Source of the DNA: Minisyncoccota bacterium
GTDB taxonomy: Bacteria > Patescibacteriota > Minisyncoccia > Phycocordibacterales > JAQTLZ01
NCBI GenBank assembly: GCA_028711065.1
Contig: JAQTSY010000009.1
Location: forward strand, 1-40,987
Length of the DNA stretch: 40,987 nt
Direction: 5' to 3'
The position numbers and the translations under genes are program-made. The notes under the pieces are model-generated. The model did not search any database, was not told where the DNA came from, and saw only the letters and a list, made by a program, of their open reading frames with translations. Below are positions 1 to 40,987 of the stretch, piece after piece. Numbering within the stretch: the first letter of the stretch is position 1; each line of letters begins with the position of its first letter.

Positions 1-88
1 AGGTTGCTGTGGTGGGATAAGTCTTGCTTGAATCGACGAGATTCAAGAGACTATTTGACAAGCAGTCAGTCGTTCTGGAAAGAAAAAA

Positions 89-109
89 CCCGTTTTGAGA
101 CGGGCTAGG
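89..109 (-). terminator. possible intrinsic terminator
   Basis: minus strand reads CCCGT-ctcaaa-ACGGG followed by TTTTTT. Confidence 0.55.
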
Positions 110-268
110 CAACAGCTTAAAAAGCTCCTGTTTAGCACCGCTTACAATAAGTGTTTTTTACCATATTTTCTGGAATCCGTATTAGTATATAGGAAACGAA
201 AAAGCTGTCAACAAGCGGGCATATTTCTCTAAAAATCCTTGTTTTTGAGGGGTAAAACAAAAAAACAA

Positions 269-284
269 GCTTCCGTGAGGAAGC
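269..284 (-). terminator. intrinsic terminator downstream of the 309..983 ORF
   Basis: GCTTCC-GTGA-GGAAGC hairpin; read on minus it is followed by a T-rich run (TTGTTTTTTTG). Confidence 0.75.
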
Positions 285-308
285 CTGTGGCGATCAAATT
301 GTATTGCG

Positions 309-983
309 TTAAACTGCTTCCGCAAGCACCATCTCGGGCGGAACCGGAAGTGGCAAAACGACAGGATGAGCGCGTTCGAGAAACCTGTGCAGAGGATTGT
401 TGTTGACAGTCCTCGTGCCGTTTTGGAGATGGATATAATTCGCGGCGTCATCTGCCAACGTGCCAAAGTGCCAGCAGACAGCCCGTACGCCCAGAGCTTC
501 CGGATCGCAGAGCATATGATTCTTGCTTACAACATAGGGACCATACGCCCGCGAGATATCGTCGGAAAGGTCAGCGACATGATCGAGAGTAATTTTCTCT
601 TCCCGTACCTTCACCCAAATCCCATGAAGCGAAGTGAGCGAGCAAAACGGGCGCAGTCGCCTTGGATCTTTTTCCACGAACTGGAACAGTCGGCGGTATC
701 CGTGGCCAAAACTGGATCGGCCCAAATGAAAATGCTGACAGAGTCGCGAAGCGCACTGAAGGAGCGCAATTTCCGGATCTGTCGTTTGAAGTTTTCCCAA
801 CGGCACGCCGATTTCACGAAAGAATCTCTCGAAGGCGCCGACATCGAACGCCCCAGTATTCAATCGTGAAAAGACGTCTCCCAGAAACCGCAAAATGAGC
901 GCGGCTTCTTGGCTCGAATATCCATGGATCCTGCGCCTCTGACGAGCGCGCCTGTGACGACGTTCCCTGTGATGATGACTCAT
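309..983 (-). CDS. hypothetical protein (224 aa)
   Basis: long ORF, SD-like GGGAG before ATG, terminator directly downstream. Confidence 0.55.
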   Translation of the reverse strand: MSHHHRERRHRRARQRRRIHGYSSQEAALILRFLGDVFSRLNTGAFDVGAFERFFREIGVPLGKLQTTDPEIALLQCASRLCQHFHLGRSSFGHGYRRLFQFVEKDPRRLRPFCSLTSLHGIWVKVREEKITLDHVADLSDDISRAYGPYVVSKNHMLCDPEALGVRAVCWHFGTLADDAANYIHLQNGTRTVNNNPLHRFLERAHPVVLPLPVPPEMVLAEAV

Positions 984-1103
984 GCTCCCTATTCTCCCTT
1001 CCTCCCCCTAAAATCCGGAGCGGATTGCTTCTCGAAGAAGCGTTGAATGACTAGAACAAATTCCCCTCCTCTTTGTATCACTTTCGCGCCGCAAGTCAAA
1101 CAA

Positions 1104-1137
1104 AAAATGCCCCGCCGAGAATACGGCGGGGCATTTT
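1104..1137 (-). terminator. intrinsic terminator (copy 1 of repeated hairpin)
   Basis: AAAATGCCCCGCCG-AGAATA-CGGCGGGGCATTTT. Confidence 0.85.
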
Positions 1138-1142
1138 CTATT

Positions 1143-2087
1143 CTATTGAGTCACAGTAATATTTTTATCAAGACTGGCAACTTCGCTCCCATACTTATCC
1201 GTACACGCTGATTTAATAAGTCCGCAGTATAAACCAGCATGAAAAGAATATTCTCCCGGAGGAAGAGTTGTGCTATTTGCACTCGCATACCAAACAGAAT
1301 GGAGAGAATCGTAATCCGCGTTAAATGACTGCCCGTAAATAGATTCTCCTATCGCCGGAATCCTAGTGGTCAGAACTGACCATTGCACATTGAATCCTTC
1401 CTCGCGTCTCGCGAAAGTTCCATCGGCTTCTTTGCCTACCAAATTGCTGAAAGAAATAGGTTCGTTACTTTTAAACTGATCTTTCAAACTAACACTGTCG
1501 ATCCAAAATTTTGAACCTGAATGAACTGTCAAACCGAGAATCGTAAACGAAGCATTGCTGTCGTCATTTGCAACTTGTGTTCCAGCTGTATCTCTCACGA
1601 GAAGCCGAATCTTAAATTGCCCGCCAGAGCGGAGATTTTTGCTTGTGTCGTTCAAGCACATAACATTCTTGGGAGTGAAATTAAACCAGCCGATATTGAC
1701 GAGAGTCTCACCGATTTCACAAATAGATCCATCGGGGAATACTGCGCTCACAGTTGCTTTTTCATTTCCGGTCATACCGATCCCGCCATAGAAACCATAG
1801 AGCCATGAGACTCTCTGCTCAATATCTTGATTCCGCACTTCTCCCCCATTTGGCGACATGACAATCATCGAACCTTCTAACCCCGGCACTCCATGTGCGC
1901 AGGATTCCCCAGTCAAAGGACTGAAAGCGGTGCTTGCTGTACAGCCTCGAATAGTACTCGTCGAACACTGTGCTCCCGTTACATAGCTATATTTATCACC
2001 CGGTGCGCATTCGGTTCTTTGCGCAGAGGCAAACTGCGGAAATATGATGAGAACCGAAGAGAAAGCTAGAAGAAAATATTTTTTCAT
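1143..2087 (-). CDS. secreted hypothetical protein with Cys-rich YSxxTGxxC-type repeats
   Basis: signal peptide MKKYFLLAFSSVLIIFPQFASAQ; motifs YSYVTGAQC and FSPLTGESC. Confidence 0.75.
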   Translation of the reverse strand: MKKYFLLAFSSVLIIFPQFASAQRTECAPGDKYSYVTGAQCSTSTIRGCTASTAFSPLTGESCAHGVPGLEGSMIVMSPNGGEVRNQDIEQRVSWLYGFYGGIGMTGNEKATVSAVFPDGSICEIGETLVNIGWFNFTPKNVMCLNDTSKNLRSGGQFKIRLLVRDTAGTQVANDDSNASFTILGLTVHSGSKFWIDSVSLKDQFKSNEPISFSNLVGKEADGTFARREEGFNVQWSVLTTRIPAIGESIYGQSFNADYDSLHSVWYASANSTTLPPGEYSFHAGLYCGLIKSACTDKYGSEVASLDKNITVTQ

Positions 2088-2159
2088 ATAAATAAAACTC
2101 TATACGTAATATGATTTCTCCTTCATAATACGCCATTTCCGATCTAAAACAAGGAAACG

Positions 2160-2195
2160 AAAAACGCCCCGCCGAGAATACGGCGGGGCGTTTTT
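2160..2195 (-). terminator. intrinsic terminator (copy 2 of repeated hairpin)
   Basis: AAAACGCCCCGCCG-AGAATA-CGGCGGGGCGTTTTT. Confidence 0.85.
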
Positions 2196-2213
2196 GAGAA
2201 ATATTGAAATTTC

Positions 2214-2903
2214 CTAGCTTCGGTGTGAAATTTCACCTCGAACCTTTTCAATATATTTTGCTGCAGCATCCTGACCTCCAAGACCAAAGGCAAGGCCAAG
2301 TGCAACTGAGATAGCAACGATAACTCCCTGGAAGAAAGTGAGGAGGAAATCATCTGCAATTCCAACTTGAGAGAGAGCTACGATAGCAGCGAAAATCCAA
2401 ATAGCCCATTTTGCTGCGCTTCCAACCAAAGCTGCTGATTTAAGTCCTGCAGCTTTTGCAGAAACCATAACAATCTTCTGGATTGTGTCGGCAATAACGA
2501 CTGCAACCATAAGAATGAGAGCAGCGACGATAACTTGAGGAATCTTTACCAAAACAATGTATCGGAGAAATTCTGTCGCTCGATCAAGGTGAAGAGCATC
2601 AAATGAAGCAACGAGGAAAGCAAGAATCACGAACCACTTTACGAGTCCGCCGATAAAAGCTCCGGAATTCAACTTCATACCGCCTTGTTCCAAGACATCT
2701 TCAACGCCAGCGCTTCGAAGAGCGTTATCGAGCTTGATTGACTTGAAGATCTGCTCGATAACTCGGCCAATAAAAGAACCGAGGAACCATCCTACCGCAA
2801 AAATAACGATCGCTACGACGAGATTTGGAACGTAGTTCACTACGCCAAGCCACAAATCAACGAAAGACTGTGACAATACTGTTCTCCATGTTTCTAATAT
2901 CAT
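2214..2903 (-). CDS. small-conductance mechanosensitive channel-like / conserved TM-helix protein
   Basis: multiple TM helices; VGWFLGSFIGRVIEQIFKSI and glycine-rich GLAFGLGGQDAAAKYIEKVRGE resemble MscS-type TM-helix repeat proteins. Confidence 0.75.
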   Translation of the reverse strand: MILETWRTVLSQSFVDLWLGVVNYVPNLVVAIVIFAVGWFLGSFIGRVIEQIFKSIKLDNALRSAGVEDVLEQGGMKLNSGAFIGGLVKWFVILAFLVASFDALHLDRATEFLRYIVLVKIPQVIVAALILMVAVVIADTIQKIVMVSAKAAGLKSAALVGSAAKWAIWIFAAIVALSQVGIADDFLLTFFQGVIVAISVALGLAFGLGGQDAAAKYIEKVRGEISHRS

Positions 2904-3141
2904 GTTTATTTAGGGCCATTTTGAGAAAACGGCTAAAAACAGTTGCTTATGTGTTCGCATAAGCGTTATTTGCTACTAATAATGAAAGAAAAGAACTCGA
3001 CCTTGATAAACGACCTTTGAATTTACGCTTTTATTATAACACCAGCGCCCCTCGAGGGGCGCTGTATCTGTGGATAAAGCTATTAGGAGAAAAAGTCGCT
3101 AAGGGAGCAGAGCGAACACTTACGCATGATGTAATCAGGCG

Positions 3142-3762
3142 TTACATAGCCATTTTGTTGAGTATTTTCTTGTGAGGATAGTCTAAAATGTCCCTTACTA
3201 GCTTGTCATACATGTCCATTCGATATTTGAAATCACTAGTTTCAAAGGCTCCATAGCGCAATTCCTTGCCTATTTCAGCCTCCAAAGACTTCATGGTGCC
3301 AGAGAGCTTCTTTTTCTTGAGTTTATCCCCCACTACCAGGATATCAACCCGGCTCCCGGGGTCTTGTATGAAAATGCCGGCTAAAACAATGAGCTTCACT
3401 TTTCCTGAAGACTGAATTTGCTCGATAATGTATTCGTCCTTAATAGTTGAGAGGTTGATGAGGAGATTTTGAAGCGGAATGAGGTATGCAAATGATTCAT
3501 TCAGTATCCAGCCCATAAATTTCTTCTGGCTCATTTTGCCTTTATTTCGCTTTGATTTTGCCGGCACGAGCTTAAACCCGACTTTTTTCTTTAAGAGCCC
3601 CATTTTTTCAAGAAGAACAATATCTTTTCTCGCACTTTTCGGATTTACTTTCGCCCTATCAGACACCTCCGCTTGTTCATAGACGCGTTTCGGATTAAAA
3701 AGAAAAAGGCGCATAATTTTCACCTTTCCGGCGCTTCCAAACATCTTTTCAAGAATTTTCAT
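3142..3762 (-). CDS. transcriptional regulator-like protein (HTH N-terminus, nucleotidyltransferase-like C-terminus)
   Basis: 206 aa; N-terminal KIMRLFLFNPKRVYEQAEVSDRAKVNPKSARKDIVLLEKMGLL looks winged-helix. Confidence 0.65.
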   Translation of the reverse strand: MKILEKMFGSAGKVKIMRLFLFNPKRVYEQAEVSDRAKVNPKSARKDIVLLEKMGLLKKKVGFKLVPAKSKRNKGKMSQKKFMGWILNESFAYLIPLQNLLINLSTIKDEYIIEQIQSSGKVKLIVLAGIFIQDPGSRVDILVVGDKLKKKKLSGTMKSLEAEIGKELRYGAFETSDFKYRMDMYDKLVRDILDYPHKKILNKMAM

Positions 3763-3808
3763 AGGCGTATTCTATCATTCCTTTCTCAATTTTTACAAAT
3801 GAAAAAGC

Positions 3809-3834
3809 GACAACCGTGAGGCTGTCGCTTGGCT
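3809..3834 (-). terminator. intrinsic terminator
   Basis: AAGCGACA...TGTCGCTT with T-tract on minus strand. Confidence 0.75.
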
Positions 3835-3847
3835 GACTGAAAACTGA

Positions 3848-4132
3848 CTAAACTGGCTGAATTGCATCCGCCGAAATCGGTTGGGGCGATGTTGTGGCTG
3901 TGGACGTGACGGCCTCCTTGGGAGGATTAACGTCCGCCATTACCTCAGTGGGGATACCAGAATGAATCGTACCCCCATCGTCGGGAGGATTGGCATTCGC
4001 CTCCTGTTTCGCGCGTTTTTCTTTGGCCTCCCTACGATGGTAACTGGGGTCCAAATGTGGATACTTCGCGTACATCTCTTTATCCCTGATCACGCTTGTC
4101 CTCTCCTTTTCTTCCTTATGCCCCACCCCCAT
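3848..4132 (-). CDS. hypothetical protein, charged/low complexity (94 aa)
   Basis: ORF followed by intrinsic terminator. Confidence 0.5.
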   Translation of the reverse strand: MGVGHKEEKERTSVIRDKEMYAKYPHLDPSYHRREAKEKRAKQEANANPPDDGGTIHSGIPTEVMADVNPPKEAVTSTATTSPQPISADAIQPV

Positions 4133-4184
4133 TTCATCCCGTACAAAAACAGCCGTCTATTTTACACGAAATTCGGATGCTGTC

Positions 4185-4230
4185 AATACACAGCAAAAAA
4201 CCGCCTTCGGGCGGTTTTTTGCTGTGTATT
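4185..4230. terminator. bidirectional intrinsic terminator, perfect 21-bp arms
   Basis: AATACACAGCAAAAAACCGCC-TTCG-GGCGGTTTTTTGCTGTGTATT. Confidence 0.9.
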
Positions 4231-4246
4231 CTGCTTTCGCGAAAAG

Positions 4247-4636
4247 TTACTTCAGTTCGACTTTCCCCCCCGCCTCCTCAATCTTCTTCTTCACAGCCTC
4301 CGCTTCCTCCTTCTTCATTCCTTCCTTGAGCATCTTTGGAGCAGCGTCTACGAGGTCCTTTGCTTCCTTGAGTCCGAGGGCAAGAACTTCTTTCACTACT
4401 TTAATAACAGCAATCTTCTGTGCACCAGCATCTTTGAGTTCAACATTGTACGTTGATTTCTCTTCTGCCGCTGGACCCGCTGCCGCTGCTGCAGGACCTG
4501 CAACTGCTGCTGCAGATACACCGAATTTCTTTTCCAATACTTTCACGAGTTCGTTCAATTCAAGAACAGACATTTTCTCAACGCTCTCTACGAGTGCGTG
4601 GAATTTTGCCGGAACTTCTACTTTTGTATCTTCCAT
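4247..4636 (-). CDS. rplL: 50S ribosomal protein L7/L12
   Basis: [11 protein letters not shown], Ala-rich hinge, [54 protein letters not shown]. Confidence 0.97.
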
Positions 4637-4657
4637 GTTTGTAATAATAAATAATAA

Positions 4658-5149
4658 TTAGGCTGTCTTCTTCTTCGCAATTGCATCGAGCGCGACAACA
4701 AATCCCTGAATCGGAGAATTAATAACATTAACGAACATTCCGAGAAGCTGCTCTCTGCCAGGAATAGTTGCAATGCCCATGATCTCTGATTGGTTCATAT
4801 ATCGCTTCTCAAACACTCCGCCGAGCATACTAAGTTTCTTGTCGAATTTTTTCTGGAATACAAGAATCTCTCGCGCTGGAGCGATAGCATCTGCGCCGTA
4901 TGCGATAGCCACTTCTCCGTTGAGCACAGGAAGTTCGCCCGCAATACCAGCAGTTTCAAGAGCTTTTCTCATCAAAGTCTTCTTAGCCACAGTGTAGCCA
5001 ATTCCCTCTTTGGTGAGCTTCTTTCGGAGTTCAGTGACATTCGCCACAGTCATTCCGTGGAAATTTACAAAGACAAGAGACTGTGAATCTTTCACAGATT
5101 TTTCGAGCTTTGTAAGAATTTCCTTCTTCTTCGCTTTTGTAATAGGCAC
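4658..5149 (-). CDS. rplJ: 50S ribosomal protein L10
   Basis: L10 family sequence, adjacent to rplL. Confidence 0.95.
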   Translation of the reverse strand: MPITKAKKKEILTKLEKSVKDSQSLVFVNFHGMTVANVTELRKKLTKEGIGYTVAKKTLMRKALETAGIAGELPVLNGEVAIAYGADAIAPAREILVFQKKFDKKLSMLGGVFEKRYMNQSEIMGIATIPGREQLLGMFVNVINSPIQGFVVALDAIAKKKTA

Positions 5150-5154
5150 GTGTA

Positions 5155-5191
5155 GTTGAAAGTTATAAGGTTATAAAGTTTTAAAGTAAAC
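5155..5191 (+). repeat. AT-rich dispersed repeat, left arm
   Basis: GTTGAAAGTTATAAGGTTATAAAG, inverted copy at 5345-5368, direct copy at 21806-21829. Confidence 0.85.
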
Positions 5192-5339
5192 TCCACACAC
5201 TTATAACTTCAAAATAAAGATAATACGACCTTTGTAAATAAGGCTTTTCAGATAAATAGAGTAGATTTGCGTTCAAACGAAGCAAATATAATCTCGAGAG
5301 GATAATTTTTAAGGCTTGTTATCAAGTCTAGGATTTAAG

Positions 5340-5377
5340 GTTTACTTTATAACCTTATAACTTTCAACTTTATAACC
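5340..5377 (-). repeat. AT-rich dispersed repeat, right arm
   Basis: reverse complement GTTATAAAGTTGAAAGTTATAAGGTTATAAAG (32 bp) is identical to 21798-21829. Confidence 0.85.
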
Positions 5378-5445
5378 ACCCTCCTCTTGTCTTTGACCTT
5401 ATGAGAGCTAGTATACTGAATCTTTAAAGAAAGTCAAAGAAAAAT

Positions 5446-5469
5446 GGCGCCGAGGTTTCCCTCGGCGCC
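5446..5469 (-). terminator. intrinsic terminator of purM-like gene
   Basis: GGCGCCGAG-GTTTCC-CTCGGCGCC; minus strand followed by TTTTTC. Confidence 0.85.
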
Positions 5470-5499
5470 AAACTTATTTCACGCACAACTCTCGTGAGA

Positions 5500-6657
5500 T
5501 TATTCCTTCCCCGGCGGAGGAAGGATAATCCTCTTGTGTCCTGCGGGATGGAAAATTGTCCTTCGCATCCCCTCCTTCACTACGCCCACCTCCCAAGCTT
5601 CGTAGCCAGTCTTCCGCGCAATATCCAAGGTGCGGTTGACCATGCGTTTCGGGACAAAGAAATAATAGCCGATTCCCCAATTGAAAGTCTTGAGACATCC
5701 TTCAATTGAGACACCCATCCGCTCCAGGATAAAGCGGAAAATGGGCGACACTTCGGGCCAGGTATGTATCCGATAGGTGAAGCTGCGTTTGTCGAAAGCG
5801 AGCTTCGCGACACCATCACCAGTCCCCGGAAGGGCCACGTGAATATCAACTTCGTTGTCGAGAAGAGCCTGAACGAGCCGTACATAACACATCGTTGGAG
5901 TCAGCGCTTCTTCGCCGATCGTGACCCCTGATTCAAGCCGGGTACAGAACTGGTCGGGCAAAAGCAAACCCTCCTTGAAAAAGAGAGAGAATCCATTGGC
6001 GTGGAGTCCGGCCGACCTCACCCCGACGATAGAGTCGCCAGCACGAAGCTTGTCGCCAGTGATCAGGCGACGAGTAGGCGCAACGAGGCCCACAGCACAA
6101 CCAGAAAGAATTGGTGCCCCTGCTGGGTCTATCGGCGGACGAGCTTGGACGAGAAACGGAATCGCCGGCGTCTCGCCCGCAATCATCGCCATGCCCGATT
6201 GCCTGCAGCCTTCAACGAGTCCGCCGACGAGATTGGCACAGACCGAGAGATCTTTGAAGAAATCGCCGGAACCGGCAACTACCTCATCTGTATACGTTAC
6301 CGGCTGGGCGCCCATTGCGGCGTTATCATTCCCAGCCATCTTCACATTACAGATGCCGCAGTTGAAAAAACCTTTTCCTTCCTTGTCGCCACCGAATTTC
6401 TTCATCCACGCCGCCAGCCAATCTTTCCCGCCGAGCCCTTCGGTCGTCTGAACAAAACAGTGAGGACCCTTCCCTTCGTATTCCCACACACCACCGTGCG
6501 AATGCCGGGTCTTGATGACCCTGACACCGTACTTGTTCGGAAATGTGTTGGTCGCCTGCATTCCAGCAACGACCATATCCTTCCAACCCTGAAGCAGGCG
6601 GTAATCAACACCAGCAGCCCGGTATTCCTGTCCCGGCTTCACTCTTCGCATGACCAT
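5500..6657 (-). CDS. phosphoribosylformylglycinamidine cyclo-ligase (PurM/AIRS)-like protein
   Basis: GVDY near N-terminus, DEVVAGSGDFFKDLSVCANLVGGLVEGCRQSGMAMIAGETPAIP, GLHANGFSL; PurM-like overall. ORF 5' end trimmed to MVMRRVKPGQ. Confidence 0.8.
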   Translation of the reverse strand: MVMRRVKPGQEYRAAGVDYRLLQGWKDMVVAGMQATNTFPNKYGVRVIKTRHSHGGVWEYEGKGPHCFVQTTEGLGGKDWLAAWMKKFGGDKEGKGFFNCGICNVKMAGNDNAAMGAQPVTYTDEVVAGSGDFFKDLSVCANLVGGLVEGCRQSGMAMIAGETPAIPFLVQARPPIDPAGAPILSGCAVGLVAPTRRLITGDKLRAGDSIVGVRSAGLHANGFSLFFKEGLLLPDQFCTRLESGVTIGEEALTPTMCYVRLVQALLDNEVDIHVALPGTGDGVAKLAFDKRSFTYRIHTWPEVSPIFRFILERMGVSIEGCLKTFNWGIGYYFFVPKRMVNRTLDIARKTGYEAWEVGVVKEGMRRTIFHPAGHKRIILPPPGKE

Positions 6658-6766
6658 GAACAACGCCCTCCTTTGAATGAGTTTCGACAGTATTTTTACC
6701 TCTTGTACTTCACAAACAACCACTCCTCATATTAATGAGATTCGGAGTGATTGCAAGATAGATTAT

Positions 6767-7291
6767 TTAGGTGAAAAATTGAGGAATTTTTTGTTTCAAG
6801 AGCTCAATCGTGTCTGCAACATTCAGTTTAGTATTATCAATCTCAAAATAAGTGTAACTCTCATCGGCTTTATCTCTGAGCGAAGTTTCCAAATAGAACT
6901 TACTGTCCACCAAATCCATCCATTCTTTCGTCGTCTTTTTATCTCTATTCAATCTCCTCTCATCTCGTGTTCCTTTTTCGACAGTCAGCATAAGTATATA
7001 AATTTTCGGCGCATATTTGAGCTTTGCTTTAAATGCATCGAAATGCGTTTGGTCGATAAGAAAGCTTCCGGCGACCACATTCTCATACCCACCTTCAAAA
7101 AAGTTATGGATAAGGTCAAGGCTGTTTTCCAACGCCAAACTCTGAAAATTCTCATCAAATTCAAAAGGGTTCACTTGCAGAATATTTTCAGCATCAAAAG
7201 CAGCCCCATTTTTCAAATGGGGAACAATAGCTTTAGCAAGAGTAGACTTCCCCGCCCCCTCCTGCCCGCAAATGATGAGTAAATTTTTCAT
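6767..7291 (-). CDS. P-loop NTPase / kinase-like protein
   Basis: Walker A GQEGAGKST near N-terminus. Confidence 0.75.
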   Translation of the reverse strand: MKNLLIICGQEGAGKSTLAKAIVPHLKNGAAFDAENILQVNPFEFDENFQSLALENSLDLIHNFFEGGYENVVAGSFLIDQTHFDAFKAKLKYAPKIYILMLTVEKGTRDERRLNRDKKTTKEWMDLVDSKFYLETSLRDKADESYTYFEIDNTKLNVADTIELLKQKIPQFFT

Positions 7292-7301
7292 CTTAGAAAT
7301 C

Positions 7302-7691
7302 CTAAATCTTTTTCCTGCGGAGAAGAAGAGTTTTTGTCATAACGACAATGAGACTGACAATGAGAAAAGAAATGCTTGCATACCAAGCTGTCATATCCCT
7401 ATCAAAACAAATGATACTTTGGCAGAGAGTTGGTGTAGAGATAACAAACCAAGAAAGAGTCGGGATTAGTATCAACGCAAACCATTTCCATGTGTCAAAA
7501 ATATATTTTTGACACGCCAGAATTATAATAATCGTAACTACCAACGGGAACATTCCAAACACTAAAGGTTTACCAGTAGAAAAAGGTAAGTCACCAACGT
7601 TAAATTTTGGGACTCGCATTATTACCAACCCTATGCAAAGTAGCATAATTGAAACCACCAATAAAATTCCTAAAATTTTCCTATAACTCAT
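7302..7691 (-). CDS. hypothetical membrane protein (about 4 TM)
   Basis: hydrophobic segments; ATGA overlap with upstream gene. Confidence 0.7.
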   Translation of the reverse strand: MSYRKILGILLVVSIMLLCIGLVIMRVPKFNVGDLPFSTGKPLVFGMFPLVVTIIIILACQKYIFDTWKWFALILIPTLSWFVISTPTLCQSIICFDRDMTAWYASISFLIVSLIVVMTKTLLLRRKKI

Positions 7692-10600
7692 TGTGTTTTG
7701 AGATTATCTAATAATGTATTGAGCATATTAATAATGGTTTGCTCATCAACCGAGTTTATTTTCTTTTCCTTTATTTTATCCTTTCTAATACCATTGAGAA
7801 AGCCCGCTATCCTTTTTGATACACCTTTCGCTTTGCTTTTTTGGAGCATCTTGATTGTGGTATCTATTTTGTTCAAGAGTGACTGTTTCGTCCCCTTATC
7901 CAGGGTAAACGTATTCACAACATTTTTCATTACTTGAAGATATTGTATTGGGTCAAAATCTTGCTGTGGGAGAAGAGTGAAATCAACCGTCCCATTACCA
8001 TCAAGATCTACAATGAGTGAAGTTGTAGTTGCAGAAGCTGAAAGCATAGCTAGAGTGCTTGGGAGCACAGGGATATCAGCAAAGGTCGAAGTAGCGACAG
8101 ACTGCCCAGCGACAACGCGCTCAATTTCCAGTGTAAAAGTTCCGATTCCAGTTCCGGCAATTTTTGCTTTGGTCGAACCATCGTCTGGAAATCCTACATA
8201 CTTCCCGTCGCCAAGCTCGAAATAATAACTATTGGGAATTTGCTCTTCTGTATAATTAAAATCAGAATCTGGAATAGGAATTAAACCAGTATGCTTACCG
8301 GAACTATCGTAGAGATTGATTGAAATCGGAGAATGACCAGAAAGGCGAAGACGTTTATCATCGCTTGATGGAACTGGTGCTATCGTGGTGACAAAATCAG
8401 GCGTGGTACTTGTCGCTCTAACCAGATTGTTTAAGAAATCTAAAATTGGTCGAGCTTCCAAAATATCTGCATGCTTATTGTTCCTATGCAGATTGTTGTC
8501 ATAATCATGCAAATTCACATAATACGTCGCAGTATTCATCTCCGTAGCACTGGGTACAACCACCGTTCCATCCCCTTCTTCTGTCTGCGTCGGCCTCATG
8601 TCCAATTCTTTATTTGTCTGGCACGTGCCTTTATCGGCGCAGACTGTCACATCTTTAGTTTGATATTTAATTCCTTTTATCGTATCCAATCCCCATCCGG
8701 CAATTTGCGTTACTGCAATATTTGATGGAATTTGATATGAATCAATTCCGTCATGGAGCGTGTTCACGTTTGTGAGAATTGTAGAATTCAAAATATTCGG
8801 CAAGGTAATATCTTCTGCCGACGGCTTTGCTCTGCCATCTGCCCCGAGAAGAAAATTTTGGAGTCCTGCTTTAGTGGAAATACTGTCTCCATATGTTTGT
8901 CTAAAGTTTGAAATGGTATCGATTGATGGATCAAATGTAACAACCGGATCTGACACTTTCGTAAAATATTCTGCCGAAGGCAAAAGCTGGTACGCCCCGG
9001 AAAGATTTTCACCAAATGTTCGCATAGTAGCAGCGCCTGCCAGAAGTCCGTGGAAAAGTTCTTCCCCATATCCATGCAAAAGCGAACTCACTGCTTCGGG
9101 TGTACCAACCTGCGGCACTGCGACCATAATAAATTTATCAACAAGATTTGCTTCGCCCTTTGCTTCAAGCGCTTTGATGAGTGCTTTACTGACAATCCCT
9201 CCCATACTGTGGGCGATAAGTGTGACTTTTCCCGTTTTGGAAGTTTTTGCTAGATTTTCAATCTCCGTAACCATCATGGATGTTTTACCATCTGCAAGTT
9301 TTACAGGATTATTTACTGTATCGTCTGCGGAAAGCCGCCAATCATACGGAAGTGCTTTCCAGTCTGTTATTGTGCCTGCTGTTTTGAGGCCATCCATTTC
9401 GTCCATAAAACTTTTATAAATTTTTGTCCCGACAATAGGTATGCTGTCGATAATATCCTTGGTGTAAATAGAAGGGTCAAGACTTTTTCCATTCGCATCC
9501 AAATCAAGAGCCACAACATCACTATAAAAATTCGGCTCCCAAAGTTGGTCAGTATTGAGTCCTCCAAAATTATCTCGATAGAGCCGGCTTCCCTCGATCC
9601 CTGGCAAAAATGCGACACTTGAACAACATGTGGGAACTTTCGGCAAAAACGGATCTTCAGTAAGCCAGGGGCTATAATCAACTGCCCCAGAAATCATATC
9701 GCCCAAACCTTCCGGATTCCCTGGATCATTTACAAAATCGCTCGGTCCGCTTGCATCTCCCCACCAATTGTTTTCTGCCTGAACCGTCGTCTCGTCTGAT
9801 TCATTCAAAAGTCCGAGAAAATCATTCTCTTTAATTGCATTCCCGTGTATCGCAAACGGCGTCCGCCAAACATCGAGCCCGATAAAATTTTTCTCAAATG
9901 TACTCGAGGCGATACTCCCAGAGATAATATCCCCCGCGCTTATCCCCGCGTAGCCGAAATTGCGGAAAGTTGAGTCTACGATCGTAAGCGACGAGGGTTT
10001 TCCCGTCCAACTATTCCCATAAAATGTGACACCAGAATCGGAACTTCCATCGAATACACTTCCGGAAATATCCAAAACACTCGCCCCGCTCGCATAAATC
10101 CCCGAACCGAAGTCCAGATCTTTAACTGAAGAATTTTTGAAAGTGAGTTTGGAGTCATAGACCCCGACCGCATCTTCGGCGATATTTTGAAAAGTGGAAT
10201 TGGAAATATCGGCAGATGAATTATATATGCCGATTCCATTGCCACTCGAAAGGTTTTTGATCGTCGCGTTAGTAAGTGTAAACGCTGAACCGTCATACAC
10301 ACCGACACCGGATCCGCCGGCATTATCAATCGTTGTCGAAGCGATCGTTACGGTACTCGCGTTATATCCATCGATCCCATCATAATCGAGATTCGCGATG
10401 GTCGAGTTTTTTACAAGAATTGTGCTTGCAAATGCAGTAATAGCAACCTCAGAATGTTCGATACTGACCTGATCAATCTCTCCTTGAGTACTCCTGAAAG
10501 AAAGCGGTTCTTCGAGATATTGAAAAATGAGATTTGAAAGACGGGAGTGATCCGAACCTTCATAAAAAGAGATGCCTCCCCTGTCAAAGACCGAAGGCTG

Positions 10601-10942
10601 ACTTGCCGACGCATCAGCATTCGTATCACCGCCAAACGAGTCATCTTTCAGAGATGTGAAATAAATCTTGTCTTGGCCTGTTCCCTCGGCAATGAAAGTC
10701 CCGTACACCTTCAAGAGACTATTATCAAATTTTACGATGACTCCTGGTTCTAGAGTAAGTGTGACTCCAGAATCAAGAATTGTGTCTTGAGATATCACAT
10801 AGGGACCGTTCGCCTTCGTCCATGTGGTGTCGGTAGAGATCTCTGTGTCAGAAATTACAGTTTCCGCTCTCACAGAGCCGGCATAGAAAAGACAAGAGAA
10901 AAGAATGAATAAAAAGAGAAGTTGTGAGCTTCCCCGTGTCAT
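7688..10942 (-). CDS. secreted right-handed beta-helix / LCAT-like alpha/beta hydrolase fusion (1084 aa)
   Basis: signal peptide; repeated beta-helix rungs (ISNSTFQNIAEDAVGVYDSKLTFKNSSVKDL); hydrolase region VAFLPGIEGSRLY ... LIAHSMGGIVSKALI. Confidence 0.85.
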   Translation of the reverse strand: MTRGSSQLLFLFILFSCLFYAGSVRAETVISDTEISTDTTWTKANGPYVISQDTILDSGVTLTLEPGVIVKFDNSLLKVYGTFIAEGTGQDKIYFTSLKDDSFGGDTNADASASQPSVFDRGGISFYEGSDHSRLSNLIFQYLEEPLSFRSTQGEIDQVSIEHSEVAITAFASTILVKNSTIANLDYDGIDGYNASTVTIASTTIDNAGGSGVGVYDGSAFTLTNATIKNLSSGNGIGIYNSSADISNSTFQNIAEDAVGVYDSKLTFKNSSVKDLDFGSGIYASGASVLDISGSVFDGSSDSGVTFYGNSWTGKPSSLTIVDSTFRNFGYAGISAGDIISGSIASSTFEKNFIGLDVWRTPFAIHGNAIKENDFLGLLNESDETTVQAENNWWGDASGPSDFVNDPGNPEGLGDMISGAVDYSPWLTEDPFLPKVPTCCSSVAFLPGIEGSRLYRDNFGGLNTDQLWEPNFYSDVVALDLDANGKSLDPSIYTKDIIDSIPIVGTKIYKSFMDEMDGLKTAGTITDWKALPYDWRLSADDTVNNPVKLADGKTSMMVTEIENLAKTSKTGKVTLIAHSMGGIVSKALIKALEAKGEANLVDKFIMVAVPQVGTPEAVSSLLHGYGEELFHGLLAGAATMRTFGENLSGAYQLLPSAEYFTKVSDPVVTFDPSIDTISNFRQTYGDSISTKAGLQNFLLGADGRAKPSAEDITLPNILNSTILTNVNTLHDGIDSYQIPSNIAVTQIAGWGLDTIKGIKYQTKDVTVCADKGTCQTNKELDMRPTQTEEGDGTVVVPSATEMNTATYYVNLHDYDNNLHRNNKHADILEARPILDFLNNLVRATSTTPDFVTTIAPVPSSDDKRLRLSGHSPISINLYDSSGKHTGLIPIPDSDFNYTEEQIPNSYYFELGDGKYVGFPDDGSTKAKIAGTGIGTFTLEIERVVAGQSVATSTFADIPVLPSTLAMLSASATTTSLIVDLDGNGTVDFTLLPQQDFDPIQYLQVMKNVVNTFTLDKGTKQSLLNKIDTTIKMLQKSKAKGVSKRIAGFLNGIRKDKIKEKKINSVDEQTIINMLNTLLDNLKTQ

Positions 10943-11097
10943 TGACCTTGAACTTGTGGAGGATTGGCGAATTGAGATTGGTTATCGATTTTTATCCTAT
11001 AGGCGTTTGTGACGAGAAGGAGAAGAAAGCTCACCAAAAGGACGAGGAGAAACCCGAAGAGGAATTTGAAGAAGGTTTTATCGAAGTATTTCCGCAT
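10939..11097 (-). CDS. small single-TM protein
   Basis: MRKYFDKTFFKFLFGFLLVLLVSFLLLLVTNAY; overlaps start of the next gene. Confidence 0.6.
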   Translation of the reverse strand: MRKYFDKTFFKFLFGFLLVLLVSFLLLLVTNAYRIKIDNQSQFANPPQVQGQ

Positions 11098-11142
11098 AGC
11101 TATAAGTATATATGATTCCTGGAGTTCCGTATCCACAGAAAG

Positions 11143-11180
11143 GAAAAGCCCCCGAAACGCGCGCGTTTCGGGGGCTTTTC
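11143..11180. terminator. perfect 38-bp palindrome, probable bidirectional terminator
   Basis: GAAAAGCCCCCGAAACGCG|CGCGTTTCGGGGGCTTTTC. Confidence 0.75.
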
Positions 11181-11206
11181 TGCTTTTCTTTCATGGAATC
11201 CAGACA

Positions 11207-11228
11207 AAGCAAAAACCGCCCTTTCGGG
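11207..11228 (+). repeat. 22-bp direct repeat, copy 1 (half-terminator)
   Basis: AAGCAAAAACCGCCCTTTCGGG, identical to 11323-11344. Confidence 0.9.
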
Positions 11229-11231
11229 TGA

Positions 11232-11313
11232 GGAGCAGGCAGGAACCTGCTCCGCAAGACCTTGAGCATTCTGTAGTCAGAATGTGAAAGGTGTACAGCT
11301 CCTGTAAGGAGGA
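11232..11313 (+). ncRNA. structured repeated element, copy A (candidate RNA motif or mobile element)
   Basis: hairpin GGAGCAGG..CCTGCTCC, block GCAAGACCTTGAG, hairpin CATTCTG-TAGT-CAGAATG, block GAAAGGTGTACAGCTCCTGTAAGGAGGA; same layout at 24518-24589 minus. Confidence 0.6.
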
Positions 11314-11322
11314 CTTTTGTGC

Positions 11323-11356
11323 AAGCAAAAACCGCCCTTTCGGGCGGTTTTTGCTT
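11323..11356. terminator. bidirectional intrinsic terminator
   Basis: AAGCAAAAACCGCCC-TTTC-GGGCGGTTTTTGCTT. Confidence 0.9.
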
Positions 11357-11404
11357 AGCTATCCTAACTTAGACCGAAGTCCAGGAGAGGATCACAAGCG
11401 CTAG

Positions 11405-13504
11405 TTAGTTCTTGACGTAGAGAGGATCAGTTCGGAAGTTCTCAACAGGCAACACAACATTTGCTGTGTCCGCTGCACCAGCTGAGTCAGCCACGAAGTT
11501 TACAGATCCAACTTGGACTCTGTACTGGCTAGAAACTGTTGGGTCATAGATAACCTGAAGATCTACGTTAGCTGTAGCGCCAGCGCTGATCTCGAGACAA
11601 TCAACTGATGAACAACCTGCTGCTTTCAACTGAACTCCAGTCTGGTTACCAGATTGCTGGAAGCTTGCTGATACTGCACCGGTTGTCGTAGCTCCACCGT
11701 TGGAAACGTCGTAGACGTTGTAGGTGAGGCCGAAGTTGCTTCCACTGAAGACGTTGTCAGTAACTCGTTCAGTGTTAAGCGGAACGTAAACCGTTTCGTC
11801 ATTTGCTGTAATAGCAAGAGGGATGACGAATGTACCTGTATCATCAGTTGTTCCAGAAGTACCGTAGTCCTGATACGTAGGAGTAACTTTGCTTCGTGTA
11901 ACTACACTGATACCTTGTGATTTCAATGTCTGTGTATCACCAGAAGCTGAACCTGAAGTGTCTGCAGCATCTCCATTCTTGTCTTCGAAGTTTGTTCCTC
12001 CGACATTCATAGATACGCTGATAGAGTCACCCTGGTCGAATGAAGTACTACTTGCTGAAGTATCACCAATCTGCTTGACCTTTCCGAAGACGGTGTAAGT
12101 CTTTGTAGAGCCATCAGCGATGGTAACATCGTCAGTTGAAGTGAAGGTTACTCCACCATCAGTACCAGTAGAAGAAGCTACTTGACTATCAATTTCATTG
12201 CCACTTGCATCATTCTTTCCTTCAACCAATCGGAAGTTGGAAATCATCATGTTGTCTTTAGTGACGCCTGTTGTATTAACAGTGATTGGCAATTCGCTAA
12301 AGGTCATATCTGATCCTTCTGCTCTCAAAGTAATGTAGAGCAAAGGAACATCTGATGTAGGACCTGTATCAGATACAGTCACATCTTGTGTTGTAGGACC
12401 TACTGTCGAAATGTGCATCTTTACATCGCCTGAATTTGCAAGACTCTGGAACATGAAGTTCTCACCAGTGTCAGTCAAGCTTGAAGGAACGTCAGCAGTG
12501 AGGATTGCTCCTGTTGAGTCTTCGAATCGAACTTGAGTAACAGTGACATTCCAATCGTTTGTTGCGTCAGCTCCATCGATATGATCGATTGCTGTAACAG
12601 CGACAAAGAAGTCAACTTTTGCATTTTCGTTTACAGTTGCTCCAGAAAGACTGATGCTCTTTGAGTAAGAAGTTCCAGTCTTTGTGAAGTCAGATACATC
12701 TGCAGAACCAACTTTCTTTGATCCTTCCCAGATAGTAACCTGATCTGCGTATCGATTCAATCGAGAAGATGAGTTTGTGTCATCATTTACAAGAGTAACT
12801 TTGACACTAGAAACACTAACATCAGAACCTTCAGCCTTCACTTTGAAGTCTGCGATCTTGGTGTTACTGTCTCCTTCCTTCACTTCTGATTCTACATCGG
12901 AAGCTTTCGTGATTGTGACGTCTCCGGCACCACCAGAAAGTGAACCGCTACCACCACCGTTTGATCCACCAGAACATGACTGTCCAGTTGTTGTACTGAA
13001 TCCACTAGCTGAAGTACATCCTGCTGGGAAGCCTGATGCTCCAGTACATGGCATACCAGTTGTTGAACTGAAGCCTGCTGCTGAAGTACATCCTGCTGGG
13101 AAGCCAATAGGTGCGCAAGGCTGACCAGTTACTGAACTGTAACCAGAAGCACTTGTACATCCTGCTGGGAAGTTTCCAGAAACTGAACCGCCCTCATTGA
13201 GTTTAGCTCGAGTGATTGGACCAACATAACCAGCTGCAGGTGTAATACCTACACTTGTCTGATAAGCAGCTACTGCAGATTGTGTTTGTGAACCGAAGTA
13301 TCCGGTTGCTCCTGCAGGGATGCTGAATCCGTTTGCAATGAGCCATGTCTGAAGTGCTGTTACATCAGCTCCTGTTGAGCCGATCGTAAGATTTGAATCG
13401 AATGAAGCTGAAGCCACAAGCGCTCCGCCAGCAACAGCAACCATTGAGACTGCCATAGCCAAACCGAGAATTCCTGCGACTACCGTTTTTGTTTTATAAT
13501 TCAT
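11405..13504 (-). CDS. secreted surface protein with peptidoglycan-binding domain and Cys repeats
   Basis: signal peptide; GSTGADVTALQTWLIANGFSIPAGATGYFGSQTQSAVAAYQTSVGITPAAGYVGPITRAKLN; three FPAGCTSAxGxSxxTGxxC repeats; long beta-rich Thr/Ser-rich tail. Confidence 0.85.
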   Translation of the reverse strand: MNYKTKTVVAGILGLAMAVSMVAVAGGALVASASFDSNLTIGSTGADVTALQTWLIANGFSIPAGATGYFGSQTQSAVAAYQTSVGITPAAGYVGPITRAKLNEGGSVSGNFPAGCTSASGYSSVTGQPCAPIGFPAGCTSAAGFSSTTGMPCTGASGFPAGCTSASGFSTTTGQSCSGGSNGGGSGSLSGGAGDVTITKASDVESEVKEGDSNTKIADFKVKAEGSDVSVSSVKVTLVNDDTNSSSRLNRYADQVTIWEGSKKVGSADVSDFTKTGTSYSKSISLSGATVNENAKVDFFVAVTAIDHIDGADATNDWNVTVTQVRFEDSTGAILTADVPSSLTDTGENFMFQSLANSGDVKMHISTVGPTTQDVTVSDTGPTSDVPLLYITLRAEGSDMTFSELPITVNTTGVTKDNMMISNFRLVEGKNDASGNEIDSQVASSTGTDGGVTFTSTDDVTIADGSTKTYTVFGKVKQIGDTSASSTSFDQGDSISVSMNVGGTNFEDKNGDAADTSGSASGDTQTLKSQGISVVTRSKVTPTYQDYGTSGTTDDTGTFVIPLAITANDETVYVPLNTERVTDNVFSGSNFGLTYNVYDVSNGGATTTGAVSASFQQSGNQTGVQLKAAGCSSVDCLEISAGATANVDLQVIYDPTVSSQYRVQVGSVNFVADSAGAADTANVVLPVENFRTDPLYVKN
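12960..13175 (-). repeat. coding tandem repeat, period about 69-72 nt
   Basis: TGTACATCCTGCTGGGAAG-like units around 13015, 13087 and 13156. Confidence 0.8.
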
Positions 13505-13691
13505 ATTTTATTAATTTTTGGAATTATTTTTCTCTCCAGATTATTAATAATGAATGGAGAAAAAAACTATCCTGATTACGTAATTGCGAAATACATTTGA
13601 GTCTCGACTTAAGAACTAAAATGCATCGCGCGTTTAATCAATCTCGTCTCAACACTTTTCAGTGTAGAAACGATAATGATTCTATGTGAAG

Positions 13692-13711
13692 CTTTGCAAT
13701 TTCTTGCAAAG
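13692..13711. other. perfect 8-bp-stem hairpin
   Basis: CTTTGCAA-TTTC-TTGCAAAG. Confidence 0.7.
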
Positions 13712-14279
13712 TACTCTCTCTAACTACACTATTTTCTTCATCTCATATATCGACACAAGATGAGGAAAGTAGTTAACGAATTTTGGTCTGAAATACTTAC
13801 CGTAAACAGCCGTGTCCCCTCTTTTTATAGAAGAGTGGAGGAATAAGGAAATTCTGTATATAGAATTCTCTATGAAAATGTCAATGACCTGATTCTTTCT
13901 CTCGGACAAATATAGGCCAGCAGTATCTGGAAACAATTGCGCAAATTGAATGCGAAATTATCTCACCGCTCAATTATATATCCCGTCTTCATCCCTGTAA
14001 AATAAGGCTTATGTGGATAACTGATTTTAAGCAATTACCCGAAATAAGGCCGTATTTTTATATGAGAGAAACGACTGTTGAAAAACACCAAAATGGCCTT
14101 ATATGGCCCTTTTTTTGTTGAATTTCAACATCCAATGATTCTACTCATTTAGGGGCTTAAAGTCAATCCAAATAGGGTATGACTACCCTTAATGACGTTC
14201 TACAGGGTAAATTGTGACCAAGGTCACTTTTAAACACGTAGGTAAGAAACCAAAATCAAGACGCTTATTCTAAGTTGTC

Positions 14280-15137
14280 CTATTTCTTAATAGAATAAGA
14301 ACTCCAGCGTCTTTCACCATGTTTCTCTAGGACACCATTCTTAACCATGTCGATAAGCTGTCTTTGAATGGTTTTTTCGCTACAGTTCTTTATAACCTCC
14401 CCTATGTCCTTTATGGTAAGTGAACCTTCCTTTCTATCCCTGAAAGCCTTTAATATCATCTCTTTCCTATCAAGAGCAGGGGCTGTCCTTTGAATGTCTT
14501 TATAAAGGACATTATTGTCCTTTATGTCCGAATGTCTTTTATATTGTCCTTTATGTCCAAAGGAAGACCTTTTGTCCCCCGCTGAAAGGTTCTTCAATAC
14601 GTCCTTTTCGAAACTACCGCCTTTGAGAAGTGCTTCGGATTGATTTTCGGAAATTTCAGCAATGTTGAAAAAATTGCTGGGGATAGTGAAAGTATTTTCT
14701 TCGTCTTTTCGAACTCTTTTCGATTGCAAAGTCTCCATAAAGAGGCCAAATTCCTTCTTCAAAATAAGGTGGTTCATCTCTGACATCATTCCCGATGCAT
14801 AACTAATTTCGCATAAAGAAAGGATCTCAGTTCCGAGGAAATATGTTGCTTTTATTTTCTGATCTCTTTCTTTTATCGACAAATGGATGAGACACATCGT
14901 GTCCGATACGAGCTTTACGGCCATTTCTCGGAGCTTGAAACGAAGGGGATCGTTTTGCTCGAAGAGATTCGTAAGCATGTAAAGGGCAGTAGAAAGTCTT
15001 TGAGCCTTTTGCGACAAAAATTGGAAATGTCCGTCTTGGGTTTTGATTTCATTGCCAGAAAATCCTTTATTGTCTTCATTTTTATACGAAGGATCTTGAG
15101 CTCTATTATTTGAATGTATATCGTTTTTTTCTTCCAT
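14280..15137 (-). CDS. hypothetical DNA-binding protein with C-terminal winged-helix-like domain
   Basis: C-terminus RKEMILKAFRDRKEGSLTIKDIGEVIKNCSEKTIQRQLIDMVKNGVLEKHGERRWSSYSI is wHTH-like. Confidence 0.7.
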   Translation of the reverse strand: MEEKNDIHSNNRAQDPSYKNEDNKGFSGNEIKTQDGHFQFLSQKAQRLSTALYMLTNLFEQNDPLRFKLREMAVKLVSDTMCLIHLSIKERDQKIKATYFLGTEILSLCEISYASGMMSEMNHLILKKEFGLFMETLQSKRVRKDEENTFTIPSNFFNIAEISENQSEALLKGGSFEKDVLKNLSAGDKRSSFGHKGQYKRHSDIKDNNVLYKDIQRTAPALDRKEMILKAFRDRKEGSLTIKDIGEVIKNCSEKTIQRQLIDMVKNGVLEKHGERRWSSYSIKK

Positions 15138-15225
15138 TCTTGTGTCTTTTACACTTTCCCTACTTGTCCTTTATCAATTTTTGGAGATTTTTTTCTGATT
15201 CTTAGTGTCCATTATATATCGGACA
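14405..15225. promoter_or_regulatory. cluster of TGTCCTTTAT-type decamers (candidate operator array)
   Basis: exact copies at 14405, 14502 (minus), 14516, 14545 and 15164; near matches at 14484, 14495, 14533, 15143 and 15206. Confidence 0.6.
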
Positions 15226-15252
15226 AACAAACCCGTCTATTGACGAGATTTT

Positions 15253-15285
15253 GTTATAAAGTTGTAACGTTTTAAAGTTATAAAG
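15253..15285 (+). repeat. degenerate copy of AT-rich dispersed repeat
   Basis: GTTATAAAGTTGTAACGTTTTAAAGTTATAAAG. Confidence 0.6.
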
Positions 15286-15318
15286 CAAATCCGAGCCAAA
15301 AGAAAAAGAAAATATGAT

Positions 15319-17571
15319 ATGATGATGAGAATTATGGCGAAAAAAAATGAGGAAAAAAGATCTTCCTTGCGATTGAAGGAAGAAACCTCCCAAACAATAC
15401 TTGGTCTTATTTTTTTCGCTCTAGCCGTATTCTTCTTGCTCGCAAGTGCGGACAAAGCAGGACCCGTAGGCAAAGCAATCTATGAACTCTTCGCCTTCCT
15501 TCTTGGTATCGGATATTTTCTTATTCCCCTTCTCTTTATTCTCCTTGGAATTTCTTCGATCAAAAAAGCGACTGGACATTTTGTCCTTTCGAGAATACTT
15601 GGTTCACTCTTTTTCTTTTTTGCGGGTCTCGGGGTACTTGATCTTCTCGCGCCCTATCGAGCTGGGATCGTAGGAAGAATTGTTTCGACTCCATTTCTTA
15701 CATTCTTTGACTTCTACGCCAGTGTTTTCCTTCTCTTTGTAGTCATCATTATTTCACTTCTTGTCATCCTCGACACCTCGCTTCAGTGGTCATGGTTTGT
15801 TTCTTTGTTCAAAAAAAGAGAAGCCGATGAAAAGGAAACAAAAATAAATGTCCTTGGCCTTACGAAAAAAGACGAGATACGGATGAAACTCGCGAAAGAT
15901 ATTCCGAATGATGACGAAGGAGAGCGAGTTTATAAAATAGAGAAACCTGGAGATATTCCTGCCCTCTCGCGAAAGGTGAAAGAGGAAATGGATGCTCCTC
16001 ATAAATCATATATCAGTATGAAACCCTTCACTCCTCCCCCTCTCTCTCTTCTTGAGGAGGATAAGGGAAAGCCGGGTGTTGGAGACATCAAAGCGAACGC
16101 GAATATCATCAAAAGAACGCTCCAAAACTTTGGAATCACTGTGGAGATGGATGAAATATCGATCGGCCCCTCGGTCACTCGGTACTCACTCAAACCCGCC
16201 GAGGGAGTAAAACTTTCAAAGATCGTGGCACTCCAAAATGACCTAGCCCTCTCGCTTGCAGCAAAAAGCATCCGCATCGAAGCCCCAATTCCCGGTCAAT
16301 CGCTCGTTGGAATTGAAATACCAAACCGTGACAAAACGACCGTTGGCCTCGGAACTATCCTTGGTACGGAAGAATTTCAGTCTTCTGAAAAAGCGCTTCT
16401 TGTCGGTCTCGGGAAAAGCGTCTCTGGCAAAGCCCACTTTGGAAACATCGCAAAAATGCCTCACCTCCTTCTCGCCGGATCAACCGGTTCTGGAAAATCA
16501 GTGGCAATCCACGCTCTCATCACTTCCCTTCTCTACCGGAACTCTCCCGAAAGCCTTCGCTTCATTATGATAGACCCAAAACGCGTAGAACTCACTTTAT
16601 ATAATAAAATCCCTCATCTTCTCACTCCCGTCATCACTGAAGCAAAAAAAGCTATTCTTTCTCTCAAATGGGCAGCGAAGGAAATGGACAGACGCTACGA
16701 TATTTTAGAAGCTGAATCTGTTCGCGACATTGAGTCATATCATAAAAATATCCTCGGACCCGCCCTGAAGAAAGTAGCAGAAGCTCGAAAGGAAGGAAAG
16801 GTTACAGATGAAGAAATGGCAAAAATCCCCGAAACAATGCCGTACATCGTCATTGTTCTCGACGAACTTGCTGATATTATGACAACTTACCCGCGAGAAC
16901 TTGAGGCATCTATCGTACGCCTCGCACAAATGAGCCGAGCTGTCGGAATTCACCTTATCCTTTCTACCCAACGTCCTTCGGTAGACGTGATCACGGGCCT
17001 TATTAAAGCGAACATTCCTGCTCGAGTGGCGCTGCAGGTGTCTTCCCAAATTGATTCCCGAACCATCCTCGATACCGGAGGAGCGGAAAAGCTTCTCGGC
17101 GCTGGAGACCTCCTCTATCTCTCGGGAGAAATGTCCAAGCCGCTCCGTTTGCAGTCTCCTTTTATTTCAGAAAGCGAAGTGAAAAATGTGGTGAAATTCA
17201 TCGTTGATCAATACAAAGACGAGTTGCCGAATGAGATAAATCTCTCTCCTGAAGCGCTCGAAAAAAATGTCGCCTTCTCATCGAATATGGAAGATGGAGA
17301 AAATCCTGCCGATGAAGATCCTCTCTACGAAGAGGCGCGCGAGATAGTACTCAAAGCCGGAAAAGCTTCTACTTCATACCTCCAGCGAAAGTTGCGCGTT
17401 GGATATGCCCGTGCTGCACGGCTCATTGATATGCTCGAAGAGAATGGGGTTATCGGAGCCGGTTCTGGAGCAAAAGCGAGAGAGGTGATGGGAGGAGAAG
17501 CGGGAAATGTTGGAGAAGCACCCGAAGAAAACGAAATGGACGAAGAAGTCTCTTCAAAAGAATTGCTCTAA
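15319..17571 (+). CDS. ftsK: DNA translocase FtsK/SpoIIIE
   Basis: 4-TM N-terminus, LLLAGSTGSGKSVAIHALITSLLYRNSPESLRFIMIDPKRVEL, C-terminal gamma-like wHTH. Confidence 0.96.
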   Translation: MMMRIMAKKNEEKRSSLRLKEETSQTILGLIFFALAVFFLLASADKAGPVGKAIYELFAFLLGIGYFLIPLLFILLGISSIKKATGHFVLSRILGSLFFFFAGLGVLDLLAPYRAGIVGRIVSTPFLTFFDFYASVFLLFVVIIISLLVILDTSLQWSWFVSLFKKREADEKETKINVLGLTKKDEIRMKLAKDIPNDDEGERVYKIEKPGDIPALSRKVKEEMDAPHKSYISMKPFTPPPLSLLEEDKGKPGVGDIKANANIIKRTLQNFGITVEMDEISIGPSVTRYSLKPAEGVKLSKIVALQNDLALSLAAKSIRIEAPIPGQSLVGIEIPNRDKTTVGLGTILGTEEFQSSEKALLVGLGKSVSGKAHFGNIAKMPHLLLAGSTGSGKSVAIHALITSLLYRNSPESLRFIMIDPKRVELTLYNKIPHLLTPVITEAKKAILSLKWAAKEMDRRYDILEAESVRDIESYHKNILGPALKKVAEARKEGKVTDEEMAKIPETMPYIVIVLDELADIMTTYPRELEASIVRLAQMSRAVGIHLILSTQRPSVDVITGLIKANIPARVALQVSSQIDSRTILDTGGAEKLLGAGDLLYLSGEMSKPLRLQSPFISESEVKNVVKFIVDQYKDELPNEINLSPEALEKNVAFSSNMEDGENPADEDPLYEEAREIVLKAGKASTSYLQRKLRVGYARAARLIDMLEENGVIGAGSGAKAREVMGGEAGNVGEAPEENEMDEEVSSKELL

Positions 17572-17573
17572 AA

Positions 17574-17930
17574 ATGAAACGCGGAATTGGATTTTACGGA
17601 AAATTACTGCTCGCGATTCTCATTCTTGCGGGCCTGACTGGCTATGTCATATACCAATCCAGAAAACTTTTGACCGGACCGGAAATCTTCATCTCCTCCC
17701 CCGCTGACGGCGAGACCGTCGCCTCTTCAACGATCACTATTTCGGGACAAGTCTCCAACGCGACAAATATCTCTCTCAACGATAATCCGATCGTTATCGA
17801 CGAATCCGGAAATTTTAAAGAGGAGCGGGTGCTTTTGCCTGGACTTAATATCATAAAAATCCACGTGGAGAACCAATTTAAGAAAACAGCAGGGAAAATT
17901 TTACAAATAGTCTACAAACCAGAGGTTTGA
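17574..17930 (+). CDS. membrane-anchored Ig-like domain protein
   Basis: N-terminal TM; EIFISSPADGETVASSTITISGQVSNATNISLNDNPI. Confidence 0.75.
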   Translation: MKRGIGFYGKLLLAILILAGLTGYVIYQSRKLLTGPEIFISSPADGETVASSTITISGQVSNATNISLNDNPIVIDESGNFKEERVLLPGLNIIKIHVENQFKKTAGKILQIVYKPEV

Positions 17931-17989
17931 TAGAATAGTGGAAGATTGTAACGACAGCTTTTATTATCATTATCAGATCATACAAACAC

Positions 17990-19069
17990 ATGGCATTCGT
18001 AAAAAAGGAGAAAAAGGAGGCAAAGCAGATCGGGGTGAATATCGAGGATACATTGGACGCGATTCGCACCAAATTCGGCGATGAGGCGATTATGAAGCTT
18101 GGCGATAGGCCAAAAGTGAGCGTGGATGCTATTTCAACCGGCTCTATCGGGCTTGATGCGGCACTTGGAATCGGAGGACTTCCTCGCGGAAGAATCATCG
18201 AAATTTTCGGCCCTGAATCATCCGGAAAGACTACCCTCTCGCTTCACGTTATTGCAGAAGCGCAAAAGAAAGGCGGTATCTGCGCATTTATAGACGCTGA
18301 ACACGCGATGGACCCGCAATACTCTGCTCGGCTTGGAGTAAACATCAAAGAGCTACTTCTCTCACAGCCAGACACAGGCGAGCAGGCGCTTGAAATTGTA
18401 GAATCACTCGTACGAAGTGGAAAAATTGATGTCATCGTCATCGACTCTGTTGCCGCTCTTACACCAAAAGACGAGATCGAAGGAGATATGGGACAGTCTC
18501 ACGTCGGCAAGCAGGCACGACTCATGTCGCAAGCACTCCGCAAATTGACCGCCATTGTCGCCCACTCAAAGACCATCGTCATTTTTATAAACCAAATCCG
18601 AATGCAGATTGGAGTGATGTTTGGAAATCCAGAGACAACCCCAGGAGGAAAAGCGCTCAAATTCTACACATCAGTGCGAATCGATATCCGCCGAATCGCC
18701 CAGATCAAAAAAGGCGAGGAAATCGTCGGAGGACGAGTGCGAGCAAAGGTAGTGAAGAATAAAGTCGCTGCACCATTCAAACAAACAGAATTCGACCTTA
18801 TGTACAACGAGGGTATTTCTCGAGAAGGCGAGCTCATCGCACTCGGAGAAAAGATGGGAATCATCAAAAAAAGCGGAACGTCGTACAACTATGGCGAGGA
18901 GAAACTGGGCCGAGGATATGACGCAACTCGGCAATTCCTCAAGGAAAACAAAAAAGTCTCCGGAGCAATCTTGAAAGAAATCACAAAAAATCTCGCGGAT
19001 GAGAATTATCTCCTCATGCATGGAGCAAGTTCAGGCAGCGAGGAGAAATCGGAAAGTAAGGAGGAATAA
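17990..19069 (+). CDS. recA: recombinase RecA
   Basis: [43 protein letters not shown]; full-length, no intein seen. Confidence 0.98.
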
Positions 19070-19070
19070 T

Positions 19071-19358
19071 ATGGAGCAAAAAAGAAAAATCATAAATTCA
19101 ATCATGGGAGGGATAATCTTTGTTATTGTGGGAATTATTTTCGATATTATCCATCACAATACAACAGTAAATGAAATTGTCTTCATTGGAACTCTCTTCA
19201 TTGGAGGTATATTGATTGGTCTATTATATTCTTCACAGAGACAAAGACATTCTGTATCACTCTCAATGCTATGGACTATAGTATTCGGCATCTTCTTGTT
19301 TTTTAGCATAATATTAGGACTATCTTTTATCTATTACAAAGGAGGTATCGTTGTATAG
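19071..19358 (+). CDS. small membrane protein (about 3 TM)
   Basis: MEQKRKIINSIMGG..., SD GGAGGA upstream. Confidence 0.65.
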   Translation: MEQKRKIINSIMGGIIFVIVGIIFDIIHHNTTVNEIVFIGTLFIGGILIGLLYSSQRQRHSVSLSMLWTIVFGIFLFFSIILGLSFIYYKGGIVV

Positions 19359-19448
19359 ACTTTTTCTCATTTTCCTGTAGAATCTTTGAATTATTGAATT
19401 AAAGCTTAAGAAGCTCCAAGAAGCTTTTGAAGCTACCCCGCTTTTATC

Positions 19449-20021
19449 ATGGCAATGCTCGAATACAACGAAGCGACAGTTCACAAATACATTATTCACG
19501 ATGGTGAGCCTTTTGAAGTGATTGATTCACACGTCTTTCGCAAACAACAGCGAAAGCCGGTCAATGCTGTGAAAATCAAAAGCCTTATCAACGGCCGAGT
19601 AACAGAAGTGTCCTACCATACAACAGACAAGGTGGAAGAAGCGGAAATTGATTACAAGGATGTGAAGTTTCTCTATTTGAACAAGGGCGAATACTGGTTC
19701 TGCGAGGTGAATGATCCTTCAAAGCGATTCCAGCTTGCGTCTGACATGATCGGCCCTGGCGGAAGATTTCTCAAAGCAAACTCAACCATTGAAGCAATGG
19801 TCTTTGATGAAAAGATTATCGGCGTGAAGCTTCCTATCAAAGTAGAACTCAAAGTGAAAGAAGCTCCTGATGCAGTGCGAGGCAATACTTCAAGCGGTGC
19901 GAATAAGATCGCGATTTTGGAGAACGGCGCGACGGTGAATGTCCCCCTCTTTATTAAAGAAGGCGAGACGATTCGGGTAAATACGGAGACTGGGGATTAT
20001 GTGGAGCGAGCGAATAATTAG
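19449..20021 (+). CDS. efp: elongation factor P
   Basis: EF-P family sequence including GDYVERANN C-terminus. Confidence 0.9.
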   Translation: MAMLEYNEATVHKYIIHDGEPFEVIDSHVFRKQQRKPVNAVKIKSLINGRVTEVSYHTTDKVEEAEIDYKDVKFLYLNKGEYWFCEVNDPSKRFQLASDMIGPGGRFLKANSTIEAMVFDEKIIGVKLPIKVELKVKEAPDAVRGNTSSGANKIAILENGATVNVPLFIKEGETIRVNTETGDYVERANN

Positions 20022-20184
20022 CGACCCACAACTTTTCAAAAACCCAGAAAACTGCCCCAGCGGGCAGTTTTCTTTGTGCTGGGCGCCGGCTGCTTTGTGG
20101 TATAGTTTTTGCCCGAAGCAAAAATTACACCACAAAGACCCTGCCAGCCTGGCGTGCGCGGGTTTTTGAAAAGTTGTGGGTCGC
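20021..20184. repeat. element bounded by perfect 25-bp inverted repeats with nested hairpins
   Basis: GCGACCCACAACTTTTCAAAAACCC (20021-20045) vs its reverse complement (20160-20184); inner hairpins 20046-20073 and 20093-20137. Confidence 0.9.
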
Positions 20185-20206
20185 TTTCGTGGTGAGGGGT
20201 GAATTG

Positions 20207-20240
20207 AAAAAGCCCGCGACCTTTCGGTCGCGGGCTTTTT
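20207..20240. terminator. bidirectional intrinsic terminator
   Basis: AAAAAGCCCGCGACC-TTTC-GGTCGCGGGCTTTTT. Confidence 0.9.
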
Positions 20241-20383
20241 CATCTTCAAACTCTTGTTTCCCCTTAGTGTTTATATTTTGAGCATAGTTCTAGGCGGCCG
20301 TGAGGATTGCGACTAAAATGTGCTAATGCACATTGCGGAAACAACCGGAGCGGACAACGACGAAATATGCCAAAATAGAAATA

Positions 20384-20587
20384 CTAGCGCGTAAGGTAAG
20401 GTAACAACGCCATAAATCGAGCTCGTTTGATGGCCTCCGCAAGCTGTCGCTGGCTCTTTGAACACACTCCTGATTTCTTTCGGGAAATCATTCGAGCGTG
20501 AGGATTCAAAAATTTCTTGAGAATTTCTGTATCCTTGTAATCAATATATTTAATATTGTTACTGGTGAAAAAACATTGCTTATTCAT
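20384..20587 (-). CDS. rpsR: 30S ribosomal protein S18
   Basis: IKYIDYKDTEILKKFLNPHARMISRKKSGVCSKSQRQLAEAIKRARFMALLPY. Confidence 0.96.
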   Translation of the reverse strand: MNKQCFFTSNNIKYIDYKDTEILKKFLNPHARMISRKKSGVCSKSQRQLAEAIKRARFMALLPYLTR

Positions 20588-20610
20588 AATCTGAAATTTA
20601 ATTTTTAATA

Positions 20611-21087
20611 CTAGAACGGAATATCTTCCGTATTGATGTCTTCTTCTGGATACTGAATAGTATCGAGTGGTGGAGCATCATCTCCGGCTGGTGCTTTGCC
20701 TTTTGGCGCGCCCGTACTTGCTGCGGAGGTTCCCATTGGAGCACCCGCAGCACCACCTGGTCGATTTCCAAATTGAACTCTTTCTGCAACGATCTCTGTT
20801 CGATACTTTTTCGCTCCTGTTGCCTTGTCATCCCAGCTTCGAGTCTGCATTCTGCCTTCCACAAGCACATTACTTCCCTTTTTGAGATACTGTGCGCTTG
20901 TCTCTGCAGATCTGCCGAAAACCACAATATTGTGATATTCCGCTTTATCCTGCCATGCTCCGCTTTTATCTTTAAAACGAGAGTTGGTAGCTACAGAGAA
21001 ACTGCACACTTGAATTCCCGAAGGAAGCGCTCGCACTTCTGGATCGCGAGTAAGATTTCCAATGACGAATGCTTTGTTTAAATACAT
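20611..21087 (-). CDS. ssb: single-stranded DNA-binding protein
   Basis: MYLNKAFVIGNLTRDPEVRALPSG..., acidic tail ending EDIPF. Confidence 0.96.
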   Translation of the reverse strand: MYLNKAFVIGNLTRDPEVRALPSGIQVCSFSVATNSRFKDKSGAWQDKAEYHNIVVFGRSAETSAQYLKKGSNVLVEGRMQTRSWDDKATGAKKYRTEIVAERVQFGNRPGGAAGAPMGTSAASTGAPKGKAPAGDDAPPLDTIQYPEEDINTEDIPF

Positions 21088-21173
21088 TTGAATAGCTATT
21101 AGCTGGTAGGTTTTAGCTGTTAGCTTATTATACCGATTCCAAAAGCTGAAAGCCAACAACTGACAGCTGACAC

Positions 21174-21683
21174 CTATTTCAAGAGCTCGTCGATAGATTT
21201 ATCCAATTCCTCAACAGAAACAGGCTTTTTGTCCTTTTCCGCTGTAGCACCGACTCCTGGAGCTTTCTTCTCTCCGCCTTCTTTATCCATTCGAGCTTGA
21301 GAAATGATCTTCTGCATAGATACAAGCGTGTTCTCTCGAACAGTCTTAATAAGCAAGAATCGAAGCACGTTCTCATTTGCTTCCATCGCCTCTTTGATTG
21401 CAGGAAGCGCTGTCGCATCTGCTTCAAACTTTATCCAACCAAAATATGCTTTGTCGAAGATATGCTTCTTCCCTGCCACCGTCTTTGCAATCGTGTATGC
21501 AAGAGGATGAAGTCTAGGGAGCTCTTCGGAGATCATTACTCCTTTTTGCTTTTCAATAAGAAATTTTACATCTCCTGCTTCTTTGGGAACATTTTCCTCT
21601 GCTACAAGCGGAACGATGTGGTAGCCCACTTCGTAAATCCGCGCTTCACTTTCTACTGCTTCGTCTTTAATTTCTTCTGCCAT
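21174..21683 (-). CDS. rpsF: 30S ribosomal protein S6
   Basis: S6-like sequence, synteny with ssb-rpsR. Confidence 0.85.
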   Translation of the reverse strand: MAEEIKDEAVESEARIYEVGYHIVPLVAEENVPKEAGDVKFLIEKQKGVMISEELPRLHPLAYTIAKTVAGKKHIFDKAYFGWIKFEADATALPAIKEAMEANENVLRFLLIKTVRENTLVSMQKIISQARMDKEGGEKKAPGVGATAEKDKKPVSVEELDKSIDELLK

Positions 21684-21778
21684 AGGTTAAAAATTTAAAC
21701 AATTAAAACGCCCACCATGGACCTTTGAGATACCCCTATAAGGAGATATCTAGCGGGAGTTGGCACTAGATTAGCATA

Positions 21779-21795
21779 GCGCCCCAGGGGGGCGC
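21779..21795. other. GC-rich hairpin
   Basis: GCGCCCC-AGG-GGGGCGC. Confidence 0.7.
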
Positions 21796-21797
21796 AA

Positions 21798-21829
21798 GTT
21801 ATAAAGTTGAAAGTTATAAGGTTATAAAG
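21798..21829 (+). repeat. AT-rich dispersed repeat
   Basis: GTTATAAAGTTGAAAGTTATAAGGTTATAAAG, 32 bp identical to reverse complement of 5345-5376. Confidence 0.88.
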
Positions 21830-22666
21830 TCAGAGGCCGAAAACGCGTCCCGCGTTTTCGGCAAGCTGGGCCCGCACTTTCTCATAGTCCTCCCCTCGGA
21901 TTTCAGCAATTTTCTTAACCACTTCCCTCACATGGGCTGGTTCGTTCCTTTTCCCTCGAAATGGCGCCGGCGAGACGTATGGAGCATCGGTTTCGCTCAT
22001 AATCATCTCAAGCGGAGCATTTTTAATAACCTCATCATAATCTCTAGCAAACGTAATTACCCCCGTGAAAGAAATTGTGTAACCAAAATCAAGAATTTGT
22101 TTTGCTTCGTCCCAAGTACCGGCAAAAAAATGGAAATTACCTTTTACTTTGGCCCGAGCTTTTAAAATCTCCAGCGCATCTTTATAAGCGCTTTTTCCAG
22201 ACTCTTTATTCGAGCGGACGTGAAGCATCAAAGGCTTTCCCGCTTCATTCGCCAAATCAATTTGCATTTCAAAATTCTCCTGCTGGATTTTTATTGACTC
22301 CTCATCGAGATGATAGTAGTCGAGTCCGCATTCCCCTATCCCCACTACTTTCGGATGCTTCAACATACTTCGATAAACGCTCGTATCAAATTGCTCGCCT
22401 CGAGAAGTAAACTCTTTTCCACCTTCACCTAGTTCCTTTTCATCATGAAAAGATTTTGAAGTATGAACGGGATGGAGACCGACAATTGCGTAACAATTCT
22501 CGTGATTTTCAGCCATTTCTATCGCCTTTTTTGAAGTATCTACTTGAGTACCAACATTTATCATCGCCACTCCTGCATCAGAAGCGCGTTTAATGACTTC
22601 GTCACGATCTTTATCGAAGGCGGCAAAATTGACGTGAGTATGTATATCTACGAATTGAAATTTCAT
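21830..22666 (-). CDS. tatD: TatD family metal-dependent hydrolase
   Basis: FVDIHTHVNF, GIGECGLDYY, MSETDAPYVSP. Confidence 0.94.
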   Translation of the reverse strand: MKFQFVDIHTHVNFAAFDKDRDEVIKRASDAGVAMINVGTQVDTSKKAIEMAENHENCYAIVGLHPVHTSKSFHDEKELGEGGKEFTSRGEQFDTSVYRSMLKHPKVVGIGECGLDYYHLDEESIKIQQENFEMQIDLANEAGKPLMLHVRSNKESGKSAYKDALEILKARAKVKGNFHFFAGTWDEAKQILDFGYTISFTGVITFARDYDEVIKNAPLEMIMSETDAPYVSPAPFRGKRNEPAHVREVVKKIAEIRGEDYEKVRAQLAENAGRVFGL

Positions 22667-22690
22667 TCCTGAATTTTAGCATAAAAACAA

Positions 22691-22711
22691 ACCGCGTCTT
22701 ACTGACGCGGT
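22691..22711 (-). terminator. intrinsic terminator overlapping the stop codon
   Basis: ACCGCGTC-TTACT-GACGCGGT, T-rich downstream on minus. Confidence 0.75.
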
Positions 22712-22992
22712 CATTCCGACGAAACATATCTCGGCTTCTCGAGATATTCAATCACTTCTCTGAAGTGCACAACGCAATCTTCAGGAGTTCGGGCACTATT
22801 TTGAAGCCCCCACCCAAAGTGCTTCAAAAGAATGGCGGGCCAGATCCATTCGGCACTCCGCCGCCTGGGTTTATCCATGAGTTCCCAAGTTCGGGTTCCC
22901 AAAGCCATGAAAACAGCCCTTTTGTCCGGCCAATTCTTCGTGATGAGTTTTAGAATCTCATCACGGTCAATCTTTACAACCACAGTTGCCAT
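22711..22992 (-). CDS. hypothetical protein (93 aa)
   Basis: ORF plus terminator. Confidence 0.55.
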   Translation of the reverse strand: MATVVVKIDRDEILKLITKNWPDKRAVFMALGTRTWELMDKPRRRSAEWIWPAILLKHFGWGLQNSARTPEDCVVHFREVIEYLEKPRYVSSE

Positions 22993-23067
22993 GATGAATT
23001 CTCCAATGTGTACTGGTAACTTCCTCTAAAAACAAATTACAGTAAAAATGAGTTTAAATCAATATTT

Positions 23068-24498
23068 TTACTCCTTCCTCGGGAAAAGAGAAACTTCTGG
23101 CATTTTGTTTGCCTTTACCGCAGATTTAATTTTTTCTGAAGTTTCGGGCAAGATTGGATTTAACATTCTACCGATTGTGTAGAGACGGACACATAAATCT
23201 TCAATAATTATTATCGCTTCTGCTTTATTCGTTTTTACGAGTTTGAAAGGCTCTTCTTCCTGAATGATCGAATCAAGCACGGCAATTTCTTGCCATATGT
23301 AATCCGCTGCCGTCTTTATATCGTATTTTTCGAGAGCTTTTTTGTAGACTTCCGGAATGGTATTTTCTGGAATTTCAACCGCCTTCTCGAGATTCGTCTC
23401 TGCCATTTTGAGAATTCTTGAGGTTAAATTCCCCAACCCATTCGCAAGATTTGCGTTATAGGCCTCTTTTATCCGCTCAAGCGTCACATCACTGTCTTCA
23501 AAAGGAGTCACTTCCCTAGCGAGGAAATAGCGCACCGCATCAGTGCCATATTCTTTTACGAGATCAAAGGGATTGATGACGTTCCCCAAAGATTTGGACA
23601 TTTTTTGTCCACCGGAGTTTATGAATCCTCGGATAATGATTTGTTTTGATGTTGGGAGTTTTGCACTCATAAGCATCGCCTGCCACATTGCTGATTGCTG
23701 ACGAAGATTATCTTTACCGGCAATTTGGATTCCAGGCCACCATTTTTCAAAACTTTTTTTATCTTCGGGCCAACCAATGACATCAATGTAATTTACCAGC
23801 GCATCAAACCACACATACATGACATGCTCGCTATCCCCGGGAACATCTACTCCCCATGGCATTTTGCTTTTTAAACGGGAAATTGAAAAATCTTCAAGTC
23901 CCCTTTCAACAAATGCTTTTATTTCATGCAAACGCGTCGCAGGAACAACAAATTCTGGATTTTTCTCGTATAGATCTAAAAGTGCTTTCTGATATTTTGA
24001 AAATCTGAAAAAATAATTTTCTTCTTCGATAATTTCGAGCTCTAAATTTGGGTGTATCGCACAACGACCATTAATAAGTTCTGATTCCGTTTTTTCCAAC
24101 TCACAACCAACACAATACTTGATTTTGTAGGCTTTTTTGTAGATGTCGCCATTCGCGGCACAGGCCTCCCAAAAGCCTCCCGCCGCTTTTTTGTGTTTAG
24201 GATCAGTTGTTCGGACAAAACTATTGAAACTTAAGTTGAGAGAAAGTTTTAGGCTTTCAAAATGCGTTGCCTTCTCATCAACATATTTTTGAGTAGAAAT
24301 TCCCTCTTCCTGCGCCTTCCGATACACCTTGATCCCGTGTTCATCTGTGCCAGTGTTGAAAAAGACTTCATAGCCGCAGAGGCGAGCGTAGCGAGCCAAA
24401 ATATCCGCATGCACAATTTCCGCAGCAAAACCAATATGCGGATCAGAATTCACATACGGAAGAGTCGTCGTGATATAAAAGGATTTCTTTTCTGCCAT
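23068..24498 (-). CDS. metG: methionyl-tRNA synthetase
   Basis: TTTLPYVNSDPHIGFA, KMSKSLGNVI; start trimmed to MAEKKSFYI. Confidence 0.96.
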   Translation of the reverse strand: MAEKKSFYITTTLPYVNSDPHIGFAAEIVHADILARYARLCGYEVFFNTGTDEHGIKVYRKAQEEGISTQKYVDEKATHFESLKLSLNLSFNSFVRTTDPKHKKAAGGFWEACAANGDIYKKAYKIKYCVGCELEKTESELINGRCAIHPNLELEIIEEENYFFRFSKYQKALLDLYEKNPEFVVPATRLHEIKAFVERGLEDFSISRLKSKMPWGVDVPGDSEHVMYVWFDALVNYIDVIGWPEDKKSFEKWWPGIQIAGKDNLRQQSAMWQAMLMSAKLPTSKQIIIRGFINSGGQKMSKSLGNVINPFDLVKEYGTDAVRYFLAREVTPFEDSDVTLERIKEAYNANLANGLGNLTSRILKMAETNLEKAVEIPENTIPEVYKKALEKYDIKTAADYIWQEIAVLDSIIQEEEPFKLVKTNKAEAIIIIEDLCVRLYTIGRMLNPILPETSEKIKSAVKANKMPEVSLFPRKE

Positions 24499-24517
24499 GA
24501 AATTATGTCTTTGATAT

Positions 24518-24589
24518 TCCTCCTTACAGGAGCTGTACACCTTTCGCTTTTTGATTACAAAACACTCAAGGTCTTGCGGGACGGGTCCC
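24518..24589 (-). ncRNA. structured repeated element, copy B, in metG 5'UTR
   Basis: minus: GGGACCCGTCCC-GCAAGACCTTGAG-TGTTTTGTAATCAAAAA-GCGAAAGGTGTACAGCTCCTGTAAGGAGGA, blocks identical to copy A. Confidence 0.6.
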
Positions 24590-25659
24590 TACCCTTCCCT
24601 CACCTTGGTCAGATGTCCGAATTTATTCTTTCGCACATCAGTATAATATTCCATAAACACCGCTGCGACAGGCACTGAAAGAAGCACACCGAGAAATCCT
24701 GCGAGCCTCCATCCAACAAGAAGCGAGACGATAACAAGAATCGGCGAAATCCCCACTATTTTATTTACCACTAAAGGATAGATGAGGTGATTTTCAAACT
24801 GCTGAACAATAACGTACAAAGCGAGCACTAAAAGTGCGAGAGGAGTTCCTCCGCTCACAAACGCAATAGCAACACCTGGAATTGCAGAGAGGATCGGGCC
24901 GAAAAGCGGAATAATCTCCAAGAGTGCGGCGAGAACCGCAAGAAGAAGCGCATGCTTAATTCCAAAAATAGTAAGGCCGAGAAAATCCAAAACTCCAACA
25001 AGAAGACCGAGAAGAAGCTGGCCTTGGAGCCAAAGGCCGATCTTCTTTTGCGAGCGCTTCCACAAATCTGTTACGTAATTTTTATACCGAATAGGCGACG
25101 CAACTTGGAGAAAATCTTCCACTCCATCTTCCTGCACCGCAAAATAAAAAGAGAGCACGAATATGAGGATGAAAGAAAGCGCTCCGCCGAAGAGAATACT
25201 CGCGGTGTTGAAGAATCCGCTTGAAAATTGGTTCACGACTCCCCTCACCGATCCAATAACGCCTTGCAGATTAAACTGAGAAGAAAGGCCTTGGAGCGGA
25301 TTGTCGGGAGAGAGTATCCCCTGTTCTTTGAGGGTACCGAGGACATCAATCGAGTTTATTCGCTCCAGGAAACTTGTCGTCTCTGACAGAAGAGTCGGGA
25401 GAAGGAAATAAAAGACGGCTGCGAGAGCAAAAATAACAAGCACGTAGAGAATAATGACAGAAAATGTGCGAGGAATTTTTTTCTTTACGAGATATCGGGT
25501 TGCTGGCTCGATAGCCGAGGCAATAACAATCGCAGTCAAAATAATGAGAACAATATCTCTTAAAAAGTAGAGAGCGAGGACAAGGATAATAAACAGGAGA
25601 CTTTTGATGATAGTGCCCGTGGAGATGTGAATGAGGGTATTTTGGGGCTCATTGTTCAT
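24589..25659 (-). CDS. AI-2E family transporter / permease
   Basis: multi-TM protein with AI-2E-type C-terminal region (LLEIIPLFGPILSAIPGVAIAF). Confidence 0.88.
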   Translation of the reverse strand: MNNEPQNTLIHISTGTIIKSLLFIILVLALYFLRDIVLIILTAIVIASAIEPATRYLVKKKIPRTFSVIILYVLVIFALAAVFYFLLPTLLSETTSFLERINSIDVLGTLKEQGILSPDNPLQGLSSQFNLQGVIGSVRGVVNQFSSGFFNTASILFGGALSFILIFVLSFYFAVQEDGVEDFLQVASPIRYKNYVTDLWKRSQKKIGLWLQGQLLLGLLVGVLDFLGLTIFGIKHALLLAVLAALLEIIPLFGPILSAIPGVAIAFVSGGTPLALLVLALYVIVQQFENHLIYPLVVNKIVGISPILVIVSLLVGWRLAGFLGVLLSVPVAAVFMEYYTDVRKNKFGHLTKVREG

Positions 25660-25700
25660 AGGGGTATCATAGCACCCAAGACAGGCCTTTTCAAAGGTAT

Positions 25701-26969
25701 TTAGAACTTTACGACCGAAGAGAATTTTTTTGAATCCGAGTATGGGCCGATGAGAGCGAGGTTCAATCTTTCATCACGGAAAATTTCTTTTGCGATAGTT
25801 TGGATCTGTTCGGGCGTAATTGCTTTGAGTTCCGCCACCACTTCCTCTGGACGAAGGATAGAACGCTTGAGAACTTCCTGAAAACCATAGAAATTCGCAA
25901 GAGAATTCGAGGATTCGAGCCCAAGATAGAGATGCCCAATGATGTATTCTTTGACGCGATTTAATTCCTCAAGAGAGACGAGTTCTTCTTTTGCTTTTTT
26001 GAGTTCCATAAGGATTGCTTGAATCGCTTCTTCTACTCTATTTACATCTACTCCAGCCGAGACCGAAAAATATCCGTGATCAGTTGAAGCATCATTCCCC
26101 GCGTGAACGTAGTAACAAATTCCCAAATCATCCCGAAGTTTTTGGAAAAGACGCGAGCTCATTCCCCCGCCCAAAACTCCCGCCAAGAGATTGGCCACTC
26201 TGCTTTTTTTATCATACACATCAAAGGTGCGCACACCGAGCACAAGATGCGCTTGATCACCCTTTCTTTCTTTTAAAAGAATTTCGGGAACTTTCTGTGC
26301 TTCTATAACTTTCAGCTTCCCGTCTTTTTTCGAATGAGAAATATCTTTAAAGAGTTTTTCAATTTCAGAGATAACGGTCTTTTCCTCAATGTGACCAGCG
26401 ACAATGATCGTGGTCGCGCTCGATACATAATGTTCGCTCCTGTATTTTACAAAATCATCACGCTTGAGGCGATTCACCACCTCTTTTCTTCCAGCAACAT
26501 TCCATCCCGCTGGCTGATCGCCGTACAAAAGCTTCACGAACATATCCTGCACATGATCTTGAGGAGTGTCTTCGTACATATTGATCTCCTCGACAATAAC
26601 GCCTTTTTCTTTTTCAATTTCTTTTTCTGGAAAAACAGGATTTAAATATAAATCAGAGATAATGTCGAGGATTTCGGGAAGATTTGTGGCCCGAGCTTTC
26701 GCATAGTAGCCAGTAAATTCCTGGCTGGTAAACGCGTTGTACGTCGCTCCAATCTGATCGAGTTCGCGCGTGATATGAAAAGAAGATGGGCGTTTCTTTG
26801 TGCCCTTGAAACAAATATGCTCAAGAAAATGGGAAATCCCGCTTATCTCTTTCGTCTCGTATTTCGAGCCAGCTTCGACAAGCACCATGACTGTCGCGGT
26901 CGGATTATCTTTCATGGGCACCGTGATGATTCGAAGCCCATTTGGCAAAACTTTTTTGGAATATTTCAT
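25701..26969 (-). CDS. M16 family zinc metallopeptidase
   Basis: HFLEH active-site motif, PNGLRII N-terminus, M16-like C-terminal domain. Confidence 0.93.
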   Translation of the reverse strand: MKYSKKVLPNGLRIITVPMKDNPTATVMVLVEAGSKYETKEISGISHFLEHICFKGTKKRPSSFHITRELDQIGATYNAFTSQEFTGYYAKARATNLPEILDIISDLYLNPVFPEKEIEKEKGVIVEEINMYEDTPQDHVQDMFVKLLYGDQPAGWNVAGRKEVVNRLKRDDFVKYRSEHYVSSATTIIVAGHIEEKTVISEIEKLFKDISHSKKDGKLKVIEAQKVPEILLKERKGDQAHLVLGVRTFDVYDKKSRVANLLAGVLGGGMSSRLFQKLRDDLGICYYVHAGNDASTDHGYFSVSAGVDVNRVEEAIQAILMELKKAKEELVSLEELNRVKEYIIGHLYLGLESSNSLANFYGFQEVLKRSILRPEEVVAELKAITPEQIQTIAKEIFRDERLNLALIGPYSDSKKFSSVVKF

Positions 26970-27011
26970 AGGGACTACTTTACCGAAAAAATGAGAAAGA
27001 GACAAGAAAAA

Positions 27012-27044
27012 AACTCTCTCAATCCTCTTGCTTAGGATTGGAGA
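27012..27044 (-). terminator. intrinsic terminator
   Basis: CTCTCTCAATCCT-cttgctt-AGGATTGGAGAG; T-tract on minus. Confidence 0.75.
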
Positions 27045-27054
27045 GCTTGCGAGG

Positions 27055-27606
27055 TCAGAAACATTCTTTTTCGCGCAAAAACATCACATAGGCACCTTCA
27101 GTGCATCCATTGCCGAGAGAGTTCAAATAAACCTCTGCACCGTCGCCCGTGCGATGGATGACATGCATCATGAGGTGTCCATCCTCCACGGGCAATGATT
27201 CCCTTTCATCCGGACACACCACCCAATGATCAGAAGGTATCTCGGAAGCATGCTTCAACGCCACGAGCCCGGCACCCAACATTCCTACAGGGCTGCGTTT
27301 GTATTTTCGAGCGATTGCCAGCAATCCTTCAGGTCCGATGCAGCACGTGAACCTGAATATTTCAGCGAAGCAGATGCGCCCAGATACGACGACTTCAAAT
27401 GACCGCACGAGATCGAGACCGGGTGCGAACTTCACGGAGTGAGTGAGGCAAATCTCTTTCAAGGCTGCCTCAACCAATGGCTGCTGCTCCATCATGGTAT
27501 CAACCCCGTATTCACTGACTCCAATCTGCTTCAGGACTGCTTCGGTTAGACGGTATAACCAAAGCTTTTGATCCAGCTTTACTGGAGCGAAAAATGTGAC
27601 AGACAT
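27055..27606 (-). CDS. hypothetical protein (183 aa)
   Basis: ORF with SD-like AAGGAGA upstream and terminator downstream. Confidence 0.6.
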   Translation of the reverse strand: MSVTFFAPVKLDQKLWLYRLTEAVLKQIGVSEYGVDTMMEQQPLVEAALKEICLTHSVKFAPGLDLVRSFEVVVSGRICFAEIFRFTCCIGPEGLLAIARKYKRSPVGMLGAGLVALKHASEIPSDHWVVCPDERESLPVEDGHLMMHVIHRTGDGAEVYLNSLGNGCTEGAYVMFLREKECF

Positions 27607-27719
27607 GCTTGAATCTCCTTAGGAAGAGGGGTGAGCGGAAGGAAAATCACAGGAACGGCTAGCTAGAGTAGTTATACAATACCTTCGAGATTTTTACCAC
27701 CAAAAACATTTCGAAAGAA

Positions 27720-28319
27720 TCAATATTCTACTTCCCCCTTATCGATAGCTTTCTCATTGCAAATAACAATATCCGCTAACGGAAAAACAGTTTCGTTACG
27801 AGAATTCTTCTTAGCGTAAGGACGGTCAGGCCTATAAAGACCAATCTTAAGGTCAATTTTTTCAATTGGCAGATTTACTCTTTCTGCGTGCTTTTTCAGA
27901 ATAGTCTCCTGATTAGATCCTGCCGTTGCCATCTTTGCCGGAGGAACCACGAGTGTATGCCAAGCATTAAAAAGAATAATTCCGCCTGCGTTTTCTTTCC
28001 CCGAGTCTCTGATAAGTTTCTGCAAAGTGACGAGACCTTCTATCGCCAAATCTCCTGGGGCAGGCACAGAATAAACGGGTATATCCTTTGCAGTGAAGTG
28101 CCTGATAATAGCCGCACTTAGAGTCGTCTTTCCGATATCTATATCGTCGTGAGAAAGCCCTCCGATAGCAACAGTGACATATTTTGAACCAGAATCTAAC
28201 AAGGCTTCAATTTTCTCTGTTATATGTAGAAGACCCTCATCAAAATGGTACTCTGGGGGAACTTCAAAACTCACTCTCTTTATTTCTTCGTTTGGATCCG
28301 GCACTTCGACAGACGCCAT
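27720..28319 (-). CDS. P-loop (uridine-kinase-like) protein
   Basis: VAIGGLSHDDIDIGKTTLSAAI resembles an extended Walker A. Confidence 0.6.
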   Translation of the reverse strand: MASVEVPDPNEEIKRVSFEVPPEYHFDEGLLHITEKIEALLDSGSKYVTVAIGGLSHDDIDIGKTTLSAAIIRHFTAKDIPVYSVPAPGDLAIEGLVTLQKLIRDSGKENAGGIILFNAWHTLVVPPAKMATAGSNQETILKKHAERVNLPIEKIDLKIGLYRPDRPYAKKNSRNETVFPLADIVICNEKAIDKGEVEY

Positions 28320-28324
28320 AGAGA

Positions 28325-29638
28325 TTATAATTTCATAAAACCTTTAAGCTCGCTTAAAGAAACCCGCTCCTGCTTTCCAGTATCACGATCTCGAACTGTG
28401 ACGCCAGCGTCTTTTTCAATAGTATCGAAATCTACTGTTATACAATACGGTGTACCGATCTCGTCCTGTCGACGGTATCGTTTGCCGATGTTTCCATTGT
28501 CGTCAAACATGATCTGCGGGATCTGTTTCTTGAGTTCTGTATAAATTTCACGCGCCTTCGCTACCAACTCCGGCTTATTTTTGAGGAGTGGAAACACAGC
28601 GGCCTTTATCGGAGCAAGGTGGGGTGGAAATTTAAGAAAGATTCGCTTCTCACCGCCGAGTTCATCTTCGGTATACGCTTTTACCATAACTGCCAAAAGG
28701 TGCCTACCGAGTCCAAAGGTTGGCTCCAATACGTGCGGAACTGATCTTTCGTTCGTATTCGGATCGAGGTAAGAGAGGTCTACCCCACTGTGTTTAATGT
28801 GATTCTTCAAATCGAAATCCGTGCGATACGCGAGCCCCCCTATCTCATCAAATTTGTGCGGATAGTTAAAATGAAAATCTACAGTGCGTTTCGAATAATG
28901 AGCACGATCGCCATCAGGAATTTCAATCTCTCGAATATCATCCTTTGCAAATCCGAGGAGCTTAAACCATTCGTGCATCTGTTTCTGCCAATACTCAAAT
29001 TGTTCAGACCACGACTTCTCCTCAATAAAATACTCAAATTCCATTATTTCCAGTTCACGTACTCGAAATATAAAATCACGCGGCGCAATTTCATTCCTGA
29101 AATTCCGGCCAATCTGGGCAATACCGAACGGGAGCTTCGGGTGATAGGAATCGAGGATATTTTTAAAATTAACAAACATTCCCTGCGCGGTTTCTGGACG
29201 CATGTACACAGTAGTGTCTGCGCCATCCACCGAACCTACGGATGTTTTGAACATCATATTAAATTGCCGCGGCTCGCCTAGTTTACCCCCGCACTCCGGA
29301 CATTTTTTTGCATCATCCAAATGGTCAGCGCGGAAACGGCGTTTGCATTTTTCACACTGAACCAAGGGATCACTGAAACCGCTCACATGCCCGCTTGCTT
29401 CCCAGACTTTTGGGTTCATAAGAATCGCTGAATCAATCCCGTACATATCATCACGAGAATCGACAAAAAAGCGCCACCACAAATTCTCAATATTTTTCTT
29501 GAGCGCGAGACCTAATGGCCCGTAATCCCATGTTCCGGCTAATCCCCCATAAATTTCCGAACCCTGATAGACAAAACCGCGCCGCTTGCAAAGCGCGATA
29601 ATATCTTCCATTTTCTTATTTTCTTTTGAATCTGACAT
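28325..29638 (-). CDS. glyS: glycyl-tRNA synthetase, single-chain class II
   Basis: SEIYGGLAGTWDYGPLGLALKKNI, RPETAQGMFVNFKN, EPTFGLGRHLL. Confidence 0.96.
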   Translation of the reverse strand: MSDSKENKKMEDIIALCKRRGFVYQGSEIYGGLAGTWDYGPLGLALKKNIENLWWRFFVDSRDDMYGIDSAILMNPKVWEASGHVSGFSDPLVQCEKCKRRFRADHLDDAKKCPECGGKLGEPRQFNMMFKTSVGSVDGADTTVYMRPETAQGMFVNFKNILDSYHPKLPFGIAQIGRNFRNEIAPRDFIFRVRELEIMEFEYFIEEKSWSEQFEYWQKQMHEWFKLLGFAKDDIREIEIPDGDRAHYSKRTVDFHFNYPHKFDEIGGLAYRTDFDLKNHIKHSGVDLSYLDPNTNERSVPHVLEPTFGLGRHLLAVMVKAYTEDELGGEKRIFLKFPPHLAPIKAAVFPLLKNKPELVAKAREIYTELKKQIPQIMFDDNGNIGKRYRRQDEIGTPYCITVDFDTIEKDAGVTVRDRDTGKQERVSLSELKGFMKL

Positions 29639-29649
29639 GGAAATCTATT

Positions 29650-31587
29650 TTATTGTCCCACTGTTTGCTCCCCATCAGTGAAATTTGGATCACTCACAAT
29701 TTCGGTAGTTAAGGCCCTGTCTGTAGATCCAACATCATCACCATTCCAGTCATCAGTACCAGAAAGAGTCGCGTCGCCTATGATACCAGGGTGACTCCCC
29801 ACCTGACTTACACTCGGAAGAAGCGAGACTTGGAATGCCACAGCGCGAGGCGAACCAGTCACGCCAGTATTTTCTTTTACATTCCCTAAATCCCATACTA
29901 TCTCGCGGCTCACGGGATTATAAGAGACTTGCTCTGTAGAAGGATTGACTAAACTGAGCCAATCTACATAGGAAGGGAGAGTGGCTCTCACCTGTGCTCC
30001 TGACACAGAATTGGAAGAATTAGTCACGCCCCATATAACTGTGTATGTCGTCTTTTGATCAGCACGCGGCGGCATTGGCCCCGAATTTTCAAATGGACCG
30101 ATTGAGTATACAGCACGAGAAGAAAGATTCAAATCAGTGGAAATTTTTACATCGCGAGTGACAAGCGCATCAACTTCTTCAGGAACATTAGCATCAGAAG
30201 TACGCGTTCCTTTTGCGCTCACTTCAATGCGGATCTCGGGATTTCGCACCGCAGTCCCTCCTTGCACAAGCGGCAATGTAGAAAATTGGAAAGCAAGTTT
30301 GCCATCGGTTCCGGGATCAACAACTTGAAATTCATTGTTTGTTGTTTTATCCCAGGTGATAGTGTTATCACTCGAACGATAGAATCCTTGTTCTGGAATG
30401 ACAGAAGATTTGTTGATGAGACCTCCCGTTAGTTTTACAATGACCGAAGCATTGATGACCTGGGAAGCAAGATTATTTGACCAATCTATTTGCACCCGTG
30501 CTGTTTTTCCACTTTTCATAATCGCACCCTGCCCAGTATTGCCATCAAGAGATAGTCCGAGACCGATGAAAGGTTTCTGAATTGTTATCGAATCCGAGGC
30601 CGAAATAAATGCGACGTCGATCATATTATTGCCTTTTGCCTTCGGCAAACCTGCGTTGAATTTAAATATTCTCTCTTCTCCATCTTGCCCTTCCAACTTG
30701 CCTCTTATCTTTATGGTCCTTTTGCCCCCAGCCTCCACATCGCCCAGATTCCACAGATGATTCTGATAGATCGGCTTTGGATTTGCGCTTGCGAAACTGA
30801 AACCAAAAGGATAACTCGCATCTAGAAGCAGATTATTGATTACGTCTGGAGAATTAGAGACGAGAGTAAGAGTTATTTCGATATCCTGGCCGGAATTTAT
30901 TTCCTTCAATGAGTCGACAGTGAGGGTGACGGGCGTAGAGGTGATCCCGACATTATAGGTAAAATCTTTATTAAAAAGCCCGTTAGAGTCCCGAATACGG
31001 TACTCGAGGCTGAATTTAATAGCTTCAGTCGCACCCTCTTCACCAAAAAGAACAGGGCTAATTCTGAAATGTGAAATATCGCCTGAAGCAAGATTTCCAA
31101 TATCGTCGCGCTCTCGAGGCAGACTTACGCTTAAATCTTTTGAAGATTTTGTACCGTCTGGATACGTGATAACGAGGCTTGCTGATTCAAGAGGTGATTT
31201 ATTTCTATTTTGAATCGTAACATCAAGCGGAAGCGCCTCTCCCCCCCCAACAGATACGGGTCCGAGCACGGAAATTGAGATGTTTTCAGAAGAGACTGTA
31301 TTTCCACCAAAATAATACATAAAAAGACCGAAGCAAAGAGATACCAGAAAGAAAACGAGAGCGACAAAAAATATTTTCTTGAAGATTGGAATCCGATGTG
31401 AAATATCTTCAGGATCTTTCTCAAAATCAGAAGACGGCTGTATATCTTTGGAATCATCCCACGCTTTCGGTGTTTCCGAAGAATCATGAGGTAAAACTTT
31501 CCGACGAGGAACCCAGGGCTTTCCATCCCGAGTGTAGAGTTTTTTCTCAAGCGTATCTATTCTGCTTTTCTCTTCTTCTCTGACCAT
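29650..31587 (-). CDS. membrane-anchored large extracellular protein with DUF11-like beta repeats
   Basis: cytoplasmic N-terminus, one TM (IFFVALVFFLVSLCFGLFMYYF), repeated Ig/DUF11-like segments. Confidence 0.7.
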   Translation of the reverse strand: MVREEEKSRIDTLEKKLYTRDGKPWVPRRKVLPHDSSETPKAWDDSKDIQPSSDFEKDPEDISHRIPIFKKIFFVALVFFLVSLCFGLFMYYFGGNTVSSENISISVLGPVSVGGGEALPLDVTIQNRNKSPLESASLVITYPDGTKSSKDLSVSLPRERDDIGNLASGDISHFRISPVLFGEEGATEAIKFSLEYRIRDSNGLFNKDFTYNVGITSTPVTLTVDSLKEINSGQDIEITLTLVSNSPDVINNLLLDASYPFGFSFASANPKPIYQNHLWNLGDVEAGGKRTIKIRGKLEGQDGEERIFKFNAGLPKAKGNNMIDVAFISASDSITIQKPFIGLGLSLDGNTGQGAIMKSGKTARVQIDWSNNLASQVINASVIVKLTGGLINKSSVIPEQGFYRSSDNTITWDKTTNNEFQVVDPGTDGKLAFQFSTLPLVQGGTAVRNPEIRIEVSAKGTRTSDANVPEEVDALVTRDVKISTDLNLSSRAVYSIGPFENSGPMPPRADQKTTYTVIWGVTNSSNSVSGAQVRATLPSYVDWLSLVNPSTEQVSYNPVSREIVWDLGNVKENTGVTGSPRAVAFQVSLLPSVSQVGSHPGIIGDATLSGTDDWNGDDVGSTDRALTTEIVSDPNFTDGEQTVGQ

Positions 31588-31635
31588 AGGTAATATTGCG
31601 AGCGTTAGAGGAAATTATAGCACAAAAAACTTCTT

Positions 31636-32229
31636 TTAGAGCTGGCTTTCCTTGAGTGAGCGGTTGATTTCCTGAAGAGCAAGGGCCTTATATTCCTCAA
31701 TGCGAGAGAGGATGCTCCCACCCCACTCCTCTGTCTCGGAAAAGGATTTTAGTTCTGAAAGCTCTTTCAGGTAGCCCAAATGATGCAGAATACGAAGCAC
31801 TAAAATATATTCGAAATTGCGTAGCTCCTCCGAAGAAAGCGCCTGTGAGTTCGCAAGAAAAAAACAGCTGGAAGAGAAGATACGAAACAGCGCTTCATTT
31901 TTCTCTTCTCCGTGTAAAAATCTTTTAAGAAGCGAGAGGGAGCGGGCAAAAATTTCGAGTCTCTTCTTGTCTTTCCGAAAGAGCTCCCAGAGATTTTCTT
32001 TTTTTTCAGCATTTACCACTCTCCAAAGATCTTTTCCTTTGACCAGAGAAACGGAACTATAGGAAAAATCTTGGAGGCTGTAGCGGAGTTTTGATTTTAA
32101 ATGCCGGATCCCCTGTGCAGAACCGGAGATCATACCGAAATCACGCGTGAAAATTTTGAGATACCGATTTGCCTCACCGGCATTCGTTCCGCCAATAACA
32201 AACCCTTCGGTCTGGTAGATGTGGTGCAT
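31636..32229 (-). CDS. recO: DNA repair protein RecO
   Basis: YQTEGFVIGGTNAGEANRYLKIFTRDFGMISGSAQGIRHLKSKLR. Confidence 0.85.
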   Translation of the reverse strand: MHHIYQTEGFVIGGTNAGEANRYLKIFTRDFGMISGSAQGIRHLKSKLRYSLQDFSYSSVSLVKGKDLWRVVNAEKKENLWELFRKDKKRLEIFARSLSLLKRFLHGEEKNEALFRIFSSSCFFLANSQALSSEELRNFEYILVLRILHHLGYLKELSELKSFSETEEWGGSILSRIEEYKALALQEINRSLKESQL

Positions 32230-32236
32230 GAGAGAC

Positions 32237-35200
32237 TTACAACTTAAGCTCAAACTCCCCTTCCCTCGTCTCAAATCCGGTGATGTTGCAAACCTTTTTT
32301 ATTTCAGCTTCGAATTTTTTTACGATAGCCAGAATCTCTTTCGGTGCAGTCAGAGAAAGTGATACTTTGTCGCTCGCTTGAAGTTTCTTTTCTTTTCTAA
32401 AATCTTGGATAACTCGAATAAGTTCTCTATATTCCCCTTCTTCTTTTAGAACAGGCGTAATAGTGGTATCGAGCAAAACATTTGAAGAAAGTTTCGCATC
32501 AAAAATCACCTCCTTTACATTCAATTCATCTTTAATAAGTCCGACCAGTTCAGGTGATATTTTTTCTGCTTTTACCGTTATTTTCGCGAGCGGCTGACGG
32601 ACCTTGATAAGCGCTTTGGAGCGAGCTTCGAGACCAAGGGAAACAAGATTTCTCACCCCTTCCATTTCTTTCAGAAGTTTCGAATCTATTTTTTCTTTCT
32701 TCGGCCACATTTCGAGATGCACACTTTCTTTTCCACCGCTCCCCTTCACTCGACCGTATATTGTTTCCGAGAGAAACGGCATTATGGGAGCAATAATTTT
32801 AGAAAGCTTAAAAAGAACATATTGGGTACTTTTTAAGGCTGACATTTTATCCTCCGTATCATCACCTTTAAATCGGTCTCGGGAACGGCGGAGATACCAC
32901 GTTGACAGATCGTCTACAAACCCAAGAAGCGGTCGGCACGCTCGATCAAGCTCGTATGCTTCCATTCCTTTCTCTACTTCAAACACGAGCTCATTGAGCC
33001 TGGAGACAACCCACTGATCAAGAGAATGTGAGGTGCTTGGATCTTTCGGAACATCGTTGTAACCTCCTTTGTAGAGTTCGTAAAAAGAGAGTACGTTTTC
33101 AAGACGCATAATGATTTTCTTCATTACTTCATCAACTCCCTTTTCTGTGAAATTCAGATCTTCCGCATGAGTAACAGGAGAAGAGAGGAGATAGAATCGA
33201 AGCGCATCAGCACCATAGACATTCACCACGTCCAATGGATCAGGATAATTTTGAAGACTTTTGGACATCTTCCTGCCATCCTCCGCTAGCACAAGTCCGT
33301 TTACAAGCACATTTTTAAATGGACTTTTCCCAAAAAGAGCGACACCGAGAACGATGAGCGAATAAAACCACCCGCGAGTTTGATCAAGTCCTTCAGCGAT
33401 AAAATCCGCTGGAAATCCAACGCTCTTTTTCGGATTAAAATCTTTAAGCGCCTCCCCTTGATAGGAAAATTGTCCGTACGGCATCGAGCCCGATTCAAAC
33501 CAACAATCAAAAACTTCGGGAATCCTTTTCATCTCTCCTGGACAACAATCACAAGGAAACGTCACCTCATCAATATACGGTCGATGGAGATCAAGTTCAT
33601 AGTCATCATTATGAGGATAAGGAGAAAAAGAAATTTCCCGAAGTTCCGCCGGCTGAAAATAGAAGGGTTCAGGGGTTTTCCGCTCGTGGCCGAGAAGAAT
33701 TCTTTCCTTTGTCCACCCCCCCGCAGCTGCTACCACTAAAGTCATCGGGGTATCATGGCTCACGATAAGAATATTTTTACCGGAAAACCGAGAATCAATA
33801 TCGAAAAGAAAATCTCCAGATCTTTTTCTTACTTCCGCAAGCGTCTCTCCGCCTTCCGGAGTTTTCACGAATCGCTCGAGATACGGATATTCATCCTGAT
33901 ATTCTTTCCAGGTCTTACCTTGATACACTCCAATATTATCTTCTCGAAGTCGAATATCGATGATAACTTTGTCGGGAGAAATATTCAAAGCTTCTCGAAT
34001 TATTTCTGCGGTCTCTTTAGTCCGGACATAATCAGAAACGAAAATCACATCGATCTTTTTCTTTTTCAAAAGCTTTGCTGTTGCTTCTACTTCTTTTCTC
34101 CCTTTCTCTGTGAGCTTGTAAGGATCATCGGGACGACAGCTTACCGTCCCGGTCAGGTTGGATTCTGCCTCTCCATGCCGAACCAGAAAATAGTTATTTT
34201 TTCGAGAAGATTTCTCGCGAAGTTTCTCGATAGAACCAATAACTTCCCGCTTCTCGCACTTGTTGCATTCCCACACAGGAAGCGGAGCGCCCCAAAATCG
34301 TGAACGAGAAATTGCCCAGTCCGGCGCGCCTTCGAGCCATTTTCCAAATCTTCCGTCACGCAGATCTTCCGGCACCCAATTCACTTTCCTATTTTCTGAA
34401 ACGAGCTTTTCTTTTATCTCTGTAACTTTCACAAACCACGACGAAGTAGCGTAATTCAAAAGCGGAGTCTCGCATCGCCAGCAATGCGGATACGAGTGGA
34501 TGATCTTCTCTTTGGCGAAAAGAAGACCCCGATGAGCTAAATTTTTAATTATCTCAATGTCTGTTTTCTGCGGATCTTCTTTTGGTTTTACCAATTGCCC
34601 CGCAAAATCCGTAACTTCTTTTTTAAACTTCCCGTCCATCCCGACATGCTGAATGAAAGGGAGATTTTCTTTTCGTGACAAATTATAGTCGTCAGTTCCG
34701 AAGGCGGGAGCAATGTGCACGACTCCTGTCCCATCTTCTGTTGTTACGAAATCCCCCGCATAAATTTTCCAGGCATTCTCTTTATTTTCGAGTTTTGCGG
34801 CACCGACATAATAATCAAAAAGCGGTTTGTACGATTTACCCAAAAGTTCTTTTGCCTCAACTTTTCGCAAAATTTTATACCCTGATTTGAAAACCGTCTC
34901 GACGCGAGATTTCGCTAGAATATAGGTATTGCCCGGTTCTTCTCCTTCGACGGCGACGTATTCAGTTTTCGGATTAATTGCCAAAGCCGCATTACCCGGC
35001 AGAGTCCAAGGAGTTGTTGTCCAAGCAAGAATAAAAGTTTTCGGCTTTTCCGTAAGTTCAAATTCTGCTGTAACAGAAATATCGGTGACATCCTTGTACC
35101 CCTGATTTACCTCAAAATTGGAGAGGGTTGTCTCGCATCGAGGACATATATGCATCGACTTGAAGCCTTTGTATATAAGTTTTTTATCGAAAAGGGTTTT

Positions 35201-35737
35201 AAAAATCCACCACACGGTTTCTGAATAGGAAGCATCCATCGTACGATATGCATTCTCCATATCTATCCAACGTCCAAGCCGCGGAATAATTTTCTTCCAA
35301 TCATCTGCATACCGAAGCACTCCCTTTCGAGCGGTTTCGTTAAAAGTCTTGATGCCGAGTATTTCGATATCTTTTTTTGTTTTAAGTCCGAGCTCCTTTT
35401 CAACAATATTTTCCATCGGAAGCCCATGGCAATCCCATCCCCATCGGCGGGCAACACGCTTCCCTTTCATTGTCTGATAGCGAGGAATGGCATCTTTAAG
35501 AGTGCCAGTCAAAATGTGTCCGTAGTGTGGAAGTCCAGTTGCGAATGGAGGACCATCGTAAAAAACAAATTCTTCGAGGTGTTCCTTTCCAGTCTGACTT
35601 TTTTCAAAAATCTTGTTTTCCTGCCAAAAGCGAAGAACCTCCTCTTCACGAAGAGCGATAGCGCTCTTTTTCATACCAAGAGGAGTCTTCTTATGACCCA
35701 TCTCTTTTTCAGTCGTTTTCTCCTTATTTTCCTCCAC
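32237..35737 (-). CDS. ileS: isoleucyl-tRNA synthetase with inserted histidine-phosphatase domain
   Basis: GLPHYGHIL and KMSKS signatures; LVRHGEAESN...IVSHDTPM insert at about aa 512-705. Confidence 0.95.
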   Translation of the reverse strand: MEENKEKTTEKEMGHKKTPLGMKKSAIALREEEVLRFWQENKIFEKSQTGKEHLEEFVFYDGPPFATGLPHYGHILTGTLKDAIPRYQTMKGKRVARRWGWDCHGLPMENIVEKELGLKTKKDIEILGIKTFNETARKGVLRYADDWKKIIPRLGRWIDMENAYRTMDASYSETVWWIFKTLFDKKLIYKGFKSMHICPRCETTLSNFEVNQGYKDVTDISVTAEFELTEKPKTFILAWTTTPWTLPGNAALAINPKTEYVAVEGEEPGNTYILAKSRVETVFKSGYKILRKVEAKELLGKSYKPLFDYYVGAAKLENKENAWKIYAGDFVTTEDGTGVVHIAPAFGTDDYNLSRKENLPFIQHVGMDGKFKKEVTDFAGQLVKPKEDPQKTDIEIIKNLAHRGLLFAKEKIIHSYPHCWRCETPLLNYATSSWFVKVTEIKEKLVSENRKVNWVPEDLRDGRFGKWLEGAPDWAISRSRFWGAPLPVWECNKCEKREVIGSIEKLREKSSRKNNYFLVRHGEAESNLTGTVSCRPDDPYKLTEKGRKEVEATAKLLKKKKIDVIFVSDYVRTKETAEIIREALNISPDKVIIDIRLREDNIGVYQGKTWKEYQDEYPYLERFVKTPEGGETLAEVRKRSGDFLFDIDSRFSGKNILIVSHDTPMTLVVAAAGGWTKERILLGHERKTPEPFYFQPAELREISFSPYPHNDDYELDLHRPYIDEVTFPCDCCPGEMKRIPEVFDCWFESGSMPYGQFSYQGEALKDFNPKKSVGFPADFIAEGLDQTRGWFYSLIVLGVALFGKSPFKNVLVNGLVLAEDGRKMSKSLQNYPDPLDVVNVYGADALRFYLLSSPVTHAEDLNFTEKGVDEVMKKIIMRLENVLSFYELYKGGYNDVPKDPSTSHSLDQWVVSRLNELVFEVEKGMEAYELDRACRPLLGFVDDLSTWYLRRSRDRFKGDDTEDKMSALKSTQYVLFKLSKIIAPIMPFLSETIYGRVKGSGGKESVHLEMWPKKEKIDSKLLKEMEGVRNLVSLGLEARSKALIKVRQPLAKITVKAEKISPELVGLIKDELNVKEVIFDAKLSSNVLLDTTITPVLKEEGEYRELIRVIQDFRKEKKLQASDKVSLSLTAPKEILAIVKKFEAEIKKVCNITGFETREGEFELKL

Positions 35738-35783
35738 GATAGAGGCAATTTTAGCACAAGAGTAGCCTCTCTACGAGGCAAAG

Positions 35784-36233
35784 CTACTGTTCTTCTTCAA
35801 TCGAACCCACGAGCATCCCACGGAGAGTTTTTACACTGAAATACAGAGATACAAAGAAAAGAATCGCGATTATTTGATTAAACCAAAAATAGAGATCCAA
35901 TACTCTGTGATATGCAGCGTAATAAAAAAAGGCGATGAGCTCAAAGAACACAAGGCCAATAAAAGAGACGATGAAATCACCCCAAATACTCACGGTTTGC
36001 TTGGGATTCGTAAGCCCAGCGAAAAGATTGACTCCGAGAATCCCCAATATGATGAAAAAAGCGCTGAAATTGATTTTATCGGTAAAGATTGGCAGGCCAA
36101 TAATCATAATGATGCCTATGGCGAAAAGCGCTTGCCTTACGATGTCGCCATAGTAATGCGGACGAGCCGGATAATGAGGTGTCTCCGAGGGCAGTGATCT
36201 CTCCAAATCTTCTTTTTCGTAATCTCCTTCCAT
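35784..36233 (-). CDS. hypothetical membrane protein (about 4 TM)
   Basis: hydrophobic ORF. Confidence 0.7.
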   Translation of the reverse strand: MEGDYEKEDLERSLPSETPHYPARPHYYGDIVRQALFAIGIIMIIGLPIFTDKINFSAFFIILGILGVNLFAGLTNPKQTVSIWGDFIVSFIGLVFFELIAFFYYAAYHRVLDLYFWFNQIIAILFFVSLYFSVKTLRGMLVGSIEEEQ

Positions 36234-36279
36234 ACCTTAATAATAACAGTTTATGTTCTCGGAGCCAACCGCGCGATAC

Positions 36280-36858
36280 TTATCGAGAAACATCAATACC
36301 AAATATCTTGAGAGCATTGCGCACAAGCACAAGCGGCAGTCCGACGATGTTGTTGTAATCGCCTTCATATTTTTCCACAAAATCTTTCGCTCCGCTCTGT
36401 ATTGCATAGGCTCCGGCCATCTGCATTGGCTCTCCGCTTAGAACATATTTCTCGATCTCGGCAGGAGAAAGCGTTTTGAAAGTAACTTTTGATTCGCAGA
36501 CATCCGAAACGGACTTGCCTGTTTTTGTACTCATCACAGTAAAGCCGGTAAAAACTGAATGAGTTTTACCAGAAAGACGATTGAGCATTGCTATTGCTTC
36601 CTCGGGAGTCGAGGGCTTCCCCATTGCTTCGCCATCGAGGGCGACAACAGTATCAGCGCCAATAATAATTGCGTCGGGGTATTTGAAAGCCACCGCTTTT
36701 GCTTTTCCAATTGCGAGTTTTTCTGCAAGCTCACGTGGTGAAATTTTCGGATCGATAAACTCTTGAAAATCGCTTGGCACGACCTCAAATGGAATACCGA
36801 GCCTTCCTAAAATTTCTTTCCGGCGCGGGGAACCTGATGCGAGAATAATTTTTTTCAT
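36280..36858 (-). CDS. maf: Maf-like nucleotide pyrophosphatase
   Basis: MKKIILASGSPRRKEILGRLG, GADTVV. Confidence 0.94.
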   Translation of the reverse strand: MKKIILASGSPRRKEILGRLGIPFEVVPSDFQEFIDPKISPRELAEKLAIGKAKAVAFKYPDAIIIGADTVVALDGEAMGKPSTPEEAIAMLNRLSGKTHSVFTGFTVMSTKTGKSVSDVCESKVTFKTLSPAEIEKYVLSGEPMQMAGAYAIQSGAKDFVEKYEGDYNNIVGLPLVLVRNALKIFGIDVSR

Positions 36859-36859
36859 A

Positions 36860-38539
36860 TTACATCTTTTCCGGAACTTGTATGCCAAGCAAATTGAGAC
36901 CCTTGGTAAGAACTATTTTCACCGCGTGAGTCAAAGCGAGTCTGTAGGATACACCTGCGTCAGAATCGATAATTTTCGTATTTCCATAATATGAATTAAA
37001 AGCTCCCGCAAGCTCTATAAGATATGTCGCGATGTACTGCGGAGCATATTCTTTGAGAGAAAGCTCGACAATTTCGGGGAAACGATACAACATTTTTTCG
37101 ACAAGATTTATTTCTCCCTCTCCGTTTTTGGCGCTCGATTTCATTTTCATCTCGTTCGCTTTTTCCAGAACAGAATTTGCACGAACTGCAGTATATTGAA
37201 GATATGGACCCGAATCCCCTTCAAATGAGAGGGATTTGTCGAAATCAAAAATAATATCTTTACCCGGAGATTGGCGGAGGATCGAATACTTGATAGCTCC
37301 GATCGCCACTTTTTCGACAATTTCTTTTTTCTGACCAGCTGGGAGCTCGCGATCTTTCATTTTTTCTTCCACCAATTTCTCGACATCGGAAATCAAAGAT
37401 TCCGCAGAAAGAATTGTTCCCTTCCTCGAAGACATCTTGCCCGAGGGTAAACGAAGCATCCCGTGCGGAATGTGTTTTATCTTTCCAACATATTTTGGCC
37501 ACAAAAGTTCAATAACTCGCCTGACCACTTTGAAAAAATCTGTTTGCTCCGATGCTGTAACAGTAATGGAAAGATCGTAAGGAAACGCTTCTTTTTTGAG
37601 CTCGGCAAGACCCAATTCCTTTGCTTCGTAGGTTGGCAAACCTTCAGAATTGAGAAAGACACGAGTATGAAGATTGTGGGTCTCACCTTTGAAGACTACA
37701 GCTCCTTCGCTTTTTTCAAAAAGATCTTCTGGATTCTTCAGCACTATTTCTCGGCCAATTTTCCCCGCATCGCTTTCGAAGAAATGAAAATCAAAATGAC
37801 TGCCGAGCTTTTTGTAGAGTTCCTCAAAATGCTCGAGGGAAATTCTTTTCCCCTCTTCATACAGCGCTAGTATTTCCGGATCGCTTTTTTCATAAATGAT
37901 CTTATTTAGGGCAACAATTTCCTTTTTTGCGTGTTCGTCATCTTCGTAAGCAGTGTTCCCGAGCGCATATGCTTTGCCGAGTATTTGTATAGTAATTTTT
38001 TTCTCACCCATTTTTTGAATACCCCAAATTCCTTTTGCAACATGCATTCCAACATCTCCGTGATATGTCGCTCGTTTTATTTCGGCGCCAGATGTCTCTA
38101 CAACGCGCGAGATTGCCTCACCGATGGCGTTGTTCATCAAATGCCCGATGTGAAATTCCTTGAAAGGATTGGGTTGAGTGTATTCAACAAAGGTTTTCTG
38201 GCCTTTGAGAGAGCTGTTTTGGCCGAAATTTTGGCCTTCTGCCAAAATTTCGGCAGTTTGTCCCGCAAAAAACTCTTTCGAGAGATAAAAATTAATAAAC
38301 CCCGCTCCTGCAACCTCCACTCTGTGGATCTCTTTCGGAAGTTTTTTATTAAGTTCCCCCACAATTTTTTCCGCTAAAACCCGAGGATTTTCTTTTGAAT
38401 GTTTCGAAAGCGCAAGAGCAATATTCGTCGAATAATCCCCATGAGAAATTTCTGTCGGATGCTCGAAAGAAACGCTTTCTATTTCGATCGAAAGCGTCTT
38501 CAAAGCTTTTTTTACTAAAATCTCTAGCGTTTCTCTCAT
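36860..38539 (-). CDS. argS: arginyl-tRNA synthetase
   Basis: VEYTQPNPFKEFHIGHLMNNAIGEAISR; DALR-like C-terminus. Confidence 0.95.
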   Translation of the reverse strand: MRETLEILVKKALKTLSIEIESVSFEHPTEISHGDYSTNIALALSKHSKENPRVLAEKIVGELNKKLPKEIHRVEVAGAGFINFYLSKEFFAGQTAEILAEGQNFGQNSSLKGQKTFVEYTQPNPFKEFHIGHLMNNAIGEAISRVVETSGAEIKRATYHGDVGMHVAKGIWGIQKMGEKKITIQILGKAYALGNTAYEDDEHAKKEIVALNKIIYEKSDPEILALYEEGKRISLEHFEELYKKLGSHFDFHFFESDAGKIGREIVLKNPEDLFEKSEGAVVFKGETHNLHTRVFLNSEGLPTYEAKELGLAELKKEAFPYDLSITVTASEQTDFFKVVRRVIELLWPKYVGKIKHIPHGMLRLPSGKMSSRKGTILSAESLISDVEKLVEEKMKDRELPAGQKKEIVEKVAIGAIKYSILRQSPGKDIIFDFDKSLSFEGDSGPYLQYTAVRANSVLEKANEMKMKSSAKNGEGEINLVEKMLYRFPEIVELSLKEYAPQYIATYLIELAGAFNSYYGNTKIIDSDAGVSYRLALTHAVKIVLTKGLNLLGIQVPEKM

Positions 38540-39150
38540 TTCTTGTTCTTAAAATTCGCAGTCTTAAACCATTCATCCGCATTGATGTGCCAACCATGCA
38601 CATCCGCTTTCTGAATTTCATCCCAAAGTTTCTTCGCAGCTTGCGTATAGAGCCTCCCCCGAACAATTTTTCTGCTTATCGCGAGTTTCTCTCGGACAGT
38701 AGAGCCGCGCGCCTCCAATTCTTTAAGCTCAAGATCGACTTCCAAATTATCCGCATCTTTGACGATCTTCGATTCGATAGTTTTTCTCTCTTCATATTCT
38801 CTCAACACATCCGCATACAAGTCATTAAAAAGCGTGCCCTTAAATAAGTCGCGCGCCGCTCTTTCTTCATCTGCAGTCACATAGACTTTATGAACATACA
38901 TATGATCGCTGACCCGTGTTTCTGCCAAGTCATGGATGAGGGCCATTTTGAGAATTTTCTCTTCATTCTTCACCTTTTCTTTTCGCGCAATGAGAAGGGC
39001 GAGAAAAGCAACGCGGACTGTATGCTCGAGAACATTCCCGACACTAAGGCCAATATATTGCTTCCAAACACGTTCTATATTTCGAAGCGTGCCTATCTCA
39101 AAGAGAAATTGCAGGTCTCGAGAAGTGCTGTTTTTTGAGGATTTTGCCAT
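38536..39150 (-). CDS. HD-domain hydrolase
   Basis: ALIHDLAETRVSDHMY; overlaps argS start by 4 nt. Confidence 0.88.
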   Translation of the reverse strand: MAKSSKNSTSRDLQFLFEIGTLRNIERVWKQYIGLSVGNVLEHTVRVAFLALLIARKEKVKNEEKILKMALIHDLAETRVSDHMYVHKVYVTADEERAARDLFKGTLFNDLYADVLREYEERKTIESKIVKDADNLEVDLELKELEARGSTVREKLAISRKIVRGRLYTQAAKKLWDEIQKADVHGWHINADEWFKTANFKNKK

Positions 39151-39193
39151 GCGACCATCATACCGAATCGAGAAAGAAAAAGAAAACGAGGAC

Positions 39194-39856
39194 TTAGAGA
39201 AGAGCTATGATCTTCTTATGAATCGTCTCGGGTGAGAGAAGTTTCCCGTCTGCTACACATTCTATGATATGCCAGCCTTTTTTCTCTTTTGCGAAAGCAT
39301 GATAGACCTCAAAAACCTGGCTTTGATACATTTCATCCTCATCGTGTTGATCTTTGTCCCCCGCTTTCTTTAAATAGACTCGTTTCGGCTTTTGAGCATT
39401 GAGCCCGAGAGCAGTTTCCACTGGTACAGAGAGATAGAAAACAACATCCGGCTTGGGAACTCCAATTTCTCCGTATTCCGCTTTCTCAAGAAAATCGACA
39501 AACTTTTTACGTCGCGATGGCGGGAGTTTCGCAGATTGATAGGCGAGATTCGAGGGTGTGTAGCGATTACAAATCACATCTCCTTTCTCGAGTGCTTTTT
39601 CAATATCATTTTTTGCTGTTGCCCGATCAAGTACGAATGGGAGTGAGGAAAGAAAAGGAGACATATTTCGAAAGTCTCCGTACATTCCCTGAAGCGCTTC
39701 GCCGGTGAGCTTCCCAAACATCGAAGTTGTATAGCGAGGAAAATCAAAAAGTGTCACTTCTTTGCCAGCTTTTTGCAGAGCTTCGGTAAGGAGCTTAGTC
39801 TGAACAGCTTTCCCTGCCCCATCAAGCCCCTCTATAGCAATAAGTCTGCCTTTCAT
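39194..39856 (-). CDS. tmk: thymidylate kinase
   Basis: MKGRLIAIEGLDGAGKAVQTKLL. Confidence 0.9.
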   Translation of the reverse strand: MKGRLIAIEGLDGAGKAVQTKLLTEALQKAGKEVTLFDFPRYTTSMFGKLTGEALQGMYGDFRNMSPFLSSLPFVLDRATAKNDIEKALEKGDVICNRYTPSNLAYQSAKLPPSRRKKFVDFLEKAEYGEIGVPKPDVVFYLSVPVETALGLNAQKPKRVYLKKAGDKDQHDEDEMYQSQVFEVYHAFAKEKKGWHIIECVADGKLLSPETIHKKIIALL

Positions 39857-39860
39857 AAAT

Positions 39861-40985
39861 TTACACAAATTTATCAGGAATCGGAAACTTCTTTGCCAAT
39901 TTCATTATTTCTGTGTGAATTGCTTTCTTTTTCTTTTCGTCGCTTTTGTTTTTCAAAGTCTCGATAATAAGTTCCGCCACTCTTTCGCATTCTTTTTCTT
40001 TAAATCCTCGCGTAGTGATTGCTGGCGTGCCGAAGCGAATTCCTGACGGGTCCATTGGCTTTCTTGTATCCCCCGCGATCATATTCATATTGAGCGTAAT
40101 TCCCACTTCATCCAAGACCGTCTGTGCTTCCTTTCCAGACACTCCAAGCGAACCCCAGACATCCGCGAGAATTAAGTGATTTGAAGTGCCCCCAGTAATC
40201 ATTCTTATTTTTTCTCGCTTGAAAACCGCTTCCATCGCTTTAGCATTTTTGAGAATCTGCTCGGCATACTTTTTGAACGCGGGTTTCAATGCTTCACCAA
40301 ACGCTACTGCTTTTGCCGCAACAGTATGCATGTGTGGCCCGCCCTGAAGTCCTGGAAAAACGGATTTATCAATTTTCTTCGCCAGCTCTTCATTTTCGCG
40401 CACCAAAATTAAACCGCCACGAGGACCACGCAAAGTCTTATGAGTTGTAGAAGTCATCACATCAAAACCATAATCAAAAGGATTTTTCACTGCCTTGCCG
40501 GCGATAAGCCCGGCGATGTGAGCAATATCCATCACACACACTGCGCCGACTTCACGAGCAATCTCCACAAATTTCGCATAATCAAGCTCGCGCGGATATG
40601 CGGAATAGCCGGCAAGAATGACTTTTGGCTTTTCTCGAAGAGCGGTTTCTCGAAGACCTACGTAATCAATCTCTCCCGTCTCGATATTTTTCATCTGGTA
40701 GCGAACGAATTTGAAAATTTTGGAAATCGAAGTTACGGGGTGTCCGTGAGTAAGGTGTCCACCATGTGAGAGATCCATCCCCAAAATTGTGTCGCCCGGT
40801 GCCATGAGAGCAAAATAGAGGCCGATATTTGCCGGTGCACCAGAGTGTGTCTGGACGTTTGCATATTTTGCACCAAAAAGTTTGCACGCTCTTTCGATAG
40901 CAATTTTTTCTACAGTGTCAGTAAATTCCTGTCCGCCATAATATCTTCGCCCGATATATCCTTCAGAATATTTATTAGTGAACAC
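39861..40985 (-). CDS. glyA: serine hydroxymethyltransferase (5' end outside window)
   Basis: ANVQTHSGAPAN, DIAHIAGLIA, TSTTHKTLRGPRGG. Confidence 0.97.
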   Translation of the reverse strand: MFTNKYSEGYIGRRYYGGQEFTDTVEKIAIERACKLFGAKYANVQTHSGAPANIGLYFALMAPGDTILGMDLSHGGHLTHGHPVTSISKIFKFVRYQMKNIETGEIDYVGLRETALREKPKVILAGYSAYPRELDYAKFVEIAREVGAVCVMDIAHIAGLIAGKAVKNPFDYGFDVMTSTTHKTLRGPRGGLILVRENEELAKKIDKSVFPGLQGGPHMHTVAAKAVAFGEALKPAFKKYAEQILKNAKAMEAVFKREKIRMITGGTSNHLILADVWGSLGVSGKEAQTVLDEVGITLNMNMIAGDTRKPMDPSGIRFGTPAITTRGFKEKECERVAELIIETLKNKSDEKKKKAIHTEIMKLAKKFPIPDKFV

Positions 40986-40987
40986 AG

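Follow-up and report, generated by a model that had tools for sequence, protein, structure and literature searches.

The 40,987-nucleotide contig analysed here (the window), from a Minisyncoccota bacterium, carries two members, copies A and B, of what is probably an order-specific family of mobile elements with a conserved fold, inserting into hairpin loops, those of tRNA genes above all. The foremost targets would be the D-, anticodon, and T-loops of tRNAs, with terminator hairpins and palindromic repeats also entered. Insertion may be tolerated because the target is duplicated, an intact copy lying beside the element or within the loop of its hairpin P2, and the fold itself would be the feature recognized by a recombinase or host factor. 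Such a family, abundant and order-wide in bacteria known almost solely from their genomes, would account for the tRNA fragments and duplicated tRNAs found there, and it would provide a concrete case of essential, single-copy tRNA genes being invaded by a tiny element, with an intact copy surviving next to the element or within it.

Architecture and covariation of the fold

The element is short (about 75–170 nt; the unit as a whole, about 75–250 nt) and has the architecture GTGAG–P1–GCAAG–P2(ACCTT/AAGGT)–GTGTACNG–P3(NNCC-TGTAA-GGNN). An earlier note on this DNA had described two copies, and both are present where it placed them (A, 11227–11317 on the plus strand; B, 24604–24514 on the minus strand). 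The blocks GCAAGACCTTGAG and GAAAGGTGTACAGCTCCTGTAAGGAGGA are, as it stated, identical between the copies, and the hairpins are unlike in sequence yet paired in both. The features of the window are as follows (bit scores are for covariance model CM R1).

11207–11228, plus strand: left copy of the duplicated target, comprising the 5' arm and loop of a terminator hairpin; a single copy is found at the syntenic site of a close relative (G001:C22, L139)
11227–11311, plus strand: copy A, from GGTGAG to P3 (103.6 bits)
11232–11253, plus strand: copy A P1 hairpin, GGAGCAGG/CCTGCTCC; double changes in 8/8 P1 pairs of alignment A3
11259–11292, plus strand: copy A P2, with the ACCTT/AAGGT base, a GA/GA internal loop, and the inner hairpin CATTCTG/CAGAATG
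11293–11298, plus strand: copy A, end of the conserved P2–P3 linker, GTGTACAG
11299–11311, plus strand: copy A P3 hairpin, CTCC-TGTAA-GGAG; covariation in 195 instances
11311–11322, plus strand: GGACTTTTGTGC, probably the decayed 3' arm of the interrupted terminator, judged by eye from its resemblance to GGGCGGTTTTTGCT
11323–11344, plus strand: right copy of the duplicated target, within the intact terminator 11324–11355
24514–24604, minus strand: copy B, whole element (97.5 bits)
24589–25659, minus strand: ORF upstream of copy B, membrane protein, with its stop codon inside the copy B P1 loop
23068–24498, minus strand: ORF downstream of copy B, which we take from its N-terminal sequence to be metG (methionyl-tRNA synthetase)

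A covariance model was built from 20 copies. Among 101 homologues, 93.3% of the cells are paired and 22 of the 25 pairs show double changes, the doubly changed cells numbering 480 against 136 ± 11 in shuffles; when the partner was slid by 1 to 3 columns as a control, pairing dropped to 35–52%. Sequence turnover with pairing kept, the pattern that the earlier note had read from two copies, is thus borne out, and the further homologues and covariation on which it had made its case depend were both found. The ACCTT/AAGGT base of P2 is 99% paired across the family, and GGT, TAC, and G of the linker are invariant in the 39 core sequences of alignment A4. In 195 instances, P3 contributes 770 Watson-Crick and 2 G-U cells and 8 mismatches; the previously proposed CTCC/GGAG pairing covaries there and is genuine. 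The TACAG/CTGTA pairing proposed with it lacks conservation: in GTAC(A/T/C)G the middle base is free, and the TGTAA loop is nearly fixed. The scarcity of G-U among standard pairs (13 of about 530 in P1, 2 of 772 in P3) fits DNA hairpins or arm-to-arm correction at least as well as RNA.

P2 occurs as form 1 (ACCTT-GAG..GA-AAGGT), form 2 (ACCTTTTG..CAAAAGGT), and form 3 (CCCGATTG..CAATTGGGG); a “form 4” (GGYCGGAG-hairpin-CGAGRC ... TGTGAC) was identified by eye. A general outer stem formed by the flanks of GTGAG-type copies was rejected (5.17 versus 4.95 ± 0.10, not significant). At L113, at L118, and in copy B, the upstream gene ends within the element, its stop codon falling in the P1 loop (GGG-TAG/TAA-GGACCC).

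Distribution of the family

The 28-mer 3' block, with up to 3 mismatches, matches 8 places in the source genome (974 kb; G000), while the reversed-pattern control gave no matches in 60 genomes, and chance can therefore be set aside. The core-only covariance model raises the copy number in this genome to at least 13, well beyond the two-copy element that had been described. Matches of the covariance model (with rough E-values from a short calibration) were obtained in 200 of 397 sampled genomes of the order, often with at least 10 candidates per genome. In a phylum-wide sample of 380 genomes, the core-only model found the family in 10, all of which belong to its own order; in this sample the family is order-specific. 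Every hit in a scan of named genomes came from Patescibacteria or from unclassified bacterial bins, and the carriers with a name were Zambryski-, Kaiser-, Nomura-, Taylor-, Lloyd-, and Vogelbacteria and related bacteria; one viral contig also has a match. No family of Rfam 15, which by the earlier note would have made the element a known one, overlaps it at gathering score, and no description of it was found in the literature searched. Apparently, this is a large, undescribed family of short structured mobile elements.

Insertion sites in terminators, other hairpins, and tRNA genes

Presence and absence at orthologous sites, as is typical of a non-autonomous mobile element, were observed when the source genome was compared with two close relatives (G001 and G002) by synteny. 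Copy A is inserted into a terminator hairpin, the target being duplicated around it: a repeat of 20–22 nt, composed of the terminator 5' arm and loop, lies on both sides (11207–11228 and 11323–11344), and in G001 a single terminator without the element is found at the syntenic site. The strong terminator reported 3' of copy A does exist, and it is explained as the intact duplicate of the interrupted hairpin. Copy A and the gene whose terminator it entered lie on opposite strands. Two insertions at a tRNA-Val locus of the source genome are missing from the G002 site: one, of form 1, lies in a broken 5' copy of the tRNA, and the other, of form 3, is accompanied by 19 nt repeated from the tRNA 3' end. 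L116 and L114 are clean insertions within a hairpin, with no target repeat and with empty sites in G000. L103 (G000:C17), whose site is empty in G001, interrupts the start of a uvrD-like gene, and a second, synonymously different start follows 3' of the element. In G002 (L112), a composite insertion lies downstream of rplL, and the syntenic site without insertion corresponds to 4205–4272 (minus strand) of the window. Among 10 copies each of G000 and G002, only the metG copy (copy B) occupies a shared site.

Target repeats measure 19–36 bp at copy A and the tRNA-Val copies; over all sites they may be absent or exceed 36 bp, so that no single insertion chemistry covers all cases. With two to three genomes compared per site, we infer gain as the direction of change; most comparisons have no outgroup, and some empty sites could therefore be precise losses. 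The empty-site comparisons in genus g142 involve sequences too diverged for the junctions to be placed. A search of the flanks for enriched k-mers that would extend the shared consensus returned only tRNA, nested-element, and low-complexity words. Two further arrangements were noted. At L119 (G001:C55), as at L103, the element lies near the start of a uvrD-like gene, with a truncated start upstream and a synonymously different second start downstream. At L082–L087 (G064), L091 (G358), and L094 (G353), it sits in the middle of a longer palindromic repeat with the terminal inverted repeats GTGARTTACGAAA or CTGTCTTTGCG.

The link to tRNA genes was measured on 115 loci chosen solely by the 3' block, with 111 elements counted. 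Thirty-seven of the 111 are no more than 150 nt from a tRNA gene, compared with 3.2% of random positions (p about 2e-27), and 36 of these are in the sense orientation and 1 is antisense. The element interrupts broken tRNA copies in the D-, anticodon, or T-loop, and an intact copy usually adjoins it or is contained in the P2 loop; an intact tRNA and a displaced tRNA fragment thus bound the insert, as is looked for in integrative elements. In broken copies of tRNA-Glu, -Pro, and -Phe, the element is 3' of the anticodon loop, with the intact copy adjoining.

The T-loop type has a usual order: intact tRNA, terminator, complement of tRNA positions 66–73, P1 (24–26 nt in most), complement of 54–65 ending in ...CGAA, (G/A)ACCTT-P2-AAGGTGTACNG-P3, and a copy of the tRNA 3' end. 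About 15 tRNA species show this layout, the complement in each case being that of the tRNA concerned. The 12-mer complementary to 54–65 agrees at 10 or more of 12 positions with its own tRNA in 26 of 36 cases, versus 16% for other tRNAs; the tRNA 3' end is repeated 3' of the element in 19 of 38, versus 2.4%. The breakpoints of this type coincide with tRNA helix boundaries (53/54 and 65/66). We tentatively suggest, while regarding it as rather unlikely, that the T-loop type is a guide-bearing element: its complements of 54–65 and 66–73, with P1 between them at the acceptor/T-stem boundary, would pair with the target tRNA and set both the insertion site and the duplicated stretch, and variants with a spare intact tRNA in the P2 loop would rescue the broken essential tRNA. 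If the tRNA-complementary segments do act as guides, this would be a new mode of insertion-site choice.

Nested arrangements were read from the sequence, with tRNAs called by ARAGORN and core matches by the covariance model. In one genus, the tRNA-Ile gene is free of the element in 2 genomes and carries the T-loop type in 1; in 4 genomes, a broken outer tRNA-Ile carries an antisense element in its anticodon loop, and the P2 loop of this element encloses an intact tRNA-Ile; in one of these four, another structured module also interrupts the outer D-loop. At L105 (2039–2247; G000:C9), a complete tRNA-Phe occupies the P2 loop, surrounded by broken tRNA-Phe pieces and structured modules. None of 195 instances was found to be an autonomous version carrying an ORF in its P2 loop; the only genes found there are tRNA genes. 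Another structured module that recurs (L112, L120, L105, L083, L087, and L374) consists of GGYCGGAG-hairpin-CGAGRC and, after it, a GGTCGC..GTGACC hairpin; it is likewise found in tRNA loops, sometimes hosts the element, and has no Rfam match in the loci searched.

Alternative readings, related systems, and the mobilizing enzyme

A functional RNA that benefits the host (as a small RNA, a ribozyme, or an RNA linked to tRNAs), spread by duplication and transfer and kept for its function, would also produce strong covariation, and the 36:1 sense bias beside tRNAs speaks for it, as does the conservation at two shared sites. Copy B is identical to its G002 counterpart at 91 of 91 positions, whereas 45 and 53 differences are found in the two 400-nt flanks (about 12%); counted from the start of the element, the identity continues for 150 nt and reaches into metG. 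At the L113/L118 site, P3 has changed from CACC/GGTG to CTCC/GGAG, a compensatory change of both arms, and the core is otherwise identical from GCAAG on. Conservation above the flanks at these two sites means that the copies are not all dead insertions, and gene conversion or arm-to-arm correction could be another cause of it. However, orientation to protein genes is near random in the 138 placed instances (upstream gene, 73 co-oriented and 50 opposed; downstream gene, 60 and 69), presence is sporadic even inside one genus, and the near absence of G-U from P1 and P3 is unusual for a sequence selected purely as RNA. We consider a functional RNA unlikely.

Mobility at the RNA level, in which the RNA enters loops of tRNAs or other transcripts, is reverse transcribed, and is recombined into the genome, would fit the sense bias at tRNAs, the use of exposed tRNA loops, and the clean insertions that lack target repeats. 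It appears quite improbable, however, given that copy A is antisense to the gene of the terminator it entered, that antisense insertions occur at tRNA-Ile, and that the reverse transcriptase domain RVT_1 is missing from 12 of 20 high-copy genomes, complete ones included. With the enzyme in just 8 of the 20, a retroelement was rejected.

Passive template switching during replication at palindromes, with the arms perfected by quasipalindrome correction instead of by selection or an enzyme, agrees with the perfect Watson-Crick arms, hardly containing G-U, and with the inverted and direct copies of tRNA 3' ends. The core, however, is near-invariant across families of the order and confined to that order, which calls for selection or active spread, and whole-element insertions were observed; this reading is very unlikely.

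A cis-regulatory RNA controlling metG or other downstream genes as a riboswitch or translational switch, as in the Shine-Dalgarno/pseudoknot switch envisaged by the earlier note, is extremely improbable: metG follows copy B, and typA and two uvrD-like genes follow other copies, but the near-random orientation argues against a riboswitch, there is no leader bias, many copies are directly 5' of terminators or in convergent regions, the proposed Shine-Dalgarno pairing (TACAG:CTGTA) does not covary, and the element is not sense-upstream of a coherent gene set.

For the mobile element that we favor, no integrase gene was found inside the element units. The Y1 transposase (PF01797) is absent from the source genome with its at least 13 copies, as well as from G012, G014, and G039. 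Y1_Tnp occurs in 249 of the 397 genomes and shows a mild association with presence of the element (odds ratio 2.5, p 2e-5, uncorrected for kinship), and 54 element-bearing genomes have none; at 30 Y1 loci, no element was found nearby except for one weak match (E 0.056). The element requires neither a Y1 transposase nor a reverse transcriptase. tRNA loops are classic sites of tyrosine integrases. Our most conservative guess would be a trans-acting recombinase working on hairpin loops, by analogy with such sites and with the intact-plus-displaced tRNA signature of integrative islands (PMC4383910). As in the tRNA-targeting islands catalogued by Islander (PMC4383910), a tRNA is split, an intact tRNA is regenerated, and a displaced fragment and direct repeats remain; unlike them, the unit is about 75–250 nt long, has no integrase, uses many tRNAs and any tRNA loop, and can hold an intact tRNA within its own P2 loop.

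Group I and II introns and IStrons (PMC4227781) are likewise structured and found in tRNA loops or near terminator hairpins, but the element has no intron core by Rfam, and its removal could not restore the broken tRNA, whose halves miss segments; a group I or II intron was rejected on these grounds. A group I intron was noted separately in a tRNA gene at L106 (1746–1968, minus strand; Rfam RF00028, 54.5 bits). T-box leaders share a structure with segments pairing with one particular tRNA, whereas the element complements the tRNA 3' half (54–73), lies beside that tRNA gene and not in an aminoacyl-tRNA synthetase leader, and has no T-box match in Rfam. Integron attC sites are also folded recombination sites with variable hairpins and conserved unpaired bases, but the element is free of cassette arrays and, by eye, of attC core-site features.

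REP/BIME sequences moved by RAYT (Y1) and other small mobile repeats (PMC2229807) resemble the element in being short, hairpin-rich, intergenic, and multicopy and in encoding no protein of their own. The conserved fold of the element is far more complex, however, and a RAYT/REP system was rejected on the absence of Y1 from G000 and other high-copy genomes and on Y1 loci that are essentially free of the element. The RAYT-like Y1 genes present in this order (L308, L310, and L312–L316) are flanked by different, short perfect palindromes of their own, for example TGTCAAGGACAGTCCTTGACA.

Follow-up and report, generated by a model that had tools for sequence, protein, structure and literature searches.

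The isoleucyl-tRNA synthetase (IleRS) encoded in the window, by which is meant the whole 40,987-nucleotide stretch of Minisyncoccota DNA analysed here, carries in one surface loop a complete and apparently active histidine phosphatase (HP) domain, as judged from its residues and its predicted fold. The ileS reading frame is continuous, and its single product scores 905.6 bits against the IleRS equivalog model TIGR00392 (cut-off 621.4), being the sole protein above this cut-off in its own genome (0.97 Mb, 99.4% complete). It presents the conserved columns of a class Ia core, namely T240-T245, H341, G347, D350 and K826, which represent the CP1 editing motifs and KMSKS, and the editing motifs themselves (WTTTPWT and HIAPAFGTDD) are canonical. 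In the Pfam scan, the class I synthetase domain is split around a complete His_Phos_1 domain (PF00300), matched at an E-value of 6.8e-35 and 120.9 bits compared to a cut-off of 21.7. These matches bear out the preliminary description of this DNA, which had claimed a complete HP domain within a continuous IleRS frame, and the motifs quoted there fall at R520-H521-G522, R572, E599 and H661. The features of the gene are as follows:

32237 to 35737, minus strand: ileS, encoding IleRS with the embedded HP (1166 amino acids, GTG start)
34484 to 35101, minus strand: CP1 editing domain of IleRS (amino acids ~213-418), from the match to 1wk8 and invariant columns
34256 to 34267, minus strand: first cysteine pair of the CP3 hairpin, C491-x2-C494, just before the insert
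33614 to 34204, minus strand: inserted HP domain (amino acids 512-708; whole insert about 509-714)
33701 to 34189, minus strand: core match to PF00300 His_Phos_1 in Pfam (amino acids 517-679)
34172 to 34180, minus strand: RHG motif, R520-H521-G522, with H521 the predicted phospho-accepting nucleophile
34022 to 34024, minus strand: second catalytic Arg, R572 (SDYVRTKETA)
33941 to 33943, minus strand: predicted proton donor, E599 (RLREDNIG)
33755 to 33757, minus strand: second catalytic His, H661 (VSHDTPM)
33542 to 33553, minus strand: second cysteine cluster of the CP3 hairpin, C729-x-C731-C732, after the insert

The HP domain takes the place of a linker of ~11 residues in the CP3 hairpin, between two cysteine pairs that are kept in about two thirds of insert carriers and lost in about a third. 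IleRS proteins lacking the insert present a linker of 11-22 residues at this site (LEKASGEKVTD, for example), as had been anticipated for an ordinary IleRS. The location between the IleRS flanks also stands as first proposed, while the boundaries given for it, 33623-34204, prove slightly too narrow for the true insert. IleRS has been described with connective regions CP1, CP2 and CP3, the last of these immediately preceding the second Rossmann-fold half (PMC12077802), and by its order in the sequence the hairpin bearing the insert is part of CP3. The window protein resembles the type-2 (eukaryote-like) IleRS of Priestia megaterium (IleRS2; 8c8v) and yeast (8wnd) in its body, CP1, anticodon domain and CP3 hairpin, whereas these enzymes have the linker of ~11-22 residues where the window protein has an HP of ~200 residues. 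Two insert-less IleRS (L220 and L219) carry an extra 135 and 50 residues, respectively, near the position of window amino acid 230, inside CP1.

The chemistry of the HP superfamily runs through a phosphohistidine intermediate. The insert displays the residues typical of branch 1 of this superfamily (PF00300), comprised of the RHG motif, a second Arg, a Glu/Asp donor and a second His. R520, H521, R572, E599 and H661 are each invariant in 29 aligned inserts with a median pairwise identity of 37% and a minimum of 20%, and all 67 IleRS-embedded copies examined retain the two His, the two Arg and an acidic residue (Glu or Asp). The arrangement RHG/R/E/H is found in 61 of these, and the other six differ only at the Gly (RHA or RHC) or by a Glu to Asp replacement; phosphatase activity is on record for an enzyme with the RHA variant (PMC3866925). 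The AlphaFold model of the full-length protein has a mean pLDDT of 91 (about 95 over the insert region), and the insert modelled alone (pLDDT 94.4) adopts the HP α/β fold. Foldseek matched the insert to GpgP, PspA and PhoE at E-values of about 1e-13, and also to CobC structures, while the IleRS part of the model superposes on the yeast IleRS-tRNA complex (8wnd) with TM scores of 0.81-0.90. The model thus predicts an intact HP fold within an undisturbed IleRS, and this structure, together with the invariance of the catalytic residues across deeply diverged copies, agrees with the earlier expectation that the insert is likely active.

Among branch-1 HPs, the insert was compared to PspA/iPSP1 (4ij5), PhoE (1h2e), GpgP (4pz9 and 6s2q), CobC (6e4b) and the Aquifex HFP (9mmh), with which it shares the fold (TM about 0.7-0.78), RHG motif, second Arg, Glu and second His; each of these is a free-standing enzyme, whereas the window HP is embedded in IleRS. 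It scores below the models for CobC α-ribazole phosphatase (TIGR03162; 76.5 bits compared to a cut-off of 162.9), PspA phosphoserine phosphatase (NF045917; 64.5 compared to 350) and SixA phosphohistidine phosphatase (TIGR00249; 41.8 compared to 74.5). Since it falls below the equivalog cut-off of every characterized HP subfamily tested, no substrate is assignable by homology. A small enzyme domain within IleRS has a precedent in ileS_w_GNAT (NF040702), although the embedded enzyme there is an N-acetyltransferase of a different family; the window protein scores 343 bits against this model (cut-off 1999), and the Pfam scan detected no GNAT domain in it. A CobC-like HP is likewise joined to a nucleic-acid enzyme, RNase H, in the bifunctional RNase HI/acid phosphatase (PRK07238; 76.6 bits compared to a cut-off of 326), but this is an end-to-end fusion to an unrelated partner rather than an insertion. 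The parts of the window protein are therefore of known kinds, and insertion into IleRS has a precedent in NF040702, while no description of an HP inside a synthetase was found in the open-access papers that were searched, subscription papers and preprints lying outside that search.

The preliminary description had named an assembly artefact as the condition that would overturn it, and the distribution of the insert speaks to this directly. Counted from genome tables, an HP lies inside a long ileS frame in 68 of the 102 genomes sampled in the window's class, with one more at a contig edge. A scan of named genomes added 28 IleRS in which a complete insert occupies the position seen in the window, nearly all from Parcubacteria/Paceibacteria metagenome-assembled genomes (MAGs) and one from a closed chromosome (CP011215.1). 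An assembly chimera is ruled out, for the insert recurs across dozens of assemblies made independently, some of them closed or in a single contig. An intein is likewise ruled out by the HP fold and by the lack of a Cys, Ser or Thr after the C-terminal PHN. Across a phylum-wide sample of 287, the insert is concentrated in the window's order and class, with scattered families beyond these, and it is absent from those IleRS compared from Streptomyces, Oscillospiraceae, Wolbachia, Bacteroidetes, Treponema and two archaea. One IleRS from a MAG labelled Lysobacteraceae (L024) groups within Patescibacteria and probably belongs to a mis-binned contig.

A tree built from 122 HP domains places 56 of the 67 IleRS inserts together in a single large set, within which the copies encoded by separate genes beside ileS also nest and outside of which most free Patescibacterial HPs are found. 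Many deep branches of this tree are weakly supported, so that a single origin of the IleRS inserts is no more than likely. Mapped on the tree of the IleRS body, the state of the insert changes at least 12 times, so that loss, transfer or repeated gain must have been frequent. The history of the window's own insert is illustrated by a striking partner, locus L016, with which it is paired at full support in the HP tree and from which it is separated in the IleRS body tree, where the pairing is rejected (p-AU 0.039). The two loci share gene context (maf and orf149), and the comparison over 32237-36888 is a mosaic in which the insert, maf and orf149 are 72-77% identical (the insert 77%), the IleRS body segments only 59% and 50%, and argS 42%. 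Recent horizontal transfer was rejected as the cause, given that third-codon positions are equally diverged in insert and body, which leaves an ancient exchange or strong selection as the only fitting accounts. The gene orf149 (35784-36233), just upstream of ileS, encodes a conserved protein of 149 amino acids that is 72% identical in L016 and has no Pfam match.

The gene neighbourhood provides a second form of the association. A conserved cluster, argS-[HP]-ileS-recO-duf11-proS, is matched in order by argS, ileS and recO of the window, of which the neighbours of ileS are:

36860 to 38539, minus strand: argS, upstream member of the argS-[HP]-ileS-recO cluster
31636 to 32274, minus strand: recO, conserved cluster member downstream of ileS

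Among the genomes of the class, eight with an insert-less ileS encode a strong HP of the same clan (E-values up to about 1e-39), and in six of these it is a separate gene that precedes ileS on its own strand by less than 2 kb, abutting ileS in four and standing 1.1 and 1.9 kb away in two. These six represent three family groups and are not all independent events. A separate HP occupies the argS-ileS gap beside an insert-less ileS at the Staskawiczbacteria loci L028, L030 and L073, and again at L152, L214, L215 and L216, its frame often overlapping both neighbours by a few bases. That the HP occurs both embedded in IleRS and as a separate gene beside it indicates that the phosphatase and IleRS probably work together, although operonic adjacency could instead be left over from fission or fusion and need not reflect a selected partnership. 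No HP of the insert's clan was detected in about 19 insert-less genomes among the 102 of the class, from which it follows that the HP is dispensable for tRNA charging itself; about a quarter of relatives are without any linked HP.

HPs also occur in valyl-tRNA synthetase (ValRS). HPs of other clades are inserted at the homologous ValRS hairpin in at least eight genomes (loci L157, L158, L159, L160, L161, L162, L170 and L225), and because these clades differ from those of the IleRS inserts they were recruited independently. In one genome of the window's own order (G223), IleRS and ValRS each contain an HP; the IleRS of family f78 (L155, L163 and L165) contains two, and in G243 (L156) there are three in IleRS plus one in ValRS. 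The HPs in the IleRS of f78 and G243 flank the DLHRPYID segment or sit further downstream. Genome G046 has two HPs in ValRS and one in IleRS (L164) at another site, beside a GNAT domain, and the ValRS of G229 (L170) bears embedded HAD, serine hydrolase and HP domains. In another Patescibacterial fusion (L169; G225, family f56), an HP stands behind a VTT membrane domain in a protein of 446 amino acids.

The explanation that best accommodates these observations, held with somewhat more confidence than doubt, is that the insert is a predicted active branch-1 phosphatase of the PhoE/CobC/PspA type, acting in trans and functionally tied to IleRS through its dose or location. The phosphomonoester substrate would phosphorylate H521, and the phosphohistidine would then be hydrolysed with E599 as the acid/base, while aminoacylation and CP1 editing would proceed as usual in the IleRS core. 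The target of the phosphatase would be a phosphorylated compound that diffuses freely, with a small metabolite or a nucleotide the likeliest candidate and a protein or tRNA end a less likely one, and embedding or operonic coupling would set the amount and location of the HP relative to the synthetase. A link that is functional and not accidental is favoured by the convergent ValRS insertions and by the operonic argS-ileS form.

The main rival holds that IleRS is a mere carrier in a compact genome, and that the insert is an ordinary metabolic phosphatase, unrelated to isoleucine or translation, which was kept in a permissive CP3 hairpin. GNAT, HAD and serine hydrolase domains sit in some Patescibacterial IleRS or ValRS, which suggests that these synthetase surfaces simply tolerate insertion and so favours this reading, as do the frequent changes of insert state on the IleRS tree and the presence of a same-clan HP unlinked to ileS in some genomes (G174 and G330). 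Against it, the separate gene adjoins ileS, instead of lying anywhere in the genome, in three or more lineages of family rank, and the shared IleRS/ValRS hairpin was a point of convergence for HPs from different clades; such carriage is a serious but unlikely account. That the Patescibacterial class Ia synthetases for branched-chain amino acids, IleRS and ValRS, recruited HPs repeatedly at this one hairpin for a hitherto unknown step tied to Ile/Val tRNA charging, such as the removal of an inhibitory phosphometabolite or the repair of a phosphorylated tRNA end, is a doubtful proposition that can be entertained only tentatively.

Of the roles offered in the preliminary description, proofreading finds no support, given the intact CP1 editing motifs and the many relatives with an ordinary ileS and no linked HP, while a part in controlling aminoacylation or in processing a tRNA end is conceivable. 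A regulatory or quality-control phosphatase that tunes or restores isoleucylation by dephosphorylating IleRS itself, a translation factor or a damaged tRNA end would suit an HP linked to IleRS, located beside ArgRS and found also in ValRS, and the superfamily does include members that act on proteins (SixA and PGAM5). Its probability is nonetheless low, with the insert far below the SixA cut-off and dispensable in many relatives. A non-enzymatic spacer, in which the HP fold serves only as a scaffold touching tRNA or partners, could be read into the loop location and the loss of the cysteine pairs, but a scaffold would not need the five catalytic residues kept in every copy, making this very improbable. 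Least credible is a glycolytic phosphoglycerate mutase (dPGM): the insert belongs to the superfamily that includes dPGM, but it scores only 74.1 bits against dPGM_arch (cut-off 225), has LREDNIG in place of the ERHYG mutase signature, and resides in a 99.4% complete genome (G000) in which no enolase, iPGM or metalloenzyme-type PGM was found, an absence that suggests there is no lower glycolysis and largely refutes the role.

Few known enzymes are as conserved as the aminoacyl-tRNA synthetases and, to our knowledge, these have seldom gained a new catalytic function within their catalytic half. In the present case IleRS, the essential enzyme that charges tRNA with isoleucine, houses a hydrolase from an unrelated superfamily throughout much of a class of tiny, uncultured bacteria; the hydrolase is exchangeable for an adjacent gene and has been recruited again in ValRS. 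If the phosphatase is indeed tied to its host enzyme, the finding makes testable the question of which phosphorylated compound must be cleared near IleRS and ValRS, and would offer a tractable biochemical way into the Patescibacteria, whose metabolism is poorly understood.
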